DNA from: a virus
Length of the DNA: 64,000 nt
IMG/VR virus record: IMGVR_UViG_3300040801_004532
Span: 64,001-128,000 of that record
Reading direction: 5' to 3' (one strand)
Below the pieces are notes generated by a model. It saw nothing but the letters and a program-made list of their open reading frames with translations, did not search any database and was not told the origin of the DNA. Positions 1 through 64,000 of the stretch are shown piece after piece. The position numbers and the translations under genes were made by a program. Position 1 is the stretch's first letter, and each line of letters opens with the position of its first letter.

Positions 1-312
1 AGTCCACTATTAAGAGTTGCAAAAGGAAAATGCAAAGTTGAATATATAAATATAGGGATTCACTCTGAGTCAAAAACTCTAGTAGAGTTTAATGTTACTA
101 AAAAAGATGGCCAAACATCATTCAGAAGTATTACCAGTGAAGGAATATCTCAAAAATTATTTAAACGAATCGAAGAGTATACAAAATTAATGATTGATTC
201 CTATTTCAGAGGAATGATACTTCAAAATGATACATTTCATTGGATCGAAGATTCATTTGATACATCATTGGAACAATGGTTAGATGAATCCCAAGAAAGG
301 AAATTTCCATGA
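1..312 (+). CDS. hypothetical protein, 5' end outside the window
   Basis: An open frame runs from base 1 to a TGA at 310-312 (103 residues), so the start lies upstream of the window. The visible part is a soluble, mixed-charge domain ending in an acidic, Trp-containing tail. I recognise no family. Its stop overlaps the ATG of the next gene (309), which suggests translational coupling. A TATAAATA string at 45-52 lies inside this frame and is probably coincidental. Confidence 0.6.
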   Translation, partial: SPLLRVAKGKCKVEYINIGIHSESKTLVEFNVTKKDGQTSFRSITSEGISQKLFKRIEEYTKLMIDSYFRGMILQNDTFHWIEDSFDTSLEQWLDESQERKFP

Positions 313-614
313 GTTGGAGTAGCACAATTGACAAAAAGTGGAGTTCATTCAGAAAAACTAAAATATATCATTCTACTATAAAGATGATAAATTCAAATTT
401 TGTGGCAAAGACAATTGCGGTCCTTGTCATATGGGCAATAGCTTTAATTCCGGTATGGATCTATTTAATTTTAAGAGCTTTAATCGATCCCATTGGGTTT
501 TGGCAAGAGCTAGCTACATTCCTTGTCTGCGCAATATCCATGGGATGGATTCAAGCTATTACAGCATTTATTGGTTTCATCGTCAGTGGTTCAATTATAT
601 TCGACGAACTTTAA
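309..614 (+). CDS. small membrane protein
   Basis: A 101-residue protein with a basic N-terminal 35 residues and two hydrophobic stretches (about residues 37-58 and 64-98), predicted as a two-helix membrane protein. It overlaps the upstream gene by four bases and ends one base before tRNA-Val. No family recognised. A holin-like role is possible for any small two-helix phage protein, but nothing here shows it. Confidence 0.6.
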   Translation: MSWSSTIDKKWSSFRKTKIYHSTIKMINSNFVAKTIAVLVIWAIALIPVWIYLILRALIDPIGFWQELATFLVCAISMGWIQAITAFIGFIVSGSIIFDEL

Positions 615-615
615 T

Positions 616-691
616 GGGGGCTTAACTCAGCGGGGAGAGTGCCATCCTTACAAGGTGGAAGTCACAGGTTCAAATCCTGTAGCCCCTACCA
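616..691 (+). tRNA. tRNA-Val(UAC)
   Basis: Complete cloverleaf. Acceptor GGGGGCT pairs with AGCCCCT, the D-arm is ACTC/GAGT, the anticodon loop is CTTACAA (anticodon TAC), the T-arm is ACAGG-TTCAAAT-CCTGT, and CCA is encoded. It reads GUA Val codons. Confidence 0.95.
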
Positions 692-710
692 ACCAAAATT
701 GAAAGGTTAG

Positions 711-1022
711 ATGATGGCTATGGTCATTGGAAAAATCAAATGTTGTTTTTGTGAAAAGAAGGGTGGCATTTTTCATTCTGTCCACGAACATGGAATATAT
801 GGAGAAATAAGGAAAAGAATTTTCTATCATCCAGAGTGTTTAGAATTAATTGAATCTTACCCTGAAGTATATGGTCATAGATCTGTTGATATGGCATTGC
901 ATATTCATGATTTAAGAAAAGAAAATATAAAGAGAAACAACGAAATCATTCCTAACTTCAAAGAAAAGGTTGAAAAATTGCAACAGTGTCATTTTGAAAG
1001 AATGATGCCAACAAAATCATAA
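711..1022 (+). CDS. small zinc-binding hypothetical protein
   Basis: 103 residues. A CxxC pair near residues 10-13 (CCFCEKK) and a later HPEC motif suggest one zinc site. The rest is basic and helical. ATG codons at 711 and 714 both sit behind GAAAGG. It fills the gap between tRNA-Val and the next gene. No family recognised. Confidence 0.6.
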   Translation: MMAMVIGKIKCCFCEKKGGIFHSVHEHGIYGEIRKRIFYHPECLELIESYPEVYGHRSVDMALHIHDLRKENIKRNNEIIPNFKEKVEKLQQCHFERMMPTKS

Positions 1023-1038
1023 TAAACAATAAGGAGGG

Positions 1039-1242
1039 TTGGGACATGGGGCGAAAGAGGCTAAAACTACTAATCGGAGATACACCATAGTTGAAAAAAA
1101 TGGTGGGTATCGAGTCAAAAAAAGAATGGGACCTTTTTGGTCTTATGTTAGAACAAAAGGTAAAATTTTAATTTTTGATGATTTTTCAGAAGTTGTTCGT
1201 TATATAATTGAAAGAAAAAAAGAAGATTTCAATAGGAATTAA
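1039..1242 (+). CDS. small hypothetical protein with an unclear start, possible frameshift
   Basis: The open frame encodes about 67 residues of a small beta-rich domain (GGYRVKKRMGPFWSYV) with a helical end. Its only upstream in-frame initiator is TTG at 1039, one base after AAGGAGG (1031-1037), too close to work. The well-spaced ATG at 1046 opens another frame that stops at 1090 after 14 residues. Either initiation is unusual or there is a frameshift in or near 1046-1090. It ends exactly at the first base of tRNA-Tyr. Confidence 0.4.
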   Translation: MGHGAKEAKTTNRRYTIVEKNGGYRVKKRMGPFWSYVRTKGKILIFDDFSEVVRYIIERKKEDFNRN

Positions 1243-1329
1243 TCCGGGGACACTGGACATGTGGCGAGACCAAGTGACTGTAAATCACCCGCGAGAGCTG
1301 TGGGGGTTCGACTCCCTCTCCCCGGACCA
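1243..1329 (+). tRNA. tRNA-Tyr(GUA), class II
   Basis: 87 nt with acceptor TCCGGGG/CCCCGGA, anticodon loop CTGTAAA (GTA), a long variable arm as expected for bacterial tRNA-Tyr, and encoded CCA. G34 makes it a potential queuosine substrate. Confidence 0.93.
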
Positions 1330-1349
1330 AATTCAGTTGGGAAATATAA

Positions 1350-1568
1350 ATGAAAAATCCATGTGAAATTTGTGTAATAAAAACTAATTGTACTGACGTT
1401 TGTTTTGAAAAATTAAACTATAAAACTCTAATAAAAAATGCAATTATAGCAAATCAAAATTCCCATGGATTTGAAAATCATTGTTATTATATGGCTTTAT
1501 TAAGACAAACGAATCGAGATGAAGAGTTCATAAGATTACGAAAATCTAAGAAGGAAGGCGAGTTCTAA
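1350..1568 (+). CDS. small Cys-motif protein (PCxxCxxxxxCxxxC family, member 1)
   Basis: 72 residues beginning with Met-Lys-Asn and PCEICVIKTNCTDVC (residues 4-18), four cysteines spaced as in four other small proteins in this window (5029, 6899, 11753 and 36241 minus). The rest is helical and basic. The motif probably forms a zinc site. Function unknown. Confidence 0.65.
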   Translation: MKNPCEICVIKTNCTDVCFEKLNYKTLIKNAIIANQNSHGFENHCYYMALLRQTNRDEEFIRLRKSKKEGEF

Positions 1569-1626
1569 TGTTGTGTTATTTTTAGAACATATAATACATA
1601 TTTTTGTGTAAAAGGAGATTAAAGGT

Positions 1627-1758
1627 ATGATTCGCATATCAAAAGAAACAGTGGGTCCTTCATGCACTCATAGCGATGATGCCCCCGTTCCTAATGAGGA
1701 ACAGGAAATATGCTGTGAAGGCGAGGAATGTTCCTATGAACCCGAATGGGATGATTAG
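1627..1758 (+). CDS. very small acidic Cys-containing protein
   Basis: A 43-residue frame starts with ATG ten bases after AAAGGAG. It contains C13, a CC pair at 29-30 and C35 in a strongly acidic C-terminal half (EEQEICCEGEEC). It lies directly upstream of a strong hairpin region. The ribosome binding site and neighbouring gene spacing support it. No family recognised. Confidence 0.55.
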   Translation: MIRISKETVGPSCTHSDDAPVPNEEQEICCEGEECSYEPEWDD

Positions 1759-1765
1759 GTAAAAC

Positions 1766-1850
1766 GGCCCGATACATAGGTTAATGTCAGAGGGCCTCCT
1801 GATGTTTCAGTTTTGAATGAACAATCACCGTTGTTTACAAAAACTGAAAC
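1766..1850 (+). ncRNA. structured leader or small RNA (two hairpins)
   Basis: Two inverted repeats lie between the stop at 1758 and the ATG at 1869. GGCCC (1766-1770) pairs with GGGCC (1792-1796). GTTTCAGTTTT (1804-1814) pairs perfectly with AAAACTGAAAC (1840-1850), and inside it AACAA pairs with TTGTT around a TCACCG loop. There is no T-run after it, so it does not look like a simple terminator. It could be a leader controlling the next gene or a stable RNA. Confidence 0.5.
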
Positions 1851-1868
1851 ACGAAGGAGACTTTTGTC

Positions 1869-2183
1869 ATGACCTACAAAGAACTAAAACTTAAGATCAA
1901 GGAAGAGCAGAAAGCTCTTGCAAAGCAAATCAAGGAATGTAAACCACTCAGGAAGCCACGGAACAGAGTTGACGCTTCCGAAGAACTTCTAAGATCGTGT
2001 TGGTCAGATCATAGTTGGGAATATCGTCATAAGCATATTGTTTATTGTTATATGTTTAACGGTACTCCTTACGAAAAGATTGAGCAACCACGAGAAGATA
2101 ACACCCCAAGTTCAGGTTATCTTGAAAAAATTAAGAATGAGTGGGAAGCATTACTCGATGAAGCTATACATAATTGTGCGTAA
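1869..2183 (+). CDS. hypothetical protein
   Basis: 104 residues with a Lys/Glu-rich helical N-terminus (residues 1-30), then an aromatic segment (SCWSDHSWEYRHKHIVYCYM, residues 43-62), then a C-terminal helix. It follows a well-placed AAGGAGA. It overlaps the downstream peptidyl-tRNA hydrolase-like gene by 26 bp, suggesting coupled expression. No family recognised. Confidence 0.6.
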   Translation: MTYKELKLKIKEEQKALAKQIKECKPLRKPRNRVDASEELLRSCWSDHSWEYRHKHIVYCYMFNGTPYEKIEQPREDNTPSSGYLEKIKNEWEALLDEAIHNCA

Positions 2184-2448
2184 AGACTTATCAGCTTCTC
2201 AAAGGGCCGTGCAAGCAGGTCATGCGGTTGCGGAATTCCTGCTTCGCGGCCCTTTTTCCCGTTGGAACAATGGTACCTTAATCTACTTGGGGGTTAAGGG
2301 ACTTCGTCAACTGGAAAGAATTAAAGATAGATTTGATAAAGAAGGAATTGATTATTCAGAATTTATTGAACCAGATATGAATAATGAAATTACCGCGCTT
2401 GCCACCGACGTTCAAAATCAGTATGTGGAAAGGTTGAATTTGTTATGA
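2158..2448 (+). CDS. divergent peptidyl-tRNA hydrolase, Pth2-like
   Basis: 96 residues starting MKLYIIVRKDL, the first strand of the Pth2 fold, followed by the helix with QAGHA (H22). The C-terminal core (EPDMNNEITALAT) matches the Pth2 position of QDAGxT. Pth2 enzymes release stalled or dropped-off peptidyl-tRNA. The conserved lysine-rich KGK turn is replaced by SASQR and the terminal GHLKLY is absent, so catalysis is uncertain. A more canonical copy lies at 18280. ATG 2158 is preferred over longer reads because the fold begins there. Its stop overlaps the next start (ATGA). Confidence 0.7.
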   Translation: MKLYIIVRKDLSASQRAVQAGHAVAEFLLRGPFSRWNNGTLIYLGVKGLRQLERIKDRFDKEGIDYSEFIEPDMNNEITALATDVQNQYVERLNLL

Positions 2449-2777
2449 GAATATACATAATCACATCCTTTATTCTTATTTTATTCTTTAATATATATGA
2501 CTCATATACAACAATAGTATTATTAAATAATGGTGGGGTAGAATCGAATCCATTGCTGGCATGGGCAATGAGCCATCTTGGGGTTATACCAGCTGTTGTA
2601 GTCGTAAAAGGAATTTTTATAACAATTCTTTCATATCTTTGTTTTAAAGCAGTTGTGAAGAAGTTAACGAAAAGAGAGCTAATAGCAATGCATGTCGGTT
2701 TATTGATCTTATTAGTTTTCTATTCATTCTGTATGTATAACTACAACTACAAACAAATGTTACTTTTGACTCAATGA
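2445..2777 (+). CDS. DUF5658-like membrane protein
   Basis: 110 residues with four likely transmembrane helices (about 4-22, 43-66, 79-98, with a shorter one near 20-35). The signature D-x-x-T-x6-NGG-x-ESNPLL in the N-terminal third matches the DUF5658 family of small membrane proteins of unknown function. It is translationally coupled to the preceding gene by an ATGA overlap. Confidence 0.65.
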   Translation: MRIYIITSFILILFFNIYDSYTTIVLLNNGGVESNPLLAWAMSHLGVIPAVVVVKGIFITILSYLCFKAVVKKLTKRELIAMHVGLLILLVFYSFCMYNYNYKQMLLLTQ

Positions 2778-2783
2778 TGGTAT

Positions 2784-2860
2784 GGCCCAGTAGCTCTAGT
2801 GGTTAGAGCAGGTGACTCTAAATCACCGTGTCATGGGTTCGAATCCCATCTGGGCCTCCA
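2784..2860 (+). tRNA. tRNA-Arg(UCU)
   Basis: Acceptor GGCCCAG/CTGGGCC, D-arm GCTC/GAGC, anticodon stem GGTGA/TCACC with loop CTCTAAA (anticodon TCT), T-arm with TTCGAAT, discriminator T, CCA encoded. It reads AGA, a codon favoured by AT-rich genomes. Confidence 0.95.
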
Positions 2861-2886
2861 AACACAACACTCTCTTGGAGATAGTA

Positions 2887-3402
2887 ATGAATCAAAAACT
2901 ACAGGAAGAAGCTGAAAAGATTTTCAGTTCTATAAGCATTGTTCTAACAGAAACGGGGTACATATATCCTACCGTATTCGTTGCTCAAAAAAGCGGAGAG
3001 ATAATACCAATTGTCTCCGAGGAAGCCCCAATACAAACCCTTTGCTCTGCTGCAGTTAATTTTGCAAGCGAAAATGACTCAGATGCATTGATGTTCATTT
3101 GTGAACAAAGTGTTGTATCTGTAGATAAAAGCGATCCAAGATTGGAAGCATTTGCTGCCGGACTTTTAAAACCATCAGAAGAAGTTGATGCTGAGGATTT
3201 TTTAACCCTAATTTTTATGTCAGCCGAAGGTGAATGTAAAACATTGATGGGAAAGATTTTTAAAGACCTGGCAGGAACAAGATATACAAAAGAATCAAAA
3301 TGGCTAGATAAAGCAAGTACAAATATATTCACGCCGTGGAGAACAAATGACTTGCAATATTTGGAGACAAAAATGCCAACCCACGATTCCAAAGGGTCAT
3401 GA
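2887..3402 (+). CDS. hypothetical protein
   Basis: 171 residues from ATG 2887, which follows GGAG and lies just after tRNA-Arg (longer frames run into the tRNA). It has a helical N-terminus, a beta-rich middle (VLTETGYIYPTVFVA) and an acidic centre. No catalytic motif is evident. The TGA overlaps a neighbouring reading frame. Confidence 0.6.
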   Translation: MNQKLQEEAEKIFSSISIVLTETGYIYPTVFVAQKSGEIIPIVSEEAPIQTLCSAAVNFASENDSDALMFICEQSVVSVDKSDPRLEAFAAGLLKPSEEVDAEDFLTLIFMSAEGECKTLMGKIFKDLAGTRYTKESKWLDKASTNIFTPWRTNDLQYLETKMPTHDSKGS

Positions 3403-3679
3403 ATTATGCCCTCATTGTAAAGGGCGAGGATGCTTCTTTTTACATGCAAGTTTCAAACAAGGAAAAATAAACCTAGCGAGATGCGTCATATGTGAAGGCA
3501 ATGGTTATGTTGATTGGATAACATATGCTAGATTTGCTGGAACAAATCCAGACCTGAAAAAAACAAATTATAAAAGAAAAAAAATAAGATTTAAATGCAA
3601 AGATAATTGTAAAGTTATAAAACGGTGGGTAAAAGAAGAAAGGAAACGGAGCAGAGATCCAGATCCTCCTTGGATATAA
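3347..3679 (+). CDS. DnaJ-type zinc-finger small protein
   Basis: 110 residues with two CxxCxGxG elements: CPHCKGRG (about residue 21) and CVICEGNG (about 46). The second runs into VDWITYA. CxxCxGxG pairs form the cysteine-rich zinc domain of DnaJ. Proteins at 60428 and 62735 carry the same element followed by DWV. The C-terminal half is very basic. The start at 3347 lies inside the preceding gene, behind GGAG. Confidence 0.6.
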   Translation: MTCNIWRQKCQPTIPKGHELCPHCKGRGCFFLHASFKQGKINLARCVICEGNGYVDWITYARFAGTNPDLKKTNYKRKKIRFKCKDNCKVIKRWVKEERKRSRDPDPPWI

Positions 3680-3680
3680 A

Positions 3681-4055
3681 ATGAAATTAAAACCGAAACC
3701 ACAGAAACCAAAAAGATTAAAAGTATCGAAAAAACTCAGGATATTTGATGAAGACCCAGTCCAAAACATATTGGATTTTATAAAGGAAAATGATGTTTCA
3801 CCATCAGACTGTAAATTTTATGTTGACTATGGTTATGGTGAAACATCAGATTCATACTATGTATGTTTTTGGAAAGATGAGTCTAATGAAAAATACCAAA
3901 AAAAATATGAAAAGTACAGAAAAGACTTAAGAGAATGGTATGAATGGTATAATGAAAATAAAGATGAAATCAAGAAAGAAAGAGAAAAGCAGAAAAAAAT
4001 TAAAGAACTCCAAAAAGAATATAAGGAGAGGATGATAAAAATACAAAAATTGTAA
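3681..4055 (+). CDS. basic coiled-coil hypothetical protein
   Basis: 124 residues: a Lys/Pro-rich start, a short globular segment (residues 25-70), then a Lys/Glu-rich stretch (70-124) likely to form a continuous helix or coiled coil. It starts two bases after the previous stop. No family recognised. Confidence 0.6.
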   Translation: MKLKPKPQKPKRLKVSKKLRIFDEDPVQNILDFIKENDVSPSDCKFYVDYGYGETSDSYYVCFWKDESNEKYQKKYEKYRKDLREWYEWYNENKDEIKKEREKQKKIKELQKEYKERMIKIQKL

Positions 4056-4065
4056 AGGGGAAAAT

Positions 4066-4203
4066 ATGAATCAAGATTTGGTTGATCAGGTTCTGGAACA
4101 AATAAAAAGGGATGTTGAAATGGATGATATGACAGCCATTGAAGAACTTATAAAAGATATACCAGAAGAAAATTTAAACGCTTATTTGCCAGAAAAGTTT
4201 TGA
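4066..4203 (+). CDS. very small acidic helical protein
   Basis: A 45-residue frame from ATG 4066 behind AAAGGGG, ending TGA 4201-4203. The product is acidic and helical (IEELIKDIPEEN). It is the last gene before the tmRNA, eight bases upstream of the mature 5' end. No family recognised. Confidence 0.55.
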   Translation: MNQDLVDQVLEQIKRDVEMDDMTAIEELIKDIPEENLNAYLPEKF

Positions 4204-4210
4204 ACTCTGA

Positions 4211-4561
4211 GGGGGCGAAATGGCTTCGACGTGGATGAAGAGGTTGGCGATGCGCTCCGTGGAGGTCCTGTTACACGTTAAACCGGGCTCTAAAACAGTC
4301 GCAGACGACTACTACACTGAAGTTGCCCTAGCGGCATAACTTCCGTCCTTCCTTGACTCCTCCGATCTTGGAAAGGGCGTCGACTAGGAGGTATAGATCA
4401 TTTCTGGCGTCTTGGAATGATCCGAATTGGAGAGACGCGACCCCCTTCCAACAGGAATGCTGGCGCCAGCGTATGGAAGGTGAGTAAAAAGACCAGCTAT
4501 GAGCGTAGTATCAAGAACTAAACTTTCGCGGACGTCGGTTCGATTCCGACCGCCTCCACCA
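4211..4561 (+). ncRNA. ssrA: transfer-messenger RNA (tmRNA)
   Basis: The 5' end GGGGGCGAAATGGCTTCGACG matches the start of bacterial tmRNAs and pairs with CGCCTCC near the 3' end. The T-arm is GTCGG-TTCGATT-CCGAC and CCA is encoded at 4559-4561. The tag frame begins at GCA 4301 and ends TAA 4337-4339. It encodes ADDYYTEVALAA, whose ALAA end is the canonical ClpXP/ClpAP degron. tmRNA rescues ribosomes stalled on broken mRNAs and tags the product for degradation. A phage copy next to its own tRNAs and Pth2 enzymes suggests ribosome rescue during infection. Confidence 0.95.
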
Positions 4562-4571
4562 AAAACAGAAT

Positions 4572-4636
4572 GGGCGCGAAATTTCACAAGGGCAACCCTG
4601 GCCAGGGAGTGGGTTCGATACCCACCGCGCCCACCA
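4572..4636 (+). ncRNA. 65-nt truncated tRNA-like RNA
   Basis: A perfect 7-bp acceptor (GGGCGCG 4572-4578 with CGCGCCC 4626-4632), discriminator A, encoded CCA, and a perfect T-arm (GTGGG-TTCGATA-CCCAC). Only 30 nt lie between acceptor and T-arm, too few for normal D and anticodon arms. The middle can form short hairpins such as GGC-AACCCTG-GCC. It sits ten bases after the tmRNA. It could be a deleted tRNA remnant or a minimal tRNA-like RNA. Confidence 0.6.
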
Positions 4637-4640
4637 AACT

Positions 4641-4751
4641 TTTGAGGGAATTCCTTATGAACCGTGACGCTGGAAATCGGTAAGTGTGGACGCACACAGG
4701 AATGGTCAACACAGCACTTAAAGATCTGGGCACAGATCAGGCCCCCTCAAA
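4641..4751 (+). ncRNA. structured intergenic RNA, about 110 nt
   Basis: A closing stem TTTGAGGG (4641-4648)/CCCTCAAA (4744-4751) encloses hairpins GTGTG-GACG-CACAC (4684-4697) and GATCTG-GGCA-CAGATC (4723-4738). TAAGTG (4681-4686) can alternatively pair with CACTTA (4715-4720). No gene fits here and it is not a tRNA. T4 also carries small stable RNAs of unknown role in its tRNA cluster. Confidence 0.5.
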
Positions 4752-4769
4752 TTAAAAAAAGGAAATTTA

Positions 4770-5048
4770 ATGGTTAATTTTACATTTGTAATTCCCAAAA
4801 TAATTTTCCCTGCTAATATCATGGGTTCAGCCTTAATGGATGAAATTATTGGTTTAAGACCAAAAGATATTGATAATGAGTCAATAACCAAACAACTACA
4901 CAAAAAATATGGAAGTCGATTTCCAAAGATAAAAGATTATACTTTTGAGTTAGTCAAAGAAAGCACAGATTACCTGGAAATTCTATGTGATATATATGAA
5001 TTTTCTGTCAATATAAAAGCTGTAAAGAATGACAGAACTTCCATGTAA
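4770..5048 (+). CDS. hypothetical protein
   Basis: 92 residues, start behind AAAAAGGAAATTTA. Mixed alpha/beta with a hydrophobic first strand (FTFVIPKIIF) and a charged middle. It overlaps the next gene by 20 bp in another frame. No family recognised. Confidence 0.6.
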   Translation: MVNFTFVIPKIIFPANIMGSALMDEIIGLRPKDIDNESITKQLHKKYGSRFPKIKDYTFELVKESTDYLEILCDIYEFSVNIKAVKNDRTSM

Positions 5049-5241
5049 AACTTGTATAGCATTCGCATTATGTAATGCAAAGGGGCCATTTAATAGTTGG
5101 CCAGAGATGGATACCTTATATCAAAAATGCAATATACTTTATACCTATTTACATCATGATTCACCAAAGAAAACCAAATGGCTGGATAATAAAAGATTGT
5201 ATGAAATGTTATTTTTCTTTAATCCCAAATTGAAAGGATAA
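5029..5241 (+). CDS. small Cys-motif protein (PCxxCxxxxxCxxxC family, member 2)
   Basis: 70 residues beginning MTELPCKTCIAFALCNAKG. The first three cysteines match the shared motif but the fourth is missing (NAKG instead of xxxC), making this the most degenerate member. It starts inside the preceding gene. Confidence 0.6.
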   Translation: MTELPCKTCIAFALCNAKGPFNSWPEMDTLYQKCNILYTYLHHDSPKKTKWLDNKRLYEMLFFFNPKLKG

Positions 5242-5245
5242 ACTA

Positions 5246-5773
5246 GTGAGTATTCTTTTAGTAAGTTTGAAAACAGATCTTCAAAAAGCTATGAAACGTG
5301 AAATTCAATGCAGAAAAAAAGGGTTAATAATAGATCCAGTTGATATTGCAAAAAAGGAAGTGCCAAGAGCAATCATTAGCATGTTTCCTGAAATTGGGAT
5401 AAAACCAAATAAAGCAACAGATGATGATGTAATCAAATTATTAAAGAAATATGTAAGTCAAGAAAAGGAACGAGAGATTTATAACCAGGGATATTTGAAA
5501 GAAAAGGACGTTGAAGGTAAAAGCCCACAAGAGGTAAAAAAATTAGTCAATGAAACAATTGTAAAATACGGTTCAGAACTATCAACCCCGAACATTCAAT
5601 TCGCTGAATCATATTTGCCAAACGAAGCATCAAAAGAAGAGATCATTTCTTGGATAAAAGAGAACATAGACTTTTCACAATATAAAAATAAAATGCAAGC
5701 CATGGGACCAGTTATGAAAAAGTTTAAAAGTAACGATGGGAATTTCGTAAAAGAGATCCTAATGAGTTTGTAG
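5246..5773 (+). CDS. YqeY/GatB-type domain protein
   Basis: 175 residues from GTG 5246 behind AAGGATAAACTA. The N-terminal helix (LKTDLQKAMKRE) and the C-terminal block (AESYLPNEASKEEI, then MQAMGPVMKKFKSNDG) match YqeY, which shares a tRNA-binding helical fold with the tail domain of GatB, the Asn/Gln-tRNA amidotransferase. YqeY itself has no firmly known reaction. It is about 25 residues longer than typical YqeY. Its place in a tRNA/tmRNA cluster fits a role in tRNA handling, which is inference. Confidence 0.65.
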   Translation: MSILLVSLKTDLQKAMKREIQCRKKGLIIDPVDIAKKEVPRAIISMFPEIGIKPNKATDDDVIKLLKKYVSQEKEREIYNQGYLKEKDVEGKSPQEVKKLVNETIVKYGSELSTPNIQFAESYLPNEASKEEIISWIKENIDFSQYKNKMQAMGPVMKKFKSNDGNFVKEILMSL

Positions 5774-5780
5774 GAAACTT

Positions 5781-6009
5781 GGGGAAATGGGGAAAATGGA
5801 ATACCCGCTCCTAAAACGGAAGGAGAGCTCCCTATGGGAGGCATATGAGTCCTTGGTTTGTATGGTTGCGGATGCACCGGGATTGGGCCTGTCAGTTCAT
5901 AGCTACAGGTTTGGGAACCTTAACCCCCAACAGGGAAGCGCGTTTCCAAGAATCAAGGAGCCAAATTTGGTTAATGTGTTTGTCAGTTCGAGCCTGACTT
6001 TCCCCACCA
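5781..6009 (+). ncRNA. 229-nt class II tRNA-like RNA with a large insertion
   Basis: The ends form a tRNA: acceptor GGGGAAA (5781-5787) pairs with TTTCCCC (5999-6005), followed by A and an encoded CCA (6007-6009). A D-arm GGG-AAAATGGAATA-CCC (5790-5806) and a perfect T-arm GTCAG-TTCGAGC-CTGAC (5982-5998) are present. GCTCCT (5807-5812) can pair locally or with AGGAGC (5956-5961), which would leave a class II-sized variable region. About 150 nt is inserted between the arms. It may be an interrupted Leu/Ser-type tRNA or a novel tRNA-like RNA. Confidence 0.55.
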
Positions 6010-6029
6010 TTTCATTAAAGGAGTATAGA

Positions 6030-6290
6030 ATGAAAATCAAAGCTGGAATGTTGGTGATTCCAATTTCTTTAGAAAAAACAAGACGTAAATATGGGTCAGC
6101 TCCAGGGATGCAAAGAGCTATTAACCAAAAGAAAAAACTAAAGGTTCAATCCCCAAAATATGAATATGAGGAAGCGGACCTAATAAAGGCCGGTGGATGG
6201 TATTGGGATCCAAAGGATCTCCAGGTAATAATAACAAAGAAACAAGTCCACAAGCCGATTCATTTCTCTCCAGAAATGCTAATGGAGTAA
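6030..6290 (+). CDS. small beta protein with C-terminal FxxxxLE-type tail
   Basis: 86 residues from ATG 6030 behind AAAGGAG (longer frames would run through the tRNA-like RNA). N-terminal KAGMLVIPIS strand, basic middle, then GGWYWDPKDLQVII. It ends IHFSPEMLME, a version of the tail seen in proteins at 7702, 9103, 9499, 9907 and 10172. The N-terminus resembles the xGxxVxI start of those small beta domains. Function unknown. Confidence 0.6.
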   Translation: MKIKAGMLVIPISLEKTRRKYGSAPGMQRAINQKKKLKVQSPKYEYEEADLIKAGGWYWDPKDLQVIITKKQVHKPIHFSPEMLME

Positions 6291-6293
6291 AAC

Positions 6294-6803
6294 ATGGATA
6301 AGAAAAAGGAACAAAAACTTTTAGAAGAGTTTCCAGATATATTCAGGGATTATTATGAAAAAGATATAACCCAAAGTTGTATGCCTTGGGGCATTTGCTG
6401 TGGTAATGGGTGGTATGATTTACTACGCCTTCTCTGTCTTGAAATTACGATATTAAGTAGAGATAAGAACATACAGGTAATAGCAGATCAAGTCAAAGAG
6501 AAATTTGGCGGATTGAGATTTTATTTTCATATTAAAAATCCATCTGCCAGTAAATTTTGGTGGGTGTTAAGAGAATTTTTTTATAAATGCAGATTAGGAA
6601 GACAATATAATTTCATACTCGATTTAAGAAGGAAATTCTGGAGATCAACAGAAGAAAAGATATTTGATATTGTCATGAAAGCAGAACAAGACTCATATAA
6701 AATATGTGAACAGTGTGGCCAACCAGGTAAAACAAGAGGTGGTGGTTGGGTCAGAACACTTTGCGAAAAATGTGAAAAAGATTACAAAAAAGATTACATA
6801 TGA
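6294..6803 (+). CDS. conserved phage-type protein with C-terminal zinc ribbon
   Basis: 169 residues. The N-terminal half contains CMPWGICCGNGWYDLL, the middle has the phrase VKEKFGGLRFYFH, and the C-terminus carries CEQCG...TLCEKC (residues about 139-160), a four-cysteine zinc ribbon. I have seen this arrangement in uncharacterised phage proteins but know no function. The TGA overlaps the first bases of tRNA-Glu. Confidence 0.6.
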   Translation: MDKKKEQKLLEEFPDIFRDYYEKDITQSCMPWGICCGNGWYDLLRLLCLEITILSRDKNIQVIADQVKEKFGGLRFYFHIKNPSASKFWWVLREFFYKCRLGRQYNFILDLRRKFWRSTEEKIFDIVMKAEQDSYKICEQCGQPGKTRGGGWVRTLCEKCEKDYKKDYI

Positions 6804-6878
6804 CCCCGTAGACTAGCGGCCCAGGTCAACAGCCTTTCACGCTGTAGCTCGCGGGTTCGAATCCCGCCGGGGTCACCA
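6802..6878 (+). tRNA. tRNA-Glu(UUC)
   Basis: Acceptor GACCCCG/CGGGGTC, anticodon stem ACAGC/GCTGT with loop CTTTCAC (TTC), T-arm GCGGG-TTCGAAT-CCCGC, CCA encoded. Two bases overlap the preceding stop codon. Confidence 0.94.
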
Positions 6879-6898
6879 ATTTTATTTTAGGAGTAAAA

Positions 6899-7297
6899 GT
6901 GAAACCGAGAATAATTACCACAGAAAATAAAATTGTTTTACATCTTGAAGACCGCATTTTGTCAGTAGGGTTTTCAGATAAAGAAATCGTTATGGAAAAT
7001 ACTGATTTACCTTTGGATTACAAAAAAAGAGTAGAGGAACTAGAAAAGAAATTTTCTGAATCTAAAAAAGAATCTTTAACAAGTCCATGTAAGGATTGTC
7101 TTGTTAAATCATGTTGTAAAGATGAATGTGAATCCCTCTTTCTTTTCTTAAATCATTTAGCAGACTATGTTGGTGATTATACTATTGATGAGATTTTTTA
7201 TGTTAGAAACAATATTTCCCCAAAACTATTTGAATTAGCAATAATTATGAGAAAACGAAACGTTCGAATTGACACTTCGTGTTATGCGCCGCAGTAG
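6899..7297 (+). CDS. Cys-motif protein (PCxxCxxxxxCxxxC family, member 3)
   Basis: 132 residues from GTG 6899 behind TAGGAG. The N-terminal 60 residues form a beta-rich then coiled segment (KKRVEELEKKF). SPCKDCLVKSCCKDEC follows near residue 63, then a helical C-terminus. Here the motif is internal, unlike the short members. The last ten bases overlap tRNA-Trp. Confidence 0.6.
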   Translation: MKPRIITTENKIVLHLEDRILSVGFSDKEIVMENTDLPLDYKKRVEELEKKFSESKKESLTSPCKDCLVKSCCKDECESLFLFLNHLADYVGDYTIDEIFYVRNNISPKLFELAIIMRKRNVRIDTSCYAPQ

Positions 7298-7373
7298 TCT
7301 TAAACCTGTGTTGGTACCAGGGTTGGGCTCCAAACCCAATGACCAAGGGGTTCGATTCCTCACTGCGGTGCCA
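7288..7373 (+). tRNA. tRNA-Trp(CCA) with an enlarged acceptor/D-arm junction
   Basis: Acceptor GCCGCAG/CTGCGGT, anticodon stem TTGGG/CCCAA with loop CTCCAAA (anticodon CCA), discriminator G, CCA encoded. The D-arm CCTG-TGTTGGTAC-CAGG is preceded by ten bases (TAGTCTTAAA) instead of the usual two, giving 86 nt. The T-stem has one A-A mismatch. It should read UGG if functional. Confidence 0.8.
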
Positions 7374-7391
7374 TTAGAAAGGTGAAAATAA

Positions 7392-7736
7392 ATGGCGACA
7401 AAACCTGTGGTATTTCCAGAATCATTTGAAAGGGATGTTCAAAACAGATCATTTAGTAGATCAATTGTCTATGCTGATCATCGAGTAAGAAAGGCATTTT
7501 TTGAAGCACTCCCCGCTGGGGCAAGAATACATTCATATATGGCTGATTATATTGTAAGAGACGCTGCCAATAAATGTGGTTATAAAGTAAAGAAAAATCG
7601 AAAGTTAAGGAGCCTTGTTTTAATCAAACCAGAATTTAAAGAACATAAGATGGACGACCATCCATTATTTGATCCAAATATGTTAGAACTGGAAGATTCT
7701 AATGAATCAACCGAAGCGTCTGACAGAGAAAAATAA
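7392..7736 (+). CDS. hypothetical protein with internal FDPNMLEL motif
   Basis: 114 residues. The helical body (residues 10-60) is unlike the small beta proteins nearby, but it carries HPLFDPNMLELED at about residue 90, the motif that ends several neighbours, followed by 19 hydrophilic residues. The start follows AAAGGTG. No family recognised. Confidence 0.6.
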   Translation: MATKPVVFPESFERDVQNRSFSRSIVYADHRVRKAFFEALPAGARIHSYMADYIVRDAANKCGYKVKKNRKLRSLVLIKPEFKEHKMDDHPLFDPNMLELEDSNESTEASDREK

Positions 7737-7971
7737 AGATATATTTTTCAAACAAAAATTTTTAGATTATGAATTGTGTGTTTATTCAATGAGTTTTTTA
7801 TTTCGTGACGTAAAAAGATTGTCGTTGAAACATAATATTAGTATTTTATATTGTCCGCCGAAATCCTATGGGTATATGGTAAATGGTAGTACGTGTTTTA
7901 TGATTTTACCAACACCATTGCCAAAACAAAAGAAAATCCATATGTTCAATATAAATGAATTAATAACTTAG
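7702..7971 (+). CDS. hypothetical protein with C-terminal MFNINELIT tail
   Basis: 89 residues. It begins inside the preceding gene behind GGAAG. It has an aromatic-rich middle and ends HMFNINELIT, the tail shared with several nearby proteins of different fold. It ends three bases before tRNA-Asp. Confidence 0.55.
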   Translation: MNQPKRLTEKNKDIFFKQKFLDYELCVYSMSFLFRDVKRLSLKHNISILYCPPKSYGYMVNGSTCFMILPTPLPKQKKIHMFNINELIT

Positions 7972-7974
7972 TAT

Positions 7975-8053
7975 GGTCGCGTAGTGAAGTCGGGTCGATC
8001 ACGCCGCCCTGTCAAGGCGGAGAACACGGGTTCAAATCCCGTCGCGACCGCCA
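7975..8053 (+). tRNA. tRNA-Asp(GUC)
   Basis: Acceptor GGTCGCG/CGCGACC, anticodon stem CCGCC/GGCGG with loop CTGTCAA (GTC), T-arm ACGGG-TTCAAAT-CCCGT, discriminator G, CCA encoded. G34 makes it a potential queuosine substrate. Confidence 0.95.
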
Positions 8054-8063
8054 TTTTTATAGT

Positions 8064-8139
8064 GGGCCGGTAGTTCAACTGGGAGAACGGCGCCCCTGCA
8101 CGGCGAAGGTTGAGGGTTCGAGTCCCTTCTGGTCCACCA
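8064..8139 (+). tRNA. tRNA-Ala(UGC)
   Basis: Acceptor GGGCCGG/CTGGTCC with two G-U pairs, D-arm GTTC/GAAC, loop CCTGCAC (TGC), T-arm GAGGG-TTCGAGT-CCCTT, CCA encoded. The outer pair of the anticodon stem is a G-A mismatch. Confidence 0.9.
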
Positions 8140-8161
8140 ATTTAAAATAAAGGAAAATCTA

Positions 8162-8545
8162 GTGAATCTCAGAGAAGTACCACAAACACTTGACTCATTT
8201 AAACAAATTATCCTGAATTATAGCTTTTATGATATAATCGAAGGGGGATTTTTTGATAATCGAAAAGGTTATCCAAACCCCCCCAGATTAAGTATCTGTC
8301 CAACGTGTGGATCAAAATATAAGGATCCTGTAAAAAAAGCAAGGTTTGATAGACAACGCAAAGAATATAACGAAGAACAAGCGCGAGTTGAAAAATTATT
8401 CAAAGAAGCTCTATATCATTATTTTAGAATTAGTGACCATCCAAAAGCAAATGATGTATTTTGGCTAGCCTGGCAAAAAGGGCACTCCTCAGGTTTAACT
8501 GAGGTTTATAATGAATGTTGCGACCTTGTAGAACTTATAAAATAA
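8162..8545 (+). CDS. hypothetical protein with CxxC motif
   Basis: 127 residues from GTG 8162 behind AAAGGAAAATCTA. CPTCGSKY near residue 43 gives one CxxC, with no clear partner pair apart from NECCDL near the C-terminus. Helical C-terminal half. The TAA at 8543-8545 is followed closely by the next gene. Confidence 0.6.
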   Translation: MNLREVPQTLDSFKQIILNYSFYDIIEGGFFDNRKGYPNPPRLSICPTCGSKYKDPVKKARFDRQRKEYNEEQARVEKLFKEALYHYFRISDHPKANDVFWLAWQKGHSSGLTEVYNECCDLVELIK

Positions 8546-8556
8546 AGGATACTCGA

Positions 8557-8982
8557 ATGAAAGAAAAAGACGAGTTAAAAAGAAATAAAAAATTTATGGT
8601 GTCGATTATTGCGTGGCCCATAATAACATTAACATTACTAATGTTATTGATTCTCTTGTTTACATCAGGAGTAGAATTAAAGACAAAATACTTTATTGGA
8701 TCTTTTGGGGTATTCTTCTGTCTAGGATTTGGATGGATAACATATCTTGAATATACAGTTGGTAAAGCATATTATAGAATATATTATCGTCCAATTGATA
8801 AATTCATAGTTAAAGAATATTCAAACTTTATGGCCTTGGTTGATTCAAATAATTTTGCACATGTATATAGAGAACAATCAGTAAGAGAAAAAATTAGAAA
8901 ATTAGAAAAAATTAAAATTTATCAATATTATACACTCAAAAAGAAAACAATTTCATATGAACTTGCCATACACGAACAGTAA
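8557..8982 (+). CDS. two-helix membrane protein
   Basis: 141 residues from ATG 8557 behind AAAGGATACTCGA. Basic N-terminus, then two transmembrane segments (about residues 14-35 and 45-65), then a soluble helical domain of about 75 residues rich in Lys and Tyr, probably cytoplasmic. No family recognised. Confidence 0.6.
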   Translation: MKEKDELKRNKKFMVSIIAWPIITLTLLMLLILLFTSGVELKTKYFIGSFGVFFCLGFGWITYLEYTVGKAYYRIYYRPIDKFIVKEYSNFMALVDSNNFAHVYREQSVREKIRKLEKIKIYQYYTLKKKTISYELAIHEQ

Positions 8983-8987
8983 TAGAT

Positions 8988-9084
8988 GGGAGTGTAGCTC
9001 AATTAGGTAGAGCAGCCGACTTATGATCGGTATTTGCGCCGGATTAGCGCGAGGTTCGGGGTTCGATTCCCTGCACTCCTACCA
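8988..9084 (+). tRNA. unusual tRNA with UAU anticodon and long variable arm
   Basis: 97 nt. Acceptor GGGAGTG/CACTCCT, D-arm GCTC/GAGC, anticodon stem GCCGA/TCGGT with loop CTTATGA (anticodon TAT, reading AUA), T-arm CGGGG-TTCGATT-CCCTG, CCA encoded. The variable region is about 22 nt with a GCGC-CGGATTA-GCGC hairpin, typical of Leu/Ser/Tyr tRNAs rather than Ile, and position 37 is G. The decoding identity is uncertain. Confidence 0.75.
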
Positions 9085-9102
9085 AAACACAAAGGAAATC
9101 AA

Positions 9103-9402
9103 ATGGTCCAAAGAAAGAAATGGAAGGGATTCAGATTAGGACAAAAAGTAAAATTAAAGCATGGCATTCCCCATACTAGAAGCCATGGATGGCAAAGCCC
9201 AGATACTGCAAAAAAGCTTTTCGGGCAAACTATAACTGTCATTGATTTTCACTCTTCTGTTCCCGAGGCAATTAGGGTAGAAGGTAAAGTTCGGGGTGCT
9301 CCTTATGCTCGTTATTTTCATTATAAAGATTTAATAAAAGCTTGCGCGGTTAAAAGAAATTTGGATCCTGTTACCTTTAATCCAGAAGAATTGGAACTAT
9401 AA
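9103..9402 (+). CDS. small beta-domain protein A with FNPEELEL tail
   Basis: 99 residues from ATG 9103 behind AAAGGAAATCA (longer frames lie in the tRNA). FRLGQKVKLKHG start, central PEAIRVEGK, RYFHYKDL, then the tail VTFNPEELEL. It is clearly paralogous to the gene at 9499 (shared SEA/PEA-I-R, F-HYKDL and FNPxELE) and each copy is followed by a tRNA-Asn. It resembles a small SH3-like or KOW-like barrel. Function unknown. Confidence 0.65.
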   Translation: MVQRKKWKGFRLGQKVKLKHGIPHTRSHGWQSPDTAKKLFGQTITVIDFHSSVPEAIRVEGKVRGAPYARYFHYKDLIKACAVKRNLDPVTFNPEELEL

Positions 9403-9406
9403 ACAC

Positions 9407-9482
9407 TGGCACGTAGCTCAGAAGGCAGAGCGGGTGGCTGTTAACCACCAAGTCGTAGGTTCGATCCCTACCGTGCCAGCCA
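9407..9482 (+). tRNA. tRNA-Asn(GUU), copy 1
   Basis: Acceptor TGGCACG/CGTGCCA, anticodon stem GGTGG/CCACC with loop CTGTTAA (GTT), T-arm GTAGG-TTCGATC-CCTAC, discriminator G, CCA encoded. Confidence 0.95.
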
Positions 9483-9498
9483 ATAAGAAAGGGTTGAA

Positions 9499-9789
9499 AT
9501 GACTGAAAATTCAAGAAATGATTTGAATATCGGAAGTAAGATTAAGGTTCATAAGGAAGTGCCTTATACAATACAAAAGGGTTGGCACTCAAGAATGGGC
9601 GATGTATTTTTAAATAAGACTGGAACCGTTGTTTCATTTCATCCTCATATCAGCGAAGCAGTAAGAATTAGAGCAAAAATAGATAATGAGTATAAGGAAC
9701 GATTTTTCCACTATAAAGATCTAAAAAAATTAGAAATAATAAGAAAATCAACCTCCGTTACTTTTAATCCAAAAGAATTAGAGATATAA
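9499..9789 (+). CDS. small beta-domain protein B with FNPKELEI tail
   Basis: 96 residues, a diverged duplicate of the protein at 9103. Shared landmarks are the xIGSKIKVHKE start, GWHS, SEAVRIRAK, FFHYKDL and the tail VTFNPKELEI. Start behind AAAGGGTTGAA. It is followed by a second tRNA-Asn, so the gene and tRNA appear duplicated as one module. Confidence 0.65.
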   Translation: MTENSRNDLNIGSKIKVHKEVPYTIQKGWHSRMGDVFLNKTGTVVSFHPHISEAVRIRAKIDNEYKERFFHYKDLKKLEIIRKSTSVTFNPKELEI

Positions 9790-9796
9790 CTATTAC

Positions 9797-9871
9797 TGGC
9801 GTGTAGCTCAGAGGCAGAGCTGGTGGCTGTTAACCACCGAGTCGCAGGTTCGATCCCTGCCATGCCAGCCA
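9797..9871 (+). tRNA. tRNA-Asn(GUU), copy 2
   Basis: Acceptor TGGCGTG/CATGCCA, the same anticodon arm as copy 1 (GGTGG-CTGTTAA-CCACC), T-arm GCAGG-TTCGATC-CCTGC, CCA encoded. It differs from copy 1 mostly by compensated changes in the acceptor and T-stem. Confidence 0.95.
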
Positions 9872-9906
9872 TATCAAAAAATTTTGTTTAATGAAGGGAG
9901 CCTATA

Positions 9907-10158
9907 GTGAATTTTAAAATAGGAAGTATGGTACGAATCTCTAATGGCGATTGTCGAGAAACAAAAGAAAGATTTTCAATGCCACATCCAATGCCCATGA
10001 TGAGAGGTAAGGTTTACAAGGTTGAAAATTGTCAACCTAATGACAATGTTACTTTAAAAAGTTATACTTGGGATATAAGAGATGTATTCCCCGCTGAAAA
10101 TGAACAAAAAAAATTCCCAGAACCCAAACTGTTCAATATAGACGAATTAGAAATATAA
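9907..10158 (+). CDS. small beta-domain protein C with FNIDELEI tail
   Basis: 83 residues from GTG 9907 behind AAGGGAGCCTATA. FKIGSMVRISNGDC start, a central GKVYKVEN strand and the tail LFNIDELEI. The same two-ended architecture as the proteins at 9103 and 9499 with little identity between. Confidence 0.6.
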   Translation: MNFKIGSMVRISNGDCRETKERFSMPHPMPMMRGKVYKVENCQPNDNVTLKSYTWDIRDVFPAENEQKKFPEPKLFNIDELEI

Positions 10159-10171
10159 CAAGGAGAAATTA

Positions 10172-10462
10172 ATGCGAGAATTTAAGGCGAATCAATTAGT
10201 AAGGATAACAAAAGATTTAAAAGAATCGCAAACTGACTACACATTTGGCTTAGACGGTAATGGTATAATGTTATCAATGCAAGGAAAAGTTTTCAAAATA
10301 AACAAGCTTGGTGGCAATTTTAACAAGGGGGGAATATGGATAAAAAACCCCATTAACGATAACATATATATTTTTCATGAATCGGATCTAAAACTAGTTT
10401 CAACTAAACCAAAAATAAAAAAAGAAAAGCACGTTTTTGACTCAAACCAATTGGATTTTTAA
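10172..10462 (+). CDS. small beta-domain protein D with FDSNQLDF tail
   Basis: 96 residues behind AAGGAGAAATTA. FKANQLVRITKDL start, central GKVFKINKLGG, tail HVFDSNQLDF. It is the most distant relative of the three genes before it. It is last in the run, just before a TATAAATA box and a tRNA fragment. Confidence 0.6.
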   Translation: MREFKANQLVRITKDLKESQTDYTFGLDGNGIMLSMQGKVFKINKLGGNFNKGGIWIKNPINDNIYIFHESDLKLVSTKPKIKKEKHVFDSNQLDF

Positions 10463-10470
10463 GAACAAAA

Positions 10471-10478
10471 TATAAATA
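10471..10478 (+). promoter_or_regulatory. T4-late-promoter-like TATAAATA box
   Basis: An exact TATAAATA lies between the stop at 10462 and the tRNA fragment at 10479, upstream of the HNH gene at 10522. T4-type late promoters use this -10 box without a -35. Such strings occur by chance in AT-rich DNA, so this is tentative. Confidence 0.3.
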
Positions 10479-10512
10479 GCGGCTTAGCTCAGAGGTAGAG
10501 CATCTAATAAGG
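10479..10512 (+). pseudogene. 5' half of a tRNA gene, cut by an HNH gene
   Basis: GCGGCTTAGCTCAGAGGTAGAGC is a textbook tRNA 5' half: acceptor strand, TA, D-arm GCTC-AGAGGTA-GAGC. It breaks off in the anticodon region, where TAAGGAATTTCAAA forms the leader of the HNH gene starting at 10522. No matching 3' half (ending AAGCCGC-N-CCA) lies downstream in this region. Confidence 0.75.
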
Positions 10513-10521
10513 AATTTCAAA

Positions 10522-11166
10522 ATGATATGTGAATGGTGTAAAGAAGAACATGATGGTAACTATGGGTCAGGAAGATTCTGTTCTAAATCTTGTTCAAAAA
10601 AATATGCTTCAAATATTAATTCCAAACAAAAAGGAATAAAAATATCTAAAGCAATGAAAAATAGATGGAAAAATGGTGGTCATATCCAAGATAGAAAAAA
10701 ATTAAAATTAATGATTAAAAAAGCAGCTAAGATTAAAAAGTTAAGAAGACAGACCTTACTAGAACATGGGGAATGGAAAGATTTGCCCTTAACTCTTAAG
10801 AAAAAAAGAGTATTAAAAGAGCAAAATGGCAAATGCTCAATATGTGGTATAAAAAGTTGGAATGAGAAACCTTTAATTTTACACTTCGATCATATAGATG
10901 GAAACAACAAAAACATTGACAGAAAAAATGTAAGATTTATTTGCCCAAATTGTCACAGTCAGACAGAAACTTACTGTGGAAACAAACAGAAATTACCACA
11001 ATTTGAGTATCTTAAAACCACAAAAGAAAATTTAAAGCTCCGTAGCTCAATAGGTTCAGAGCGCAGGACCGATAATCCTGAGGTTGTGGGTTCAATTCCC
11101 TCCGGAGCTACCACAAAATTCTTAAAGGAGTTTTTATGCCTGAGAATTACGAAGAATGTGAAATAA
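10522..11166 (+). CDS. HNH homing endonuclease reading into tRNA-Ile
   Basis: 214 residues. N-terminal zinc knuckle CEWC...FCSKSCSKKY (residues 3-29), a basic linker, then an HNH domain: CSICG (about 108), LHFDHIDGNNKNID (127-140) and FICPNCHSQ (145-153). This type nicks or cleaves a specific site and spreads by copying itself into it. The frame continues through the whole of tRNA-Ile (11036-11113) and into the next gene, so the C-terminal 45 residues are probably non-native. It abuts a truncated tRNA, indicating insertion into a tRNA gene. Confidence 0.8.
   Translation: MICEWCKEEHDGNYGSGRFCSKSCSKKYASNINSKQKGIKISKAMKNRWKNGGHIQDRKKLKLMIKKAAKIKKLRRQTLLEHGEWKDLPLTLKKKRVLKEQNGKCSICGIKSWNEKPLILHFDHIDGNNKNIDRKNVRFICPNCHSQTETYCGNKQKLPQFEYLKTTKENLKLRSSIGSERRTDNPEVVGSIPSGATTKFLKEFLCLRITKNVK
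11036..11113 (+). tRNA. tRNA-Ile(GAU)
   Basis: Acceptor AGCTCCG/CGGAGCT, D-arm GCTC/GAGC, anticodon stem CAGGA/TCCTG with loop CCGATAA (GAT), T-arm GTGGG-TTCAATT-CCCTC with one T-T mismatch, CCA encoded. It lies inside the 3' part of the HNH frame. Confidence 0.93.
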
Positions 11167-11333
11167 TAATAAAATTCAAATGTGTATCATGTAAAAGAGA
11201 AGTATGGAAAAGGATGAATCCTGACTCCATTGCTTCTGCAATATTAGAAACTGGAGAAACAAATCCTCCATCAACAGGATTACATATTTATTGTCCTGAA
11301 TGTGGATATCGTAACTATTTCAGATTTAATTAA
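11136..11333 (+). CDS. small zinc-ribbon protein
   Basis: 65 residues behind AAAGGAG. Two CxxC knuckles, CVSC (about residue 15) and CPEC (about 55), form a likely zinc ribbon around a helical middle. It starts inside the HNH frame and ends two bases before tRNA-Gly. Function unknown. Confidence 0.6.
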   Translation: MPENYEECEIIIKFKCVSCKREVWKRMNPDSIASAILETGETNPPSTGLHIYCPECGYRNYFRFN

Positions 11334-11334
11334 T

Positions 11335-11418
11335 GCGGACGTTGGAGAGTCTGGTACTCCATCAGCCTTCCAAGCTGACGCGCAAGCATCGCGGGTTCGA
11401 ATCCCGCCGTCCGCTCCA
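11335..11418 (+). tRNA. tRNA-Gly(UCC)
   Basis: Acceptor GCGGACG/CGTCCGC, D-arm GGAG/CTCC, anticodon stem TCAGC/GCTGA with loop CTTCCAA (TCC), T-arm GCGGG-TTCGAAT-CCCGC, discriminator T, CCA encoded. The variable region is about 12 nt, longer than usual for class I. Confidence 0.92.
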
Positions 11419-11440
11419 ACTCTTTCTAAGGAATTGTAAA

Positions 11441-11632
11441 ATGAAACCAAAAGAAATTTTAGAACAAATGGAACAATGTAGAAATGCTATTGGAAAAGAA
11501 CGAGATAAACTCAGAGATCTCGAAATTGAATTGGAGAGCCTAACAGAATCAATCGACGAGGGGTATGAAAACCTAGAATCAGCGATCGTGGAATTTAGAG
11601 GAGCAATCGAAAATTTAAGCGAGCAAACATAA
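11441..11632 (+). CDS. small coiled-coil protein
   Basis: 63 residues from ATG 11441 behind AAGGAATTGTAAA (longer frames read through tRNA-Gly). Almost entirely heptad-like acidic helix (KLRDLEIELESLTESIDEG). It ends five bases before the next tRNA. No family recognised. Confidence 0.55.
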   Translation: MKPKEILEQMEQCRNAIGKERDKLRDLEIELESLTESIDEGYENLESAIVEFRGAIENLSEQT

Positions 11633-11637
11633 TCTAG

Positions 11638-11712
11638 GCGGGTGTGGCTCAGAGGTAGAGCGCCTTGCGCCCAGCGAGGAGACCGAAGGTTCAAATCCTT
11701 CCACCCGCTCCA
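11638..11712 (+). tRNA. tRNA-Gly, probable CCC anticodon, lacking U33
   Basis: Acceptor GCGGGTG/CACCCGC, D-arm GCTC/GAGC, T-arm GAAGG-TTCAAAT-CCTTC, CCA encoded. The body is nearly that of tRNA-Gly(GCC) at 12107. The anticodon stem CCTTG/CGAGG closes loop CGCCCAG, giving anticodon CCC but G at position 33 where U is almost universal. It may be inactive, or read GGG unusually. Confidence 0.75.
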
Positions 11713-11752
11713 TTTTCAAATGCGGGAAAATGTAACGAAGAAAGACAGGAAA

Positions 11753-12127
11753 ATGAAACATCCATGTAAAAATTGTATTGTAAAAGTATGTTGTAAAAAT
11801 CAATGTCCAGAGTTTGATAAATTTTCGACTATTGTGGCAAAGTTAACTGTAATTAGTGGTATTACTCTTTCATTGATTTTGTTCATTCCATTATTCTATT
11901 ATATGACTAACAATGGATATGCAGGAGTTCCAGTATTAATGGTATGGACATCCTGTATGTTTTTTAGTAGAGTGATACAATTCATGGTATCAAAAAATTC
12001 TGATATTGAAACACAAGGCAGAAAAGACTTTTTTATTTCATTTATATTCGCTCCACCAATATTAGTTACATTTATTCTTATATTAATTTTAAAACCATTT
12101 GTACAAGCGGGTGTAGCTCAGAGGTAG
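11753..12127 (+). CDS. Cys-motif membrane protein (PCxxCxxxxxCxxxC family, member 4)
   Basis: 124 residues from ATG 11753 (an ATG at 11720 is also possible). HPCKNCIVKVCCKNQC lies at residues 3-18, followed by three hydrophobic stretches (about 28-52, 58-75, 95-118). This member fuses the cysteine motif to a membrane domain, with the motif probably on the cytoplasmic face. The last 21 bases overlap tRNA-Gly(GCC). Confidence 0.6.
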   Translation: MKHPCKNCIVKVCCKNQCPEFDKFSTIVAKLTVISGITLSLILFIPLFYYMTNNGYAGVPVLMVWTSCMFFSRVIQFMVSKNSDIETQGRKDFFISFIFAPPILVTFILILILKPFVQAGVAQR

Positions 12128-12181
12128 AGCATGACGTTGCCAACGTCAGGGTCGTCGGTTCAAATCCGATCACCCGCTCCA
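12107..12181 (+). tRNA. tRNA-Gly(GCC)
   Basis: Acceptor GCGGGTG/CACCCGC, D-arm GCTC/GAGC, anticodon stem TGACG/CGTCA with loop TTGCCAA (GCC), T-arm GTCGG-TTCAAAT-CCGAT, discriminator T, CCA encoded. Confidence 0.95.
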
Positions 12182-12193
12182 GAAAGGATTAAC

Positions 12194-12559
12194 GTGAGTA
12201 CATGGAATACTTTAAAAAATAAGTTTAATGAAGAAAAAGAAATTTCAGCAAGTATAATATATAACAGATTTTCAGAAGCAAAAGGAACAAAGAGCTACAA
12301 AGACCTAGGAACAGTTACAGCATCAACAGTTAGAAATTATCTAAAAACGCTAGTGGGTTGTGGTTTTATTTCTCGAGAATATAAACATCTTTCTGATAAA
12401 AATTTATATGTTCCGGCATCTTCTGTATATATTTTAAAATACAAAATACCAGATAAATTAACCTATAACGAAGCAAGAAAACTATCGAAGAATCCCTGGA
12501 TGATTTGGTTTAAGTATCCAGAAATCCACATGACCCAAAAAAGGAGAGAAGGTGAATAG
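12194..12559 (+). CDS. wHTH-like small protein (paralog family, member 1)
   Basis: 121 residues from GTG 12194 behind AAAGGATTAAC. An N-terminal WNTLKNKF helix, a VTASTVRNYLKTLVGCGFI segment resembling a winged-helix recognition region, then the IPDKLTYNEARKLSKNPWMIWFKYPE tail. Proteins at 14489 and 14902 share the layout: initial W-x2-(L/I), then YL..G.L, then IP, then (K)W..WF near the C-terminus. Probably nucleic-acid binding, by inference. Confidence 0.6.
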   Translation: MSTWNTLKNKFNEEKEISASIIYNRFSEAKGTKSYKDLGTVTASTVRNYLKTLVGCGFISREYKHLSDKNLYVPASSVYILKYKIPDKLTYNEARKLSKNPWMIWFKYPEIHMTQKRREGE

Positions 12560-13052
12560 ACTTTTTCGTAACTTTTTTAGAAATATAAAATGTGGCGTTA
12601 TTAATATTTTCCTTTGGCTTCCAGTAATATGGAAAGATAGATATTGGGATTATACATTTATTTATCATATACTTAGACGCAAACTCTATCTAACAGAGAA
12701 GAAATTCAGAAATGCAAATTTTTATGTTGGTCAAAAAAAAGACGCCGATAAAATGAAGATTTGCATTAACGCTTTAGATAGACTTATTGAAGATAGATAT
12801 GATGAACATGCTTTTAAAAAACACGATGAAAAATGGGGAAAAGCCGAATTTAATTTTGAACCCAAAGATGATAAAACCCCCGAGTATAAACAGTGTATTA
12901 TCACCCACAAAAATGTCCAGAGTGAAGAAGATGATAAAAAGGAAAGAAAGGATTTCAAACGAGCAGTTGAACACGAAGATATGCTGAGACAACAAGATTT
13001 GGATCTTCTGTTTAACACCATGCGAAAACATATTAGAGGATGGTGGGAATAA
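12552..13052 (+). CDS. hypothetical protein with hydrophobic N-terminus
   Basis: 166 residues from GTG 12552 behind AAAAGGAGAGAAG. Residues 10-30 are hydrophobic and aromatic (KCGVINIFLWLPVIWKD). The rest is highly charged and helical, with a conserved-looking RHIRGWWE-type end. Similar proteins occur in other large phages, but I know no function. Confidence 0.6.
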   Translation: MNRLFRNFFRNIKCGVINIFLWLPVIWKDRYWDYTFIYHILRRKLYLTEKKFRNANFYVGQKKDADKMKICINALDRLIEDRYDEHAFKKHDEKWGKAEFNFEPKDDKTPEYKQCIITHKNVQSEEDDKKERKDFKRAVEHEDMLRQQDLDLLFNTMRKHIRGWWE

Positions 13053-13070
13053 TCATGGAGATCAATAATT

Positions 13071-13325
13071 ATGGAGACAGAACAAAGAGGTGAGGACGAT
13101 ATTGCCCTAGATAAAGCAAGGTGGAAAAATCGTAGACGAATGGCGTGGATTTCCCTCATCTCAATGTTAATTGTAACCGGCTTAATTTTGTTTACTGACA
13201 TTGTTCCTGAATCAAGATTAACAATCCTCACAGAAGTTATTACATGGTTTTATTTTAGCTGTGCATCTATAATTGGGATGTACATGGGAGCAACAACTTG
13301 GGCAAACATAAAAGGGAATAGATGA
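13071..13325 (+). CDS. two-helix membrane protein, holin-like topology
   Basis: 84 residues. A charged N-terminus (residues 1-24) precedes transmembrane segments at about 25-43 and 52-72, the second ending SIIGMYMGATTW. Small size, two helices and charged ends match many holins, but lysis partners are not adjacent. The stop overlaps the next ATG. Confidence 0.55.
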   Translation: METEQRGEDDIALDKARWKNRRRMAWISLISMLIVTGLILFTDIVPESRLTILTEVITWFYFSCASIIGMYMGATTWANIKGNR

Positions 13326-13864
13326 AAGAAAACCCTGTTGAATTTGAACTAGGAGAAAATATACAAGTATCAAAGGACGAAATATTCTTTACTAAAAAGG
13401 ATACACCATCCATAGTTTTAATAAATCCGAAATATCCTCATAATGTAGGAGCAGCATTAAGAGCATGCTCTTGCTTTGGAGCAAAAAATATTATTTTCAC
13501 AGGGGACCGCGTTTCGTTGGAACCAAAGGGTGTTAAAGGATATAGGTTACCCAGAGAAGAAAGAATGAAGGGATATAGTGACGTCAAAATTATCAATGAT
13601 AACTACCCCTTCAATAGGTTTCCTAAAGATGTAGTCCCCATTGCTGTAGAAGTAAGGGATAACTCAGAAAGATTACAATATTTTGATCATCCAAGAAATG
13701 CAATATATGTATTTGGACCAGAGGATGGAAGTATTCCCCAAATAGCTTTAAAACACTGTCACAGGTTTTTATTGATACCAAGTAAGCATTGTTTGAATTT
13801 GGCTGCAGCGGTTTATCTTATTTTATACAAGAGAGCGGAACAGTGGGGGTTTCCAATAACTTGA
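13322..13864 (+). CDS. SPOUT-family RNA 2'-O-methyltransferase
   Basis: 180 residues with the three SpoU/TrmH motifs: NVGAALRA (residues 41-48), FGPEDGSIP (131-139) and CLNLAAAV (157-164), which build the knotted SAM-binding site. Members methylate ribose 2'-OH in tRNA or rRNA (TrmH, TrmL and TrmJ act on tRNA loops). A short N-terminal extension of about 28 residues precedes the domain. In a tRNA cluster, tRNA is the likely substrate. The exact position modified cannot be told. Confidence 0.85.
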   Translation: MKENPVEFELGENIQVSKDEIFFTKKDTPSIVLINPKYPHNVGAALRACSCFGAKNIIFTGDRVSLEPKGVKGYRLPREERMKGYSDVKIINDNYPFNRFPKDVVPIAVEVRDNSERLQYFDHPRNAIYVFGPEDGSIPQIALKHCHRFLLIPSKHCLNLAAAVYLILYKRAEQWGFPIT

Positions 13865-14011
13865 GTCTTCAAGCTAAATCCCTATATGGTCAAGCTTCGT
13901 TGGCAATAGTCCAGTGGCAACCAAGGCCAGAAATGGTGACGTAACCAATCGTCTTAAATAAGTGCTAGCTACTCAGTGAGTAAACCTGGCAAGAGGGTGG
14001 AAGGCCCTCAA
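13865..14011 (+). ncRNA. structured intergenic RNA, about 150 nt
   Basis: A 166-base gap with no gene. It contains hairpins ACTC-AGT-GAGT (around 13970) and GAGGG-TGGAAGG-CCCTC (13993-14009), the inverted pair TTGG...CCAA around 13900-13922, and GGT...ACC near 13936-13947. It ends GGCCCTCAAA, as the 4641-4751 RNA ends GGCCCCCTCAAA, and both carry CTTAAA upstream, hinting at a related RNA. Confidence 0.4.
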
Positions 14012-14030
14012 AACAAAGAAAGGATCAATC

Positions 14031-14195
14031 ATGAAATGTTCATTTTGTAAAAAAGATGAATCAGAAGTGTATAAATTGATTGCTGCATCTGAAAAAGTTG
14101 CAATATGTGATCAATGTGTGCTCCAATGTCTAGATACATTAATTTACCCTGACTCAGTTATTGAAATTGATCTAGACGAAGATAATGATAAATAA
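14031..14195 (+). CDS. stand-alone ClpX-type zinc-binding domain protein
   Basis: 54 residues from ATG 14031 behind AAAGAAAGGATCAATC. CSFCKKDESEVYKLIAA...ICDQCVLQC reproduces the ClpX N-terminal zinc domain (C3, C6, C26, C29, with xxEVxKLIA and ICDxCVxxC), then an acidic tail (DLDEDNDK). In ClpX this domain dimerises and docks adaptors such as SspB and some substrates. Here it exists without the AAA+ motor. It could bind host ClpX or compete for its adaptors. The nearby tmRNA makes ClpXP-type tags. Role inferred. Confidence 0.75.
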   Translation: MKCSFCKKDESEVYKLIAASEKVAICDQCVLQCLDTLIYPDSVIEIDLDEDNDK

Positions 14196-14199
14196 CTAT

Positions 14200-14276
14200 G
14201 GGACTGTAGCTCAGTCAGGTAGAGCGCAAGGTTGAAGCCCTTGGCGTCGGTGGTTCAATTCCGCCCGGTCCCACCA
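14200..14276 (+). tRNA. tRNA-Phe(GAA)
   Basis: Acceptor GGGACTG/CGGTCCC, D-arm GCTC/GAGC, anticodon stem CAAGG/CCTTG with loop TTGAAGC (GAA), T-arm GGTGG-TTCAATT-CCGCC, CCA encoded. Confidence 0.94.
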
Positions 14277-14302
14277 CTCTTTTGAAAATAGAAAGGTCAA
14301 AA

Positions 14303-14482
14303 ATGATAAGGATAAGGAAAAGTGAAAAATCTTATATAATTGTTTCAAGTCAGGATGTAAATTATTTAGAAGAAGAAGTTAATGTTTTTATCGAAAAAGG
14401 TTATAAACCTAAAGGTGGAATAGCTATCTCTGATGATCATGGAGATTTTTATCAAGCAATGTATAAAGAATTTAAAAGATAA
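14303..14482 (+). CDS. DUF1737-like small protein
   Basis: 59 residues from ATG 14303 behind GAAAGGTCAAAA (a TTG at 14282 would add seven residues). The pattern YIIVSS...LEEEVNVFIEKGYKPKGG followed by FYQAMYKE matches DUF1737, a small domain of unknown function found in phages and bacteria. Confidence 0.65.
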   Translation: MIRIRKSEKSYIIVSSQDVNYLEEEVNVFIEKGYKPKGGIAISDDHGDFYQAMYKEFKR

Positions 14483-14488
14483 GTAAAA

Positions 14489-14899
14489 ATGAAGACAAGA
14501 ACAAAACAAGGAACAATCAAAGGGAATAGACGAATATCTGTAAAAAACGAAAATGGTAATTGGAGTGTTCATATAGTGAAAACAAGATATGGAAAATCTA
14601 TTTGGAATCTACTTAGAGAATATATAAACAGTCTTGATATTGGAACACAATTTTCAAGACTAGACGCCAAATTAAAAATTTATTCAACATTCACTGTTGC
14701 TAAAGCAATGGTTTCAAGAGTTGGAACAGAAGATAATTACTTAAATTATTTATGTAAAGTTGGGATATTAAAAAAAGTAAAACTAGGTGTATGCGAAAAA
14801 ATACAAGATGTTCCTGAACAATTAACAGTTACAAAATTACGAGAATTGGCTACTGATCGAAACTGGAAATTATGGTTTATAAAACCTGAGGATTGGTAG
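14489..14899 (+). CDS. wHTH-like small protein (paralog family, member 2)
   Basis: 136 residues. IWNLLREYINSLDIGTQFSR begins the conserved body at about residue 50, then YLNYLCKVGILKKV, VPEQLTVTKLREL and the closing WKLWFIKPEDW. It matches the proteins at 14902 and 12194. The N-terminal 48 residues form an extra basic segment. Possibly DNA- or RNA-binding. Confidence 0.6.
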   Translation: MKTRTKQGTIKGNRRISVKNENGNWSVHIVKTRYGKSIWNLLREYINSLDIGTQFSRLDAKLKIYSTFTVAKAMVSRVGTEDNYLNYLCKVGILKKVKLGVCEKIQDVPEQLTVTKLRELATDRNWKLWFIKPEDW

Positions 14900-14901
14900 T
14901 T

Positions 14902-15225
14902 ATGAATAAACGTATAGAGAAAAGTTCTTGGAGAAGAATAAAACGATTTATAAACTCAAAAGAAATAGGTTATGTTTTTACAAGGAAGGAATTCTTATCT
15001 GAATTAAAAGAAGTTATCCCAGGAACTCTTGATACATATAGGGGTTATCTTGAGGGATTTCGTGTATTGGAAAGAGCAGGGAGAGGAAAATATAAACTAA
15101 TCCAAAAAATTCCAGAAAAAATGAACACAGCATCATTCACTTATCTAATGTCACAAGACAAATGGAAACGATGGTTTATTCCATTACAAGAACAAATAGA
15201 TAGGATGGAACATAGGTATAAATAA
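14902..15225 (+). CDS. wHTH-like small protein (paralog family, member 3)
   Basis: 107 residues from ATG 14902. SWRRIKRFINSKEIGYVFTRKEF, TYRGYLEGFRVLERAGRGKY, IPEKMNTASFTYL and WKRWF align with the gene before it. GKYKLI looks like the wing of a winged helix. Adjacent paralogs suggest tandem duplication. Confidence 0.6.
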   Translation: MNKRIEKSSWRRIKRFINSKEIGYVFTRKEFLSELKEVIPGTLDTYRGYLEGFRVLERAGRGKYKLIQKIPEKMNTASFTYLMSQDKWKRWFIPLQEQIDRMEHRYK

Positions 15226-15233
15226 TTGTATGT

Positions 15234-15310
15234 GGTGTGGGTACTCGAGTGGACTCAGAGGCAAGGTTGTGGCCCTTGTTACGCGGGTTCGAATCCCGTC
15301 CCTCACCCCA
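15234..15310 (+). tRNA. tRNA-His(GUG)
   Basis: Acceptor GTGTGGG/CCCTCAC (one T-T mismatch) with an encoded extra G at position -1 (15234) opposite discriminator C, the tRNA-His hallmark. Anticodon stem CAAGG/CCTTG with loop TTGTGGC (GTG), T-loop TTCGAAT, CCA encoded. G34 is a queuosine site. Confidence 0.93.
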
Positions 15311-15314
15311 ATAA

Positions 15315-15423
15315 CGAGAAGTAGCGTTCGCCCGAAAAGAGAGGATGTTTACATCCAAGAACAGATGCAGGCAGGATCTGTCCCGGGACCCTGTCGGTGG
15401 TGCGAGGCCATCCTTCTCGGCCA
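15315..15423 (+). ncRNA. 109-nt tRNA-like RNA with encoded CCA
   Basis: Acceptor CGAGAAG (15315-15321) pairs with CTTCTCG (15413-15419), followed by G and CCA. GGTGG-TGCGAGG-CCATC (15396-15412) fits a T-arm directly before the acceptor strand. The middle contains hairpins GGATG-TTTA-CATCC, CAGAT...ATCTG and GTCC-CG-GGAC instead of normal D and anticodon arms. It starts four bases after tRNA-His. A candidate non-canonical tRNA-like RNA. Confidence 0.5.
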
Positions 15424-15442
15424 AAACAAAAGGGAAAAAGAA

Positions 15443-15583
15443 ATGAATAAAAGAATCAATATTTCTAAATTCTTTAACCCATCTGTAATATCATTTGGTG
15501 TTGAAATAGAATGGTCACCAACATATAAAACAATTGAATTTTTATTTTTCAAATATTCAATAATTATATACTTTATAGATTAA
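15443..15583 (+). CDS. small hypothetical protein
   Basis: 46 residues from ATG 15443 behind AGGGAAAAAGAA. Basic start, SFGVEIEWSP in the middle, hydrophobic C-terminus (residues 30-45) that could anchor in membrane. No family recognised. Confidence 0.5.
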   Translation: MNKRINISKFFNPSVISFGVEIEWSPTYKTIEFLFFKYSIIIYFID

Positions 15584-15601
15584 ACGGAAGGAGCTTTTTA
15601 A

Positions 15602-15787
15602 ATGCTTTATGAATTTGAGTGTAAAAACTGTGGGAAAAGGTTTGAAGAAATAAGAAAGCTAAATCAAAACTCAGATAAAGCAACATGTCCTGATTGCAAA
15701 GGAGAATCAAAAAAAGTAATGTCAACATTTGGATTTAAGATCATTGGTTTTGCTTCAATCAATGGATATTCACATGCGAATAAATAA
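15602..15787 (+). CDS. FmdB-type zinc-ribbon protein
   Basis: 61 residues. LYEFECKNCGKRFEEI followed by CPDCKG and KKVMSTFGFK matches the small FmdB regulatory-type zinc ribbon (two CxxC pairs at about residues 8-11 and 30-33). Such proteins are common in phages and bacteria and are thought to bind nucleic acid. Start behind AAGGAGC. Confidence 0.7.
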   Translation: MLYEFECKNCGKRFEEIRKLNQNSDKATCPDCKGESKKVMSTFGFKIIGFASINGYSHANK

Positions 15788-15809
15788 AAATTGCTGAGAG
15801 GAGAAATCA

Positions 15810-16007
15810 ATGGCAGCAGTTGTTGCGAGAATGCGAGAACGTTGTGTAATAATTCATCCAAAAAGAACGATTAGGGTTAAATCAAAAACATGGACCAGAA
15901 TTTTTGGTTCTCGTGAAACTTATGTTGATATTGGGGATCTATCTATTGAACCAACAGAAGATGAAATAAATCAATTTTTAGAAAGAGAAAAATTGATTCA
16001 ACTTTAA
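15810..16007 (+). CDS. small basic hypothetical protein
   Basis: 65 residues behind GAGAGGAG. Basic beta-rich N-terminal part (CVIIHPKRTIRVKSKTW) and acidic C-terminal helix. No family recognised. It ends four bases before a degenerate tRNA fragment. Confidence 0.55.
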   Translation: MAAVVARMRERCVIIHPKRTIRVKSKTWTRIFGSRETYVDIGDLSIEPTEDEINQFLEREKLIQL

Positions 16008-16011
16008 ACAA

Positions 16012-16051
16012 ATCAGGGGGTCGCAGATTCGAATCCTGTCGGGGGGTTCCA
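16012..16051 (+). pseudogene. 3' remnant of tRNA-Arg(ACG)
   Basis: 40 bases nearly identical to the 3' half of the intact tRNA-Arg at 16201-16239: the anticodon-stem 3' strand, T-arm (GCAGA-TTCGAAT-CCTGT) and TTCCA end, with two substitutions and one extra G. The 5' half is absent. It reflects duplication or recombination at the tRNA gene. Confidence 0.75.
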
Positions 16052-16107
16052 TTCATTATAATGAATGAAACTCAAATGAAATAACAAAAATAATTCATTA
16101 TAATGAA
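16051..16107 (+). repeat. pair of TTCATTATAATGAA palindromes
   Basis: ATTCATTATAATGAAT (16051-16066) is a perfect 16-base palindrome, and TTCATTATAATGAA recurs at 16094-16107. Both contain a TATAAT. They lie in the gap between a tRNA remnant and the intact tRNA-Arg, and could be paired operator or promoter elements. Confidence 0.4.
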
Positions 16108-16161
16108 AATCTAATTGAAAATAGTGGAGAATCTCTCAATGTCGAGTTATTGATGTTTAAC

Positions 16162-16239
16162 GCCCCTGTAGCTCAGCGGAATTAGAGCACCTGACTACGG
16201 ATCAGGGGGTCGCAGGTTCGAATCCTGTCAGGGGTTCCA
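16162..16239 (+). tRNA. tRNA-Arg(ACG)
   Basis: Acceptor GCCCCTG/CAGGGGT, D-arm GCTC/GAGC, anticodon stem CCTGA/TCAGG with loop CTACGGA (ACG), T-arm GCAGG-TTCGAAT-CCTGT, CCA encoded. A34 would need host TadA to become inosine. Confidence 0.94.
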
Positions 16240-16254
16240 GAAAGGAGATCCTAA

Positions 16255-16452
16255 ATGGCACTTGGAATTGGTTCTGCAATGAAAGAGGATTTAGAACGTG
16301 AACAAAAAGAAAAATACGATGATGGACCATTAGCTATTTCCCCATCAATGAAAGAAGATCTTAAAAGAGATTTAGAAAGAGAAAAATTCTTATATGAAGA
16401 AACAACAACAATTGGTTCAGCAATGAAAGAAGATCTAAAAAACGAGGAATAA
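16255..16452 (+). CDS. small protein with three SxMKEDL repeats
   Basis: 65 residues made of three copies of a short unit: GIGSAMKEDLERE (about 4-16), ISPSMKEDLKRD (28-39) and IGSAMKEDLKNEE (53-65), separated by charged spacers. Each unit looks like a short amphipathic helix. No family recognised. It precedes the HD-domain gene by three bases, suggesting coupling. Confidence 0.6.
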   Translation: MALGIGSAMKEDLEREQKEKYDDGPLAISPSMKEDLKRDLEREKFLYEETTTIGSAMKEDLKNEE

Positions 16453-16455
16453 AAA

Positions 16456-17232
16456 ATGTCTGAGGAAACTCAACAAAACGGGACATCGGAAAAACCTTCT
16501 GATGCCCTAAAGGACTTATTAGATCCAACATATCCAATACTAGCAAAGTTCAAAGAATTGTGTCCTGGATCATATAAGCACTCACAAAATCTAGCATCAA
16601 TTATTGAAGGAATTGCAATTGATCTTAAACTGGATGTTACATTCATGAAGGTCGCTGCAACTTACCATGACGTTGGGAAAATGTTTAATCCTAAATATTT
16701 TTCAGAAAATCAACTTGAGGATGAAAATCCTCATGAAAAATTAGATCCAAAAATGAGCTTTCAAATTATAAGCAGACACGTTTCTGATACTGCGCTTATC
16801 CTTTTAAATGACAATAACTTTCCCCGAGAATTAATCCAAATTGCTTCTCAACATCATGGTTCATCAGTTATGAAATATTTCTTCGATAAATCAGGAATTG
16901 ACATTGATGATTATTTTCGTTATAGATCCGAAAAACCAACCTGCGTTGAAGCTGCAATTCTTATGATTTGTGATTGTATTGAAGCAAGATCTAGATCCGA
17001 AGTACAATCCGGAACGTTTGATCCTACAGAAATAATTGAATTAACTATTAACGATTTGCTAAGCGATGGTCAGTTAGATGATGTTGTAATGAGACTTGGG
17101 GATCTTCAAAAGATCAAGGATGCCCTGGCAAGGGAGTTGGAAGGATCATTCCAAAAACGAGTCGACTATCGAAAAGCAAAAGAAGAGGTAAAGAAAATCG
17201 AAGATAAAAAATCACAAACAGAAAAAGAATGA
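16456..17232 (+). CDS. soluble PgpH-type HD phosphohydrolase, candidate c-di-AMP phosphodiesterase
   Basis: 258 residues. The body matches the cytoplasmic HD domain of PgpH (YqfF): YKHSQNLASI with H42, YHDVGKM (H71, D72), NPHEKL, ISRHVSD (H108), QHHGSSVMKYF (H133, H134), DDYFRY and ICDCIEARSRS (D173). PgpH hydrolyses c-di-AMP to pApA in Gram-positive bacteria. The membrane helices and extracellular domain are missing, so the phage protein should be cytoplasmic. It could lower host c-di-AMP or degrade a cyclic-nucleotide defence signal. The substrate is inferred from family resemblance only. Confidence 0.8.
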   Translation: MSEETQQNGTSEKPSDALKDLLDPTYPILAKFKELCPGSYKHSQNLASIIEGIAIDLKLDVTFMKVAATYHDVGKMFNPKYFSENQLEDENPHEKLDPKMSFQIISRHVSDTALILLNDNNFPRELIQIASQHHGSSVMKYFFDKSGIDIDDYFRYRSEKPTCVEAAILMICDCIEARSRSEVQSGTFDPTEIIELTINDLLSDGQLDDVVMRLGDLQKIKDALARELEGSFQKRVDYRKAKEEVKKIEDKKSQTEKE

Positions 17233-17260
17233 AGAACAAAATAAAAATAATGGAGGCAAT

Positions 17261-17305
17261 ATGAAATATTTGTTTGTCTACAGTGCAGGAGGTTCTCATG
17301 GCTAA
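17261..17305 (+). CDS. possible 14-residue peptide
   Basis: ATG 17261 follows TGGAGGCAAT at good spacing and encodes MKYLFVYSAGGSHG before TAA. It lies between the HD gene and a small basic protein and could be a leader peptide. Support is only the ribosome binding site. Confidence 0.25.
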   Translation: MKYLFVYSAGGSHG

Positions 17306-17329
17306 GTAACTAAAAGGAGGTGAAAAGTC

Positions 17330-17518
17330 ATGAGCAACAAATCCAGCAAAGGCGGTAATAGCCGTAAACACGGACGTGCCGGAAGAAAACCATCTCACAA
17401 TCGCTATAATGTTGACCGTAGATGGGAAATCAATAAAGCACGTAAGGCCGCAAAAATCAAAAAACAACTTGAGAAAAAAGCTACCCGTAAAACTCGTAAA
17501 GAAAAAGGAAATTATTAA
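17330..17518 (+). CDS. small highly basic protein
   Basis: 62 residues, about one third Lys/Arg, behind AAAAGGAGGTGAAAAGTC. KGGNSRKHGRAGRKPSHNRYN followed by a Lys/Arg-rich helix resembles short basic proteins common in large phages, which are probably RNA- or DNA-binding. No specific function known. Confidence 0.65.
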   Translation: MSNKSSKGGNSRKHGRAGRKPSHNRYNVDRRWEINKARKAAKIKKQLEKKATRKTRKEKGNY

Positions 17519-17522
17519 TGGC

Positions 17523-17599
17523 TTGCATTGGGGTCTTCGAAGCCCGGGGATACTCCTTTGAATGGATAAAGTGTCACCCGAAAGAAGGCCCCAGTGCAA
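17523..17599 (+). ncRNA. structured RNA with a 16-bp closing stem
   Basis: TTGCATTGGGGTCTTC (17523-17538) pairs along its full length with GAAGGCCCCAGTGCAA (17584-17599), with two G-U pairs. The loop holds CGGG...CCCG and TCC-TTTGAAT-GGA, forming a nested second hairpin. No T-run follows, so it is unlikely to be a terminator. It resembles no RNA family I can name. Confidence 0.6.
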
Positions 17600-17626
17600 A
17601 AATGCCCAAGAAAGATTAAGTATACT

Positions 17627-17699
17627 AAATGGGCGAGGGATGGGATAGACCTAAAAGGTCAATGGAGGCAGTTCAGGCCAGAACTGGTGTAGCCCATTT
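17627..17699 (+). ncRNA. structured RNA with three stems
   Basis: AAATGGGC (17627-17634) pairs with GCCCATTT (17692-17699), enclosing hairpins GACC-TAAAA-GGTC (17648-17660) and CAGTTC-AGGCCA-GAACTG (17669-17686). At 73 nt it has tRNA-like size and a three-way layout but no T-loop or CCA. It ends eight bases before tRNA-Cys. Confidence 0.5.
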
Positions 17700-17707
17700 T
17701 AACCTAA

Positions 17708-17783
17708 GTCGGTGTGGCCAAGTGGTCTAAGGCGGCAGGCTGCAATCCTGTGATCGTGGGTTCGAATCCCTCCACCGACTCCA
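17708..17783 (+). tRNA. tRNA-Cys(GCA)
   Basis: Acceptor GTCGGTG/CACCGAC, anticodon stem GCAGG/CCTGT with loop CTGCAAT (GCA), T-loop TTCGAAT, discriminator T, CCA encoded. Confidence 0.93.
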
Positions 17784-17800
17784 TAACGAATGGTGAACAA

Positions 17801-18283
17801 ATGAAAAAAGTAATCCTTTCTTTTATAATCCTATTATTTTTATCAACCCCATGTTTCTCCATAGATCTAAACTCAGAAACTTTAGTTGATACTGTAATAG
17901 AATCGTTAGAAAAAAATCCTGAAAGATGGATAATAACATCTAATGATCTATGTTATTCTGATGTGGATATTAAAGAACTAAGAAAAACATCATTTCCTGA
18001 CGTTGATGATCGAGTAATAGTTTCTTTATCTTATAGTGTTTTAGATTCATTAAATTTTGTAAAATTTGATAAACCAATTGAAAAATGGGTTGACGGAGAA
18101 GATGAAAAAAGGTTAATAAAAGCTATCAGGTTATATATTTATAAACGTCTCCACAATGAAATTTCTTTATTTGATAGAATAAATGAACCTCAAAAATATA
18201 AGACAAAAGACGAGGAACCTTCAAAAGAGGTTACCTCCGAAGTTCCTGAAATCACTTCAAAAGACGGATCTAAAAGATTATGA
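17801..18283 (+). CDS. secreted or periplasmic hypothetical protein
   Basis: 160 residues from ATG 17801 (longer frames run into tRNA-Cys). A clear signal peptide: KK, a hydrophobic core (VILSFIILLFL, residues 4-14) and a likely cleavage near CFS-ID (about residue 20). The mature part is helical with an acidic, Ser/Thr-rich end. No family recognised. It overlaps the next gene by four bases. Confidence 0.65.
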   Translation: MKKVILSFIILLFLSTPCFSIDLNSETLVDTVIESLEKNPERWIITSNDLCYSDVDIKELRKTSFPDVDDRVIVSLSYSVLDSLNFVKFDKPIEKWVDGEDEKRLIKAIRLYIYKRLHNEISLFDRINEPQKYKTKDEEPSKEVTSEVPEITSKDGSKRL

Positions 18284-18693
18284 ACAAAGAACCAAAACAA
18301 GTTATAGTTATTAGAAAAGATTTGGGGATGAGAAAAGGCAAGATGTGTGCTCAAGCAGCGCATGCTTCAATGAAAGCCATTCTTGATGAACTGTATAGAA
18401 TACCATTTGGTATTGATGATTGTCAAATAAACTTTCAAATGTTGCTAAAAAAAGACGATCCATTAACTAAATGGATTGAAGGAATTTTTACAAAGGTTGT
18501 TGTTAGTTGTGATTCTGAAGAAGAATTGTTAGCTTTGAAATCTAGGGCTGATATTTATAAAGTTAGAAATGCATTAATCCAAGATGCAGGAAAAACAGAG
18601 TTTCATGGTGAATCAACATATACTGCTCTAGCAATAGGTCCTGATTATCCTGAAAAAATAGATAAAGTAACAGGTCATTTAAAGCTCCTATAG
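18280..18693 (+). CDS. peptidyl-tRNA hydrolase, Pth2 family
   Basis: 137 residues with all Pth2 landmarks: VIVIRKDLGMRKGKMCAQAAHA (residues 8-29, with D14, KGK and H28), KVVVSCDSEEELLAL (72-86), LIQDAGKTE (99-107), ALAIGP (116-121) and the terminal VTGHLKLL. Pth2 cleaves the ester of peptidyl-tRNA and is the archaeal/eukaryal type, uncommon in bacteria and phages. With tmRNA and many tRNAs nearby it probably recycles phage tRNAs after drop-off. An insert of about 15 residues lies near 42-65. Its stop overlaps tRNA-Lys. Confidence 0.9.
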   Translation: MNKEPKQVIVIRKDLGMRKGKMCAQAAHASMKAILDELYRIPFGIDDCQINFQMLLKKDDPLTKWIEGIFTKVVVSCDSEEELLALKSRADIYKVRNALIQDAGKTEFHGESTYTALAIGPDYPEKIDKVTGHLKLL

Positions 18694-18768
18694 GTCCGTA
18701 ACTCAGCGGTTTAGAGTACCTGCCTTTTAAGCAGGGAGTCGAGGGTTCGAATCCCTCCGGGCCTACCA
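18692..18768 (+). tRNA. tRNA-Lys(UUU)
   Basis: Acceptor AGGTCCG/CGGGCCT, D-arm ACTC/GAGT, anticodon stem CCTGC/GCAGG with loop CTTTTAA (TTT), T-arm GAGGG-TTCGAAT-CCCTC, CCA encoded. Confidence 0.94.
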
Positions 18769-18787
18769 ACCTTTACTCAAGGACAAA

Positions 18788-18964
18788 ATGAACTGGTTAA
18801 AATTCCACCTTACAAAGGCAAGAGAATATATTGATAAGGCAAATCATTATTCAAAAAAAGAAGATCAACAACACGTAATGAAAAATTATATATATGCTGC
18901 TGAGAAAATGATTGAATTTGCAGAAAATGATTTGGATTCACTATCAAAGCAAAAAAGGTTATAA
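18788..18964 (+). CDS. small helical protein
   Basis: 58 residues from ATG 18788 behind AAGGACAAA. Wholly helical and amphipathic (FHLTKAREYIDKAN, then AAEKMIEFAEN). It is the last plus-strand gene of the tRNA island and its stop overlaps the stop of the convergent minus-strand gene. No family recognised. Confidence 0.5.
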   Translation: MNWLKFHLTKAREYIDKANHYSKKEDQQHVMKNYIYAAEKMIEFAENDLDSLSKQKRL

Positions 18965-19306
18965 CTCGGAAAATCTCTTGCGGCACTCAGGGCATCTATC
19001 TAAAAGATCCTTGAGTGCCGCTTCTCTATCTATTATTTTTGTCCTTTGAAAAAATGGCAGGCAGGTAATATGTTTACATTCACATTCTTCAATTGGAGTT
19101 TTATGATTAAAGCCTCTCCTGACCATTTCTTCAGCTAGTATATCGTGTCTATAAATTAAACCCATCGGTTCAAATAAATTATTTTCAATATAACCATTGA
19201 TTTTTTTGTTCTTTTTTAGACACCCCATGAACATGTGTGTCTCCAGATGTTCCCCACATAAATGTTTTTGACAAAGAATTTTAGGATTCACCATCCACAT
19301 TCGCAT
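18959..19306 (-). CDS. DenV-like pyrimidine dimer DNA glycosylase family protein
   Basis: 115 residues from ATG 19306 behind GAGAGGAGAAAAG. MRMWMVNPKILCQKHLCGEHLETHMF, then YRHDILAEEMVRRGFNH, follows the pattern of T4 endonuclease V relatives (QHL..EYREL...LE...RGF), including the glutamate corresponding to the catalytic Glu after the HL-x-x-E motif. This family excises UV dimers. A C-terminal four-cysteine element (CECKHITC...CPEC) is extra. Assignment is from motif pattern only. Confidence 0.6.
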   Translation of the reverse strand: MRMWMVNPKILCQKHLCGEHLETHMFMGCLKKNKKINGYIENNLFEPMGLIYRHDILAEEMVRRGFNHKTPIEECECKHITCLPFFQRTKIIDREAALKDLLDRCPECRKRFSEL

Positions 19307-19517
19307 TTCTAGCTTTTCTCCTCTCTCTTTCTCTTTTCTTTTTGTTCCCCCTTTCAACAATTATTTCTCTTTCAGTTTTTAACTTTTCTCTTACATGTTT
19401 TTGTGCTATTTCGATCCAGTCAGGTTCGTCCTGAAAATCAACTCCAGAACACCGTGGACATTTAACAACATTATCTGGATACCACTCACCACAGAACATA
19501 CACTTCCAGGGCCTCAT
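19281..19517 (-). CDS. zinc-ribbon protein with basic helix
   Basis: 78 residues. WKCMFCGEWYPDNVVKCPRCSG (residues 4-25) is a four-cysteine zinc ribbon, followed by a long Lys/Arg/Glu helix (KKRERERRKARN). It overlaps the downstream gene by 26 bp. Function unknown. Confidence 0.6.
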   Translation of the reverse strand: MRPWKCMFCGEWYPDNVVKCPRCSGVDFQDEPDWIEIAQKHVREKLKTEREIIVERGNKKKRERERRKARNANVDGES

Positions 19518-19546
19518 TTTACAATACTCCTAAAAATTTATTTTTA

Positions 19547-19891
19547 TTAATCTACGTATTCCTCTTTCTTTTGATAACCTTCATTTATCATTACCTCAGA
19601 GAAATTTTGACCGTCTTCTAAAATTATAGTTGCTCCATATCGTCCATAAATTCCAACATGTTTTGTTGTTCTAAAAATTAGTTTTCTTCCCCATAACAAC
19701 TCAACTGCTCGCTTTGTTGCTTTCTTGCCATGCTCAAATTCAGCCTCATTTCTAGGTCTCCATGTTTCAGGAGCATCATAATTATCAATTCTAAATCTTT
19801 GACTAATTTTTATTCCAAAACCAACATCAATTTCTGCATCAACCGTATCACCATCTACAACCCGTTTTACAATTCCTTTATATTCATACAT
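19547..19891 (-). CDS. staphylococcal-nuclease-like thermonuclease
   Basis: 114 residues spanning an SNase fold: VKRVVDGDTVDAEI (Asp ligands), RFRIDNYDAPET (Arg and Asp of the active site), then EHGKKATKRAV and YGRYGATI with the second catalytic Arg. It needs Ca2+ and cuts DNA and RNA to 3'-mononucleotides. No signal peptide, so it is intracellular. Possible role in host DNA breakdown. Confidence 0.8.
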   Translation of the reverse strand: MYEYKGIVKRVVDGDTVDAEIDVGFGIKISQRFRIDNYDAPETWRPRNEAEFEHGKKATKRAVELLWGRKLIFRTTKHVGIYGRYGATIILEDGQNFSEVMINEGYQKKEEYVD

Positions 19892-19892
19892 T

Positions 19893-20180
19893 TTACCATT
19901 CCTTTTTAGCTTTTCGTCTTTTTATTTCACTAGATAGTTGTGTCCTTAATTTTGAAATACAAGGATGTTTAATTGTTCCAGTCCTAAATCCAGTTCCTGT
20001 TAAGTAATTCATAACAACCTTGATTTTATCATTAGAGGTAGACGAAATACTTCCTAAATATTTTTTTAGTTGTGAACAACACCATTCTGGTCTCTTTTTC
20101 CACTGGCCAAGTAAACTCTTTCTTACTGCTTGCCACTCTTGAGATCGAACCAAAATATTTTTTGGATTTTCATCACTCAT
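19893..20180 (-). CDS. hypothetical protein
   Basis: 95 residues from ATG 20180 behind GGAGTGCTAAA. SQEWQAVRKSLLGQW, YLGSI, VMNYLTGTGFRTGTI and a Lys/Arg-rich tail. The layout loosely recalls the small wHTH-like proteins at 14489 and 14902 but lacks their WKxWF ending. Confidence 0.5.
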   Translation of the reverse strand: MSDENPKNILVRSQEWQAVRKSLLGQWKKRPEWCCSQLKKYLGSISSTSNDKIKVVMNYLTGTGFRTGTIKHPCISKLRTQLSSEIKRRKAKKEW

Positions 20181-20227
20181 TTTAGCACTCCATATTACTA
20201 CTAAATTTAATAAAAACTTTTTCAAAA

Positions 20228-20440
20228 TCAGCCATTTGAAACCTCCCTGTAATCAAGTAATTGACCACGGTTTGATAAAAAATTTTTAAAACTACTGAAT
20301 TTCATTCTTTTTTTTGCAGCCCAAATAAAACATGGCGCAGTCATCTTAAATGTAATAAAATCATTATCATCAACAGAAACTGCACCACAATATTTTTTTG
20401 TGTTTACCCAATACATAATGTTAGGCATCAATCCATTCAC
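20228..20440 (-). CDS. small hypothetical protein
   Basis: 70 residues, beginning inside the end of the upstream gene (ATG 20440 or 20428). It has CGAVSVDDNDFITFK in the middle and a basic C-terminal half. No family recognised. Confidence 0.5.
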   Translation of the reverse strand: MNGLMPNIMYWVNTKKYCGAVSVDDNDFITFKMTAPCFIWAAKKRMKFSSFKNFLSNRGQLLDYREVSNG

Positions 20441-20816
20441 CAGTCATATTATTTTTATAGCATCTATAAGAATCTTCATCTGAATGAAAGGTCGAAACCT
20501 CAATAAATTTACATCCAGTTACAGTATAGGATGTAAAACGATGTTTAATATTAGGAGTCACACGAAATGTTTGATTTGGAAGTAAAGTTATAGATTTAAA
20601 CTGATCGTTAGAATCAATATAATCTATATGTAATACACCTTCAAGTATAAAAAAGGTCTCATCCTTAATTTTATGATAATGAAATTTCATATTAGATGAC
20701 CATTTGTTGTGTTCTACATATAATATCTTTCCACAATAATTCTTATCATCTTCTTTGACGTTGGCAAACCAAAGTTCCCAACCCCACTCCTTTTTTACAA
20801 ACTGTGGCGGTAACAT
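20421..20816 (-). CDS. cupin-domain protein, sugar-isomerase-like
   Basis: 131 residues. KEWGWELWFANV start, MKFHYHKIKDETFFILEGVLHI (residues 43-64) is a cupin motif 1 with His, His and Glu metal ligands, and VTPNIKHRFTS (86-96) is motif 2. The N-terminal KxWGxE phrase is typical of mannose-6-phosphate isomerase/guanylyltransferase-type cupins. Substrate unknown. It could serve the sugar pathway encoded further along. Confidence 0.7.
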   Translation of the reverse strand: MLPPQFVKKEWGWELWFANVKEDDKNYCGKILYVEHNKWSSNMKFHYHKIKDETFFILEGVLHIDYIDSNDQFKSITLLPNQTFRVTPNIKHRFTSYTVTGCKFIEVSTFHSDEDSYRCYKNNMTGEWIDA

Positions 20817-21076
20817 TAGAATTCTGGCCTCCCTTCTTTAAAACCGGGACATTCCCACACAGGCAATACTAAATTCTCCAAAACACATAAAGAATAAACC
20901 ATGTTTGAAATTAGACAATTGTTTTCTCTATCTGTTGGTTTAAATTTTTGGCAATGAAAACATAAACATACACTCCGATGTTTACCTTTTAGTGCACCAA
21001 TAACCCAAGTCTTTTTCCCATGGTGTACATATTTCTCAAAAATCTTATTGTTTTTCGCCTTCACTTTTATCCCCAT
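20816..21076 (-). CDS. conserved Cys-rich protein
   Basis: 86 residues from ATG 21076 behind AAGGTGG. KTWVIGALKGKHRSVCLCFHCQKFKP, NCLISNMVYSLCVLENLVLPVWECPGF carries seven cysteines in a recognisable pattern that I have seen in uncharacterised proteins from phages and bacteria. Probably zinc or metal binding. Function unknown. Confidence 0.65.
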   Translation of the reverse strand: MGIKVKAKNNKIFEKYVHHGKKTWVIGALKGKHRSVCLCFHCQKFKPTDRENNCLISNMVYSLCVLENLVLPVWECPGFKEGRPEF

Positions 21077-21245
21077 AATATCCACCTTCTTTAAGAAATT
21101 CAAGAAGCCCTCTATATATTTCGATATCTTCAACAACCTCTTTGCCTTTAACATAAAATTTCCCTGTAGAGGTGATTCTAAGAACTTCTTCGTGATCTCT
21201 GACACTAAAAATAATCTCTCCGTGTTCATTATTTTCATCGCTCAT
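21045..21245 (-). CDS. small conserved phage protein
   Basis: 66 residues from ATG 21245 behind AAGGAGAGAGACA. IIFSVRDHEEVLRITSTGKFYVKGKEVVEDIEIYRGL is a compact beta domain common as a small uncharacterised phage protein. It overlaps the next gene by 32 bp. Confidence 0.6.
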   Translation of the reverse strand: MSDENNEHGEIIFSVRDHEEVLRITSTGKFYVKGKEVVEDIEIYRGLLEFLKEGGYYGDKSEGEKQ

Positions 21246-21256
21246 TGTCTCTCTCC

Positions 21257-21691
21257 TTATATATGCGGGAGGGTTTGAATAATCGAAAATAGTTCTTGTT
21301 TGCATGATGCATGAACCATAAAATCTCCATAGAGACTTGAGATAAAACATTTATCCCAATAAGCTAATACTGCAACCCCCTCAACACATCCTCGCTTTTT
21401 CTCGTCATAATGTTGGATTAAAATATCGCTTAAAAAACCAACAAAATTACGAGCAGCTTGAATATCATTTGCAATCAATCCACCGGCTTGGGCTTCATCA
21501 ATTGCTTTATAAATAATATTATCCAAGTCAGATAAATTTGCATCACAAATAAGACCAATAAATAAAGGCCATCCCAATGCTTGATATTTTCTTACAATCA
21601 GCGGCGACCAATTCTTATCAAGAAGCCTGGTTGAAGTCTGACTATCATCCATAGTCATCCCTTTGTTTGCTTCTTCTCCCATATTCTTCAT
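21257..21691 (-). CDS. hypothetical protein
   Basis: 144 residues, mostly helical, with AGGLIANDIQAARNFVGFLSD in the centre. No motif recognised. It overlaps the upstream gene stop by four bases. Confidence 0.6.
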   Translation of the reverse strand: MKNMGEEANKGMTMDDSQTSTRLLDKNWSPLIVRKYQALGWPLFIGLICDANLSDLDNIIYKAIDEAQAGGLIANDIQAARNFVGFLSDILIQHYDEKKRGCVEGVAVLAYWDKCFISSLYGDFMVHASCKQELFSIIQTLPHI

Positions 21692-21873
21692 TCTCTATTC
21701 ATCTCCTTCCATTCAAGTATTGATTGTATGACTTCTTCTTTATATTGATGTGGAACATAAAATCTAGTCTTGTCCTCAAGCGTAATCCAAACAGAGTTTG
21801 GAAATTTAGATAAAACAAATTGCTGTTCTTTATCAGAATTGGTTTCAATCTCAAAACATTTCCTATATTTCAT
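21688..21873 (-). CDS. small hypothetical protein
   Basis: 61 residues, alpha/beta, with SVWITLEDKTRFYVPHQYKEEVI in the second half. No family recognised. Confidence 0.55.
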   Translation of the reverse strand: MKYRKCFEIETNSDKEQQFVLSKFPNSVWITLEDKTRFYVPHQYKEEVIQSILEWKEMNRE

Positions 21874-21897
21874 TTATTTGTTACCTCGTTTAAGAAA

Positions 21898-22614
21898 TTA
21901 TTCTAACCCATCATATTCAGATGGATTATTTTCCTTTGCAAATTTTTTCCATAGATCAATTCGCCTTTTTTGCTCTTCTTCACCAATCATATCAAGGTCA
22001 TACGGATTTCTATCATCCTGACCAATCGAATATTTTTCGTATATCATTAAAGCAACACATTGCCAAATAACCATAGCAAGATGATGGCAGTTGCTTTCTT
22101 CATCAATTTTTTCTCCTCGTAACCATTTATTTAGATGTCGTTGTAAGGGACCAATGACATTCTTTTTCCATGCTAATCCCTTTCTCCAATTATCATCGTC
22201 ATATTTAATTGTGCCGTATGTATATACTTTAGCAACTTCCTCTATGACCCAAGGAGGGATAAGATCGTGTCTAACCTTACCTTCACTAAATCTTGCAGCA
22301 GTTTCTTTTCCCATTTGCTGCTCTTCTTCTTGTGATCTTTTATATTTTTTAATCATCTTTTTCTCCAACACAGGAATACTTTCAGTCCCCATCCTTACAA
22401 ATCTATATTCCTTTTCTAGTTTATCTAATGTTCTTTCTGTAAACAATCTAAGATCTGATCGAATACCATCGTCATTTATATGTTGATCCATAAACATTAA
22501 AATACGATCACCAACTTCATATTTATCATAAACAGGGATAGATTGTAATTTCGGCAGTCTTTCCTCAGATATCGGCTTACTATCTTCTAGTTGCTTTTCG
22601 AAGTGTTCTCTCAT
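21898..22614 (-). CDS. dATP/dGTP diphosphohydrolase-like protein (DUF5664-type)
   Basis: 238 residues from ATG 22614 behind AAGGAAAGAAGCAACA. The C-terminal half carries the signature: FSEGKVRHDLIPP, VAKVYTYGTIKYDDDNWRKG, LQRHLNKWLRGE and NCHHLAMVIWQCVALM (a His/Asp metal site). Relatives degrade dGTP or dATP and include MazZ of base-modifying phages. The N-terminal 110 residues are an unrelated helical extension. A link to base-modified DNA is only suggestive, given QueC nearby. Confidence 0.7.
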   Translation of the reverse strand: MREHFEKQLEDSKPISEERLPKLQSIPVYDKYEVGDRILMFMDQHINDDGIRSDLRLFTERTLDKLEKEYRFVRMGTESIPVLEKKMIKKYKRSQEEEQQMGKETAARFSEGKVRHDLIPPWVIEEVAKVYTYGTIKYDDDNWRKGLAWKKNVIGPLQRHLNKWLRGEKIDEESNCHHLAMVIWQCVALMIYEKYSIGQDDRNPYDLDMIGEEEQKRRIDLWKKFAKENNPSEYDGLE

Positions 22615-22628
22615 TGTTGCTTCTTTCC

Positions 22629-22844
22629 TTACCATTCATATTTAGTATCATGGATTAAATTCATAATACTTTCAGAACAATTTTCAAGATGTTCTTCTGG
22701 ATCTGCTTCCATAGGATAATCGGTGTTATATACTTCACCAAATTCCCTCAAAAGATCTTTAATTTCTTTTTTCATTGCCTCATTAAATTCTATATCTTTT
22801 TCATATACCTCATCTACAAACCCATTATATTCTCTTATTTTCAT
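22629..22844 (-). CDS. small acidic hypothetical protein
   Basis: 71 residues, acidic and helical (EFNEAMKKEIKDLLREFGEV). No family recognised. Its stop lies 15 bases before the next start. Confidence 0.55.
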   Translation of the reverse strand: MKIREYNGFVDEVYEKDIEFNEAMKKEIKDLLREFGEVYNTDYPMEADPEEHLENCSESIMNLIHDTKYEW

Positions 22845-22845
22845 T

Positions 22846-23325
22846 TTACTCCCTTGTGAAATATTCCATTAAAATTTCGCATGCCTCATACTCATTGTTA
22901 CACCATGTATGGACAGTTTTTTGTACGAATGGATGTTGGCATTGATAGTCATCTAAATCCTCTGCAAATGCGATTACAGTTTTCTCTGGATTCATGAAAT
23001 ACCAAGCTAACTCAAAATAACTACCCAATAGAGGTTTCGATGGATCATATTGATTCATATTTACAATGGCAATAGTAGAGCGAAGCACATAAGTGAGATC
23101 TTTTGGTGGCAATACATCAATGCCATTTATGCGTCGTTCTTTTGATACAGCGTATGTCTGCTCTTTTAACACCCTTGCATTGAATGGGTTCTTACAAGGA
23201 TCAATAATTTTGATTTGATCGCCTGTTCCAGTTTCTTCTATACAATTCGCTATATTTCGTCTCCATTGATATGTAACTTCATACTTTGGAGAAATCTGAC
23301 CAACTAAATAAATTGTTTCCATCAT
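22846..23325 (-). CDS. nucleoside 2-deoxyribosyltransferase-like protein
   Basis: 159 residues. IYLVGQIS at the start, IIDPCKNPF, then STIAIVNMNQYDPSKPLLGSYFELAW and KTVIAF follow the Rossmann-like deoxyribosyltransferase/MTH538 pattern in which a Glu after GSxxE is the nucleophile. Such enzymes exchange or hydrolyse bases on deoxynucleosides. The substrate is uncertain. Confidence 0.65.
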   Translation of the reverse strand: MMETIYLVGQISPKYEVTYQWRRNIANCIEETGTGDQIKIIDPCKNPFNARVLKEQTYAVSKERRINGIDVLPPKDLTYVLRSTIAIVNMNQYDPSKPLLGSYFELAWYFMNPEKTVIAFAEDLDDYQCQHPFVQKTVHTWCNNEYEACEILMEYFTRE

Positions 23326-23825
23326 TCACTCCTTTTTGGTGGTTCTATTCCTTCTTCAGAACATGCCCATCTAAATCTCAACCACAATTCTCCCGGAAGA
23401 TTACGAACCTCATAATCTTTTCCCTTTTTTTCACAATCTTCAATTCCAAGCTTCATCCCACTACTAATATCAAGATCAACATAAAAGACAGTTTTTTCAG
23501 AAACGTCCCTCCAATAAAATCCAGCATCAATTCCCAATTTTCTTTCTTCTGGAATATGATCTCTTAAAACGTATTTCCTTGTATAAAGTAAATGAGAAGC
23601 GTAGGGACTTTCATTATGATTTACTATACAATCATGCATACAAAATTCGCCATAAATTTCATTTAGTTTGACGTTTCCCGCATACGGGGATTCAATTATT
23701 ACCCGCTTCATTTTTTGTTTCTCCAATTCAGCTTGCTTCACTATTTCTTTTTCCTGGTCTAACCAATCTTGATCAGCTGGAATATAATAGCCGCTATCCA
23801 TTTTCTCAACATCCTTTCTCTTCAA
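23322..23825 (-). CDS. DUF7768-like protein
   Basis: 167 residues. VIIESPYAGNVKLNEIYGEFCMHDCI, ESPYASHLLYT, DHIPEERKLGIDAGFYW, VFYVDLDISSGMKLGI and YEVRNL match the DUF7768 group, which resembles SLOG/deoxyribosyltransferase folds and may bind nucleotides. The C-terminal EGIEPPKR tail is extra. Confidence 0.65.
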   Translation of the reverse strand: MKRKDVEKMDSGYYIPADQDWLDQEKEIVKQAELEKQKMKRVIIESPYAGNVKLNEIYGEFCMHDCIVNHNESPYASHLLYTRKYVLRDHIPEERKLGIDAGFYWRDVSEKTVFYVDLDISSGMKLGIEDCEKKGKDYEVRNLPGELWLRFRWACSEEGIEPPKRSE

Positions 23826-24072
23826 TCAATTCAACTAAAACATCCCCATGACAAGCACTTGGTTTGCACCAACACCCAAGTGTTTTTCCCTTTAGTTCAT
23901 GTAGGTCATTTAATAACTTATCGTTTGATAAAATATATTCACGATATTTTCTAATCACTTCTTGCCTATTTCCATCTTTGCCAATCATAAATGGATTCCC
24001 CCATTTAGATGGTCGCCCAATATAAATATCATATTTTTCTCTTTTACAATGTACAACCCTTGTTTCATTCAT
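23806..24072 (-). CDS. DUF4326-like protein
   Basis: 88 residues. VVHCKREKYDIYIGRPSKWGNPF, VIRKYREYI and LGCWCKPSACHGDVLVE are the hallmarks of DUF4326, with a Cys-rich CWCKPxxCHGD site. Function unknown, though often found near nucleotide-handling genes, as here. The stop overlaps the next gene by 20 bp. Confidence 0.75.
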   Translation of the reverse strand: MNETRVVHCKREKYDIYIGRPSKWGNPFMIGKDGNRQEVIRKYREYILSNDKLLNDLHELKGKTLGCWCKPSACHGDVLVELIEEKGC

Positions 24073-24464
24073 ACTAAATGTACCTTCAACGGATCATTTA
24101 CTCGTTTCGTAAATTTTCTTAACGTATCTTCTGTTCCGCCTTTCTTTCGTTTTAGGACTTCATCAAGTCCATCTTCCGGAGCTACAACACACGCAATTAT
24201 TTCATCAGAATTCTCAGCTACATGGCCATTCCGTATGAATAGAGCAGCAGGACTTCCATGCTTTTTATACGCAGGCGGAAATCTTAACATTGGGATTCCT
24301 TCTTTTTCTGAAATTTTATCTGCAAATCTATCGCCGCCCTGCTTACAACCACCGGAACAAATCCAATCTCCATCTTCGTATATTTCATCAAATTTAGCTT
24401 TAACCTTCTTGTATGCCTCGGTTGAATCCCTCCGGCGGGTACCAATAACCCCGATTACCTTCAT
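24069..24464 (-). CDS. SLOG-family nucleotide-binding protein
   Basis: 131 residues from ATG 24464 behind AGAAGGAGAGAAGAGA. IGVIGTRRRDS (P-loop-like turn after the first strand), WICSGGCKQGGDRFAD, GIPMLRFPPAY and SDEIIACV match the SLOG/DUF2493 Rossmannoid fold, which senses or processes nucleotide ligands. Confidence 0.7.
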   Translation of the reverse strand: MKVIGVIGTRRRDSTEAYKKVKAKFDEIYEDGDWICSGGCKQGGDRFADKISEKEGIPMLRFPPAYKKHGSPAALFIRNGHVAENSDEIIACVVAPEDGLDEVLKRKKGGTEDTLRKFTKRVNDPLKVHLV

Positions 24465-24990
24465 TCTCTTCTCTCCTTCTACAATATTGATCAGGTATAA
24501 AAAATTCATTTGCTAAAAAAGATGTTTCTGGTTGAGATGCATGACTGAACTTAAACAATTTCATATTACCGTGTTTTGTAACATCCTCTTTGAGTTCAAT
24601 AAATGGCCAAACAAGATCAGAAAATACAGTCAAGTCCCCGGTTTTAAAAATTAAATCATCTCGTCGATAATGAAGCATTGCTTTAACCAAAGATTTAAAA
24701 TCATAATCATTAAATCTTTCTCGTTCGGCATGATTATCAAAAATCATAAAGGGCAAGATTTGAGGGTCCTCATATTTAATCTGTTCAATAATCCAATATG
24801 ATGGTTGCCAGTCCATCCCATCTTCCCACATTTCTGCATAATAATAATCATATGGTATACCAAATCTATGATACGTTGGATGTGGCCAATTCTCAGATGC
24901 AACCCGAAATTTCGTCCTGGCATCTACAATGAGATCAACACCTCTTAGAAAATGGGTTGGATGGTTGCTTGTTGTGTTTGCGTAGATCAT
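24400..24990 (-). CDS. hypothetical protein
   Basis: 196 residues, rich in Trp/Tyr/Phe (YDYYYAEMWEDGMDWQPSYW). No catalytic motif recognised. It overlaps the SLOG gene start by 65 bp, unusually long, so its C-terminus may be shorter if a frameshift is present. Confidence 0.55.
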   Translation of the reverse strand: MIYANTTSNHPTHFLRGVDLIVDARTKFRVASENWPHPTYHRFGIPYDYYYAEMWEDGMDWQPSYWIIEQIKYEDPQILPFMIFDNHAERERFNDYDFKSLVKAMLHYRRDDLIFKTGDLTVFSDLVWPFIELKEDVTKHGNMKLFKFSHASQPETSFLANEFFIPDQYCRRREENEGNRGYWYPPEGFNRGIQEG

Positions 24991-24994
24991 TTTT

Positions 24995-25675
24995 TCACTC
25001 CATTGAAAATTGAAATATCTTTTGTTTTAATATTATGGGATCATCAAGTTCATATTCCCAAATAATAAGAGTTTTATATCCAAACTGTTCAAAATGTTTG
25101 GTTCGTTCTTCATCTTCTTTCTTGTGCCAATATAACCCAAAATATTCAATTATTTTCTTCTCATTGTAATTAATAAAATCTGGATTCTTTCCTCCAATCC
25201 AAACTTTAAAATCCCCAACATAATCAAAATCAACATCAAGTTTAGAGAAAAGATCAATTAATTTTTTCTCGTGATTATTTGGTTTTGTTCTACATCCCTT
25301 TAAAAATTTCTTCAAAAACCCTTCATCTTTAAAATTATTTATACCTCGTTCTATAGCATCTTGTAATAATTTTTTATCAGACCATGCTTTCTTAACAGAT
25401 TTACTCATCTTTAATCGTTCTTTTTTTGAATAAACTTTTCTATAGCAAGGGTTCTTATCTCCCAACATTTCCCTTCTTCGGCCCTCTTTAAATTTATCTG
25501 TATGTTTCATACCATAAAATGGATTATCCTCACCAACTCTGGTCCCCTTTAAGCTTCTACTTTTTCTTCGTCTAACAGCAGGGCAGGAATTATGAGATTT
25601 AGAACAACATATATTTCCATTCTTCATAGTATATTTTCCTACCTTGCCACAACCATATTTACAATAAATGCTCAA
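24995..25675 (-). CDS. NUMOD3-containing endonuclease (putative homing endonuclease)
   Basis: 226 residues from TTG 25675 behind TGGAGG. N-terminal zinc knuckle (YCKYGCGKVG...CCSKSHNSCP), NUMOD3-like repeats (GEDNPFYGMKHTD, GDKNPCYRKVYS), then a nuclease domain: NNHEKKLIDLF, IGGKNPDFINYNEKKIIEYFG, WHKKEDEERTKHFEQFGYKTLIIWEYEL, like Vsr/PD-(D/E)XK endonucleases. It begins inside the end of the deaminase gene, suggesting insertion there without disrupting it. Confidence 0.75.
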   Translation of the reverse strand: MSIYCKYGCGKVGKYTMKNGNICCSKSHNSCPAVRRRKSRSLKGTRVGEDNPFYGMKHTDKFKEGRRREMLGDKNPCYRKVYSKKERLKMSKSVKKAWSDKKLLQDAIERGINNFKDEGFLKKFLKGCRTKPNNHEKKLIDLFSKLDVDFDYVGDFKVWIGGKNPDFINYNEKKIIEYFGLYWHKKEDEERTKHFEQFGYKTLIIWEYELDDPIILKQKIFQFSME

Positions 25676-26198
25676 ACACCCGTACCTCCAAAGATGAATT
25701 ATCAAGCAAATACTTAGCTGATGAATCATAGAATGTCATTTTTGTAATGATAATCTCTTCAATGCCAGCATTAATTATTTCAACTAAACATGGTGAACAC
25801 GGAACTCCACACGACATATAGAGCTTTGCTCCTTTCGTTTTGATTCCATGACGACCAGCATTGATTAAAGCATTTCTTTCAGCGTGGCCAGCCACACACC
25901 ATTGAAGCCCTTCTCCAGATTTAAAGCCAGCAACATAACGAGGGCATATTTTATGATGTGCTTCATCATCTGGATTAATTCCCTTATTTTTTAACATTGC
26001 TCGCATTTCTGGATCAATCTTAAATCGTTCCCAGCAGTGCGGAATTCCGCGTGGCGGACCATTATAGCCTTGGCTGATAATTGTTCGATCTCTTACAAGC
26101 AATGCACCAATATGCCTTGATAAACAATTGCTTTTTTCGCCAACAACATTGCACATATGTAGATACCAAGGATCCCATTCTAGATACCGTTCTTTCAT
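25659..26198 (-). CDS. dCMP deaminase
   Basis: 179 residues. HAERNAL (H105, E107) and PCSPC (C134, C137) form the zinc and proton-shuttle site of cytidine/dCMP deaminases. IGALLVRDRTIISQGYNGPPRG is the typical N-terminal part. It turns dCMP into dUMP for thymidylate synthesis. A cysteine/histidine-containing insert (HCWERFK...HHKICPRY) probably binds a second zinc, as in T4 deaminase. Its last 17 bases are overlapped by the endonuclease gene. Confidence 0.88.
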   Translation of the reverse strand: MKERYLEWDPWYLHMCNVVGEKSNCLSRHIGALLVRDRTIISQGYNGPPRGIPHCWERFKIDPEMRAMLKNKGINPDDEAHHKICPRYVAGFKSGEGLQWCVAGHAERNALINAGRHGIKTKGAKLYMSCGVPCSPCLVEIINAGIEEIIITKMTFYDSSAKYLLDNSSLEVRVFEHLL

Positions 26199-26213
26199 AC
26201 CAGCATTCTCCTT

Positions 26214-26561
26214 TTACCGATGGTCTCCATCTCCATGAAGCACATCTCTTTTTTTTCTATCGCTCAATTTTTCATTGTTTCGTTTTGGAATTTCGTTATA
26301 GTCTATTCCAAGCCAATCACAAAATCTAGCAGAATACCAATGATAATCACCCATCTCTTCTATGATTGCCTGCTTAAACTCGTCATCAATTACACCATTT
26401 TTATCTCTAAATAGCTTTTTAACTTTCTCAGTAAATTCTCCAACTTCACCAACAATTCCCAAGACATAATATAACCAACCAGGGTCTAAACAATCTTGGG
26501 CTGAGGTTCCGACATCAGTTTTCCTACACTCTTTTTGATATTCATTAAAGTCCATTAGCAC
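26214..26561 (-). CDS. MazG-like nucleotide pyrophosphohydrolase
   Basis: 115 residues. VLGIVGEVGEFTEKVKKLFRD and IIEEMGDYHWYSARFCDWLG give the E-x2-E...E-x2-D metal site of the all-alpha NTP pyrophosphatase superfamily. Possible roles are dNTP clean-up or lowering (p)ppGpp-type signals. Overlaps queC by seven bases. Confidence 0.75.
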   Translation of the reverse strand: MLMDFNEYQKECRKTDVGTSAQDCLDPGWLYYVLGIVGEVGEFTEKVKKLFRDKNGVIDDEFKQAIIEEMGDYHWYSARFCDWLGIDYNEIPKRNNEKLSDRKKRDVLHGDGDHR

Positions 26562-27187
26562 CCACTTTCATGATGGTCACATGTACATTCGGATTTTCCA
26601 CATGCGCAAACGGGAGGTTCATATCCACTATGAATTTGACTCATAGTATAACCAAATTGATTTTGAAGGATTTGAAGAATTAATTCTTTTGACATACCAA
26701 GGAGGGGCGCAACAATTTTGATTGGTTTTACTCCGCTTATTGCACTTACTTCATTCATCTTTACAACATATTCTTGATAACAATCTGGAAATAAATTGAT
26801 TCGATCTGAATAATCAGGGCCATACCATACTTCATCTATTCCCATATTTTCTGCAACGCTCATAGCAAGTCCTAAAAATATAGTATTTCTTGCCGGCACA
26901 TTCATTGGATGAACATTTTCCCATCGAGACTCAACGAGATCTCCAGTCAACCCACTATTAATATTTAGTCCATTAATTTTGATTATCTGATATTTAACAT
27001 CTATAGAATCTAATTGTTTAACTGCATAATCTAATTCTTCAATGTGTTTTTGTCCATAATCAATTAATAAGCAATAAGGATTTTTTCCTGCCATTTTTGC
27101 AAGATGAAGCATCAATAAACTATCAGCTCCGCCGCTATATAACATTACTACATCAACATTAAGAACTTCATTTGCTACATTTTCCAT
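26555..27187 (-). CDS. queC: 7-cyano-7-deazaguanine synthase
   Basis: 210 residues from ATG 27187 behind AAAGGAGAAGGTTTA. SGGADS (18-23) is the ATP-pyrophosphatase loop, followed by IDYGQKH, VPARNTIFL and a C-terminal Cys cluster (VCACGKSECTC) that binds zinc. QueC converts carboxy-deazaguanine to preQ0. Products feed queuosine in tRNA or 7-deazaguanine bases in phage DNA. The window carries tRNAs for Tyr, Asp, Asn and His, all possible queuosine acceptors. FolE, QueD, QueE and a TGT/DpdA partner are not in this window. Confidence 0.9.
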   Translation of the reverse strand: MENVANEVLNVDVVMLYSGGADSLLMLHLAKMAGKNPYCLLIDYGQKHIEELDYAVKQLDSIDVKYQIIKINGLNINSGLTGDLVESRWENVHPMNVPARNTIFLGLAMSVAENMGIDEVWYGPDYSDRINLFPDCYQEYVVKMNEVSAISGVKPIKIVAPLLGMSKELILQILQNQFGYTMSQIHSGYEPPVCACGKSECTCDHHESGC

Positions 27188-27280
27188 TAAACCTTCTCCT
27201 TTCACAATTTGGTTTTTGTTACTCATTAAACAGTTTATCATCTCAAAAAATTTTATAGTTAAATTCTCATTGTCTATATA

Positions 27281-27288
27281 TATAAATA
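27281..27288 (+). promoter_or_regulatory. T4-late-promoter-like box
   Basis: TATAAATA within TATATATAAATAACTGAA, in the gap between divergent genes and 52 bases upstream of the plus-strand start at 27333. The same 18-base context recurs at 32173-32190 before another plus-strand block, supporting a real promoter. Confidence 0.5.
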
Positions 27289-27332
27289 ACTGAATGATAG
27301 AGCATTTGGTTTTCAAAAGAAAGGAGAACTGG

Positions 27333-27503
27333 GTGGATCGTGGATCAATCTTTACAATAATAATCGTATTCGCTCTATCATTAACTGGTGCTATTATAGG
27401 CATGTTGGTAGGCGCAATTGTTCTACCAACTCGTTTCCTTGATGGAAAAGTAAATTCCATTGGGGATATTTTAACCCCGCAAGATGATCGGGATAAAATT
27501 TAA
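27333..27503 (+). CDS. small single-helix membrane protein
   Basis: 56 residues from GTG 27333 behind AAAGGAGAACTGG. One transmembrane segment (about residues 5-30, FTIIIVFALSLTGAIIGML) and a short polar tail. No family recognised. Confidence 0.55.
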   Translation: MDRGSIFTIIIVFALSLTGAIIGMLVGAIVLPTRFLDGKVNSIGDILTPQDDRDKI

Positions 27504-27514
27504 AGGAGGAGAAA

Positions 27515-28030
27515 ATGACCGACTCGTTGATGGACAAGGCTTATCGATCCGGAAAAGGCGAAATCAATGAACCCACATCAAAAAAAGGATCCCCCATGAA
27601 ATCACCGAAAAAAGGCAACGTCTTCAGCAACATGTGGTTCGGTATCAAAACGATCGCGTTCATGGTCATCGTGGCATTCTCGTTTTACTCCGGGATGTAT
27701 GTGGTGTCGAGTCATCACACCGACCCCGAGGCCAAAATGACCGCCAGCATCGAACGCGCCCTGGCCAGCACCGAGAAGCAGCCGGTTATCGTCATCACGC
27801 CAGAACCGTCAATCATCGAACGAGCAAAGATGATGGTCGGCGTCGAAATTGAACGGCCCGTGGTTCACATCACCACGCAGGACGCGACAAATCTTCTCGG
27901 TATCGTATCCGATGAGCCGGGGTTTGTCAAGGCGGCCTTGACCGGCACCAAAGACCTGGCCCAAAAGACCTGGTCGGGAACAAAGGAAATTTCGGCGAAG
28001 ACCTACAACTGGGCTAAATTTTGGGATTAA
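27515..28030 (+). CDS. membrane-anchored protein of higher GC content
   Basis: 171 residues behind AAAGGAGGAGAAA. Basic N-terminus, one transmembrane helix (about residues 47-67, IAFMVIVAFSFYSGMYVV), then a Thr/Lys-rich outer domain ending in helical repeats (TGTKDLAQKTWSGTKEISAKTYNWAKF). Codons here are rich in C/G third positions (GTC, ATC, GCC, CTC), unlike all neighbours, suggesting recent transfer. No family recognised. Confidence 0.6.
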   Translation: MTDSLMDKAYRSGKGEINEPTSKKGSPMKSPKKGNVFSNMWFGIKTIAFMVIVAFSFYSGMYVVSSHHTDPEAKMTASIERALASTEKQPVIVITPEPSIIERAKMMVGVEIERPVVHITTQDATNLLGIVSDEPGFVKAALTGTKDLAQKTWSGTKEISAKTYNWAKFWD

Positions 28031-28116
28031 GCAATCCCAACCCCGCCTCGTAATCCTGCCAAAAATTGGAAGTTTGTCTGCGTGAATAGATGGGATTCGC
28101 AGCCCTACCCTTCTTT

Positions 28117-28153
28117 AAATATGAGCTTGGGTTCTCCAATGCTCATATTTTTT
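28117..28153. terminator. bidirectional Rho-independent terminator
   Basis: AAATATGAGC (28117-28126) pairs with GCTCATATTT (28141-28150), extended by TTGG/CCAA, followed by TTT and preceded by A-rich sequence on the other strand. It sits between convergent genes and overlaps the stop of the minus-strand gene. Confidence 0.8.
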
Positions 28154-29159
28154 GCCACTCTTTATAATTTTCATTATTTATATTGTCAAAAGACAATTTA
28201 TTATAACATGAAAATAATGCTGCAGTTCTCAATCTATCATAATAATCCAACCCCCACTTTATTTTTTTGTCTACATTATTTTCAGTTACATTTATTACAC
28301 ACTCTTCATCCTTAAAATATTTCAATAGTCTAACTGTATCTCTTAATATTAAGGGCGTTCCTGACCGTAAAATTTCTGTAGAAACCCGCGGACATCCATC
28401 TTTCAAATTACTAAAATTCAAACCCAATTTACTTTTGTTTAAAACAATATTTAGTTCAGGACGAGATAGGGGACCAAGGAAATCAATATTTGAAAGGTTA
28501 TATTTTTTTGCCAACTTTTTCCCTATTTCTGGCTTGTTTCCACAATGAGCAATTCTCAAATTTTTTAAGTCAGTTTTGGAAACAATACTCATAAATTTCT
28601 CTTGCCCTTTATATTTAATTTGAGTAAAATTGCATGGCCAGCAAATATCATAGACCTTTTCTAATGGAAGGGGTTTGAAGATTTTTGGTGATGCAGTTTT
28701 ATAGAATGGAATAGTTGAGTAACCTGATTTTATATCTCTTTCATCTTCAATAAGTACATGATCATATTTCCCGCCGTACTGCGGATATTGTCGAATTCCA
28801 GCACCCAAGTATAATTTCATACCAAAATGATTCGGATTCATTTTAGTTACTTGATCATATTCTTTGAATCCACCTCTCCAAAATGAAACGTCAGGGGATG
28901 GATAATCTAAGGTTTCTCTAAAGTTACAAACCCATCGCTGGATATACTTTTTACCATTTACATCAAAAACAATATCCTCTTTTTTATCTTTAGTTAATCT
29001 CCAAATTATAATTTCATTTGCTAAATTATTGTTTAATAGCCAAAGAGACAATAACATATAATAATCATGACAATTATCTTCAAATGATTTTAGGTCTTTA
29101 TATTTATGATAATATTCAAGTGGTATTAAATTACTTCTGAACAACCAAAAACTTTGCAT
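28143..29159 (-). CDS. glycosyltransferase, GT-B fold
   Basis: 338 residues. The C-terminal domain shows NLRIAHCGNKPEIGK, NIDFLGPLSRPELNIVLNKSKLGLNFS and CPRVSTEILRSGTPLILRD, the sugar-nucleotide site of GT4-like enzymes with the E-x(7)-E-like pattern weakened. The N-terminal half has no family I can name. It is separated from the main sugar cluster by the protease/ligase genes. Confidence 0.65.
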   Translation of the reverse strand: MQSFWLFRSNLIPLEYYHKYKDLKSFEDNCHDYYMLLSLWLLNNNLANEIIIWRLTKDKKEDIVFDVNGKKYIQRWVCNFRETLDYPSPDVSFWRGGFKEYDQVTKMNPNHFGMKLYLGAGIRQYPQYGGKYDHVLIEDERDIKSGYSTIPFYKTASPKIFKPLPLEKVYDICWPCNFTQIKYKGQEKFMSIVSKTDLKNLRIAHCGNKPEIGKKLAKKYNLSNIDFLGPLSRPELNIVLNKSKLGLNFSNLKDGCPRVSTEILRSGTPLILRDTVRLLKYFKDEECVINVTENNVDKKIKWGLDYYDRLRTAALFSCYNKLSFDNINNENYKEWQKI

Positions 29160-29349
29160 GATATTCCTTTCTTCGTGGAGATGGCGGGGAAGTAGGACGA
29201 TTGTACATTACCTGAAAGGCACATGTTTTTCCATTTAATCCAGGATATAATATACAACACCTTGCCCCAAGACCAAACAGACTTCTTTTTATATTTTTAT
29301 TTTTACACCATGCACCACAGTCATTATATTGACAATTGATATTAATCAT
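29131..29349 (-). CDS. small conserved Cys-rich protein
   Basis: 72 residues. CQYNDCGAWCKNKNIKRSLFGLGARCC contains six cysteines in the pattern C-x4-CGxWC-x-(N/D)-KxxKRSLFGxGxRxC seen in small phage proteins. Probably zinc binding. Function unknown. Its start overlaps the stop of the gene before it (ATGA). Confidence 0.6.
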   Translation of the reverse strand: MININCQYNDCGAWCKNKNIKRSLFGLGARCCILYPGLNGKTCAFQVMYNRPTSPPSPRRKEYHAKFLVVQK

Positions 29350-29498
29350 TCACATTCCTCCAAATCAATTTCTTCAACGATAGGTTCACATTCACGAAGG
29401 AATGATTTAATGGATTCTTCTCGGTTTTTTAATCGTTCTTCTTTCATTTTCTTAGCTGTTTCCTCATCCAAAACAACTACTGTCTTTGAGTGTAACAT
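29346..29498 (-). CDS. very small acidic helical protein
   Basis: 50 residues from ATG 29498 to TGA 29346. LDEETAKKMKEERLKNREESIKSF then an acidic end (VEEIDLEECE). It fits exactly between its neighbours, with four-base overlap downstream and a start just before the protease stop. No family recognised. Confidence 0.55.
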   Translation of the reverse strand: MLHSKTVVVLDEETAKKMKEERLKNREESIKSFLRECEPIVEEIDLEECE

Positions 29499-30407
29499 TT
29501 ATAGATCTCGCTCCCCTTTTAGCATATCTCTTGTAACAGAAAGGTCATTACAAGTCCATGCGTCCCACATAAAATCATTGATATATGAGTATGGAAGATA
29601 TCCGTATCCCCCTTGTCCCCAATATGGACCCCAGCTATTCTTAAATTTAATCAACTTTCTGCTATCATCATAACCAACAGCACAGATAGCATGACCGCCG
29701 TACATCTCATTTGGGTTTGCAGGATAAGGTACAATTCCATCGCTTCCAACATAAAAAATTTCTCTAAAACATGCTACTCCGATTGGAATTGGTCTTTCAA
29801 CTAAAGCAGCCTTGAGTTCGCTCAATGATTCAATTCTCCAATAGGATTCAATCATGTTCCATCTTGCAGTCATATTAGCCCAGCTAGCGGGTTTCCCATA
29901 ATCACTATCATTGTAAGGCCAAGCTTTTTCTTTTGGAACTCCAATTCTATTAAGAACCTTCATAGCAAATCTAATTGATGTTCCTTCTTCGTCTGGCCAA
30001 TAGTCAATCTCCTTACACTTCCAATATACCCACGCCTCAGAAAGGTCATAAACTTCTCCCTTTCTATGATCTTTTTTACCTTCCAAAACTTCTTCTTTAT
30101 GTTCTTTTGTTTCTTGCCATTCTTTCATAGCTGTTACAGCAAATCCAACACAGCTCCCCAAATATAGTTGGTCCTTAACTGGAGTCATAGCTGGAGTATG
30201 ATCAACTTTAGATGGCAATGAAAGAAGTACTTCATCAACAGAATCAACTGTTTTAAGAAGTCTTGTCTGAAATTTATAATCTCTCTCGTCTTCTGGATCT
30301 CGATAATATGTAAGAGGTCTTCTAAAATCCTGTGCTTCTAATTGACGATTTATGATCCTTTTAAAAAATTTTTTTCCTTTGATAATTAATTTTTTATAAT
30401 AAAACAT
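29499..30407 (-). CDS. papain-like (C1) cysteine protease
   Basis: 302 residues from ATG 30407 behind TAGGAGGAAAC. VKDQLYLGSCVGFA supplies the oxyanion Gln80 and nucleophile Cys86, YGGHAICAVGYD supplies His239, and FKNSWGPYWGQGGYGYLPY supplies Asn257. The first 65 residues resemble a short propeptide or targeting segment, basic and without a clear signal peptide. C1 proteases are rare in phages. It might process virion or host proteins. It lies between a sugar transferase and the ligase pair. Confidence 0.85.
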   Translation of the reverse strand: MFYYKKLIIKGKKFFKRIINRQLEAQDFRRPLTYYRDPEDERDYKFQTRLLKTVDSVDEVLLSLPSKVDHTPAMTPVKDQLYLGSCVGFAVTAMKEWQETKEHKEEVLEGKKDHRKGEVYDLSEAWVYWKCKEIDYWPDEEGTSIRFAMKVLNRIGVPKEKAWPYNDSDYGKPASWANMTARWNMIESYWRIESLSELKAALVERPIPIGVACFREIFYVGSDGIVPYPANPNEMYGGHAICAVGYDDSRKLIKFKNSWGPYWGQGGYGYLPYSYINDFMWDAWTCNDLSVTRDMLKGERDL

Positions 30408-30415
30408 GTTTCCTC

Positions 30416-31435
30416 CTAATATGACCATTCAGGTATTTGTTCCAACCTGACATCATATTTATTAGCTCTCTTATCTGGCCGTATTCTAAGAAATCCAGGA
30501 TGTGAAAATGTTATTGATTTGCTGCTCCCAATTAAATTATACACACCATTTTTAAACTCGTATGTTGGTGTTGGTGTTATTCTATTTCTAAAATAATTTA
30601 CCTCAATGATCAAATTTGGCTTTACAAAAAATTCACCCTTTTTAGAATACAAGGTGTTGTCTTTAATAAATTTATAAAGTGCCTGTCGTCTTTTCCTTTT
30701 AAATCCAGTACCAATTTTTGAACTACTTCGAAATTTACCATCTCGATCTATAAATGATGTAAGAAGATAAGATACCTCATCCTTACTCCATGCTTTCATA
30801 TCCTCATGCCCGGCACCAATTACAACAACATCAGCAGAAGATACAAATTTGATTTTGTAATTTTTACCATCAACATTTCTTCCGATAACACCATCGAATC
30901 CTTCAGCATTTAATGTTTCTTCATATAAATCTCTAAACTCTTTTAATCCACCAACAACCATTTTAGGTCTTGTAATATGTGGTAACCCATATGAACCCAA
31001 TGTTTTATCAAAGAAATGCAACGATTCCCTAAAGCTATATTTTTTATTATTTATTTCAATAACATCAAGCGGATAGTGATAAATCAAATCTTTGTTTTGT
31101 GGTTCGGCAAATCTTTTAACAACGCTTTGTGTTTTATTAAAAGGGAGAAGCCTTCCAGAAACTTTGGCTATCAATTCTCCAGGAATTTTGGCACTTTCAA
31201 TACCATTCTTTTTAAATAATGTTTCATACTCATTTATGGCTGGAATATCAACAATTTCCCTGGCTCTAGTAGTTTGAAAAAATGGTTTTGATCCTGCTTC
31301 ATAAACTAAGACTCCGAGCATTCCATCAACCTTCTGAATAAAATACCCACCAGAGAATTGTAATGAAACAAAATCATTATAAGAAATCTGTCTTAATCCA
31401 ATATCTTTTTTCCATTGTTCAGCATAATTTTTCAT
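30416..31435 (-). CDS. ATP-dependent DNA ligase-like protein
   Basis: 339 residues. IQKVDGMLGVL (K35) matches nucleotidyltransferase motif I (KxDG), PGELIAKV motif III, AEGFDGVIGR motif IV and YKIKF motif V. A C-terminal OB-like part follows (LIIEVNYFRN, PGFLRIRPDKR). The residue after KVDG is Met-Leu instead of Arg, a departure from most ligases. It starts within the end of the primase-like gene, so the two are coupled. Together they recall the LIG and POL modules of LigD. Confidence 0.75.
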   Translation of the reverse strand: MKNYAEQWKKDIGLRQISYNDFVSLQFSGGYFIQKVDGMLGVLVYEAGSKPFFQTTRAREIVDIPAINEYETLFKKNGIESAKIPGELIAKVSGRLLPFNKTQSVVKRFAEPQNKDLIYHYPLDVIEINNKKYSFRESLHFFDKTLGSYGLPHITRPKMVVGGLKEFRDLYEETLNAEGFDGVIGRNVDGKNYKIKFVSSADVVVIGAGHEDMKAWSKDEVSYLLTSFIDRDGKFRSSSKIGTGFKRKRRQALYKFIKDNTLYSKKGEFFVKPNLIIEVNYFRNRITPTPTYEFKNGVYNLIGSSKSITFSHPGFLRIRPDKRANKYDVRLEQIPEWSY

Positions 31436-32130
31436 ATCTTGAGTCTTGCCTCTCTTGGGTCAAATCGAAGAATCTTCTCATATGGAACTTCCATACACTT
31501 TAGCCCCCAAATTGATAATGAGTGAAGTCCAATATAATTACCCCTAACTTTATTTGGAGCTAGATCTAAATTTGGTATACCGGGACGCCTTTTCATTTCA
31601 ATTGTATAAATCTTTGCTAGTTCTGACTCACGTAAAAATTTACGAAGAAGGAATCTGATAGCATCAATTTTCATCTTTCTGCCAAAATTACAAACAACAT
31701 GAAATGATGTTTTACCAGTAAATCTTATAGACGCAGTTTGGACTATAGGCATTTTATCCATAACATAATTATAGACATCATAAGCCGCTTTTCTCGCCCA
31801 TCTAAATCCATCAGAAGGATCTATATCTATATCTATAATCCCAAAATCCTCATAGCTTCTCATTTCAGGAAAGAACGATACGGTTCTTCCAGTGATTACT
31901 GTATCGTAATTTCTATGAGTTAACTGTATGTTTCCACCTTTCCCTTTTCTGCGAATTATTGGTTTATTCAAATCGACCATAATCATAAGCATCACATCTC
32001 GACCCAGCGTTTGATTTAATACTTCATTCTTCACATTTTGATAATAATTCCAAATATCTATTTCTCTCAAACCACGAGGGTAAAATTTATTCTTTAAAAC
32101 TATGGTATCTGGGTGCTCTGGATAGCTCAT
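31432..32130 (-). CDS. archaeo-eukaryotic primase (LigD-POL-like)
   Basis: 232 residues. DIDIDPSDGFRWARKAA (100-116) gives the catalytic Asp pair of AEP polymerases, FTGKTSFHVV (about 137-146) the S-x-H motif, and DLAPNKVRGNYIGLHSLS the third motif. AEPs of this type prime DNA or fill gaps at double-strand breaks in bacterial end joining. The adjacent ligase-like gene supports a repair role. No Ku is visible here. Confidence 0.75.
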   Translation of the reverse strand: MSYPEHPDTIVLKNKFYPRGLREIDIWNYYQNVKNEVLNQTLGRDVMLMIMVDLNKPIIRRKGKGGNIQLTHRNYDTVITGRTVSFFPEMRSYEDFGIIDIDIDPSDGFRWARKAAYDVYNYVMDKMPIVQTASIRFTGKTSFHVVCNFGRKMKIDAIRFLLRKFLRESELAKIYTIEMKRRPGIPNLDLAPNKVRGNYIGLHSLSIWGLKCMEVPYEKILRFDPREARLKI

Positions 32131-32151
32131 CCATAATCCTCCAAATGGTTT

Positions 32152-32159
32152 TATTTATA
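32152..32159 (-). promoter_or_regulatory. T4-late-promoter-like box (minus strand)
   Basis: TATTTATA on the plus strand is TATAAATA on the minus strand, 22 bases upstream of the primase start at 32130. It faces away from the plus-strand box at 32177, giving a divergent pair. Confidence 0.4.
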
Positions 32160-32176
32160 TTTTGTTCTATTATATA

Positions 32177-32184
32177 TATAAATA
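32177..32184 (+). promoter_or_regulatory. T4-late-promoter-like box (plus strand)
   Basis: TATAAATA inside TATATATAAATAACTGAA, the same context as at 27281, 57 bases upstream of the plus-strand gene at 32241. Confidence 0.5.
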
Positions 32185-32240
32185 ACTGAAAAGGAGTTAA
32201 CCTGTAAATTATTAATCTACCCCAAAAGAAGGGAGGAACT

Positions 32241-32678
32241 ATGTGTTATACAGGGAGACTATTTGAGTTCGATTTTTGTGGTAAAGTAGTTGATTGTCAC
32301 AAAGGCGGAGCCGAATACCAACCATGGTATTCATCTATGAACCTTATCCGTAACAGATTCTCCAGAGAGGTAGATAAAAATCCAGCCCATTGGGATATAA
32401 GTGATCCCGATGGACTATGTAGCAACCTGTTCTATTATGTCGCTACAGCATTACAGGTTAACAACATGGAAGAACTGAAGGTCTTTCCAGCATTTGGATC
32501 GGCCTTCGATATCTACCACGGTATTGATCTCTTCTTCGAATATCGTGGGAAGTTCTGTACCATTGACCTGTCTTGTAATCCGAATAAGGATTCATATAAG
32601 GCAGATGTTATGATTTGCCCCGAAGACGAATTGGAAGAAATTGCAGCGGAGATTGCAAACGTATTGCTCAATAACTGA
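32241..32678 (+). CDS. hypothetical protein
   Basis: 145 residues behind AAGGGAGGAACT. It has YQPWYSSMNLIRNRFSREV and GIDLFFEYRGKFCTIDLSCNP in an alpha/beta domain with an acidic C-terminal helix. GC content is somewhat above neighbours. No family recognised. It sits alone with the next gene under a candidate late promoter. Confidence 0.6.
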   Translation: MCYTGRLFEFDFCGKVVDCHKGGAEYQPWYSSMNLIRNRFSREVDKNPAHWDISDPDGLCSNLFYYVATALQVNNMEELKVFPAFGSAFDIYHGIDLFFEYRGKFCTIDLSCNPNKDSYKADVMICPEDELEEIAAEIANVLLNN

Positions 32679-32725
32679 AAAGGAAGTAGCTGGTTCTTTA
32701 TAAACCAGAGAATGAGGAGGAATCA

Positions 32726-32911
32726 ATGTATGAGGGCAGAGATGTAATACTTCGTTCGTTCAAGGAAGAAATCCTTGAACTCATCCGAGATCATCGGTTC
32801 GTCGAAGCCGAGATGGTCTTGGCCCAAGCACCCTGCTCAGAGCGGCAGAGGTGTATATTTGTGCGTAAGTTCATGCCATGGCTCTCTATGAGCTATACGG
32901 CTACGGACTAA
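32726..32911 (+). CDS. small hypothetical protein
   Basis: 61 residues behind TGAGGAGGAATCA. A helical pair (VILRSFKEEILELIRDHRF, then AEMVLAQAPCSER). The leader carries a small hairpin CTGGTT...AACCAG at 32690-32708. No family recognised. Confidence 0.55.
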   Translation: MYEGRDVILRSFKEEILELIRDHRFVEAEMVLAQAPCSERQRCIFVRKFMPWLSMSYTATD

Positions 32912-32945
32912 AATCCACGGGGCTCTCATGGGGTGTCTTTCTCGG

Positions 32946-32978
32946 AAAGGAGATGTGAAATCTACATCTCCTTTTTTT
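32946..32978. terminator. bidirectional Rho-independent terminator
   Basis: AAAGGAGATGT (32946-32956) pairs with ACATCTCCTTT (32964-32974) and is followed by TTTT. It separates the convergent genes ending at 32911 and 32980. Confidence 0.85.
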
Positions 32979-32979
32979 G

Positions 32980-33276
32980 CTAACTTTTTTTATGGTTATA
33001 AATATGAATAATATTCAAAACTACAAGATCGCCCTTTAAAAACGGATGGTCTTTAACTAGATCTGTTATGACCTCAACAACAACATCACAGGAGCATATC
33101 TCTACAACTCGTCCCCAAATTCTTTCACCATTTTGATTAAACTCTAATAGATCACCAATATCAACATATCTAAGATTATTCAATGGTTTTGGAGACTCGT
33201 TACAAGAATAATATTTCTCAAGATCCCATGCATCTACACAGTCGATACAATTATAGTCATACTCATTACAGAACAC
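32980..33276 (-). CDS. hypothetical protein
   Basis: 98 residues. Cys-containing N-terminus (YNCIDCVDAW), then a beta-rich domain (YVDIGDLLEFNQNGERIWGRVVEI) resembling a small barrel. No family recognised. Overlaps the upstream gene by 11 bp. Confidence 0.55.
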   Translation of the reverse strand: MFCNEYDYNCIDCVDAWDLEKYYSCNESPKPLNNLRYVDIGDLLEFNQNGERIWGRVVEICSCDVVVEVITDLVKDHPFLKGDLVVLNIIHIYNHKKS

Positions 33277-33481
33277 AGGAGTTCCTCACACGGTCACACT
33301 CTCTTATATATTCGACCGGATCATTATCAAAAATACAACATTGAAGTTCATAGCTACTATCCATTAGATTTATTTTATTTGTTAAATATAGGTAGGCTTC
33401 CCACCTGTCAACATTATAAGAAAGCATTGCTGCAAGGGCCTCATGAGCGAATGAAATGAGTTCTTTTCTGTTATAATACAT
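33266..33481 (-). CDS. small helical hypothetical protein
   Basis: 71 residues, helical (LISFAHEALAAMLSYNVDRWEAYLYLTN) with a cysteine-containing end. No family recognised. Confidence 0.55.
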   Translation of the reverse strand: MYYNRKELISFAHEALAAMLSYNVDRWEAYLYLTNKINLMDSSYELQCCIFDNDPVEYIRECDRVRNSCVL

Positions 33482-33492
33482 TCTGGCCCCAT

Positions 33493-34167
33493 TTACTTAT
33501 CATATTTGACTCCATCAATTTCGTTAAGAATATCAAAAACACAATCTAAATCAAAATCAAAATTTAGTTTTTGTTCTTTTTTATATGCAAATGCTCGACT
33601 AGGATCAATCTTCTGATATTTTCTATTTTTTATTGTTCTCATTTTTTTGCGAAAATTAATATCTGGCTTTAGTCCACAATGCTTATAAATTTTAAATAGC
33701 ATATCATCAGGGTTTATTAACAAATCTTCATATTTAAATGTATATGTGTTATTCATCTTCATTATTTTCTTTGTAGCAACTGGAACAATCCCTTTATAGG
33801 TTCTTATTGGCTGTTCTAAATTTTTAATATATTTAAATTTATTTACATTTGAAACAGCAACATCATATGGATGCCTGATAATATGCAAGATTCGACTTTT
33901 ACTATTAAAAAATTTATTCCACTTTTCACAATATTTGATTATTGGAAATTTCCTTGCAGAAGGAAAATAGGGAACTTTTTCTCCCCAATTATCTTTGGTA
34001 ACATCAATGCCACGATTTTCAACAAATTGAATAAGGGTCTGCTTATCCTTGCAAATTTTCAAAAGAAAGTTTTCATGATAAATCCTTCTAACTTGTGGGT
34101 GTAATTGTAGCAATCGTCGAAGAAGAGTCGTTCCGCTCCTTTGGAAACCAACAACTAAAATATTCAT
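33493..34167 (-). CDS. sulfotransferase
   Basis: 224 residues from ATG 34167. VGFQRSGTTLLRRLL (residues 6-20) is the 5'-phosphosulfate-binding loop of PAPS sulfotransferases, and HIIRHPYDVAVSNVNK (about 105-120) the 3'-phosphate-binding element with Arg and Ser. It probably sulfates a carbohydrate, given its place at the edge of the sugar island. Its first 80 bases overlap the epimerase gene in another frame. Sulfotransferases are unusual in phages. Confidence 0.8.
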   Translation of the reverse strand: MNILVVGFQRSGTTLLRRLLQLHPQVRRIYHENFLLKICKDKQTLIQFVENRGIDVTKDNWGEKVPYFPSARKFPIIKYCEKWNKFFNSKSRILHIIRHPYDVAVSNVNKFKYIKNLEQPIRTYKGIVPVATKKIMKMNNTYTFKYEDLLINPDDMLFKIYKHCGLKPDINFRKKMRTIKNRKYQKIDPSRAFAYKKEQKLNFDFDLDCVFDILNEIDGVKYDK

Positions 34168-35215
34168 TAATAACCCCCACCATCCGCCTAGCAGATTGTC
34201 CATCATTCAACATACGAAGTTGATCTGGATAATTGCTTTTGGGAGGATTCTCTAATAAATTTATTACAGATGAAAATATCTTATCGCTATCAGGTTGACA
34301 TAATCTAGTTGTACCATAATTAATCGTATATTCAATATTTGAAGTATCCCTAATTGCAACGCAGGGAACGTCCAAAATAGAAGTTTCTTGTTGAACCCCA
34401 TCAGAATCTGTTATAACACAGGATGCATTTTTCATTAACTTAATAAAATCAAAATATCCAAGAGGGTCTAAAACATCAATCATTCCTGTGTGTTTCCATA
34501 ATCCAAATTCATCAATCATCTTACTTGTTCTTGGGTGAACAGTAAATACAACATGATGTTTTTCAGACAGTTTCGATAGCCCGATTATAATCTCTTCTAA
34601 GTTATCTTTTATATCTGTATTCACAGGTCTATGTATTTCAACTAATAAAAATAGGTCGTCATCATAAATTGGAGTCCGTTCAGTATAAAATAAAAGATTA
34701 TCAATCATTGGATCTCCAACAAGGTGAATCTTTTTTGAATCAATCCCCTCATTTAATAAGTTCCTTCTATCTTGTGGAGAAATTGGAAACAACAAGTCTG
34801 ACACATGATCTGTTACAATTCGATTTATTTCTTCGGGCATTTTTTTATCAAAAGATCTCATTCCAGCTTCCTGGTGGGCAATTGGTATGTGTAATTTAGC
34901 TGCAACAAGAGCACAACCCATAGTTGAATTTACATCACCAACAACCAGAACCATATCAGGTCTTTCATCAAGACAAACTTTCTCAAATCGATCCATTATC
35001 TTTGCAGTTTGTTCACCATGATTTCCGGAACCAACTTCTAAGTGTTTGTATGGCTCTTTTAAACCAAACTCTTTAAAAAACACTTCGTTCATATTGTAGT
35101 CATAATGCTGCCCAGTATGGATAATTTCATACTCAAAATCTCGTAAAATAAGCTCTCGCTCAATCGCAGCTATTTTCATAAAGTTCGGTCTTGCTCCGCC
35201 AATCAAGTAAATCAT
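34088..35215 (-). CDS. UDP-GlcNAc 2-epimerase family protein (WecB/WbpI-like)
   Basis: 375 residues. GARPNFMK, HTGQHYDYNMN, VVGDVNSTMGCALVAAKLHIPIAHQEAGMRS, EEINRIVTDHVSD and DSDGVQQE are the family signatures, with Asp, Glu and His of the UDP-sugar site. It inverts C2 of UDP-GlcNAc or of its 2,3-diacetamido uronic acid. With the WbpB-like and WbpD-like neighbours the latter (WbpI role) is plausible. The C-terminal 26 residues overlap the sulfotransferase. Confidence 0.85.
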   Translation of the reverse strand: MIYLIGGARPNFMKIAAIERELILRDFEYEIIHTGQHYDYNMNEVFFKEFGLKEPYKHLEVGSGNHGEQTAKIMDRFEKVCLDERPDMVLVVGDVNSTMGCALVAAKLHIPIAHQEAGMRSFDKKMPEEINRIVTDHVSDLLFPISPQDRRNLLNEGIDSKKIHLVGDPMIDNLLFYTERTPIYDDDLFLLVEIHRPVNTDIKDNLEEIIIGLSKLSEKHHVVFTVHPRTSKMIDEFGLWKHTGMIDVLDPLGYFDFIKLMKNASCVITDSDGVQQETSILDVPCVAIRDTSNIEYTINYGTTRLCQPDSDKIFSSVINLLENPPKSNYPDQLRMLNDGQSARRMVGVINEYFSCWFPKERNDSSSTIATITPTS

Positions 35216-36075
35216 GACTTCTCCCTTATCTGTTGTACTAATGCAATGGCATTAAAAGAATCCTCGATACCATATCCACTACCGCTCAATATTCTCTTAT
35301 ATGACTCTGTATGGAGTTCAGAGAAGACATTATCAAATCGTACCTCCTCTCCATTTACAACCATACTTCTATAAAACTGTTGGTTTTTATCGGGAAGATC
35401 ATTTCTATCTAATGATAAATTCCACTCCACGTTTGCTAATTCCAATTCTAAAATTCCTGTTGATTTCATTTCATTTCTGTATGTTATTTCAAATGATTTT
35501 GGTTGACCAAATAACCATATAAGCATATCGAAAAAATGGATACCAATGTTTGTTTCTATCCCTCCCGACTGTCCCTCTTTTCCTTTCCAGCTTTGAAAAT
35601 ACCAGGGACCCCTTGGAGTTATATAATTCAATGTAACAAGATATTTTTTTCCTTTGTCAATCATATGCTTCAATAACTGGATGCTTGGATGTAATCTAAG
35701 CTGTAAGATTGAAAATACTCTCCTTGATGTTTGATTTTCAATCTTTCTTAATTGAACTAAATTTTCAGTTGTTGTGGTTAATGGTTTTTCACATATTACA
35801 TCAGCACCCAATCTCATTCCCAATTTACAATGTGCTTCATGTAAATAGTTTGGAGAGCATACAGCCAGATAATCCAAGTCTTCATATTTTATACAATGGC
35901 GATCAAAAGCTTCTTGTGTTTTAAAAAATTTACATTCTGGAAAATATTTATCAAGAATTCCAACCGAATCATTTGGATCAAATGCAACAACTAGATTGTT
36001 GCCAGTATCTTTTATTGCTTGCATATGCCTTGGTGCAACATAACCAGCAGCTCCTATTAGTCCAAAATTATACAT
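35212..36075 (-). CDS. Gfo/Idh/MocA oxidoreductase, WbpB/WlbA-like
   Basis: 287 residues. GLIGAAGYVAPRHMQAI (NAD-binding), CSPNYLH, VICEKPL with the catalytic Lys, and GGIETNIGIHFFDMLIWLFG with the His-Asp pair match UDP-sugar 3-dehydrogenases such as WlbA/WbpB, which oxidise UDP-GlcNAcA at C3 before amination. It overlaps the epimerase by four bases and is followed upstream by an acetyltransferase, so one pathway is likely. Confidence 0.8.
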   Translation of the reverse strand: MYNFGLIGAAGYVAPRHMQAIKDTGNNLVVAFDPNDSVGILDKYFPECKFFKTQEAFDRHCIKYEDLDYLAVCSPNYLHEAHCKLGMRLGADVICEKPLTTTTENLVQLRKIENQTSRRVFSILQLRLHPSIQLLKHMIDKGKKYLVTLNYITPRGPWYFQSWKGKEGQSGGIETNIGIHFFDMLIWLFGQPKSFEITYRNEMKSTGILELELANVEWNLSLDRNDLPDKNQQFYRSMVVNGEEVRFDNVFSELHTESYKRILSGSGYGIEDSFNAIALVQQIREKS

Positions 36076-36241
36076 TTCTTATTTCCTCATGGTCAAATCC
36101 AAATATTAATGTATGGTATTCATTTAGTTTATCACATATTTCAAGGCAAACAGGTTTTAATAAACAAACTCTGCAAGGACATTCTAAAACCTTTCCATCC
36201 ATTTGAATATCACAAAATCCACTTCGTAGACAACAACTCAT
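36068..36241 (-). CDS. small Cys-motif protein (PCxxCxxxxxCxxxC family, member 5)
   Basis: 57 residues from ATG 36241 to TAA 36068. CPCRVCLLKPVCLEIC (residues 21-36) is the same four-cysteine motif as in four proteins of the tRNA island, here with a further Cys-rich start (MSCCLRSGFC). It sits between the dehydrogenase and acetyltransferase genes, in frame overlap with both ends. Confidence 0.6.
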   Translation of the reverse strand: MSCCLRSGFCDIQMDGKVLECPCRVCLLKPVCLEICDKLNEYHTLIFGFDHEEIRNV

Positions 36242-36726
36242 TATATAAACTCGTCTTCTGGAACTAAATATAAAATTTTGGCGGGGTTACCAACATAGAT
36301 ATATCCAGGTTCTGTACTTTTTGTTACTACAGAACCTGCACCAATTACACAATTTTGACCTATTTCAACTCCTGGAAGAATCGTTACTCTTGCACCAATA
36401 CGAGCGGCACGTCTAATAATTGGTGGTTCAGCAATATCCTTGTATGATCTTCTATATGCAATTTTTCTTGTATTGGTTGTCATACATCCCATTCCAACAA
36501 ATACTTCATCCTCAATAATACATCCCCTGCAAATATTTGAAAATTGCATTACTTGGGTGTCATTACCAATTTTAGCACCAGCAGCAATAAAACAATGTGC
36601 TCTAACATGCGAACGATTTCCAATAACTACACCACGCCTTATAACAGTATAATGACCAATATAACATCCATTCCCAATTTTTGCTCCTTGTTCAATAATC
36701 GCTGTTGACTCAATTAGTGTACTCAT
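36241..36726 (-). CDS. left-handed beta-helix N-acetyltransferase, WbpD-like
   Basis: 161 residues made mostly of hexapeptide repeats (ESTAIIEQGAKIGNGCYIGHYTVI, GNRSHVRAHCFIAAGAKIGN) and ending IGAGSVVTKSTEPGYIYVGNPAKI. The loop MTTNTRK...IIRRAARIGA is typical of WbpD/WlbB, which acetylate the 3-amino group of UDP-sugar uronic acids. It adjoins WbpB-like and epimerase genes. Confidence 0.8.
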   Translation of the reverse strand: MSTLIESTAIIEQGAKIGNGCYIGHYTVIRRGVVIGNRSHVRAHCFIAAGAKIGNDTQVMQFSNICRGCIIEDEVFVGMGCMTTNTRKIAYRRSYKDIAEPPIIRRAARIGARVTILPGVEIGQNCVIGAGSVVTKSTEPGYIYVGNPAKILYLVPEDEFI

Positions 36727-37226
36727 TTCTTTTCACCCCTAAATAAAAAAGCTCTTCTATTTAATTTTTTCGGGTTTTGAATTACATACCCACAATCAAA
36801 GTCAATATATGGAGAAAACCTTTCTTCCCACCCATCAAATTCAAACCATCTTACATGACCCTTATATGGGCTATTCGGAACAGAAATAATAACCTTTGTT
36901 CCAGCTCGTAAAGAATTTATAACATCTAAATCTTTCTCTATATGTTCTAAACATTGAAAGGAAACAAATGTTATAGCTCCTTTAAGCAAATATAAATTTT
37001 CAGTAATATCACAACATATAAAACTCATACCCGGTAATTTATTTTTGGCTTCTTTAATTTTATCCTTTAAAATATCAATTCCCATATAATTTCTAAATCC
37101 ATTCTTATGTAATAGCGATGCAAAATTGCCATTCGAGCAACCAAGTTCAACAATTAATTTATCATTCTTATCTAACCACGGAACAACCATTTTTCTCATT
37201 TCATCATGGTTGATTTTAAATATCAT
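36723..37226 (-). CDS. class I SAM-dependent methyltransferase
   Basis: 167 residues. LIVELGCSNGNFASLL (motif I), MGIDILKDKI (acidic motif II), FICCDITENL and FVSFQCLEHIEKDLDVI. The fold binds S-adenosylmethionine. A substrate in the sugar island is probable but not shown. It overlaps the neighbouring genes by four bases. Confidence 0.75.
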   Translation of the reverse strand: MIFKINHDEMRKMVVPWLDKNDKLIVELGCSNGNFASLLHKNGFRNYMGIDILKDKIKEAKNKLPGMSFICCDITENLYLLKGAITFVSFQCLEHIEKDLDVINSLRAGTKVIISVPNSPYKGHVRWFEFDGWEERFSPYIDFDCGYVIQNPKKLNRRAFLFRGEKK

Positions 37227-38134
37227 ATTCCAAACTCCTTTTGTATTATTTCGGTCATTTCTTTTACCCGTTTTTCACAACTATGATTTTTCCTAACAAA
37301 ATCCATTCCGTTTCTAGCGATTCTCTCTCGTTCCTTATCATGCTCCATATAATACTTTGCCTTTCTAACCAAATCTTTGGGGGTTTTATAAATAACCAAA
37401 TGTTCTCCATCTACGAACCCTAATTTAGTTAAATCCTCTGGTCTATCAGCAAGCAAAAACCCACCACATGCTAATGTTTCTGTATACCTCATACTCAATG
37501 ATTTAAATATGTTATTACTAGTAACGGTTATTTTACATTTGTTTATTGCGTTAATTAGAGCTTGATGGATCACTCTTTTTGTTATCAATCTAAAACCCGC
37601 TTTTTTCAAAGATTTCCTAACAACAGAACGATTGGGATAGATATCTTTCCTGGCTGTAAATGATGCAAGAATAATATCCTCTTTTTTTAACTTATTCTTT
37701 TTATAAATATTTGTATCAACAGAAAATGGCAGCATTCTAATTTTATCACAAACCTTATTTTCTTCTAATAGTCTAATAGCATTTGATGTTATCCCGAAAA
37801 CTAAATCATATTTATTTTCTTTGAAAAACTTATTTTGTTTTGGTATTCCAGCAGGTCGTCCATAATCAACTGTAATATGGACTTTTGGAATATTGATAAG
37901 ACCAAGACCATTAAACTCTTTTGAATATCTCCACCCGTAAGTAATAATCAAATCTGGATTTGAATTTTTATACTTTTTCTTGATAATTTGTTTGGCTGAC
38001 AACTTCTCGTTGAAGCCAGAATATCCCCTGCCATAATAAACAACATCATGCTGTCTACCAATTTCATTTCTAAATAATTGATGCCCCCAATTATATCTAC
38101 CAATTTGATTAGGGCTTAGTAACAATATCTTCAT
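37223..38134 (-). CDS. glycosyltransferase, GT-B fold (CgeB-like C-terminus)
   Basis: 303 residues from ATG 38134. KILLLSPNQIG start, SVDTNIYKK, LSMRYTETLACGGFLLADRPEDL and GFVDGEHLVIYKTPKDLVRKAKYYMEHDKERERIARNG is the Glyco_trans_1_2/CgeB-type end. A retaining glycosyltransferase by family. Donor and acceptor unknown. Confidence 0.75.
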   Translation of the reverse strand: MKILLLSPNQIGRYNWGHQLFRNEIGRQHDVVYYGRGYSGFNEKLSAKQIIKKKYKNSNPDLIITYGWRYSKEFNGLGLINIPKVHITVDYGRPAGIPKQNKFFKENKYDLVFGITSNAIRLLEENKVCDKIRMLPFSVDTNIYKKNKLKKEDIILASFTARKDIYPNRSVVRKSLKKAGFRLITKRVIHQALINAINKCKITVTSNNIFKSLSMRYTETLACGGFLLADRPEDLTKLGFVDGEHLVIYKTPKDLVRKAKYYMEHDKERERIARNGMDFVRKNHSCEKRVKEMTEIIQKEFGI

Positions 38135-38670
38135 TTTATAGTCCACCAAACATAAAAATCTTCAATGTGTAATTTATCTTTATTTATAAATTCATCAACT
38201 GCTTTCTTAACCCCTTTCCATTTACCACCATAATCATGACCAGAAATAATTCCGCCAGGTTTTACTTTTTTAGACCAAAGATATAGATTTTCTTTAACGT
38301 ATGGATAATCATGATTAGCATCAATAAATACCCAATCCAAAATTTCATCTTTAATAAATTCAATGGCTTCCACGCTAGTCATTTGATATACTTTAACTTT
38401 TTGTTTATAAGGTTTAATTTTAAAAAGGAATATCTCTTTTGCCTGATCCCATGTTTTAACTTTTTTATGCCCCGGTTTTCTATACATTTCTCCATCATAT
38501 TTTTCATATGATTCCCAAGGATCTACTGCATAATATCTTTTTATTCTGGGTAGATTTTTTAAAAGAGTTAATGTTGTATCCCCAGTATGAACTCCAACCT
38601 CACAACCTATCTCATGTCTTCTTTCTTTTAAAATTTCCAACAAAACATCAGAATGGGTTACAATTCCCAT
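38131..38670 (-). CDS. class I methyltransferase, Methyltransf_24-like
   Basis: 179 residues. EIGCEVGVHTGDTTLTLL (SAM loop), YYAVDPWESY, WVFIDANHDYPYVKENLYLWSKKVKPGGIISGHDY is a Methyltransf_24 pattern often found with polysaccharide genes. Likely acts on a sugar or phosphate group. Overlaps the GT gene by four bases. Confidence 0.75.
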   Translation of the reverse strand: MGIVTHSDVLLEILKERRHEIGCEVGVHTGDTTLTLLKNLPRIKRYYAVDPWESYEKYDGEMYRKPGHKKVKTWDQAKEIFLFKIKPYKQKVKVYQMTSVEAIEFIKDEILDWVFIDANHDYPYVKENLYLWSKKVKPGGIISGHDYGGKWKGVKKAVDEFINKDKLHIEDFYVWWTIK

Positions 38671-39254
38671 TTTAATTTCCTCGCAACAAAACCTTCAGCG
38701 TATACGTCAGGTTCATCTGTAATTAAAGAAGCCCAATAAGCATTCTTCTTTTTAACAATATCAATATTTATGGCACCACAATTTATCTGGCTTGCAAAAC
38801 AATTTAAAATTTCAAGTTTTTTATTGAAATCGACCACCGAAAAAACATTAGGGTGAAAATCATATGTAGATCCACTATCATAAAACAGCATTGTAATGTG
38901 ACGTTTCCTACCCACGGCTTGCGCAATTACTGATGATCTTCTATGATGTTGATGTGTATCATGCTCAAATGGAGCAAAAATTATATCTGGTTTGATTGGA
39001 TCAAGACACTCAATCATCTGTGAATCACTATCAGTTTCACCCAATAAATAAATGAATCTTCGATTGATTCCAATTACATTGGCAGCCTCATGCTGTTCAC
39101 TCAAACGATAACCAGGAGCTCCTGTCCTGTATTCATCTGTGTGGGTAATAGCATACCATATTTTATCGCCACGTTGAAAATGTTTCAAAATAGTTCCAGC
39201 ACACCCAATTTCTATATCATCATAATGTGAACCGATAGCTAATATTTTTTTCAT
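38658..39254 (-). CDS. PIG-L/LmbE-type N-deacetylase
   Basis: 198 residues from ATG 39254. AIGSHYDDIEIGCAGTI supplies the H-x2-D-D zinc motif, and FAPFEHDTHQHHRRSS the second metal histidines. Members remove N-acetyl groups from GlcNAc derivatives. Its place among acyltransferases suggests exchange of an acetyl for another acyl group on an amino sugar. Confidence 0.82.
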   Translation of the reverse strand: MKKILAIGSHYDDIEIGCAGTILKHFQRGDKIWYAITHTDEYRTGAPGYRLSEQHEAANVIGINRRFIYLLGETDSDSQMIECLDPIKPDIIFAPFEHDTHQHHRRSSVIAQAVGRKRHITMLFYDSGSTYDFHPNVFSVVDFNKKLEILNCFASQINCGAINIDIVKKKNAYWASLITDEPDVYAEGFVARKLKWEL

Positions 39255-39255
39255 T

Positions 39256-40017
39256 TTAAAAATTCCACCCTTCTTCAACATCTCTCAAATATTTGGCAGG
39301 ACTTCCAACATAAATCCCTGATTTATCAATATTCTTAGTAACCACCGACCCCATACCAATAACAACATTATCAGTTATAGTAGTATAATGCTTTACCATA
39401 GACCCGGAACTGAACCAACAATTAACACCGGTTGTAACCCCACCATTAAAAATCACTCCAACTGCCAAAACTGACCCAGCCCCAATATTACAATTATGTC
39501 CAACGTTATTTTTTGCTCCCATTTTGCAACCAGAATTTATTACTGTGGATCCCATAGTTCCCCTATGAATTACAGAATAAGGACCAATATCAACATTGTC
39601 CCCAATTAAAATATTGCCCGTATGCTTGAATTGAATCTTTTGCCCATCCGGACAATGAACTAATTTTAATCCATCAACTTCCATAATAACAGTTTCATGA
39701 ATATTGCAATTCTTTCCAATAATTGGGGTATGCCTAATTCCCTTATTTATTTCATTATGAAAAATAGTAAACTCAAATTCAGGCCAATCGGTATAATAAA
39801 CCTTAGCATTTGGATAATAGTATTCACAAAATTCATTGACCAAACCTTTAATGGTGGTTGGAGCTATTAACCAAAAATCCTTTTCAGAATATATGTCAGA
39901 ATATATTGTGGGGAAATATTTAGTATCTCTTATAAATGTTACAGACCTATCTTTAATGTTTGTTATTGGACTAGTTCGATAATAGTTATCGAATTTTCTT
40001 AGCAGGGACTCCAGCAT
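39256..40017 (-). CDS. LpxD/NeuD-like acyltransferase with N-terminal domain
   Basis: 253 residues. An N-terminal 95-residue domain (formyltransferase-like or PglD-like), then hexapeptide repeats (GDNVDIGPYSVIHRG, GAKNNVGHNCNIGAGSVLAVG) ending MGSVVTKNIDKSGIYVGSPAKYL. Transfers an acyl group to a sugar amine or hydroxyl. Confidence 0.72.
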   Translation of the reverse strand: MLESLLRKFDNYYRTSPITNIKDRSVTFIRDTKYFPTIYSDIYSEKDFWLIAPTTIKGLVNEFCEYYYPNAKVYYTDWPEFEFTIFHNEINKGIRHTPIIGKNCNIHETVIMEVDGLKLVHCPDGQKIQFKHTGNILIGDNVDIGPYSVIHRGTMGSTVINSGCKMGAKNNVGHNCNIGAGSVLAVGVIFNGGVTTGVNCWFSSGSMVKHYTTITDNVVIGMGSVVTKNIDKSGIYVGSPAKYLRDVEEGWNF

Positions 40018-40504
40018 AAACTCCCTCCATACAATCCCTATTTACAAAAGAATTGGTTCCTATTATAACATCTTCCCCAATTATAACGCTCGGTCCAATA
40101 ACTGCAGCAGTTCCAATGAAAGCACCATTCTTTATAAATGTTCCTTTGCTCTTTGATCCATCTGGTAAACTAAAAACAGTCATTACATTTGGCGAAATAA
40201 AAACATCATTCCCCACAAAGACTTTTCTTGCAATAGTTGAACCAAACCGTAGCGTTACATTATTTCCAATTATATTGTCGCCTGAGGACCTTACATAACT
40301 ATCAATGTAACAATTATTGCCAATCCTTGTTCCTTTCCTTAACAATACGTAATTTTGAATTTCAACATTATCACCAATTATAACATCTTCTTCGATAATA
40401 CAAAATGCTCCAATTTTTAAGTTCTCGCCATGTTTAAAAGATTTATGAATAATATTTGTTCTTACAGCATTGTAACCATCATCAGTGCTAAATAGTTGTT
40501 CCAT
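39986..40504 (-). CDS. left-handed beta-helix acyltransferase
   Basis: 172 residues from ATG 40504 behind GGGAGGAGAAATA. Hexapeptide repeats throughout (GAFCIIEEDVIIGDNVEIQNYVLLRKGTRIG), a loop, then the GPSVIIGEDVIIGTNSFVN end and AGVPAKKIR. An acetyltransferase by fold. The third such enzyme in the island. Its stop lies 32 bases into the next gene. Confidence 0.75.
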   Translation of the reverse strand: MEQLFSTDDGYNAVRTNIIHKSFKHGENLKIGAFCIIEEDVIIGDNVEIQNYVLLRKGTRIGNNCYIDSYVRSSGDNIIGNNVTLRFGSTIARKVFVGNDVFISPNVMTVFSLPDGSKSKGTFIKNGAFIGTAAVIGPSVIIGEDVIIGTNSFVNRDCMEGVYAGVPAKKIR

Positions 40505-41250
40505 TATTTCTCCTCCCATCTTATAAATGTTGTTCCTTTTGGTTTATCAATACCAAGTTCATTCTTCCATTTTTGACCTTTTCTTCCATCAATCAATCTT
40601 GGGTCTCCAGGATTTGAATAGATTCCATATTTCCATTTTCTAATTAAAGGTCTCATATATTCCTGTGAAAATCTAAACTGTTTCTCGGGGTTCGTTTTTA
40701 CTCGCATCCTTTTTACTGCTTCCTCAACAAATTCACGTTTAATTAAAATGGGATTTAGACCAAATTGCTTCTTCCAATCAGACGCCAAATAAAAACCATC
40801 TTTAAAAGTCCATACACAATTAAATACAAAAAAACTTTTCTTCTTGGGTGTTGCCATTTTAAATAATCTCAAACTACATAGATCTTTTTCTCTCTTTAAT
40901 ATATCAATCATATTATCAACATCTATTGGATAAAGTATATTTACATCATCCTCCCAATGAAAAATATATGGGGCATCTGCTTGACTCCATACCCATTTTA
41001 CAGCTTTGGGAAATGAAGGGGTGTTTGCAATATTATATATAACATTTTTAAAATTCTTCTTGGCTACCTTTACAACCTTAAGTGGAGCAATATTTTCCCC
41101 AACTGGGTCAATATTAATAATCAATCGGTATCTATCATCTTCTCCTTTACAAACATTCTCCTTTATAGAAACCAATGTCTCGGCTAAAATAGAAGGTCTT
41201 AATACCGCAGTCATTGTAATATCAATCTTATCCTTAGATATATGGCTCAT
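40504..41250 (-). CDS. glycosyltransferase, GT-A fold
   Basis: 248 residues. ITMTAVLRPSILAETLVSI start, AKKNFKNVIYNIANTPSFPKAVKWVWSQADAPYIFHWEDDVN places a DD motif at the usual DxD position (about residues 99-101), and WKKQFGLNPILIKREFVEEAV follows. An inverting GT2-like enzyme is likely. Overlaps the next gene's start by 17 bp. Confidence 0.72.
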   Translation of the reverse strand: MSHISKDKIDITMTAVLRPSILAETLVSIKENVCKGEDDRYRLIINIDPVGENIAPLKVVKVAKKNFKNVIYNIANTPSFPKAVKWVWSQADAPYIFHWEDDVNILYPIDVDNMIDILKREKDLCSLRLFKMATPKKKSFFVFNCVWTFKDGFYLASDWKKQFGLNPILIKREFVEEAVKRMRVKTNPEKQFRFSQEYMRPLIRKWKYGIYSNPGDPRLIDGRKGQKWKNELGIDKPKGTTFIRWEEK

Positions 41251-42049
41251 ATTTTTTTCCTTCTCTGGTCAACTTTAATTCTAGCCTGCTAGTTTGAGAT
41301 TTGAATAAAAACGGATGAAATCTAGGGTGAATATCCCAATCAAGCCAATATTCAACTACGAATCCGATATCCAAGGATCGACCACCACATTCCTTAATCA
41401 TTCCACTATACACACGCCCAATCTCACCAGCAGCGACCAACCAAAGATCATAATCTTTTGCTGTATGTTTGATTATATCTATTACTTTATGATAACAACA
41501 ATCATAATGATTTTGCCACTGTCCCACTATTTCAACAACATTAACCTGTGGAAATAATTCTTTTATTTCGGGCCTTGCAGTTATTATAGAAACAGTTTTG
41601 TCCTTAATAAAATCAACTAAATTTCGTTTTCCATCTATTGAAACAACCATTAAACAATTGGATTCCGGATTACAATATGAGTCATTATCAAACTCAGCTC
41701 TTTCATATAAATCTTTCCAGTTCCTTAATTTTTGATCTGTTTCATAATTGATTGGTTTCCCAACTTTTTTTATCCTTGGCCAAAACTCTCCTGTATAGTA
41801 TACTTCTGGTGTATCAATAAAGTCCGCCCTTCTTGCATAGTAGCCCCACATCTCATACAAATCTATTATCTTATGGTGGGGTATCCCTTCCTTTTTTAAA
41901 ATGATACCAAGCTGTTCTAAATCTTTATAAAGAATCGAATGTATATATTTAATACCACCATCTCCAAATCTAATATGCGAAAACGGCAAATTATACCTAA
42001 TACAATTTTCAAGCTTATTCAAAATTTCTTCAACCTTAAAAATTTTCAT
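41234..42049 (-). CDS. GT-D-type glycosyltransferase-like protein
   Basis: 271 residues. FSHIRFGDGGIKYI (residues 23-36) matches the RFGDGE motif of GT-D-fold enzymes, followed by PRIKKVGKPINYETDQKL, VSIITARPEIKELF and WLVAAGEIGRVYSGMIKECGGRSLDIG. The Glu of the DGE motif is Gly here (DGG), which may affect catalysis. Acts in the sugar island. Confidence 0.65.
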   Translation of the reverse strand: MKIFKVEEILNKLENCIRYNLPFSHIRFGDGGIKYIHSILYKDLEQLGIILKKEGIPHHKIIDLYEMWGYYARRADFIDTPEVYYTGEFWPRIKKVGKPINYETDQKLRNWKDLYERAEFDNDSYCNPESNCLMVVSIDGKRNLVDFIKDKTVSIITARPEIKELFPQVNVVEIVGQWQNHYDCCYHKVIDIIKHTAKDYDLWLVAAGEIGRVYSGMIKECGGRSLDIGFVVEYWLDWDIHPRFHPFLFKSQTSRLELKLTREGKKYEPYI

Positions 42050-43026
42050 CGAAGTGTTTCCAACAACTCTATGAATTTTGACATATTGTGTTTTCTGTTT
42101 CCCAAAGAAACAATATATGATCTTGAATTTTTTCCTAATTCTTTTCTTAGATTTTCATCCGTAATTAATTTCTCAGTATTTAAAACAAATGCATCTAAGT
42201 TATTTTCAGAGATCAATCCATTATGATTATGGATCAAATAATCTGTTCCGGCCAGTTCTGCATCAGTTCCAACAACAGGGCATCCAGCCATCATTGCTTC
42301 GGCAGGAGGCATATGTAGTCCTTCTTGGGTTGCAGGAGAAAGCCAAATATCAATTTCATTATAGAAATCATTCTTTTCTTTCATTGTTGGTTGTTTTAAA
42401 TATTTATCATATAGTTTTGGTGGATTCTCTGCACCCAACAAATAAAGTTTTACAGGATAATCTTTTGATTTAAGTTTTGAGTAGGTACTGAACAGCCACT
42501 CAACTCGTTTAATTTTCGAGTGTTTCTTATGATAAAGACCACCAATAACAACATATTCATTTTTCTTTTTTTTCACTGGATAAATTTCATCTAGATCATA
42601 ACCAGGCTTAACAATATGTGAGTTAGTTTTATACCCCAAAAGTTTTTGTTGAAGACCAAGGCTATTTACAAATTTTATCGTTGGGGCTTTTAAAATTTTA
42701 TTAACTATCTGACTTTCGGGCATTTGCCACGTTTCCCATGCCCTAATCCAATGACATTTTATTCCGCATGCTTTTGGGGAAGCAACAGTTGACAAAACAG
42801 ATTTATAACCAGTTGCGATAATAAAATCTCCGCTTGGTGGTTTAAAATTCTTACCCGTAACAACATGCTCAAACTTTACATCAGACCATGTATGCATATT
42901 CTTAAATGAGTCAATAAATATAACTTCGTGACCCAAATCAACAAGGGCATTTCCTGATCTTATAAGAGTTAAAGATCCGCCGTTATTCCCCAGTCCAACT
43001 TTTCTTAAATCAAAAATTATTCTCAT
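42046..43026 (-). CDS. glycosyltransferase family 4-like
   Basis: 326 residues from ATG 43026. NGGSLTLIRSGNALVDLGHEV (N-domain), VKPGYDLDEIYPV, VIGGLYHKKHSKIKRVEWLF and LSPATQEGLHMPPAEAMMAGCPVVGTD, an E-x7-E type donor site. Retaining GT-B enzyme. Confidence 0.8.
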   Translation of the reverse strand: MRIIFDLRKVGLGNNGGSLTLIRSGNALVDLGHEVIFIDSFKNMHTWSDVKFEHVVTGKNFKPPSGDFIIATGYKSVLSTVASPKACGIKCHWIRAWETWQMPESQIVNKILKAPTIKFVNSLGLQQKLLGYKTNSHIVKPGYDLDEIYPVKKKKNEYVVIGGLYHKKHSKIKRVEWLFSTYSKLKSKDYPVKLYLLGAENPPKLYDKYLKQPTMKEKNDFYNEIDIWLSPATQEGLHMPPAEAMMAGCPVVGTDAELAGTDYLIHNHNGLISENNLDAFVLNTEKLITDENLRKELGKNSRSYIVSLGNRKHNMSKFIELLETLR

Positions 43027-43783
43027 ATATCTCAATTCCTTCCTCAGCAGAACTACATCTTATAACTGGCGTATTTAATGGATTTATCAAGTGAATTTGA
43101 TCATCCGACAACTCTTCGTTTACAGCAATTAATGGCGTTTTTAATAACAATGCTAATCTTGAAATATCACCTTTCAAATTACCAACTACAAATTCACTCC
43201 GTTTTATTGCATCGAGATAACAGCCCAATGTTGAATCTTGTATGCCGCTATAAACATTAGAAACTTGACAGAAAAAGTCACTCCCAGTTTTTATAAAATA
43301 TTTATCTGAACTAAGGTCACAATTAACTGATATAGAATCCACAAAAATGATTCTTTCTTTTTCATGAAAAATCTTATCAACAATTTGTATATTGCCATTT
43401 CTTGGCTGAAAATCATAATCCATCTTTGACCTTGGAAATTGCCATTTAACTTTATAGTAAAACGATGTAATATCAGGATATATTATGTCCTTAATTTTAA
43501 ATCTAGTTTTGAATTTATTTATAAATGCACCAAGAAGTTTATTAAAGTCTTCGCCTGTTATATTCTCCTTTTTGAAGCAACAGACATTATTCTCATCTAA
43601 TCTTAGTGGAACAAACACATCTGCATAAATCCCATATAAATCAAAATTATGTTGGCGAGTAAAAATAACAAATGTATCATGTGGCGATTTCTTTTTAAGG
43701 TAAATAATATAGGGCGCAAAATGAAAATATTCCCATGATAACTCGCCAACAAAGGGACCTACAAGAACCACCTGTCGTTTCAT
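43010..43783 (-). CDS. GT-B glycosyltransferase-like protein (GPFVGE family, copy 1)
   Basis: 257 residues. VLVGPFVGELSWEYFHFAPYI, FTRQHNFDLYGIYADVFVPLR and IIYPDI align with the gene at 44071. The C-terminal GT9-like donor domain is shortened and divergent (FVVGNLKGDISRLALLLKTPLIAV). It may be a degenerating duplicate. Confidence 0.6.
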   Translation of the reverse strand: MKRQVVLVGPFVGELSWEYFHFAPYIIYLKKKSPHDTFVIFTRQHNFDLYGIYADVFVPLRLDENNVCCFKKENITGEDFNKLLGAFINKFKTRFKIKDIIYPDITSFYYKVKWQFPRSKMDYDFQPRNGNIQIVDKIFHEKERIIFVDSISVNCDLSSDKYFIKTGSDFFCQVSNVYSGIQDSTLGCYLDAIKRSEFVVGNLKGDISRLALLLKTPLIAVNEELSDDQIHLINPLNTPVIRCSSAEEGIEIYENNF

Positions 43784-43792
43784 ATTAATCCT

Positions 43793-44071
43793 TTAAACTG
43801 GTTGAATTGTACTATCTTCGTTTGGATCTGAATCTGGTTCTGGTTTTGGATTATCGGTATCTTTCATAACTCGTTCAAGTTCTCTAATTTTATTCTTAAG
43901 TGCATCATTCTCATTCTCAAGTCTTGTAAGTTCAGACTCAAACCCATTCATGATATATTGAAATTTTTTTATTGGAAATTCTTGATACATTGGTTGATAA
44001 CTAGCCTCAATTAATGTTCTTTTTAAATAGTCAACAACTCGTTTGTTTGTACTAAGCCAAATGTTTTGCAT
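43793..44071 (-). CDS. coiled-coil protein with acidic Pro-rich tail
   Basis: 92 residues. A coiled coil at about 48-70 (FESELTRLENENDALKNKI) and a tail of Asp/Pro/Glu (KPEPDSDPNEDS). It lies between the two GPFVGE glycosyltransferase-like genes. Function unknown. Confidence 0.55.
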   Translation of the reverse strand: MQNIWLSTNKRVVDYLKRTLIEASYQPMYQEFPIKKFQYIMNGFESELTRLENENDALKNKIRELERVMKDTDNPKPEPDSDPNEDSTIQPV

Positions 44072-44976
44072 TACCTTTTCTCCTTCTTTTTCAATAGTTT
44101 TTTAAATTCTGGAAAAATCTTATCTACAGAAATATCATATTGCTTATTCTCGATGAAGGTAATAGGAGTGTTTCTAATATTATAGGTTTTTGTGTGGAGT
44201 TGTTTTTGGCATCCAAACTCTAAAACTTCAACTCCATATAATAATGATATATTTGGAATGGCGCTTTGAGAACCAAAAGTAAAAACCGATTTCTCCATTA
44301 CTACAAGTAGCAATCCTATTAATGAAGATGATTTTCCAACTGTAATATCATTCATATCATAGAATCTTTTCTTTTCATCGGGGACATATTCTCCCGGCTT
44401 TCCACAAATAATAAAACGAAAATTATCATTTAAAAATTTATCAGCAGCCAGTCGATCATAGAAGGCTAACCAATTCCCCCAATTTCTCTTAAATCCTTTC
44501 CTAAACCTTGGGGCCAAAATAACCAGTGGTTTGTTGTCTGATATATAACTCTCGACTAACTCATAATTTTCTTTTCTTGGTTTATATTTAAAGATCATAT
44601 TTTGTTTTAGATATTGATTTTTATTCAAAAAATTCTTCTTAGAAACATCTGGATAAATATGTTTTATAACATTAAACCTTTTGCTATAACGATTTTTAAA
44701 CTTACTAGCTAATTTATGATAATTCTCTATTGGGTAATTATTAAGCCGAAAACAATTTGGTTGTTTATTTTGATAATCTCCTTCAATTCTAAGGGGTATT
44801 AAAATGTCTGCATAACAACCATATAAATCAAATCTTTCTTCTCTCGTCAAAATAATAAATTTTACATTTTTTCCTTTATATGTATTCTTTTTATAAAATG
44901 GTAACATAGGTGCAAACCTTGCGGCTTCCCAATACATTTCGCCAACAAAGGGGCCAAACAAAACAGCTTTTTCCAT
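44071..44976 (-). CDS. GT-B glycosyltransferase-like protein (GPFVGE family, copy 2)
   Basis: 301 residues. VLFGPFVGEMYWEAARFAPML, TREERFDLYGCYADILIPLR and a fuller donor domain: LVILAPRFRKGFKRNWGNWLAFY, FRFIICGKPGEYVPDEK and FTFGSQSAIPNISLLYGVEVLEFG, as in GT9/CAZy-like enzymes. Paralog of the gene at 43010. Confidence 0.65.
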   Translation of the reverse strand: MEKAVLFGPFVGEMYWEAARFAPMLPFYKKNTYKGKNVKFIILTREERFDLYGCYADILIPLRIEGDYQNKQPNCFRLNNYPIENYHKLASKFKNRYSKRFNVIKHIYPDVSKKNFLNKNQYLKQNMIFKYKPRKENYELVESYISDNKPLVILAPRFRKGFKRNWGNWLAFYDRLAADKFLNDNFRFIICGKPGEYVPDEKKRFYDMNDITVGKSSSLIGLLLVVMEKSVFTFGSQSAIPNISLLYGVEVLEFGCQKQLHTKTYNIRNTPITFIENKQYDISVDKIFPEFKKLLKKKEKR

Positions 44977-44978
44977 AA

Positions 44979-45812
44979 TTACCAGTCCCTGATAACAGCC
45001 CTATCATCTTTAATTTTATTATAAAACTCCTCAAACTTCATGCTCGCCAATCTTTTTTCAGCGTCTTCAAATTTGATTAGATTATCTAATTTTTTATCAT
45101 TCTTTTGTCTAGTCAAAACATTACATACAGATCCAGCATGTTTTCCACAATGGTATCTTAGATTAGTACTTAATCCAAGGATGTAATGTTTCCCCTTTGA
45201 TGATTGGTCTAATAGTTTCCAATACATCTGGTCATGTTTTTTATCATGCCCAACCAATTGTTTTAAATTAAGAAACCCAACATCACGAAAAAAATCTGGT
45301 CTAACAGACCAAAATCCCGACCCTCCCAACTTCCCTGTTTTTCCCGATAACTCAGTACTTATTTGAATTGCTGGTTCGTTTCGATATTTAATTCCGCCTG
45401 GCACTTGCCCAATAACCTTAATATGATTTAGTTTGTTTTTGTGAATATATTTCCAAGCAGATAAGAGCTTCTTATCCCATTCTGGCGCAACAATTATATC
45501 ATTGTCCAACATAAGCAAAAAAGCATATGAGTCTTTCTTCGGATCCTGTTCATGTTGCAAACCAAAAAAATTACAAGTTGATGCTTTACTAAACGCACCA
45601 AATGTAGAATCAGTTGAAGTAAATGTAATCTGTGAGATTAACCCTTTAGAATATAACTTATGAAAATATGCAAAATGATCTTCTAATAGATGATTTGTTT
45701 GGTTATCGTAAACGTAAATTTTATGCGGCAACGATGAATGAACCTTTAAGGCATGGATACACTTCCTGGTGATTTCTAAACGATTTCTAACGCTTAAGAA
45801 AATTTTAACCAT
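44979..45812 (-). CDS. glycosyltransferase family 2-like
   Basis: 277 residues from ATG 45812. IFLSVRNRLEITRKCIHALK start, IYVYDNQTN, then FLLMLDNDIIVAPEWDKKLL with a DxD (LDND), and GGSGFWSVRPDFFRDVGFLN. Inverting GT-A enzyme. Overlaps the next gene by eight bases. Confidence 0.78.
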   Translation of the reverse strand: MVKIFLSVRNRLEITRKCIHALKVHSSLPHKIYVYDNQTNHLLEDHFAYFHKLYSKGLISQITFTSTDSTFGAFSKASTCNFFGLQHEQDPKKDSYAFLLMLDNDIIVAPEWDKKLLSAWKYIHKNKLNHIKVIGQVPGGIKYRNEPAIQISTELSGKTGKLGGSGFWSVRPDFFRDVGFLNLKQLVGHDKKHDQMYWKLLDQSSKGKHYILGLSTNLRYHCGKHAGSVCNVLTRQKNDKKLDNLIKFEDAEKRLASMKFEEFYNKIKDDRAVIRDW

Positions 45813-47076
45813 CCTTAGATAACTCCTCAATATTATCAATAGTTTCTTTTATATTAATTTGGTCATAACATGGGCTGTATCCATCAGGACCTGCTTCTGG
45901 ACATGGAGTATGCCCATGAATAAAACATGGAACACAATGTCTTTGAGCATCAACCCAACGAGCTTTTGGGTAAGTTTTTAATCTGATATGACCAGGAAAT
46001 GGTCCGTATATTCCATAACACGGAACATCAAGAGATGCGGCAATATGATTTAGAGCAGAGTCGGTTGCAATCACACATTTAGCAAGTGAAGCAACAGCAA
46101 TTGAAAAATCTAGAGATAATGAATGTTGACAAAAATTAAACACTCGATGTTTATTTTTAACTGCTGAAATAAAATTATCAACATTATCTTTTTGCCTGGG
46201 GTTATCTGTGATAAGAACATCATGACCACGATCAGTAAGTTCATCAATTATGTTAATCCAAAATTCAGGACGAGGGGTTCTAATGGGAGAACTGGCTCTA
46301 AGTTGAGTTAACATAAACCCTTTTGGTTGTACGCCCCACTCTTGTAATTTCTCAAGACAAAATTCAACTTTATCATCTTTTGGTTTTTGTGATGGAACCA
46401 ATTTATCATTGGGTAAATCAAGTCCTAACCATTCACTAAATAAATTGTATGCATTTACCTGTTCTGCTAATTTACATCTTTCAATAACTCCCTCAAACAA
46501 TGCATGATAATCAGCTCTATTCAACTCAGTCAAATTAAACGGCAAATCCACAACGCGATCAACACATTCCCAAGTTTCAACCATTGATTGGTATTGCGGA
46601 CCACAACAAAAATTAATAGTACATGAAGGATATTTTTCTTTTAGATAGGATAAATTCGGTTGGATAAACAAAAGGTCTCCGATACCTCCTGTTCTAAATA
46701 CAAGGAGTGTTTTGTTTGTTAAATCCTGCCCGATATACGGAGTATATAAATTTTTGAATTGAACTTTGGCTGGCTTTAAAAATTTTCTGCCTCCTCTTGG
46801 TTCCCGATGTAGTTGTTGATAAACACCAAGACCCATAACATAATTATTGCCCTTCTTTAATTTCTGCTTTTTAAAAAAATTCTGAATAAATGATAAATTT
46901 TTAACCGCATGAGCAATAACAATATTCGGTGGCGAGTTTCGTAATTCTTTTAGATCGCTAACAATTTTAGTGGATTCGCCTACCAAACCCAACTCTCTCA
47001 ATTGCATACTTGTTATCTGTCTAAATTCTCTTGTTGGTACTTCGGACTCCCATTTTATCCCCGTATTCAAATCCAT
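45805..47076 (-). CDS. glycosyltransferase family 9-like (heptosyltransferase-like)
   Basis: 423 residues. A 120-residue N-terminal extension, then LVFRTGGIGDLLFIQPNLSYLKEKYP, VDRVVDLPF, and ATDSALNHIAASLDVPCYGIYGPF, the GT9 GxGD and DSxxxHxA motifs. A four-Cys end (HCVPCFIHGHTPCPEAG...CYDQI) resembles ADP-heptose LPS transferases. Last gene of the sugar island. Confidence 0.82.
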   Translation of the reverse strand: MDLNTGIKWESEVPTREFRQITSMQLRELGLVGESTKIVSDLKELRNSPPNIVIAHAVKNLSFIQNFFKKQKLKKGNNYVMGLGVYQQLHREPRGGRKFLKPAKVQFKNLYTPYIGQDLTNKTLLVFRTGGIGDLLFIQPNLSYLKEKYPSCTINFCCGPQYQSMVETWECVDRVVDLPFNLTELNRADYHALFEGVIERCKLAEQVNAYNLFSEWLGLDLPNDKLVPSQKPKDDKVEFCLEKLQEWGVQPKGFMLTQLRASSPIRTPRPEFWINIIDELTDRGHDVLITDNPRQKDNVDNFISAVKNKHRVFNFCQHSLSLDFSIAVASLAKCVIATDSALNHIAASLDVPCYGIYGPFPGHIRLKTYPKARWVDAQRHCVPCFIHGHTPCPEAGPDGYSPCYDQINIKETIDNIEELSKDG

Positions 47077-47101
47077 CCTGATTTCCTTTCAAAATTTTTC
47101 G

Positions 47102-47488
47102 TTAGTCGGTTTCTTTATCTGCCTTCCATGCTTTATCAACAGCATCAAAAAATTTCTTTTTCTTCTCGTCACTCAAATCCTCAATGCTATCAATATTCCA
47201 ATTCTTCATCATTTTCTTAAAGAAGTCTCTATATTTTTCTTCCCTTATTAATTTTGAAATGGATACAGCAATCGCTTCTTGGGTAGGGGTTAATTCGTCT
47301 TTTGTAAGTTGATCAACAACTGATTTATGGAGCGACTCTAAATCTTGATCGGGTACATTATCAATCTCATTTTCAACTTCATCTAGAACAACATCAACAT
47401 CGTCGATTGCTTCTTTGATTTTCTTGTATTCAGTATAATCCCCATTAAGAATAATATCAACTAAATTTAATGCTTCTTTTATATTCAT
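47102..47488 (-). CDS. hypothetical protein, possibly extended through a UGA
   Basis: 128 residues from ATG 47488 behind AAGGAGTAGAGAT. Acidic, helical. The same frame stays open upstream past ATG 47512 to a TGA at 47594-47596, and continues beyond it to ATG 47659. Function unknown. Genes around it look virion-related. Confidence 0.6.
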   Translation of the reverse strand: MNIKEALNLVDIILNGDYTEYKKIKEAIDDVDVVLDEVENEIDNVPDQDLESLHKSVVDQLTKDELTPTQEAIAVSISKLIREEKYRDFFKKMMKNWNIDSIEDLSDEKKKKFFDAVDKAWKADKETD

Positions 47489-47593
47489 ATCTCTACTCCT
47501 TGGTTTACCCATTGGTCCTTGTGTTTTACCACGAGCTTGTCTCTGTCCTTTACCTTTTTCCTGACCCTCAGGAACACATTTTTTTCTGATTGG

Positions 47594-47659
47594 TCACCAC
47601 CGGGTTCCTTCCGGGCATTTAGGTACTTTTTTAGTTTCATAACCAATTGGTTTTGGCAT
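47594..47659 (-). CDS. short frame ending at an in-frame UGA inside a conserved-looking motif
   Basis: From ATG 47659, four bases after the upstream stop and behind GGGGGT, the frame reads MPKPIGYETKKVPKCPEGTRW then TGA. The next codons read PIRKKCVPEGQEKGKG without any stop into the following gene. CPxGTRWxPxxxxCVP is a motif I recognise from phage proteins, so the TGA sits where a residue belongs. A nonsense mutation, readthrough, or a true 21-residue gene are all possible. Confidence 0.45.
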   Translation of the reverse strand: MPKPIGYETKKVPKCPEGTRW

Positions 47660-47661
47660 AA

Positions 47662-48036
47662 TTATATTACCCCCGTGGCTCTACGTCTAAATTCAGCAGC
47701 CTTTGCGCGAGCCTTATCTTGTGATTCCCTGAAATTATCAATCCTTTTTTGGTATCTTGTTGCTGCTCTTTTTAAAACACCAATACAACGATTTGGATCT
47801 GGAGCTGTAGTACATTTTCCTGTAATACCGTTCAATCTTGTAATCGCTCTATTTGCTGCAGTTATTTGACAAGTCGCCTTACAGAATCTACGTTCATAAT
47901 TATTTTCTAATCTTCTATGGCATCGTGTTTCATAACAATCAGTCCATTCATCTTTAAAATCACCATCAATATCAGTAACTGCAATGCTAGCATCAAACTG
48001 CTCAAAAAGTAAATTAAGGTACTTGTCAATCTTCAT
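47662..48036 (-). CDS. conserved phage-type protein
   Basis: 124 residues. CYETRCHRRLENNYERRFCKATCQITAANRAITRL and GKCTTAPDPNRCIGVLKRAATRY carry six cysteines in helices, a layout I have seen in uncharacterised proteins near phage structural genes. Probably a small virion or assembly component, by context only. Confidence 0.6.
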   Translation of the reverse strand: MKIDKYLNLLFEQFDASIAVTDIDGDFKDEWTDCYETRCHRRLENNYERRFCKATCQITAANRAITRLNGITGKCTTAPDPNRCIGVLKRAATRYQKRIDNFRESQDKARAKAAEFRRRATGVI

Positions 48037-49086
48037 TTATTTGCCCATCCCTTTAACGTCTGCAATAGTGCGAATTAAAAGACCATTTGCAACCGTTGTT
48101 AATGGATTTTTAGCACGTCTAATCTCTGAAACCTCAAATGGCAACTCGTGTGTTGAAATGACATTTTTAAACAACTCAACAAAACCCTCTGGAATACTTG
48201 TCCCGCCAGAAACAACAATTGGAATCTTATCATCTATTTCAATATCAACTTTTTCATCAAACTCTTTGATAATTCGTTTTACAGTATAGTCAATCAGGGC
48301 TTTATGATAATAGAAAAGAGCTTCCAAAACCCTCTTAGTTTTCTTATTTTTAACTTCAACATCACCAGATAATTTCATATATTTCTCTTTCAAATTTGTA
48401 ACCCTATTTGGAACCATTGCTAAATCTGCCGCAACCTGTTGATCAATCCAATCGCCAGCTCGAGCGGTTGAGAATTTTAATGCTTCAACGCCCTTATATG
48501 AAATTGCTATATTGGCCATACCAGCACCAAAGCTAATTCCAATCCCACTAAAGTTCTCTTTGGCACATTCAGAATAAATAATCGCCATCGCCTCATTGAC
48601 AGATGTATGATTAACACCCAAACGATTAAGAATTCTTGCAAAAACATTTTCATGATATGTAACAGAACGTCCCTCGTCAATCGCTTCAGCGGGTACCGAA
48701 TACGAACAATAAACCTCTTTATCTTTGGTCTCTCCAATTAGTTCCTTTAGCATCAATGTCAAAACATCAATTGCAGCAATTTCTTTTGGAGAGATAAGTC
48801 CTTTTTCCATAGGTCGAGAAATACTTGTGCCAAAAATATTCGCAAACTCAAATGCGTCAGAACCAATAATAAATAACTCTCCATCATCGCTTTCAACATA
48901 ACTAATATTACTTAGTTGGTTGAGCGAGACATCATCCTTCTCTACTTTAAGAAATACATTCCTTGTAATATTAACATCATCTGAGTCAGAACTTGCACAT
49001 ACCAGATGCATTGTTCCGACATCAAGCCCCAAACATTTAACTTTACTATGTTTTTTCATTTCTTTGTTATTGTTTTCTTCGTTCAT
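48037..49086 (-). CDS. actin-like ATPase (ParM/MreB/Hsp70 fold)
   Basis: 349 residues. GLDVGTMHLV (phosphate 1 loop, about residues 20-29), GIGISFGAGMANIAI (phosphate 2, about 180-194) and IPIVVSGGTSIPEGF (adenosine loop, about 295-309) define an actin-superfamily nucleotide site. Bacterial members polymerise to move plasmids or shape cells. A phage copy might position DNA or virions, or act in assembly. It lies next to virion-type genes. Confidence 0.78.
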   Translation of the reverse strand: MNEENNNKEMKKHSKVKCLGLDVGTMHLVCASSDSDDVNITRNVFLKVEKDDVSLNQLSNISYVESDDGELFIIGSDAFEFANIFGTSISRPMEKGLISPKEIAAIDVLTLMLKELIGETKDKEVYCSYSVPAEAIDEGRSVTYHENVFARILNRLGVNHTSVNEAMAIIYSECAKENFSGIGISFGAGMANIAISYKGVEALKFSTARAGDWIDQQVAADLAMVPNRVTNLKEKYMKLSGDVEVKNKKTKRVLEALFYYHKALIDYTVKRIIKEFDEKVDIEIDDKIPIVVSGGTSIPEGFVELFKNVISTHELPFEVSEIRRAKNPLTTVANGLLIRTIADVKGMGK

Positions 49087-49095
49087 ATTTTCTCC

Positions 49096-49905
49096 TTATA
49101 AACAAATTACATTTGCCAAATACCCAGTAGAACACTCGCCACTATGACCATATTTATAATGACATTCTTTACAGACAGACCAAGCCAAATCTGGATCTAA
49201 AGCAAAAAATGGTTCTAATTTTTGTGGTCTTTCATGATGAACATGTTCTGCTTTTTTGCCACAATATTGACATTTGTAATTATCCCGTTCTAAAACATAT
49301 TTTCTAAAGTGATTATATTCTTCTTGTGTATAACCATGTTTAGTTTGCTTAAATGGATCTGATTGTAAATTATATAACGGGCATTCGATTTTACATTCAT
49401 CACAGCAATAAAAATAAGAATTATCACTTCCGTTTTTCTCCAAACATCGTATTCTTTCGTATATCTGTCTCTTTGTGGGTGTAAACCAACCAGTTTGTTC
49501 TTTTGAATTTTGACATTTGTGATTTTTACAATGTACTTGTATTTCCCTTTCTTCAATAGGTTTATTAGGATTATACCTCATCTCTTCTATTTTAGAAAAT
49601 AATTTATATTTTCTTTTTATTTTAGAAATTGTCATAAGACTATTTATACTCATCTTTTTCTTGCTATCAAGAGAATGTTTTTTTCCAAGCATTGGATGAG
49701 GTCTATCACTAAATGATTTTTTTAAGCTATCAACATGTTGTTTGCTTAAAGGGTTTCCTTTTCTAGCTTCACTAATCTTTTTTCTTGTTTCAAATGAGTG
49801 AGGTTTTCCCTTATTCCATGGAACATAATCTTTTTTTGCATCTCTCATTTTTTGTAGTGTTTTTTTTGAATAAATACCTGTTTTACCTTTATTCCACGGA
49901 CTCAT
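49096..49905 (-). CDS. NUMOD3/HNH homing endonuclease
   Basis: 269 residues from ATG 49905. NUMOD3-like repeats (PWNKGKTGIYSKKTLQKM, PWNKGKPHSFETRKKIS, HPMLGKKHSLDSKKKM), a Cys-rich middle, and a C-terminal HNH: RKYVLERDNYKCQYCGKKAEHVHHERP...DPDLAWSVCKECHYKYGH. It begins inside the end of the upstream gene, between it and the actin-like gene, and leaves both intact. Confidence 0.85.
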   Translation of the reverse strand: MSPWNKGKTGIYSKKTLQKMRDAKKDYVPWNKGKPHSFETRKKISEARKGNPLSKQHVDSLKKSFSDRPHPMLGKKHSLDSKKKMSINSLMTISKIKRKYKLFSKIEEMRYNPNKPIEEREIQVHCKNHKCQNSKEQTGWFTPTKRQIYERIRCLEKNGSDNSYFYCCDECKIECPLYNLQSDPFKQTKHGYTQEEYNHFRKYVLERDNYKCQYCGKKAEHVHHERPQKLEPFFALDPDLAWSVCKECHYKYGHSGECSTGYLANVICL

Positions 49906-50494
49906 TATCTTTATTTCCATTTCCTACTAAATTCGATAGAATATCAGCACTATCATTAACTGAGGAACTATCCTTCTTCATTGTTTTTATTTTGGATTTA
50001 ATTTTCATATCACTAATATCAATCTCAGGAATAAATGAATCTAGCTCCTCAATTACAGGTTCTTTATTTTTATCAGGAATAAATCTGCCAACCTTTTCTT
50101 TTTTCTTAGTATCATTTGAAAATGTAGAAATCAACTTTTCAAGACTAGATAATTTATTTGTTATTTGTTCTGAACCTTCAGAATTATTACCCTGTTCTTT
50201 TTCTAAAATTTTCGCCATCATCATTTCAAGATTTTCTAATCTTTTATCTATCCCACCAGAATCATCTTTTTTCTTTGGTTTTGGTTCATCAAAATCTCCC
50301 TGTTTATAAACCTCTTTTCCGCCCTTTTCAGTTTCAGCAACAATTTCATAGTCATCAATCCCTGACGTAACCAAATACATATGAACCACTCTTATATCAA
50401 CTTTTGATATATCCACTTTAGCTGGAGTTCTAAAAGACGGAAGACCAGGAATGGAAATAACATACCCGGGCTTTTTTATCTTTAAAAGAATCAT
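49889..50494 (-). CDS. hypothetical protein with coiled coil
   Basis: 201 residues. A small N-terminal beta domain (residues 1-60, ILLKIKKPGYVISIPGLPSF), a Lys/Gly linker, a coiled coil (IDKRLENLEMMMAKILEKEQ) and a disordered acidic/Ser end. Likely virion-associated from its neighbours. No family recognised. Confidence 0.6.
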   Translation of the reverse strand: MILLKIKKPGYVISIPGLPSFRTPAKVDISKVDIRVVHMYLVTSGIDDYEIVAETEKGGKEVYKQGDFDEPKPKKKDDSGGIDKRLENLEMMMAKILEKEQGNNSEGSEQITNKLSSLEKLISTFSNDTKKKEKVGRFIPDKNKEPVIEELDSFIPEIDISDMKIKSKIKTMKKDSSSVNDSADILSNLVGNGNKDNESVE

Positions 50495-50496
50495 TT

Positions 50497-51072
50497 CTAT
50501 TCCTTCTTATTCAAGCGGTTAAGAAATTCATCAACCGTATTAGTTTTTGTAAATGAATTTTCTGGGTTTGAAACAATTGGATTTTCCTTACTCAGCACAT
50601 CCCCAAGGATCCTCTTTTGATCAGGTAAAACCATCAGGTCAGCTTCCCCCAATTGAGTTATCCATTTATGCCCTTGATGTTCTTTTGACAATTTAACTTT
50701 TTGATCTGGATTCTTCATAGAACACAAAAAGTTATAACATATAGTTCTTCGTTTTCCACCTTCTGCAAGATACTCAAATTTTTCAATAAATTTTTCGATT
50801 TTTACATCAAGTCCGGTTTCTTCTTTGATCTCTCTTAATGCACATTTATCAGGGGATTCTCCAACTGGTTTATCACATTTACCACGAGGAAACTCAAAAT
50901 GTAATGGCCAATGATCGTCTTTTGATCTTTGAATCAAAAGAACCATCTTCTCTCCATTCTCACCCTCTTTCATTATTATGCCCGCCGCAGCGATCATCGT
51001 CTTTTCAACTTTATCTTCTTGACCAATGGTCATTTCGATATAGCCAATCAACTTCTTCATTATAGGATCCAT
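50497..51072 (-). CDS. Nudix hydrolase
   Basis: 191 residues. FEFPRGKCDKPVGESPDKCALREIKEETGLDV is a Nudix box with REIKEETG intact and a few extra residues before the first Glu. It resembles diadenosine-polyphosphate or capped-RNA hydrolases. A 35-residue tail (residues 155-191) follows. Possible role in removing nucleotide alarm signals or 5' caps. Confidence 0.82.
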   Translation of the reverse strand: MDPIMKKLIGYIEMTIGQEDKVEKTMIAAAGIIMKEGENGEKMVLLIQRSKDDHWPLHFEFPRGKCDKPVGESPDKCALREIKEETGLDVKIEKFIEKFEYLAEGGKRRTICYNFLCSMKNPDQKVKLSKEHQGHKWITQLGEADLMVLPDQKRILGDVLSKENPIVSNPENSFTKTNTVDEFLNRLNKKE

Positions 51073-52299
51073 TTAACCATCCTCACTTTTTTCATAAACA
51101 TATAACTCAAGCACCATCCCAGCTTTTAAATTTGTTGTGTCTTTTTTAATAACTAAGGTCCAACCATTATCAGTTAACCAATAATTTTCACCAAATGCAA
51201 GTTCTCCATATGACGCATTAACAATCAAAGCTCTAGGAAATGTAATTTGCTCAGGTAGATTAATGATAATATTTGAAGTTGAATCAAGTTCGCTTTGTGT
51301 AACCTCATGAAAATACCTTATCTTATAAATGAAATGACCAACATATGTCATTACATTAGTTGCATCAGCAGGATCAAGATACCCAAGGTTGTCACTATTT
51401 GTTTCAGATTCAAGACCCCAGTCCCACCTGTAATTAGTCAACCATCTATTATCAGGTGGTTGATAATCGTTATACATTGAGTAAACAGATTCGTATCTTA
51501 TTTCTAGGTTAATACCCTGAGCCAAATAATCAGATTCCATTACCAAGTAAGTTGGCATTTCAAGTTCATAATTAATTGTAGCATTTAGTTTCCACTCGGC
51601 AATATTATCTGCTCCACCATATCTATTACTTGCATCTGACAGACTTGTTAAAGTAATTTCTGGTTTGATGTTCAGTGGTAACACTAATTCATTTCTAGCA
51701 GTTGATCGTACAAGACGGTCCGAGGCATTTGCAGATGACCAATCAATTTGATATGTTTGTCCTGTATAAGGATTTGTGTACACATAATTTACAAACGAAT
51801 CTGGAAGTATAATAAACGATGAAAAGAATTTTGGATAAATAATTCGATCTAAACCACCAAACATATTAATCATCAACATACGAATATCACAGTATTCATA
51901 AAAACTATTACATAACATGATCAACTCAATTTCACCCTTGACCCTTAGAAATCCTGGATACATCAAAACCTGTTCATCTCGATATATTGGATCAAATAAT
52001 CTCTTTGCAAGGGTTGGAGCTAAATTTGGATATCTCCAAAGTTGCTTTCCGCCAGCATTTCCATCAGCAGGTAAAAAATCCCCAGTTGGATTTAAAATCA
52101 ATGCTGGCAAAAGAGGCATGTCTGTTTCTCTATTATATTGACATTGCTTTCGAATAAATTCTACAGCTTTATCATAAGTTCCCACAACACGATATTCAAA
52201 CCTTGGATATATACCGTCGCTGAGCCAATCTAATGTATCCTTAAAAAAATTGGCGAAAACATTGTGAATAAAATGATACCGTTCTCTAAGCTGAGTCAT
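51073..52299 (-). CDS. large hypothetical protein, probably virion structural
   Basis: 408 residues, beta-rich with many Tyr/Asn/Trp. It begins YHFIHNVFANFFKDTLDWLSDGIYPRFEYRVVGTYDKAVEF and has long regular strands (INYELEMPTYLVMESDYLAQG). Size, composition and neighbours fit a virion component such as tail or neck. I do not recognise the family. Confidence 0.6.
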   Translation of the reverse strand: MTQLRERYHFIHNVFANFFKDTLDWLSDGIYPRFEYRVVGTYDKAVEFIRKQCQYNRETDMPLLPALILNPTGDFLPADGNAGGKQLWRYPNLAPTLAKRLFDPIYRDEQVLMYPGFLRVKGEIELIMLCNSFYEYCDIRMLMINMFGGLDRIIYPKFFSSFIILPDSFVNYVYTNPYTGQTYQIDWSSANASDRLVRSTARNELVLPLNIKPEITLTSLSDASNRYGGADNIAEWKLNATINYELEMPTYLVMESDYLAQGINLEIRYESVYSMYNDYQPPDNRWLTNYRWDWGLESETNSDNLGYLDPADATNVMTYVGHFIYKIRYFHEVTQSELDSTSNIIINLPEQITFPRALIVNASYGELAFGENYWLTDNGWTLVIKKDTTNLKAGMVLELYVYEKSEDG

Positions 52300-52927
52300 T
52301 CTTTATAGCCTCTTGTTCTGCTTCTGCATAGTTGATTAGATCACCAGAAGCATCTCGAGTTTTCATATGTGCCTTTCCAGCCGTTTTGCTTTCAAGGTTA
52401 TACTCGTCCAATAAATTTAGCGCTGAAGTTGTTGTAATCTGAAGACCACTGGTTCTTACAATCTTTTTACCTAATCGTTTCAAAATATTATGTCTTTCAG
52501 TAATCAAAAAGATATATTCGTCTACATAAGAATTGATTGTAAAACCATAAATATTGAGTGTATCAAATACATCTTTATCATGAAGTTCAACCTTTGATAA
52601 TACTATTGATTCGTTAAGTATGAAAGAAACGTCATGTGTATATTCGTCTCTTATCCCTTCAAATTGGTTAGAAATATCTAAAGTATCTTTCTTATAGTTA
52701 TGTAATTTAATAAAAGTTTCACAAAATTTTGACGATTCTAAATTTTTAAACATGTTAATCTTTATACTTTTTTTGAAGGTTGAGTGATCAGAAAAATCGG
52801 GATCAACTCTAAATAATAAAAAAGTTGATTTCTTATCGAAATATATTCCGATATTATAAAACCCATCTAATACTGGCAACCTAAGAGTATAACTTCTGTT
52901 AAATGATTTTCCGAGTACAAGTGACAT
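52286..52927 (-). CDS. hypothetical protein, probably virion structural
   Basis: 213 residues, mixed alpha/beta. LRLPVLDGFYNIGIYFDKKSTFLLFRVDPDF in the first part and a helical C-terminus. Overlaps the next gene by 14 bp, so co-expressed. No family recognised. Confidence 0.6.
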   Translation of the reverse strand: MSLVLGKSFNRSYTLRLPVLDGFYNIGIYFDKKSTFLLFRVDPDFSDHSTFKKSIKINMFKNLESSKFCETFIKLHNYKKDTLDISNQFEGIRDEYTHDVSFILNESIVLSKVELHDKDVFDTLNIYGFTINSYVDEYIFLITERHNILKRLGKKIVRTSGLQITTTSALNLLDEYNLESKTAGKAHMKTRDASGDLINYAEAEQEAIKNDSA

Positions 52928-52938
52928 TCTTATCCCCT

Positions 52939-54867
52939 TTATTCAAAATCAAAATTCATATCAGCAAAACTACCGTCGCCAGATTCTTCTTTTGGTTTTT
53001 CACTTACAATTAAAATACTATCCTTAGTCATACTTTCTTCATCGACCAGGACAGCAAAATAATCATAATCAACAGCCATCTTCTTATCTGTCTCTGGATT
53101 CCAGATATACAAAGCCTTAATTATATTTTCATCAAACTCTTTGAGTTCATCTAAACTCCAAGGATTATCAGAAAAATCAAATGGTTTATTTCCCAACTTC
53201 TTGACGTATTCTAAAACATCATCTCGATTCGATTCAGGGATATCTTGTTTGAAGTTTGTAAGATATCTTTGCAGGGGTGTTATCTTTTCAATGTTTGATG
53301 TTTTTTTAACTTTTTTGTTTCCAACAAAATATTTTACAATTTCGTCAGAAACACCTTTTTCTTTTAATTTTGAAACAATTTCAGCGTTTTTTAGATCATA
53401 ACCCAACTTCTGATCTACTTCCACCAAGATAACCTCATTTACAATTTGTTCTAAACTAAACTGATTCTTGGATGGCAAACTCACATTTTTACTAAGATAT
53501 AATTTTTCATGAAGTTCATTAATTGGTTTGGTTTCACTTATAATATTTTCATTCAACTCTTGCACAAATGTCTCTATGTCTCTTTCATCAATTCCTGTAC
53601 AATTGTTATCAACTAAAACTCTCTTATATTTATCAAAAATTCCCAATGAGTCATAGTACTTATATCTTCCAACTACAGAAGAAGTTATATCATTCTTATC
53701 CATTTTATCAAGATATGAGAACGCATAACTATCCATAAAACATCTCAAAAACAAATATACCATTGACTTGTTCTCATATGCATTTTGAAATTTAGATTCA
53801 AGTCTTCTTCTTAGAGTTCTGAAATAACCAATTATCATTAAGACGTCTTTGGCAAATTCAATATTTTCTTTTTTGTCAACTACATCACATTTCAAAATTG
53901 GGATGCTGATTGGTATTGGTGCCTCTTTTTCTGTGTAACCTTTAGAATAAAGGTAATGAAATAGAGTAGTTAAATATACAAGTGACTTTTTATCATCGTC
54001 AGTAATCCCTCTTAGCGGATCTATCTCAATATTGGTTTTAATGTCATTAGCCAATTCAAGAACTGCTCCCCGAGTAGCACCAAAACTATTTAGTTTGCTT
54101 TCAAGTTTTGTCAAATCATTCTCGAGCATTTTTCCAATAAAAGGACTATCGTATTCTACAAGGGTCTCTTTCTTTTCTGCCTTCTCTTCTTCAATCTCGG
54201 GAATCTTTATATTGTTCATATTATCACCCAAAAACTTATCAAGGTCCTCAATTGTCGACTCAGTTTTGCTTTCATCATCATACGACGGTTCTGCGGCGCG
54301 GGAATCTAGGATAGAATCCGGGATAGAAATTTGAGAAGAGATTCCTTTGATTAAAGAAGGTAGTTGCTGAATGATTTGTGTCTGCTCACCATTAATTGAA
54401 TGGTTAAGAAGATTTACACAAAGATTATCATAATTTTCAACAAATTTTCTCAACCTTCTTAATACTGATTGAAATGTTGGTTTGAGGGGGATAATAATTT
54501 TAGTTGCATCAGACTCATTTGAAATAAGCTCAATGACAACTACACGTTCTTGACTTGATTGTTCTAATGCAAATTTGAAATAGATTTTAGTATCTCGTTG
54601 ATATTTCTTTTCAACTACTGAACTATCTCCATTTAATTGTTTAAGGGCTTTTTCAAATGACTCCAAAAGATCTTCAGCATTTGAAATGTTTAGATTATAA
54701 GATTTTTGATAGTTGTTTGAAATTGAAATGTTAAATATTGGTGGGTTAAAGAATCTATTATCTGCTGTGTTTGTTGATATTGAAATTCTTAAATAACCAT
54801 CTGTTCCATAGTGCTTGTCCTTATGTGAAAGCACCGTTTGACTAAACCACTTTGTGTTCTCGTTCAT
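52939..54867 (-). CDS. large hypothetical protein
   Basis: 642 residues. An N-terminal beta domain (residues 1-150) is followed by a disordered acidic linker (about 190-235), then a long helical region. It ends DGSFADMNFDFE, an acidic aromatic tail. Its leader region upstream (54868-55224) is unusually structured. No family recognised. Confidence 0.6.
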   Translation of the reverse strand: MNENTKWFSQTVLSHKDKHYGTDGYLRISISTNTADNRFFNPPIFNISISNNYQKSYNLNISNAEDLLESFEKALKQLNGDSSVVEKKYQRDTKIYFKFALEQSSQERVVVIELISNESDATKIIIPLKPTFQSVLRRLRKFVENYDNLCVNLLNHSINGEQTQIIQQLPSLIKGISSQISIPDSILDSRAAEPSYDDESKTESTIEDLDKFLGDNMNNIKIPEIEEEKAEKKETLVEYDSPFIGKMLENDLTKLESKLNSFGATRGAVLELANDIKTNIEIDPLRGITDDDKKSLVYLTTLFHYLYSKGYTEKEAPIPISIPILKCDVVDKKENIEFAKDVLMIIGYFRTLRRRLESKFQNAYENKSMVYLFLRCFMDSYAFSYLDKMDKNDITSSVVGRYKYYDSLGIFDKYKRVLVDNNCTGIDERDIETFVQELNENIISETKPINELHEKLYLSKNVSLPSKNQFSLEQIVNEVILVEVDQKLGYDLKNAEIVSKLKEKGVSDEIVKYFVGNKKVKKTSNIEKITPLQRYLTNFKQDIPESNRDDVLEYVKKLGNKPFDFSDNPWSLDELKEFDENIIKALYIWNPETDKKMAVDYDYFAVLVDEESMTKDSILIVSEKPKEESGDGSFADMNFDFE

Positions 54868-54935
54868 TCATGACTCCTTTAATTTCCTTTGAGGTGTTGC
54901 TCTCTACATTTATTTGTTACTGTTAGCTACTGGAT

Positions 54936-54995
54936 CAACCCGAAGGGTTGCGCCGTCCGCGTAGGACATTACAAGGGTACCTGCGCGCCAGCGCA
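54936..54995 (-). ncRNA. three consecutive GC-rich hairpins
   Basis: CAACCC-GAA-GGGTTG (54936-54950), GTCC-GCGTA-GGAC (54955-54967) and TGCGC-GCCA-GCGCA (54982-54995) follow each other in an otherwise AT-rich gap. They lie in the upstream region of the 642-residue gene. They could be a small RNA, a leader or part of an origin. The strand is assumed from flanking genes. Confidence 0.4.
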
Positions 54996-55061
54996 TTTCA
55001 CGTTACTTAATTTCCTTTGCTTGTCTTTTTTTTTATTTTAGAATTTTTCATCTGGCATATA

Positions 55062-55208
55062 GTGCTAATATATGAAATATATTAGCGCTCGATATCCCTA
55101 AGAACCCTAAGAACCATAAGAAAAATAACCATGAAAATGCCCCTGATTTTTGGAGGTGCTAATATATATATTAGCGCTCGATATCCCTAAGAACCCTAAG
55201 ACCGTAAG
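55062..55208. repeat. two copies of a 34-bp element with CCTAAGAA iterations
   Basis: The core ATATTAGCGCTCGATATCCC followed by TAAGAACCCTAAGA occurs at about 55079-55113 and 55168-55201, each preceded by GTGCTAATATAT that makes an inverted repeat with the ATATTAGC. Short CCTAAGAA/CGTAAGAA units continue to 55230. Repeated iterons with AT-rich palindromes suggest a protein-binding region such as a replication origin or operator. Confidence 0.6.
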
Positions 55209-55224
55209 AAAACTCGTAAGAACC

Positions 55225-55716
55225 CTAAGAGCTAGAATAATCTTCAATTAGAATAACATTATGTTTGGTTTTTACAGCTCTTTTTTCTCTCATATTTTTT
55301 GCGAGTTTTTTATTTTCATTCTTATCTCTACATTTAGCATTGTGTCCATTTATAAATCTATTTCCTTTTTTAACTGGATGCCCACATCCACAAGCACATA
55401 AAACTGGCAATTCAATTTCTGGCTTTTTTGCTTTTCTCATTTCATCTGTAAATCTTTTAAATTCTTCTTTACCATTCTTAACGTGAGCCTTTCGTTGCCT
55501 GAATACTTTTCGTAAAAACTCAACTTCTAATTCAACCCTATATTTCTTTCTTATCTTATTAATGGTTTTGTTAATTGCGATTGATTGTTTGTCGCCTTTT
55601 CTCCTCATTAGATAATCAATTGTGTTTATAGCATCTCTTACACAATCCGTATAGTAATATTCCTTTTTCAAAACATAAAATTCTAAAAATGAATGCTCTC
55701 TATTTAAACTAAACAT
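55225..55716 (-). CDS. hypothetical protein with CxCGCG zinc motif
   Basis: 163 residues. A helical basic N-terminal part and a C-terminal motif VLCACGCGHPVKKGNRFINGHNAKC, seen in putative DNA-binding proteins and homing-endonuclease-associated zinc fingers. No nuclease motif is visible. Possibly DNA binding. Confidence 0.6.
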   Translation of the reverse strand: MFSLNREHSFLEFYVLKKEYYYTDCVRDAINTIDYLMRRKGDKQSIAINKTINKIRKKYRVELEVEFLRKVFRQRKAHVKNGKEEFKRFTDEMRKAKKPEIELPVLCACGCGHPVKKGNRFINGHNAKCRDKNENKKLAKNMREKRAVKTKHNVILIEDYSSS

Positions 55717-55728
55717 TCAAACCTCCTT

Positions 55729-55962
55729 TCAATAGATTCCCTCAATTTTTCTTATGTTCTCAAAACTAATAATATGAACCATATCACCCTGAAATTTAGC
55801 ATTCTTAATAATATCTTCGTCATCATATCTAACCCAATTACAAAGTTTATATGTAGAAAATTTTGTAACTTTGAATCCAAGATCAACAATCTGGCCAGTC
55901 CAAACATCATCTTCTTTTTTTATTGGGGTAATAAATACTTGATCGCCTAATGCATTAATCAT
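55729..55962 (-). CDS. small beta-barrel protein, distantly GroES-like
   Basis: 77 residues. ALGDQVFITPIKKEDDVWTGQIVDLG starts like the GroES/gp31 barrel (GDxVxVxP...GxI), then a charged middle and MVHIISFENIRKIEG. Shorter than GroES and lacking a clear mobile loop, so any chaperonin role is speculative. Overlaps the upstream gene by eight bases. Confidence 0.45.
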   Translation of the reverse strand: MINALGDQVFITPIKKEDDVWTGQIVDLGFKVTKFSTYKLCNWVRYDDEDIIKNAKFQGDMVHIISFENIRKIEGIY

Positions 55963-56521
55963 TTGACTCCTCTAATACCTTGGTTAATTTTACAATCACA
56001 TTTTGAAAATATTTTTTTCCATCTTTGATTCCCTTTTTGCTCATATTGGTAAGAATGATATTTCTCATATCAACCAGGTATTTATTAATGATCCCATCAT
56101 CTAGTCCAGTATCGTTTTTCTCATCTTTTGAAATTGACACATTAGGACACTTCTGACCTGGTTTTAGAGGGGGGTGAACCAACCCACATTGCTCACAAAC
56201 ATTTGATGGGTTATATGTTTGAGGTGGTGGTCCTGGTTGGACTCCAGATGTATTAATTACATTTGCTGGTGCAGGTTGCGGTTTTGGTGCTGGAGGTCCT
56301 GGTTTTGGACCTGGTGGAGTACTGTGATAAGGGCGCTCTTGTGGGCCTTGATTATCAAACATTCCATTGCCTTCTGTTTGAGCATACTCTCCACCTTGAT
56401 TATCAAATTGACCTTCTGGGTTAAAATTTTGGTGGGTTTGTTGTGGGGTTCCACGTTGTGATTCCTGTAATTTTTGAATCTTTTCCATGAGCTGTTGAAT
56501 TTCTTTTTCTTGTTCGTTCAT
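55955..56521 (-). CDS. Pro/Gln-rich protein with zinc knuckle
   Basis: 188 residues. N-terminal coiled coil (EKEIQQLMEKIQKLQESQ), a long disordered Gln/Asn/Gly/Pro region (residues 22-105, PPGPKPGPPAPKPQP), a CEQCGLVHPPLKPGQKCP zinc element, and a helical C-terminus. Probably an assembly or scaffold-type protein, by composition only. Confidence 0.55.
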   Translation of the reverse strand: MNEQEKEIQQLMEKIQKLQESQRGTPQQTHQNFNPEGQFDNQGGEYAQTEGNGMFDNQGPQERPYHSTPPGPKPGPPAPKPQPAPANVINTSGVQPGPPPQTYNPSNVCEQCGLVHPPLKPGQKCPNVSISKDEKNDTGLDDGIINKYLVDMRNIILTNMSKKGIKDGKKYFQNVIVKLTKVLEESND

Positions 56522-56648
56522 AGTTTTCTAACCTCCGAGTTCGTTTTGGTGTTTGTTCTTAATGAAAGTTAATTAATCTTGAACTATATATATTAATATT
56601 TGAAGATACAACAATAGTTTTTAACTTTTTTTAAAAGGAGGTGTTTAA

Positions 56649-57425
56649 TTGGCAGAGGAAAAGAAAAAAACAAAAAGTCAGGCACCACTCATTGGTATTA
56701 TCGGCAGTTTACTTCTTTTGGTAATTTTTATGGGGGTAATGTATGTTCGGCTGAATATAAAATATAACAAAGATATTGCCGAATCTAACGAGATTATTCA
56801 AAAATTTGACGAACAAAACAAAGAACTACAGACAAATCTATCAAGTGTCAAAGATGTAACCGATTCTTATCGGTCACGTCTTGAGGGTATCAAGGACAAA
56901 GATGATTTACTCAAACGAGATATTTTTGTCTATGTTGATACAAAGTATGTAGAAATTCCAAAATCTGTGGCTATTGATATTGCTGAAAATATTGTAAACC
57001 TTAGTAAAAAATATAATATTTCGCCTGAGTTAATTGTAGGAATTATTCAGGTGGAATCATCTTTTAATCCAATGGCAGTAAGTTCAAAGAAGGCCAGAGG
57101 ATTAATGCAGGTCATGCCTGAATGGGTCAAAAAAATAGATGGAGTTAACAAAATAACAGATCTTCATGATATTGATACCAATATCAATACTGGAGTTCAA
57201 GTTTTGTTGATTCACATCGAGGAGTCAAATGGTAGTTTATCTAAGGGGCTTTATCACTATGTTGGAAAAAGTACTTCGTATGTAGATAATGTATATCGAG
57301 CAATCGGCGAATTTGTTGCTTTTAGATCAACAATTGACGATAACAAAATATCTAACAAGAGTACAGTGGAGGAGGAAAAGGGAGAGGAACTTGAACCTGA
57401 ACAAGGAACAGCAGAAAATAGTTGA
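56649..57425 (+). CDS. membrane-anchored lytic transglycosylase (SLT type)
   Basis: 258 residues from TTG 56649 behind AAAAGGAGGTGTTTAA. A transmembrane anchor (about 13-32), a coiled stalk (40-95), then an SLT domain: IVGIIQVESSFNPMAVSSKKARGLMQVMP with catalytic Glu, GVQVLL and LYHYVGKSTSYVDNV. It cuts peptidoglycan glycan strands. Single-pass anchoring suggests an endolysin or a host-envelope protein. A Glu-rich tail ends it. First gene of the plus-strand replication block. Confidence 0.85.
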   Translation: MAEEKKKTKSQAPLIGIIGSLLLLVIFMGVMYVRLNIKYNKDIAESNEIIQKFDEQNKELQTNLSSVKDVTDSYRSRLEGIKDKDDLLKRDIFVYVDTKYVEIPKSVAIDIAENIVNLSKKYNISPELIVGIIQVESSFNPMAVSSKKARGLMQVMPEWVKKIDGVNKITDLHDIDTNINTGVQVLLIHIEESNGSLSKGLYHYVGKSTSYVDNVYRAIGEFVAFRSTIDDNKISNKSTVEEEKGEELEPEQGTAENS

Positions 57426-58641
57426 TGAAATCATTGCTGATCTATTGACCAGCGGGTATCAGACACTGCCATGGGCACCAAGGAAAACATTCACTAGGGT
57501 AATCGGTGGGTATGCTGGAACCGGTAAAACCACAACAATTTCAGAATTAAGAAAGGCAATTTATCAAAGAATGCCGAAGGTAGATGTTGCAATTGCAACC
57601 CTAACTGGAAAGGCTGCATCTGTTCTGAAATTGAAGCTTGGTGCCTATGGCTCGTTGTTTACACAAGATTATCTTGGAACTATTCATGGACTTATATATA
57701 GTCCAGAAACTGTATGGGATAAAAAATTAAAAACATTTGTCATTGTTGGGTGGAAAAGAAAACCCAAAGATCAAATGGTTGCTGACCTTATTATAATTGA
57801 TGAAGCATCTATGGTTGGAACCGATATATGGAATGATCTTAAATCATATGATAAAACAATAATTGCCGTTGGTGATCATGGGCAATTGCCACCTGTATCA
57901 GAATCACAATTTAATCTTCTATCTAACCCTCATTATATGCTAACAGAAATACACCGTCAAGCATTAAATTCCCCAATAATTAAACTCTCTAAATTTGTTA
58001 GAGAAGAAGGATATATTCCTTTTGGTTTCCTATCAAAAGATGTTTTTAAACTTAGATGGAAGGGTGATCTTTGTCAAAAAATATGGAAAAATAAATTGAA
58101 ATTTGACGAAGATGATATGACCGTCCTTTGTGCTTTTAATACAACAAGAGCCAATTTAAATGACTCGATTCGGAGACATTTAAAATATAAAGAAAAGGTG
58201 CCTTATCCAGGAGAGAAGATAGTTTGTCTTGTAAACAATCATCATCAAAAAATAATGAATGGGCAAGTAGGAAAAGTTTTATGGTTGATGCCCGAGCAGG
58301 ATGGTTTATATCGTGTCACCTTAGAAATTGATGGTGAGATCTATGAAGTGATGATAGCTGAAAAATGTTTTGGAGAAGTACAATATACAATGTATGACAA
58401 AACATCAAAACTAACAAAAATGAAAGATTATGCATTTGATCAAGGATTTCCAACTATTGGGTTTTTTGATTACGGATATTGTATATCAGTTCATAAATCA
58501 CAAGGGTCTGAATGGGATAAGGTTGTAGTTATAGAACAGAGGACAAAAAGGTGGGATGACGAATATTATAAAAGATGGTTATATACAGCGATAACAAGAG
58601 CAAGAGAAAAACTTTTCATCATTGGGGATTTTTGGGGTTAA
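57391..58641 (+). CDS. Dda-like SF1B DNA helicase
   Basis: 416 residues from TTG 57391 behind GGGAGAGG. GGYAGTGKTT (residues 39-48, Walker A), LIIIDEASMV (Walker B), VGDHGQLPPV (motif III), SVHKSQGSEWDKVVVI (motif V) and YTAITRAREKL (motif VI). Dda-type helicases unwind 5'-3' and help start replication and recombination in T4. It overlaps the transglycosylase end by 35 bp. Confidence 0.9.
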   Translation: MNLNKEQQKIVDEIIADLLTSGYQTLPWAPRKTFTRVIGGYAGTGKTTTISELRKAIYQRMPKVDVAIATLTGKAASVLKLKLGAYGSLFTQDYLGTIHGLIYSPETVWDKKLKTFVIVGWKRKPKDQMVADLIIIDEASMVGTDIWNDLKSYDKTIIAVGDHGQLPPVSESQFNLLSNPHYMLTEIHRQALNSPIIKLSKFVREEGYIPFGFLSKDVFKLRWKGDLCQKIWKNKLKFDEDDMTVLCAFNTTRANLNDSIRRHLKYKEKVPYPGEKIVCLVNNHHQKIMNGQVGKVLWLMPEQDGLYRVTLEIDGEIYEVMIAEKCFGEVQYTMYDKTSKLTKMKDYAFDQGFPTIGFFDYGYCISVHKSQGSEWDKVVVIEQRTKRWDDEYYKRWLYTAITRAREKLFIIGDFWG

Positions 58642-58665
58642 CTCAACTTAAGGAAGGAGGATGAT

Positions 58666-58941
58666 TTGGCAAAATCAGCAATCCATACAAATCTTGAAAT
58701 TGAAAGACTGAAGAGAAAAAAGGAGAAGGTTATCCCAAACTGTTATGAAAACACCAAAACAGAAACAGCTCATATCTGTTCAAGAGTTATGAAAGATAAG
58801 ACATGCTCTGCATATGCGTATCCTCAAGCCAAATGGCGGGCCGGCGATTGTCCTTTGGCAGATCTTGAACTACAAACACCAATCATCAAAGAGGATACGA
58901 AAAAGACTCGGGTTGGGCAACAGAAACAGAAAAAACGATAG
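58666..58941 (+). CDS. small Cys-containing protein
   Basis: 91 residues from TTG 58666 behind GGAAGGAGGATGAT. ICSRVMKDKTCSAYAYPQAKWRAGDCPLA contains a C-x8-C pattern ending KWRxGDCPLA that I have seen in small phage proteins. Basic tail (GQQKQKKR). Function unknown. Confidence 0.55.
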   Translation: MAKSAIHTNLEIERLKRKKEKVIPNCYENTKTETAHICSRVMKDKTCSAYAYPQAKWRAGDCPLADLELQTPIIKEDTKKTRVGQQKQKKR

Positions 58942-58956
58942 TAGAAGATGGGGAAT

Positions 58957-58976
58957 GGGGGAGATAAGTCTCCCCC
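58957..58976 (+). terminator. strong hairpin upstream of the operator, weak terminator candidate
   Basis: GGGGGAGA-TAAG-TCTCCCCC (58957-58976) is an 8-bp GC-rich stem. A run of eight T appears at 58990-58997, 14 bases after the stem, so it is not a standard terminator. It could act with the following hairpin. Confidence 0.35.
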
Positions 58977-58977
58977 T

Positions 58978-59034
58978 AACCTCCAGCAATTTTTTTTATC
59001 ATTTGGAACATAATATAAATTCATGCTGGAGGTT
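58978..59034 (+). promoter_or_regulatory. inverted repeat hiding the ribosome binding site of the 59042 gene
   Basis: AACCTCCAGCA (58978-58988) is perfectly complementary to TGCTGGAGGTT (59024-59034), with a 35-base AT-rich loop. The downstream arm contains the GGAGG (59028-59032) used by ATG 59042. When folded it would block translation. T4 regulates gp32 and gp43 through leader RNA structures, so an operator, a protein-bound switch or a thermometer-like element is plausible. Confidence 0.6.
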
Positions 59035-59041
59035 AATGGTA

Positions 59042-59431
59042 ATGTCTAAACTTTCAAAGTCTGTCTCTAAAAAATTAGCAGAATATGGATATAAAATATT
59101 TAAAGAATTTGAGGAAGATAAATATGATATTATTTTCGCGGAAAATATGGTCGTATACGTTTTTAGAGAGAACACCTTGGGTGTATCATTTCAAGCAACT
59201 GCCAAAGCAGATCTTGCTGCTACTAATGTAATGATTTTAAACGAAATCCCTGAAGTCATGGATATTGAGATTATGGATTCTTTTATATATAACACAAAAC
59301 ATGAAGTTGTTCAGGGCGATGCAGCTTATGAACTGATCGAAGAAAACATTAAACAGGCAGCAATTAACGAGTACGTAAGGAAACAAATATATAAGAATAT
59401 GCTTGAAGACGTAGAATGCTATGATTGTTAA
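59042..59431 (+). CDS. hypothetical protein in the replication operon
   Basis: 129 residues from ATG 59042, nine bases after GGAGG (ATG 59036 is too close). An alpha/beta domain: MSKLSKSVSKKLAEYGYKIF, YDIIFAENMVVYVFRENTLGVSFQA and an acidic C-terminal part ending VECYDC. Its leader is a strong hairpin. No family recognised. Followed at once by the clamp loader. Confidence 0.6.
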   Translation: MSKLSKSVSKKLAEYGYKIFKEFEEDKYDIIFAENMVVYVFRENTLGVSFQATAKADLAATNVMILNEIPEVMDIEIMDSFIYNTKHEVVQGDAAYELIEENIKQAAINEYVRKQIYKNMLEDVECYDC

Positions 59432-59442
59432 AGGAGAAATGA

Positions 59443-60426
59443 ATGACTGAATTGGTTGACTCTTTATGGATTGAAAAGTATCGTCCTCGTAAATTAGAGG
59501 AGTTGGTTTTACCTGAAAGCTATAGAGGGGATTTTGCTAAGATAATTTCAACAGGTTCATTACCAAACCTTTTATTTTCTGGTCCTCCTGGTGGTGGCAA
59601 AACAACATTAGCCAGAGTTCTATGTTCTAAAAATGGAGTTTTATTTAATAAACATGACAATCTCCTTTCTGCAAATGGTTCGGCAAAAAGGACAAGGGGT
59701 ATTGATTATGTGGATAAAGTAATTGAACCTTTTCTAAAACATCCGCCAGCAGGCGATAAATATAAGGTTGTGTTTATTGATGAAGCAGATAAATTAACAA
59801 CAGATGGATTTGACTCGCTTAGAGCTATAATCGAAAAATATCACGTAGCATATGGGCGATTTATTTTTACTTGTAATTATATTTCAAAAATACCAGATCC
59901 TGTTCAGAGTAGGTTCATTCCTTATACCTTTTCACAAATTCCAAAAGATTTTATTTTGAAATATTGTAAGTGGATTCTTGATAGTGAAGAGATCGATTAT
60001 CACGAAGATAATATTAAGTTGGCGATTTCAAATTTATATCCTGATGTAAGAAAAATAGTCAATGCCCTACAACGAGCTTCTTGGGGTGGGAAATTAGACA
60101 TCAAAGAGTCTGATGTTATATCAAATGAAAAACGAATAATTTCTTTCATTCTTGAAATTATTAGCAATATTGAAAAAGGGCAAGACAAAAAACTTGGTGG
60201 GATTGTAAATTCAATTGTTGAAATTGTTTCAACATTAGATCTTGAATATAGGAATATTTATACTGAGTTATTCTTTTCAACAATACCTGCTCCAGCAAAA
60301 ATTGTTATAAATAAATATTCAAACGGTCATCAAAATTGTCTTGTTCCACATATGCATTTTATGGCGATGGTATTTGATATTATCAAAGCATTGCAAGGAT
60401 ATAGAAAAGCTTTAATGGGAAAGTAA
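59443..60426 (+). CDS. clamp-loader ATPase (T4 gp44/RFC-like)
   Basis: 327 residues. WIEKYRPRKLEEL start, SGPPGGGKTTLA (46-57, Walker A), VVFIDEADKLT (109-119, Walker B), FIFTCNY (sensor 1) and PVQSRFI (arginine-finger region, SRF for SRC). It opens and loads the sliding clamp encoded at 62970. A small-subunit gp62 equivalent is not obvious. Confidence 0.92.
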   Translation: MTELVDSLWIEKYRPRKLEELVLPESYRGDFAKIISTGSLPNLLFSGPPGGGKTTLARVLCSKNGVLFNKHDNLLSANGSAKRTRGIDYVDKVIEPFLKHPPAGDKYKVVFIDEADKLTTDGFDSLRAIIEKYHVAYGRFIFTCNYISKIPDPVQSRFIPYTFSQIPKDFILKYCKWILDSEEIDYHEDNIKLAISNLYPDVRKIVNALQRASWGGKLDIKESDVISNEKRIISFILEIISNIEKGQDKKLGGIVNSIVEIVSTLDLEYRNIYTELFFSTIPAPAKIVINKYSNGHQNCLVPHMHFMAMVFDIIKALQGYRKALMGK

Positions 60427-60427
60427 A

Positions 60428-60760
60428 ATGTATTTAGATGATACTCAAGAAAAGCGGGCTCTGAATCTGTATGAGCATTTGAAACGACAAGATGTAGACT
60501 GTTTGAAAACTATTGGTATAGAAAAATGTGAAAAATGTAGTGGTACTGGATTATCTAAAATTTTTGGTGTAGAGGGAGATATTGGTTGGATACCTGGAAA
60601 TTACTGTGAGAAATGTAGTGGGTTGGGGTTTGTTGGTGTTTTGGATGAATGGCAAGTTGATTTAATACATTACGTATGTAGAAAATGTGGAGGGTCTGGT
60701 TGTTCAAAATGTAAATATAAAGGTGTAGTTGATTGGGTAGCACACACAATGGGAGAATGA
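60428..60760 (+). CDS. DnaJ-type zinc-finger protein with DWV motif
   Basis: 110 residues. Four CxxC units: CEKCSGTG, CEKCSGLG, CRKCGGSG and CSKCKYKG, the last followed by VVDWVAHTM. The pattern is that of the DnaJ cysteine-rich domain without a J domain. Related motifs occur at 3347 and 62735. It lies where T4 has gp62, but shows no resemblance to it. Confidence 0.65.
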   Translation: MYLDDTQEKRALNLYEHLKRQDVDCLKTIGIEKCEKCSGTGLSKIFGVEGDIGWIPGNYCEKCSGLGFVGVLDEWQVDLIHYVCRKCGGSGCSKCKYKGVVDWVAHTMGE

Positions 60761-60761
60761 A

Positions 60762-61181
60762 ATGAAATGGTACTGGGTATGTGGGGGAGATCCAAGAAAT
60801 GGAAGGATTGTATTTAATGTAATTAAATGTACTAGAAGTAAAATTCGTGCACATTTGCTGGCAGCCACTAAAAAAAATGAAGACCCAAATTTTGATTATT
60901 GGGTCAGAGAAGATGTTGAACATTCAGATCCAGATTACAAGCAGTATAAATGCCCGGCCTGTGGAAATGAAATGAGTAAAAGAGAGCTTAGTGATACATG
61001 GGATTGGGCGGGGCCACATTGTAATGAATGTGGTTGTACGGGTATGGCCATGTTTGCTGCAGTAACAAAAAAACCAATAACCACTGGGTACCAGGCATTA
61101 AGGGCAAAATTTGCTTCGATTCTTGGATGGGAAAAATTAGAAGAAATTGATAAGGAAGTTAAAAGAGAGAGAAACGAATGA
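60762..61181 (+). CDS. zinc-binding hypothetical protein
   Basis: 139 residues. KWYWVCGGDPRNGRIVFNVI beta start, a CPACGNE...HCNECGC four-cysteine site (about residues 67-90), and a basic C-terminal helix. Overlaps the primase start by four bases. Function unknown. Confidence 0.55.
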   Translation: MKWYWVCGGDPRNGRIVFNVIKCTRSKIRAHLLAATKKNEDPNFDYWVREDVEHSDPDYKQYKCPACGNEMSKRELSDTWDWAGPHCNECGCTGMAMFAAVTKKPITTGYQALRAKFASILGWEKLEEIDKEVKRERNE

Positions 61182-62209
61182 TCGGAATTTATCATGACGA
61201 TTTTATTGATTATTTAAAGGAAAAGTTGGGACCAGTTCGAACTACCTCCAAAAATATAATCACACCCTGTCCATGGTGTGAATACGGAAAAGAAAAAGAT
61301 CATTACCATTTATATATTTCTTTGGAAGCTCCAATTTTTCACTGTTTTCATGCTGGATGTGAGCAGAGTGGAATATTAAGAAAATTCCTAAAGCGAATTG
61401 AAGGGCATGATATCTCAGATACTTTCATTGATCAAAATAAATTATCTGAGTTTAAAAGAAAAGAAAGAATATTAACTGAATATGATAAGGGTTTAAAAAA
61501 TGTTATTCTTCCAGAAATAAGATCAGGACAATTTACTTTAAAAGAAATGTATTTAATGAAGAGATTGAAATTTGCAAATATACACTTAAGTCAAATAAAA
61601 GGTTTGATTTTTGATGTGTACGAATTTATAAAAGTGAATCAAATCCCGAAAGACGAAACTCTGTTTAGACTTGAAGATTACCTTCATAACAATTTTATTG
61701 GATTTTTAACGGAACATGGGACAACAGCAATATTTAGAAACATAGATAATACCCATTCAATGAGATATTATAAACTGAAGATTCAGCAATCAACATTCGT
61801 TGATTATTATAAATTACCTGGCAATAATCCAAATTCAAGGAAAATTGTTCTTTCTGAAGGAATATTTGATATTTTTTCAGAACACACATATGATAACCTA
61901 AATATTAAAAATGGAGTAAAGTTATATGCATCAGCCTTATCTTCAAAATATAGTATGCTTGTTAAAAGCATAGTTTATTATGAACAGGTATTTAGACCAG
62001 AAGTTATAATCTTATCTGACCGTGGAATCAAATTACAAGATTATGAAAACCTTAAATTCTACAATAATCATATAATTGATACATTGAAAGTTTATTATAA
62101 TAAAACTGGAAAAGATTTCAATGACTCTCCAGTTACTCCAGTAATGGAAGTTATAGATAATAAAAAAAGAAGGAGACGACCAAATGACAGACAGATCTTA
62201 CATAAGTGA
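61178..62209 (+). CDS. DNA primase (T4 gp61/DnaG-like)
   Basis: 343 residues. N-terminal zinc ribbon CPWC...HCFHAGC (about 31-65), a helical middle, and a TOPRIM domain: KIVLSEGIFDIFS (about 227-239) with the catalytic Glu, and VIILSDRGIKLQD, GKDFND with the acidic metal residues. Makes primers for lagging-strand synthesis. Confidence 0.85.
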   Translation: MIGIYHDDFIDYLKEKLGPVRTTSKNIITPCPWCEYGKEKDHYHLYISLEAPIFHCFHAGCEQSGILRKFLKRIEGHDISDTFIDQNKLSEFKRKERILTEYDKGLKNVILPEIRSGQFTLKEMYLMKRLKFANIHLSQIKGLIFDVYEFIKVNQIPKDETLFRLEDYLHNNFIGFLTEHGTTAIFRNIDNTHSMRYYKLKIQQSTFVDYYKLPGNNPNSRKIVLSEGIFDIFSEHTYDNLNIKNGVKLYASALSSKYSMLVKSIVYYEQVFRPEVIILSDRGIKLQDYENLKFYNNHIIDTLKVYYNKTGKDFNDSPVTPVMEVIDNKKRRRRPNDRQILHK

Positions 62210-62573
62210 AAAGTTAAAAGAGATTTTTGAAGATACAGTTGAATCTGGTTTGATTTATGAAGGTGATTTAGATCAAATAGATTATTATTCTCTTTTTTGT
62301 AAAACAGCAGCAAATAAGAAGCTGTATAAATTAATGGGTAATAATTTATGCATGTTAAAATGTAAATACGAAAATCAAGATTCAGTTTTGATAGTTTCAT
62401 TTATTCCAATTAATGTAGATGAAACTGGAGCAAAAAGTATTGCCGAAAGAGTCATTGAGGTTGTTTCTAATTTGGAAAGTTGTTTTGTAACCTTAGATAG
62501 TTTAAAATCAGAAGAGGTAAAAGAAGATAAATTCATCTATGTTACAGCAGTAAAAACCATAAAGGGAGACTAA
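62184..62573 (+). CDS. hypothetical protein
   Basis: 129 residues overlapping the primase end by 26 bp. Acidic alpha/beta with VLIVSFIPINVDETGAKSIAERVIEVV. No family recognised. Conserved position in the replication operon suggests a related role. Confidence 0.55.
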   Translation: MTDRSYISEKLKEIFEDTVESGLIYEGDLDQIDYYSLFCKTAANKKLYKLMGNNLCMLKCKYENQDSVLIVSFIPINVDETGAKSIAERVIEVVSNLESCFVTLDSLKSEEVKEDKFIYVTAVKTIKGD

Positions 62574-62574
62574 A

Positions 62575-62742
62575 ATGAACGAGAAGAAAGCTAAAAGACT
62601 GAGAAAATATATATTAAAGAATATGGATGAAGTATTGTTTTTAATACGAAATGAATTTGGAGCATTAACTGAAGAGATGGGTCCCAGAGCTGTTTACCAA
62701 AATGCTAAAAAATTATACTACCAAGGGAAACTAAATGTCTAA
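62575..62742 (+). CDS. small basic helical protein
   Basis: 55 residues from ATG 62575 behind AAAGGGAGACTAAA. KKAKRLRKYILKNMDEVLFLIRNEF then GPRAVYQNAKKLYYQG. Overlaps the next gene by eight bases. No family recognised. Confidence 0.55.
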   Translation: MNEKKAKRLRKYILKNMDEVLFLIRNEFGALTEEMGPRAVYQNAKKLYYQGKLNV

Positions 62743-62983
62743 TGGGGTTTATGTGTGCCCGATTTGTGGTGGTGTCGGATGGCATTTGAATAATGATCAT
62801 TATTATGCCTCATTGTGCTCATTATGTAATGGGAAGGGAGAAATTGATTGGGTAACAAAAATAATGAAACCCAAAAAGACAAAGGAACATGAAAATATAT
62901 TATCCTTACATGATTTCATAAAAAAACAATATAAAGGATTTAACAAAACAAAAAATGAAGGAGAGACGAATGACAAGAATTGA
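62735..62983 (+). CDS. DnaJ-type zinc-finger protein with DWV motif
   Basis: 82 residues. CPICGGVG (about 8) and CSLCNGKGEIDWVTKIM (about 29) give two CxxCxGxG units with the same DWV tail as at 60428 and DWI at 3347. A basic C-terminal half follows. Probably zinc binding. Confidence 0.65.
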   Translation: MSNGVYVCPICGGVGWHLNNDHYYASLCSLCNGKGEIDWVTKIMKPKKTKEHENILSLHDFIKKQYKGFNKTKNEGETNDKN

Positions 62984-63734
62984 ATTGGACGCAGAGGACT
63001 TTAATTCGTTGTTGAGATGTTTAATGAATCTAAAGGATCATTGTAATGATGTGGATATTAGGGGTGGATTTGTAAGACAAAGATCAAATGATGTAACCTC
63101 TGTTTTTGAATTTGATCTTACCTCAATAATTGGAGATATTAGTCTTCCCATTTCTGACCTAAAACAGAAACTGGATCTATTGAAAATTTTTGCTGGACAA
63201 GATGTTAGTGTTGAGGTTGAAGAAGGGGAAGATGAATCCAGCAGCTTTTTTACAATTGCTGATGAAATGTCTTCAATCAAATTTATGTTTCCTACCCTTC
63301 AATTTATGGATAATAAATATATGACAACTCAAGAACTTGAAAGTATTTTTAATCTTGATGATAATGATACATTTTTAAGTACAGAGATGACAAAGGTTAT
63401 TACTGACAGAATTAGAGTTATTTCTGAAAACTTCAATATTAAAGCGATTCAGGTTAAGTTTGAGAGAGACAAAGCTAGGGTCGTCTGTTCAACTCAATCA
63501 AAAGATCAGTTTGCATCATTTACACAAGATATCCCAACAACAATTGATTTTGAAGAAAACTATCTATCCAATTTGGGAACAGTTCCATTTTGTATTGACC
63601 ATGATACACCATTGACCTTTAAAATGTTCAAGGTCCCGGATCAAGAAATTTCATATAATAAATTTGAAACAGAACTAGGTTCAGTTGAGATAAAAATTTA
63701 TTCTAGATCATCTCTTGTTTCCGACGAAGAATAA
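62970..63734 (+). CDS. sliding clamp (T4 gp45-like)
   Basis: 254 residues from ATG 62970 behind GAAGGAGAGACGA. Two clamp-like beta/alpha repeats: MTRIELDAEDFNSLLRCLMNL...ISDLKQKLDLLKIFAGQDVSVEV, then the second domain with TEMTKVITDRIRVISENFNIKAIQVKFERDKARVV. In T4 the gp45 trimer tethers polymerase and activates late transcription. Located just after primase and clamp loader. Confidence 0.88.
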   Translation: MTRIELDAEDFNSLLRCLMNLKDHCNDVDIRGGFVRQRSNDVTSVFEFDLTSIIGDISLPISDLKQKLDLLKIFAGQDVSVEVEEGEDESSSFFTIADEMSSIKFMFPTLQFMDNKYMTTQELESIFNLDDNDTFLSTEMTKVITDRIRVISENFNIKAIQVKFERDKARVVCSTQSKDQFASFTQDIPTTIDFEENYLSNLGTVPFCIDHDTPLTFKMFKVPDQEISYNKFETELGSVEIKIYSRSSLVSDEE

Positions 63735-63745
63735 AGGGGTAAATA

Positions 63746-64000
63746 ATGCACCCATCTAGTCTTTTGTCGTATTATCCAACCTATGCAATTTTAGATGAAA
63801 TTGTTTCTTATGGACCATATAAAAAACTAAATGTTTTTATTGATTTGAAAAACGCATTACAAACAACATATATGGAACATGCGATCATTAATATTGTTGA
63901 GTCATCTAAAAAGTCAAAATATTTAGACACGTCAATTTTCTCGTCGTTAATATCCTTCCTTTCATTTCATAAAATATACGGGATTAAACGAGGAATTGAT
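63746..64000 (+). CDS. hypothetical protein, 3' end outside the window
   Basis: 85 codons from ATG 63746 behind AAAGGGGTAAATA remain open at the window end. MHPSSLLSYYPTYAILDEIVSYGPYKKLNVFIDLKNAL. It immediately follows the sliding clamp. The visible part does not identify a family. Confidence 0.6.
   Translation, partial: MHPSSLLSYYPTYAILDEIVSYGPYKKLNVFIDLKNALQTTYMEHAIINIVESSKKSKYLDTSIFSSLISFLSFHKIYGIKRGID

What the first reader, a model, noticed from the sequence alone, without database searches (positions are those of the whole stretch)
5781..6009. 229-nt class II tRNA-like RNA with about 150 nt inserted
The ends form a convincing tRNA (7-bp acceptor, D-arm, T-arm, CCA). GCTCCT near the start and AGGAGC near the end could form the anticodon stem around a long insertion. 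The insert is too short for a typical group I intron and no U33 is visible. It may be an interrupted Leu/Ser tRNA with an unusual intron, or a new tRNA-like regulatory RNA.
Basis: partly seen in the sequence, partly recalled or inferred. Interest (0 to 1): 0.85.

Follow-up and report, generated by a model that had tools for sequence, protein, structure and literature searches.

The report
tRNA-shaped RNA with giant extra arm
A 229-base phage RNA is shaped like a transfer RNA but cannot read codons, and it belongs to a widespread RNA family, absent from the Rfam catalogue, that bacteria keep beside spare tRNA genes and RNA-repair enzymes.

Summary
Relatives show a local 5-bp anticodon-like stem with an AAAACGGA loop, and the insert sits in the variable-arm position. 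It is a giant extra arm whose conserved core (80 nt here) pairs with the anticodon-like loop, so the loop cannot decode. Core-pattern scans and a covariance model found about 35 viral and 29 chromosomal relatives (Bacteroidota, Actinomycetota, myxobacteria and other lineages), plus Streptomyces phages and linear plasmids. Covariation is strong (97.8% of cells paired; score 0.52, slid controls at most 0.09). Rfam shows no related family. In viral loci the RNA sits in tRNA arrays. In Bacteroidota it lies in RNA-damage islands: 8 of 8 Flavobacteriaceae loci found by the model alone have a slipin gene beside it, most with tRNA arrays and RtcB, five with PrfH; Cytophagales-type loci have Ro60, separate YrlA-like RNAs and, in several, Pnkp-Hen1. 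The phage itself has no detectable RtcB, Ro60 or YrlA. Best reading: a non-decoding tRNA mimic serving the response to damaged tRNA or ribosomes. The family is well supported; the mechanism is inferred.

The parts
5781..5787 (+). acceptor stem, 5' strand (GGGGAAA)
   Evidence: pairs 7/7 with 5999-6005; same stem covaries in relatives
5790..5806 (+). D arm: GGG (5790-5792), loop AAAATGGAATA with GG dinucleotide, CCC (5804-5806)
   Evidence: GG in the D loop in 47 of 48 dereplicated relatives
5808..5825 (+). anticodon-like arm: CTCCT (5808-5812), 8-nt loop AAAACGGA (5813-5820), AGGAG (5821-5825); no U33, no usable anticodon
   Evidence: same arm found in all 48 dereplicated relatives; stem sequence varies, loop conserved
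5828..5840 (+). extra hairpin CTCCC-TAT-GGGAG between the anticodon-like arm and the extra arm (length-variable region of the family)
   Evidence: minimum-free-energy fold; region absent or longer in relatives
5841..5846 (+). outer helix of the extra arm, 5' strand (GCATAT), partner 5974-5979
   Evidence: minimum-free-energy fold only
5850..5859 (+). extra-arm helix, 5' strand (TCCTTGGTTT), partner 5950-5959
   Evidence: 10 bp in fold; the equivalent helix covaries at all 6 counted pairs in relatives
5866..5945 (+). conserved core of the extra arm, long type (TTGCGGATGCACCGGG...CAGGGAAGCGCGTTT)
   Evidence: matches Streptomyces phages E 2e-13; core patterns recur in viral and bacterial contigs; model R1 54.8 bits
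5883..5886 (+). core helix, 5' strand TTGG, partner CCAA 5927-5930; CCGG/CCGG in most relatives
   Evidence: two-sided changes kept paired, 100% of cells paired
5888..5909 (+). core hairpin CCTGT...ACAGG
   Evidence: compensatory changes in alignment A4
5941..5945 (+). 3' strand of a proposed pseudoknot (CGTTT) pairing with AAACG 5814-5818 in the anticodon-like loop
   Evidence: pairing exceeds permutations in 48 relatives and in 38 without Bacteroidota; compensatory cases L024, L032, L038, L072, L101
5950..5959 (+). extra-arm helix, 3' strand (GAATCAAGGA)
   Evidence: covarying equivalent helix
5974..5979 (+). outer helix of the extra arm, 3' strand (ATGTGT)
   Evidence: minimum-free-energy fold only
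5982..5998 (+). T arm GTCAG-TTCGAGC-CTGAC
   Evidence: covarying T stem in relatives
5999..6009 (+). acceptor stem 3' strand TTTCCCC, discriminator A, encoded CCA
   Evidence: all 11 same-strand tRNAs counted within 6 kb also encode CCA

Best explanation
It is a non-decoding tRNA mimic of a previously uncatalogued RNA family. Shown by sequence comparison: the RNA keeps a full tRNA body (acceptor, D and T arms, elbow loops, CCA or a CCA-ready end), has a closed anticodon-like arm, and carries a giant extra arm at the variable-arm position whose conserved core is complementary to the anticodon-like loop. Shown: in viral genomes it sits in tRNA arrays, and in many Bacteroidota in islands with spare tRNAs, RtcB ligases, the release factor PrfH, slipin, or Ro60 with YrlA-like RNAs and Pnkp-Hen1. 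Inferred: it is excised and matured as a tRNA (RNase P, CCA enzyme), which keeps it stable, and it serves the response to cleaved tRNA or rRNA. Inferred, weaker: because the window's phage carries it without detectable RtcB or Ro60 and the core is nearly invariant across phyla, its partner is probably a universal part of the translation machinery (ribosome, EF-Tu or a tRNA-handling enzyme) that it occupies in place of a tRNA, with the anticodon loop locked so that no codon is read.
For: Covariation over 15 compact relatives: 97.8% of cells paired, 18 pairs with two-sided change, score 0.523 against at most 0.092 for slid partners and 0 of 500 shuffles. Pseudoknot pairing above permutations in 48 and in 38 relatives. 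In 48 dereplicated relatives: 47 with a 7/7 acceptor, 45 distinct acceptor stems, T8 in 41, A14 in 43, D-loop GG in 47 (the acceptor and T arm were also used to place the ends). Distribution by core pattern and by model. Viral tRNA arrays: 30 of 35 loci with at least 2 tRNAs within 2.5 kb, all on the RNA's strand. Eight of 8 Flavobacteriaceae loci found by the model alone have slipin beside the RNA (7 downstream at 0.75-0.88 kb, 1 upstream), 5 have PrfH, 7 have 5-15 tRNAs. TROVE/Ro60 near 10 of 13 widened Cytophagales-type loci, with Hen1 and Pnkp in several. YrlA-like RNAs in the same loci at other coordinates. PrfH-RtcB2 repairs decoding-centre damage (PMC9223846).
Against: No transcript, partner or phenotype is shown. 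Outside Bacteroidota and one betaproteobacterium no repair genes were found within the flanks examined, so the island link may be lineage-specific. The phage of this window has no detectable RtcB, TROVE, YrlA or PF09414 RNA ligase, so its partner is unknown. Fold energy of the window copy is ordinary. CCA agreement with the local array is only modest over all loci (p 0.022).
Confidence: 0.55

Rival explanations
1. Decoy for anticodon nucleases: the RNA looks like a tRNA to ribotoxins that cut anticodon loops and occupies them, protecting the real tRNAs. Phages would carry it against host anticodon-nuclease defences, bacteria against toxins.
For: Full tRNA body with a locked anticodon loop; sits among spare tRNAs and repair ligases. 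[quoted passage not shown]
Against: A simple decoy needs only the tRNA body, yet the most conserved part is the extra-arm core. The anticodon-like loop is always the same class of sequence, not a copy of varied targets.
Confidence: 0.22
2. A divergent bacterial Y RNA: partner of Ro60/Rsr, tethering or gating the Ro60 ring as YrlA does.
For: Ro60 (TROVE) lies near the RNA in 10 of 13 widened Cytophagales-type loci, and Y RNAs are tRNA mimics (PMC8394870).
Against: Separate YrlA-like RNAs exist in the same loci, and the RNA itself does not match the YrlA model. 23 of 39 RNA-bearing bacterial genomes and the phage record have no detectable TROVE gene. The ends form an acceptor stem with CCA, not a Ro60-binding stem.
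Confidence: 0.12
3. Catalytic RNA: the near-invariant core is a ribozyme that cleaves or ligates RNA, carried on a tRNA chassis.
For: Near-invariant core with several helices and a pseudoknot, conserved across phyla without a universally shared protein neighbour.
Against: No known ribozyme family matches; conservation could equally reflect binding. Nothing tests catalysis here.
Confidence: 0.07
4. Interrupted or class II decoding tRNA (Leu/Ser) with an intron, as first proposed.
For: tRNA ends and class II topology.
Against: Complete anticodon-like arm 5' of the insert in all 48 relatives, loop without U33 or a consistent anticodon; loop pairs with the core; no intron model matches.
Confidence: 0.03

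Closest known systems
YrlA bacterial Y RNA (Rfam RF02553)
   Same: Non-decoding tRNA mimic found in the same Ro60/RNA-repair loci.
   Different: The YrlA model does not match this RNA, and YrlA-like RNAs lie beside it as separate features. Here the transcript ends form the acceptor stem with CCA, an anticodon-like arm exists, and the extra-arm core is unique.
tmRNA (Rfam RF00023)
   Same: Acceptor and T arm with CCA plus a large insert with a pseudoknot; both lie in this phage's tRNA array.
   Different: tmRNA lacks a D stem and has a tag reading frame. This RNA has a D stem and a closed anticodon-like arm, and the tmRNA model matches 4211-4561, not 5781-6009.
class II tRNA (Leu, Ser, Tyr)
   Same: Cloverleaf with an enlarged variable arm.
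   Different: The extra arm is several times longer, with a conserved core; no U33 and no anticodon; acceptor stems differ in nearly every member, so no common synthetase identity.
group I intron in a tRNA gene
   Same: A structured insert in a tRNA-like gene.
   Different: The insert is 3' of a complete anticodon-like arm, the nucleotide before the loop varies, and no group I model matches.

Membership tests
decoding tRNA | 7-bp acceptor, D arm with GG, T arm with TTCRA, CCA-ready end | tested here: met
decoding tRNA | 7-nt anticodon loop with U33 and an anticodon | tested here: not met
   8-nt loop AAAACGGA here; 7-16 nt and usually starting AAA in relatives
decoding tRNA | recognised by tRNA models | tested here: not met
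   not called by ARAGORN or Rfam RF00005
YrlA Y RNA (RF02553) | match to the YrlA covariance model | tested here: not met
   no match in 5700-6100 up to E 5; best in the whole phage record 15.6 bits, elsewhere; in Cytophagales-type loci YrlA-like hits lie at other coordinates
YrlA Y RNA (RF02553) | Ro60/TROVE partner in the genome | tested here: inconclusive
   TROVE in 16 of 40 RNA-bearing records, absent from the phage record, which may be incomplete
tmRNA (RF00023) | match to the tmRNA model; no D stem; tag reading frame | tested here: not met
   model matches 4211-4561 only; D stem present
group I or group II intron | covariance-model match and insertion inside the anticodon loop | tested here: not met
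   insert lies 3' of the whole arm
any described RNA family (4227 Rfam models) | E-value at or below 5 over 5700-6100 on the RNA's strand | tested here: not met
   only a chance antisense hit at 6002-6100
the new family described here | covariance model R1 (core plus T arm) | tested here: met
   window 54.8 bits, E 3e-16; T arms of tRNAs and other chance hits at most about 28 bits

The most novel reading that the evidence does not exclude
A second tRNA-shaped RNA that acts inside the ribosome besides tmRNA: with its anticodon loop locked by its own extra arm it would enter ribosomes whose tRNAs or decoding centre are damaged and hold, mark or release them, and large phages would carry it to keep translation going under host ribonuclease attack.
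Probability: 0.2. Interest if true: 0.95.

Novelty: categorically new. Interest (0 to 1): 0.85.

Why it matters
Rfam, tRNA finders and the open papers I could search do not know this RNA, yet it is found in viral genomes and in several bacterial phyla. In Bacteroidota it is physically tied to RtcB, PrfH, Ro60 and Y RNAs, systems whose substrates and RNA partners are open questions. A small RNA that can be made in vitro and deleted makes those questions testable, and it adds a non-decoding tRNA mimic to the cargo of phage tRNA arrays.

Tried and rejected
Group I/II intron and interrupted tRNA: no model match and wrong topology. Distant GCTCCT/AGGAGC stem: replaced by the local conserved stem. 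Simple Y RNA: YrlA-like RNAs lie beside it in bacterial loci and the model does not match. Aminoacylation identity: acceptor stems show no common identity element (45 distinct in 48). Fold energy as evidence: not significant (z -0.99). An early exact-pattern scan with the window's own 31-mer found nothing. A shared neighbour across myxobacterial loci: none found. L053, L062 and L076 matched the pattern by chance (no T arm). The Anabaena plasmid I took to carry the L-array was not held. Papers on bacterial Y RNAs (Chen 2014, Wang 2018, Sim and Wolin 2018, Sim 2020) were not held; a DOI I tried from memory for Burroughs and Aravind 2016 opened an unrelated paper, so an earlier mention there cannot be excluded.

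Full report
Observation. The window (positions 64001-128000 of a 248-kb virus record) carries an array of 17 ARAGORN tRNAs and a tmRNA. At 5781-6009 the ends form a 7-bp acceptor, D arm, T arm and CCA exactly as reported. ARAGORN and Rfam (gathering, and E up to 5) do not call it. Its folding energy is ordinary (z -0.99), so the case rests on relatives.

Relatives. A distant blastn found the insert (5862-5945) in Streptomyces Gilsonvirus phages at E 2e-13. There it lies between a different acceptor/D arm and T arm (GTCCTTG...CGGGGAC), near annotated tRNAs. Pattern scans of viral contigs gave four and then 38 contigs, and one core pattern gave 32 genome contigs. In all but a few, a tRNA 5' half precedes and a T arm plus matching acceptor follows the core. 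L053, L062 and L076 lack the T arm and are chance; L022, L025 and L040 failed my end search (their 5' parts run off the locus) but score 60-71 bits with the model. Two core types occur: a long one (window, Actinomycetota and their phages) and a short one (most others). More cases are in Streptomyces phages Kela, JustBecause, Alone3, LuckySocke and in Streptomyces linear plasmids.

Structure. In 15 compact relatives the acceptor, anticodon-like stem, extra-arm helix and T stem all covary: 97.8% of cells paired, 18 pairs with two-sided change, score 0.523 against at most 0.092 when partners are slid and 0.182 in shuffles. The core helix keeps pairing through changes, including the window's own TTGG/CCAA for CCGG/CCGG. 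In 48 dereplicated relatives an anticodon-like hairpin with an A-rich loop directly follows the D arm, so the insert sits in the variable-arm position and not in the anticodon loop. tRNA elbow features are kept: D-loop GG in 47 of 48, T8 in 41, A14 in 43, with 45 different acceptor stems (acceptors and T arms were also used to place the ends, so those two are partly by construction).

Pseudoknot. The loop AAAACG(GA) is complementary to CGTTT(T) just 3' of the invariant AGGGAAGCG. The match exceeds permutations in all 48 and in 38 relatives without Bacteroidota, with compensated cases: AAATG/CATTT (L024), AAAACC/GGTTTT (L072), AAGC/GCTT (L032), CATG/CGTG (L038), and L101. In the compact alignment A2 these columns hardly vary and say nothing either way. 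Most Bacteroidota pair less well, and the permutation test ignores relatedness, so I rate this likely rather than certain. In the window the pair is 5814-5818 with 5941-5945. It explains the missing U33 and anticodon.

Model and distribution. Covariance model R1 (core plus T arm) gives 49-73 bits for 28 matches outside its training set, the window at 54.8; the strongest other hits are 28 bits or less. Of the 26 bacterial genomes reached through loci, 24 have one copy. Drawn by kinship alone, about 14 of 195 genomes of the Fulvivirga order, 6-7 of 145 of a myxobacterial class and 9 of 201 Flavobacteriaceae carry it, counting the starting genomes. It is patchy, as expected for an accessory or mobile island.

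Context. Of 35 viral loci, 30 have at least two tRNAs within 2.5 kb, all on the RNA's strand; 13 of 29 chromosomal loci do too. In Flavobacteriaceae found by the model alone, 8 of 8 have a slipin (Band_7) gene beside the RNA (7 downstream at 0.75-0.88 kb, 1 upstream), 5 have an RtcB, 4 have PrfH with RtcB2 upstream, and 7 have 5-15 tRNAs within 4 kb. Full islands are shown in L123 and L124. In Cytophagales-type loci the neighbour is Ro60 (TROVE) in 10 of 13 widened loci, with Hen1, Pnkp and a WYL-type regulator in several, and YrlA-like RNAs lie in the same loci at different coordinates (below Rfam's cut-off, E 1e-8 to 1e-3). RtcB is present in 38 of 39 RNA-bearing bacterial genomes; the control set has it in 9 of 14, so presence alone is weak and adjacency is the argument. 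In actinobacterial and myxobacterial loci no such neighbour was found. The window's phage has no detectable RtcB, TROVE, YrlA or PF09414 RNA ligase.

Known systems. RtcB2-PrfH protects against decoding-centre cleavage by colicin E3 (PMC9223846). The rsr-yrlBA-rtcBA operon answers to cleaved tRNA (PMC7790460). In Anabaena a tRNA array, rtcB and a slipin gene are controlled together in translational stress (PMC10272220). This RNA's neighbourhood in Bacteroidota is the same kind of gene set. No searched paper describes the RNA, but the main Y RNA papers were not readable here.

Mechanism. The tRNA body should give processing, stability and access to tRNA-binding factors; the locked loop removes decoding; the invariant core should be the specific binding surface. 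Since the phage brings the RNA without the repair proteins I could test for, I infer a universal host partner, most simply the translation machinery. A decoy for anticodon nucleases, a Ro60 partner and a ribozyme remain open. The identity of the family is, in my judgement, about 0.9 certain; the mechanism about 0.4; the combined statement 0.55.

Novelty. All known families tested failed a defining feature. I therefore call it categorically new as an RNA family, within the broad idea of tRNA mimicry that tmRNA and YrlA share, with the literature caveat above.

Correction of a count. The summary and the best explanation speak of five Flavobacteriaceae loci with PrfH; counted strictly these are L147, L148, L150 and L154, that is four of the eight drawn loci, and a fifth (L123) was reached by the core pattern and not by the model.

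Noticed in passing
window 1243-1328 (+): A class II tRNA-Tyr(GTA) with CCA that ARAGORN does not call: TCCGGGG...CTGTAAA...TTCGACT...CCCCGGACCA.
   Followed up: partly
window about 7289-7372 (+): A tRNA-Trp(CCA) missed by ARAGORN: CCGCAGT...CTCCAAA...TTCGATT...ACTGCGGTGCCA.
   Followed up: partly
window 2784-2860 (+): tRNA called Pyl with anticodon CTA, a possible amber suppressor of the phage.
   Followed up: no
window 4211-4561 (+): A phage-encoded tmRNA with tag ADDYYTEVALAA.
   Followed up: no
window 5246-5773 (+): YqeY-like protein (PF09424, weak) immediately upstream of the RNA.
   Followed up: no
window 26555-27460 (-): QueC (queuosine pathway) homologue, consistent with a modified-base DNA or tRNA pathway in the phage.
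   Followed up: no
L012 1190-1290 and L013 1190-1290 (Gordonia Kenoshavirus phages): Short unannotated tRNA-like sequence sharing the D arm and a CCG-AAA-CGGAGAC-like motif of the family but lacking the core; possibly a degenerate or core-less relative.
   Followed up: no
L123, L124 (Flavobacteriaceae): Chromosomal arrays of 16-19 tRNAs with RtcB, PrfH, slipin, nucleotidyltransferase-like and exonuclease-like genes: a candidate translation-damage island of its own interest.
   Followed up: partly
L036 (two copies), L068 (two copies): Some viral and Streptomyces contigs carry two diverged copies of the RNA.
   Followed up: no
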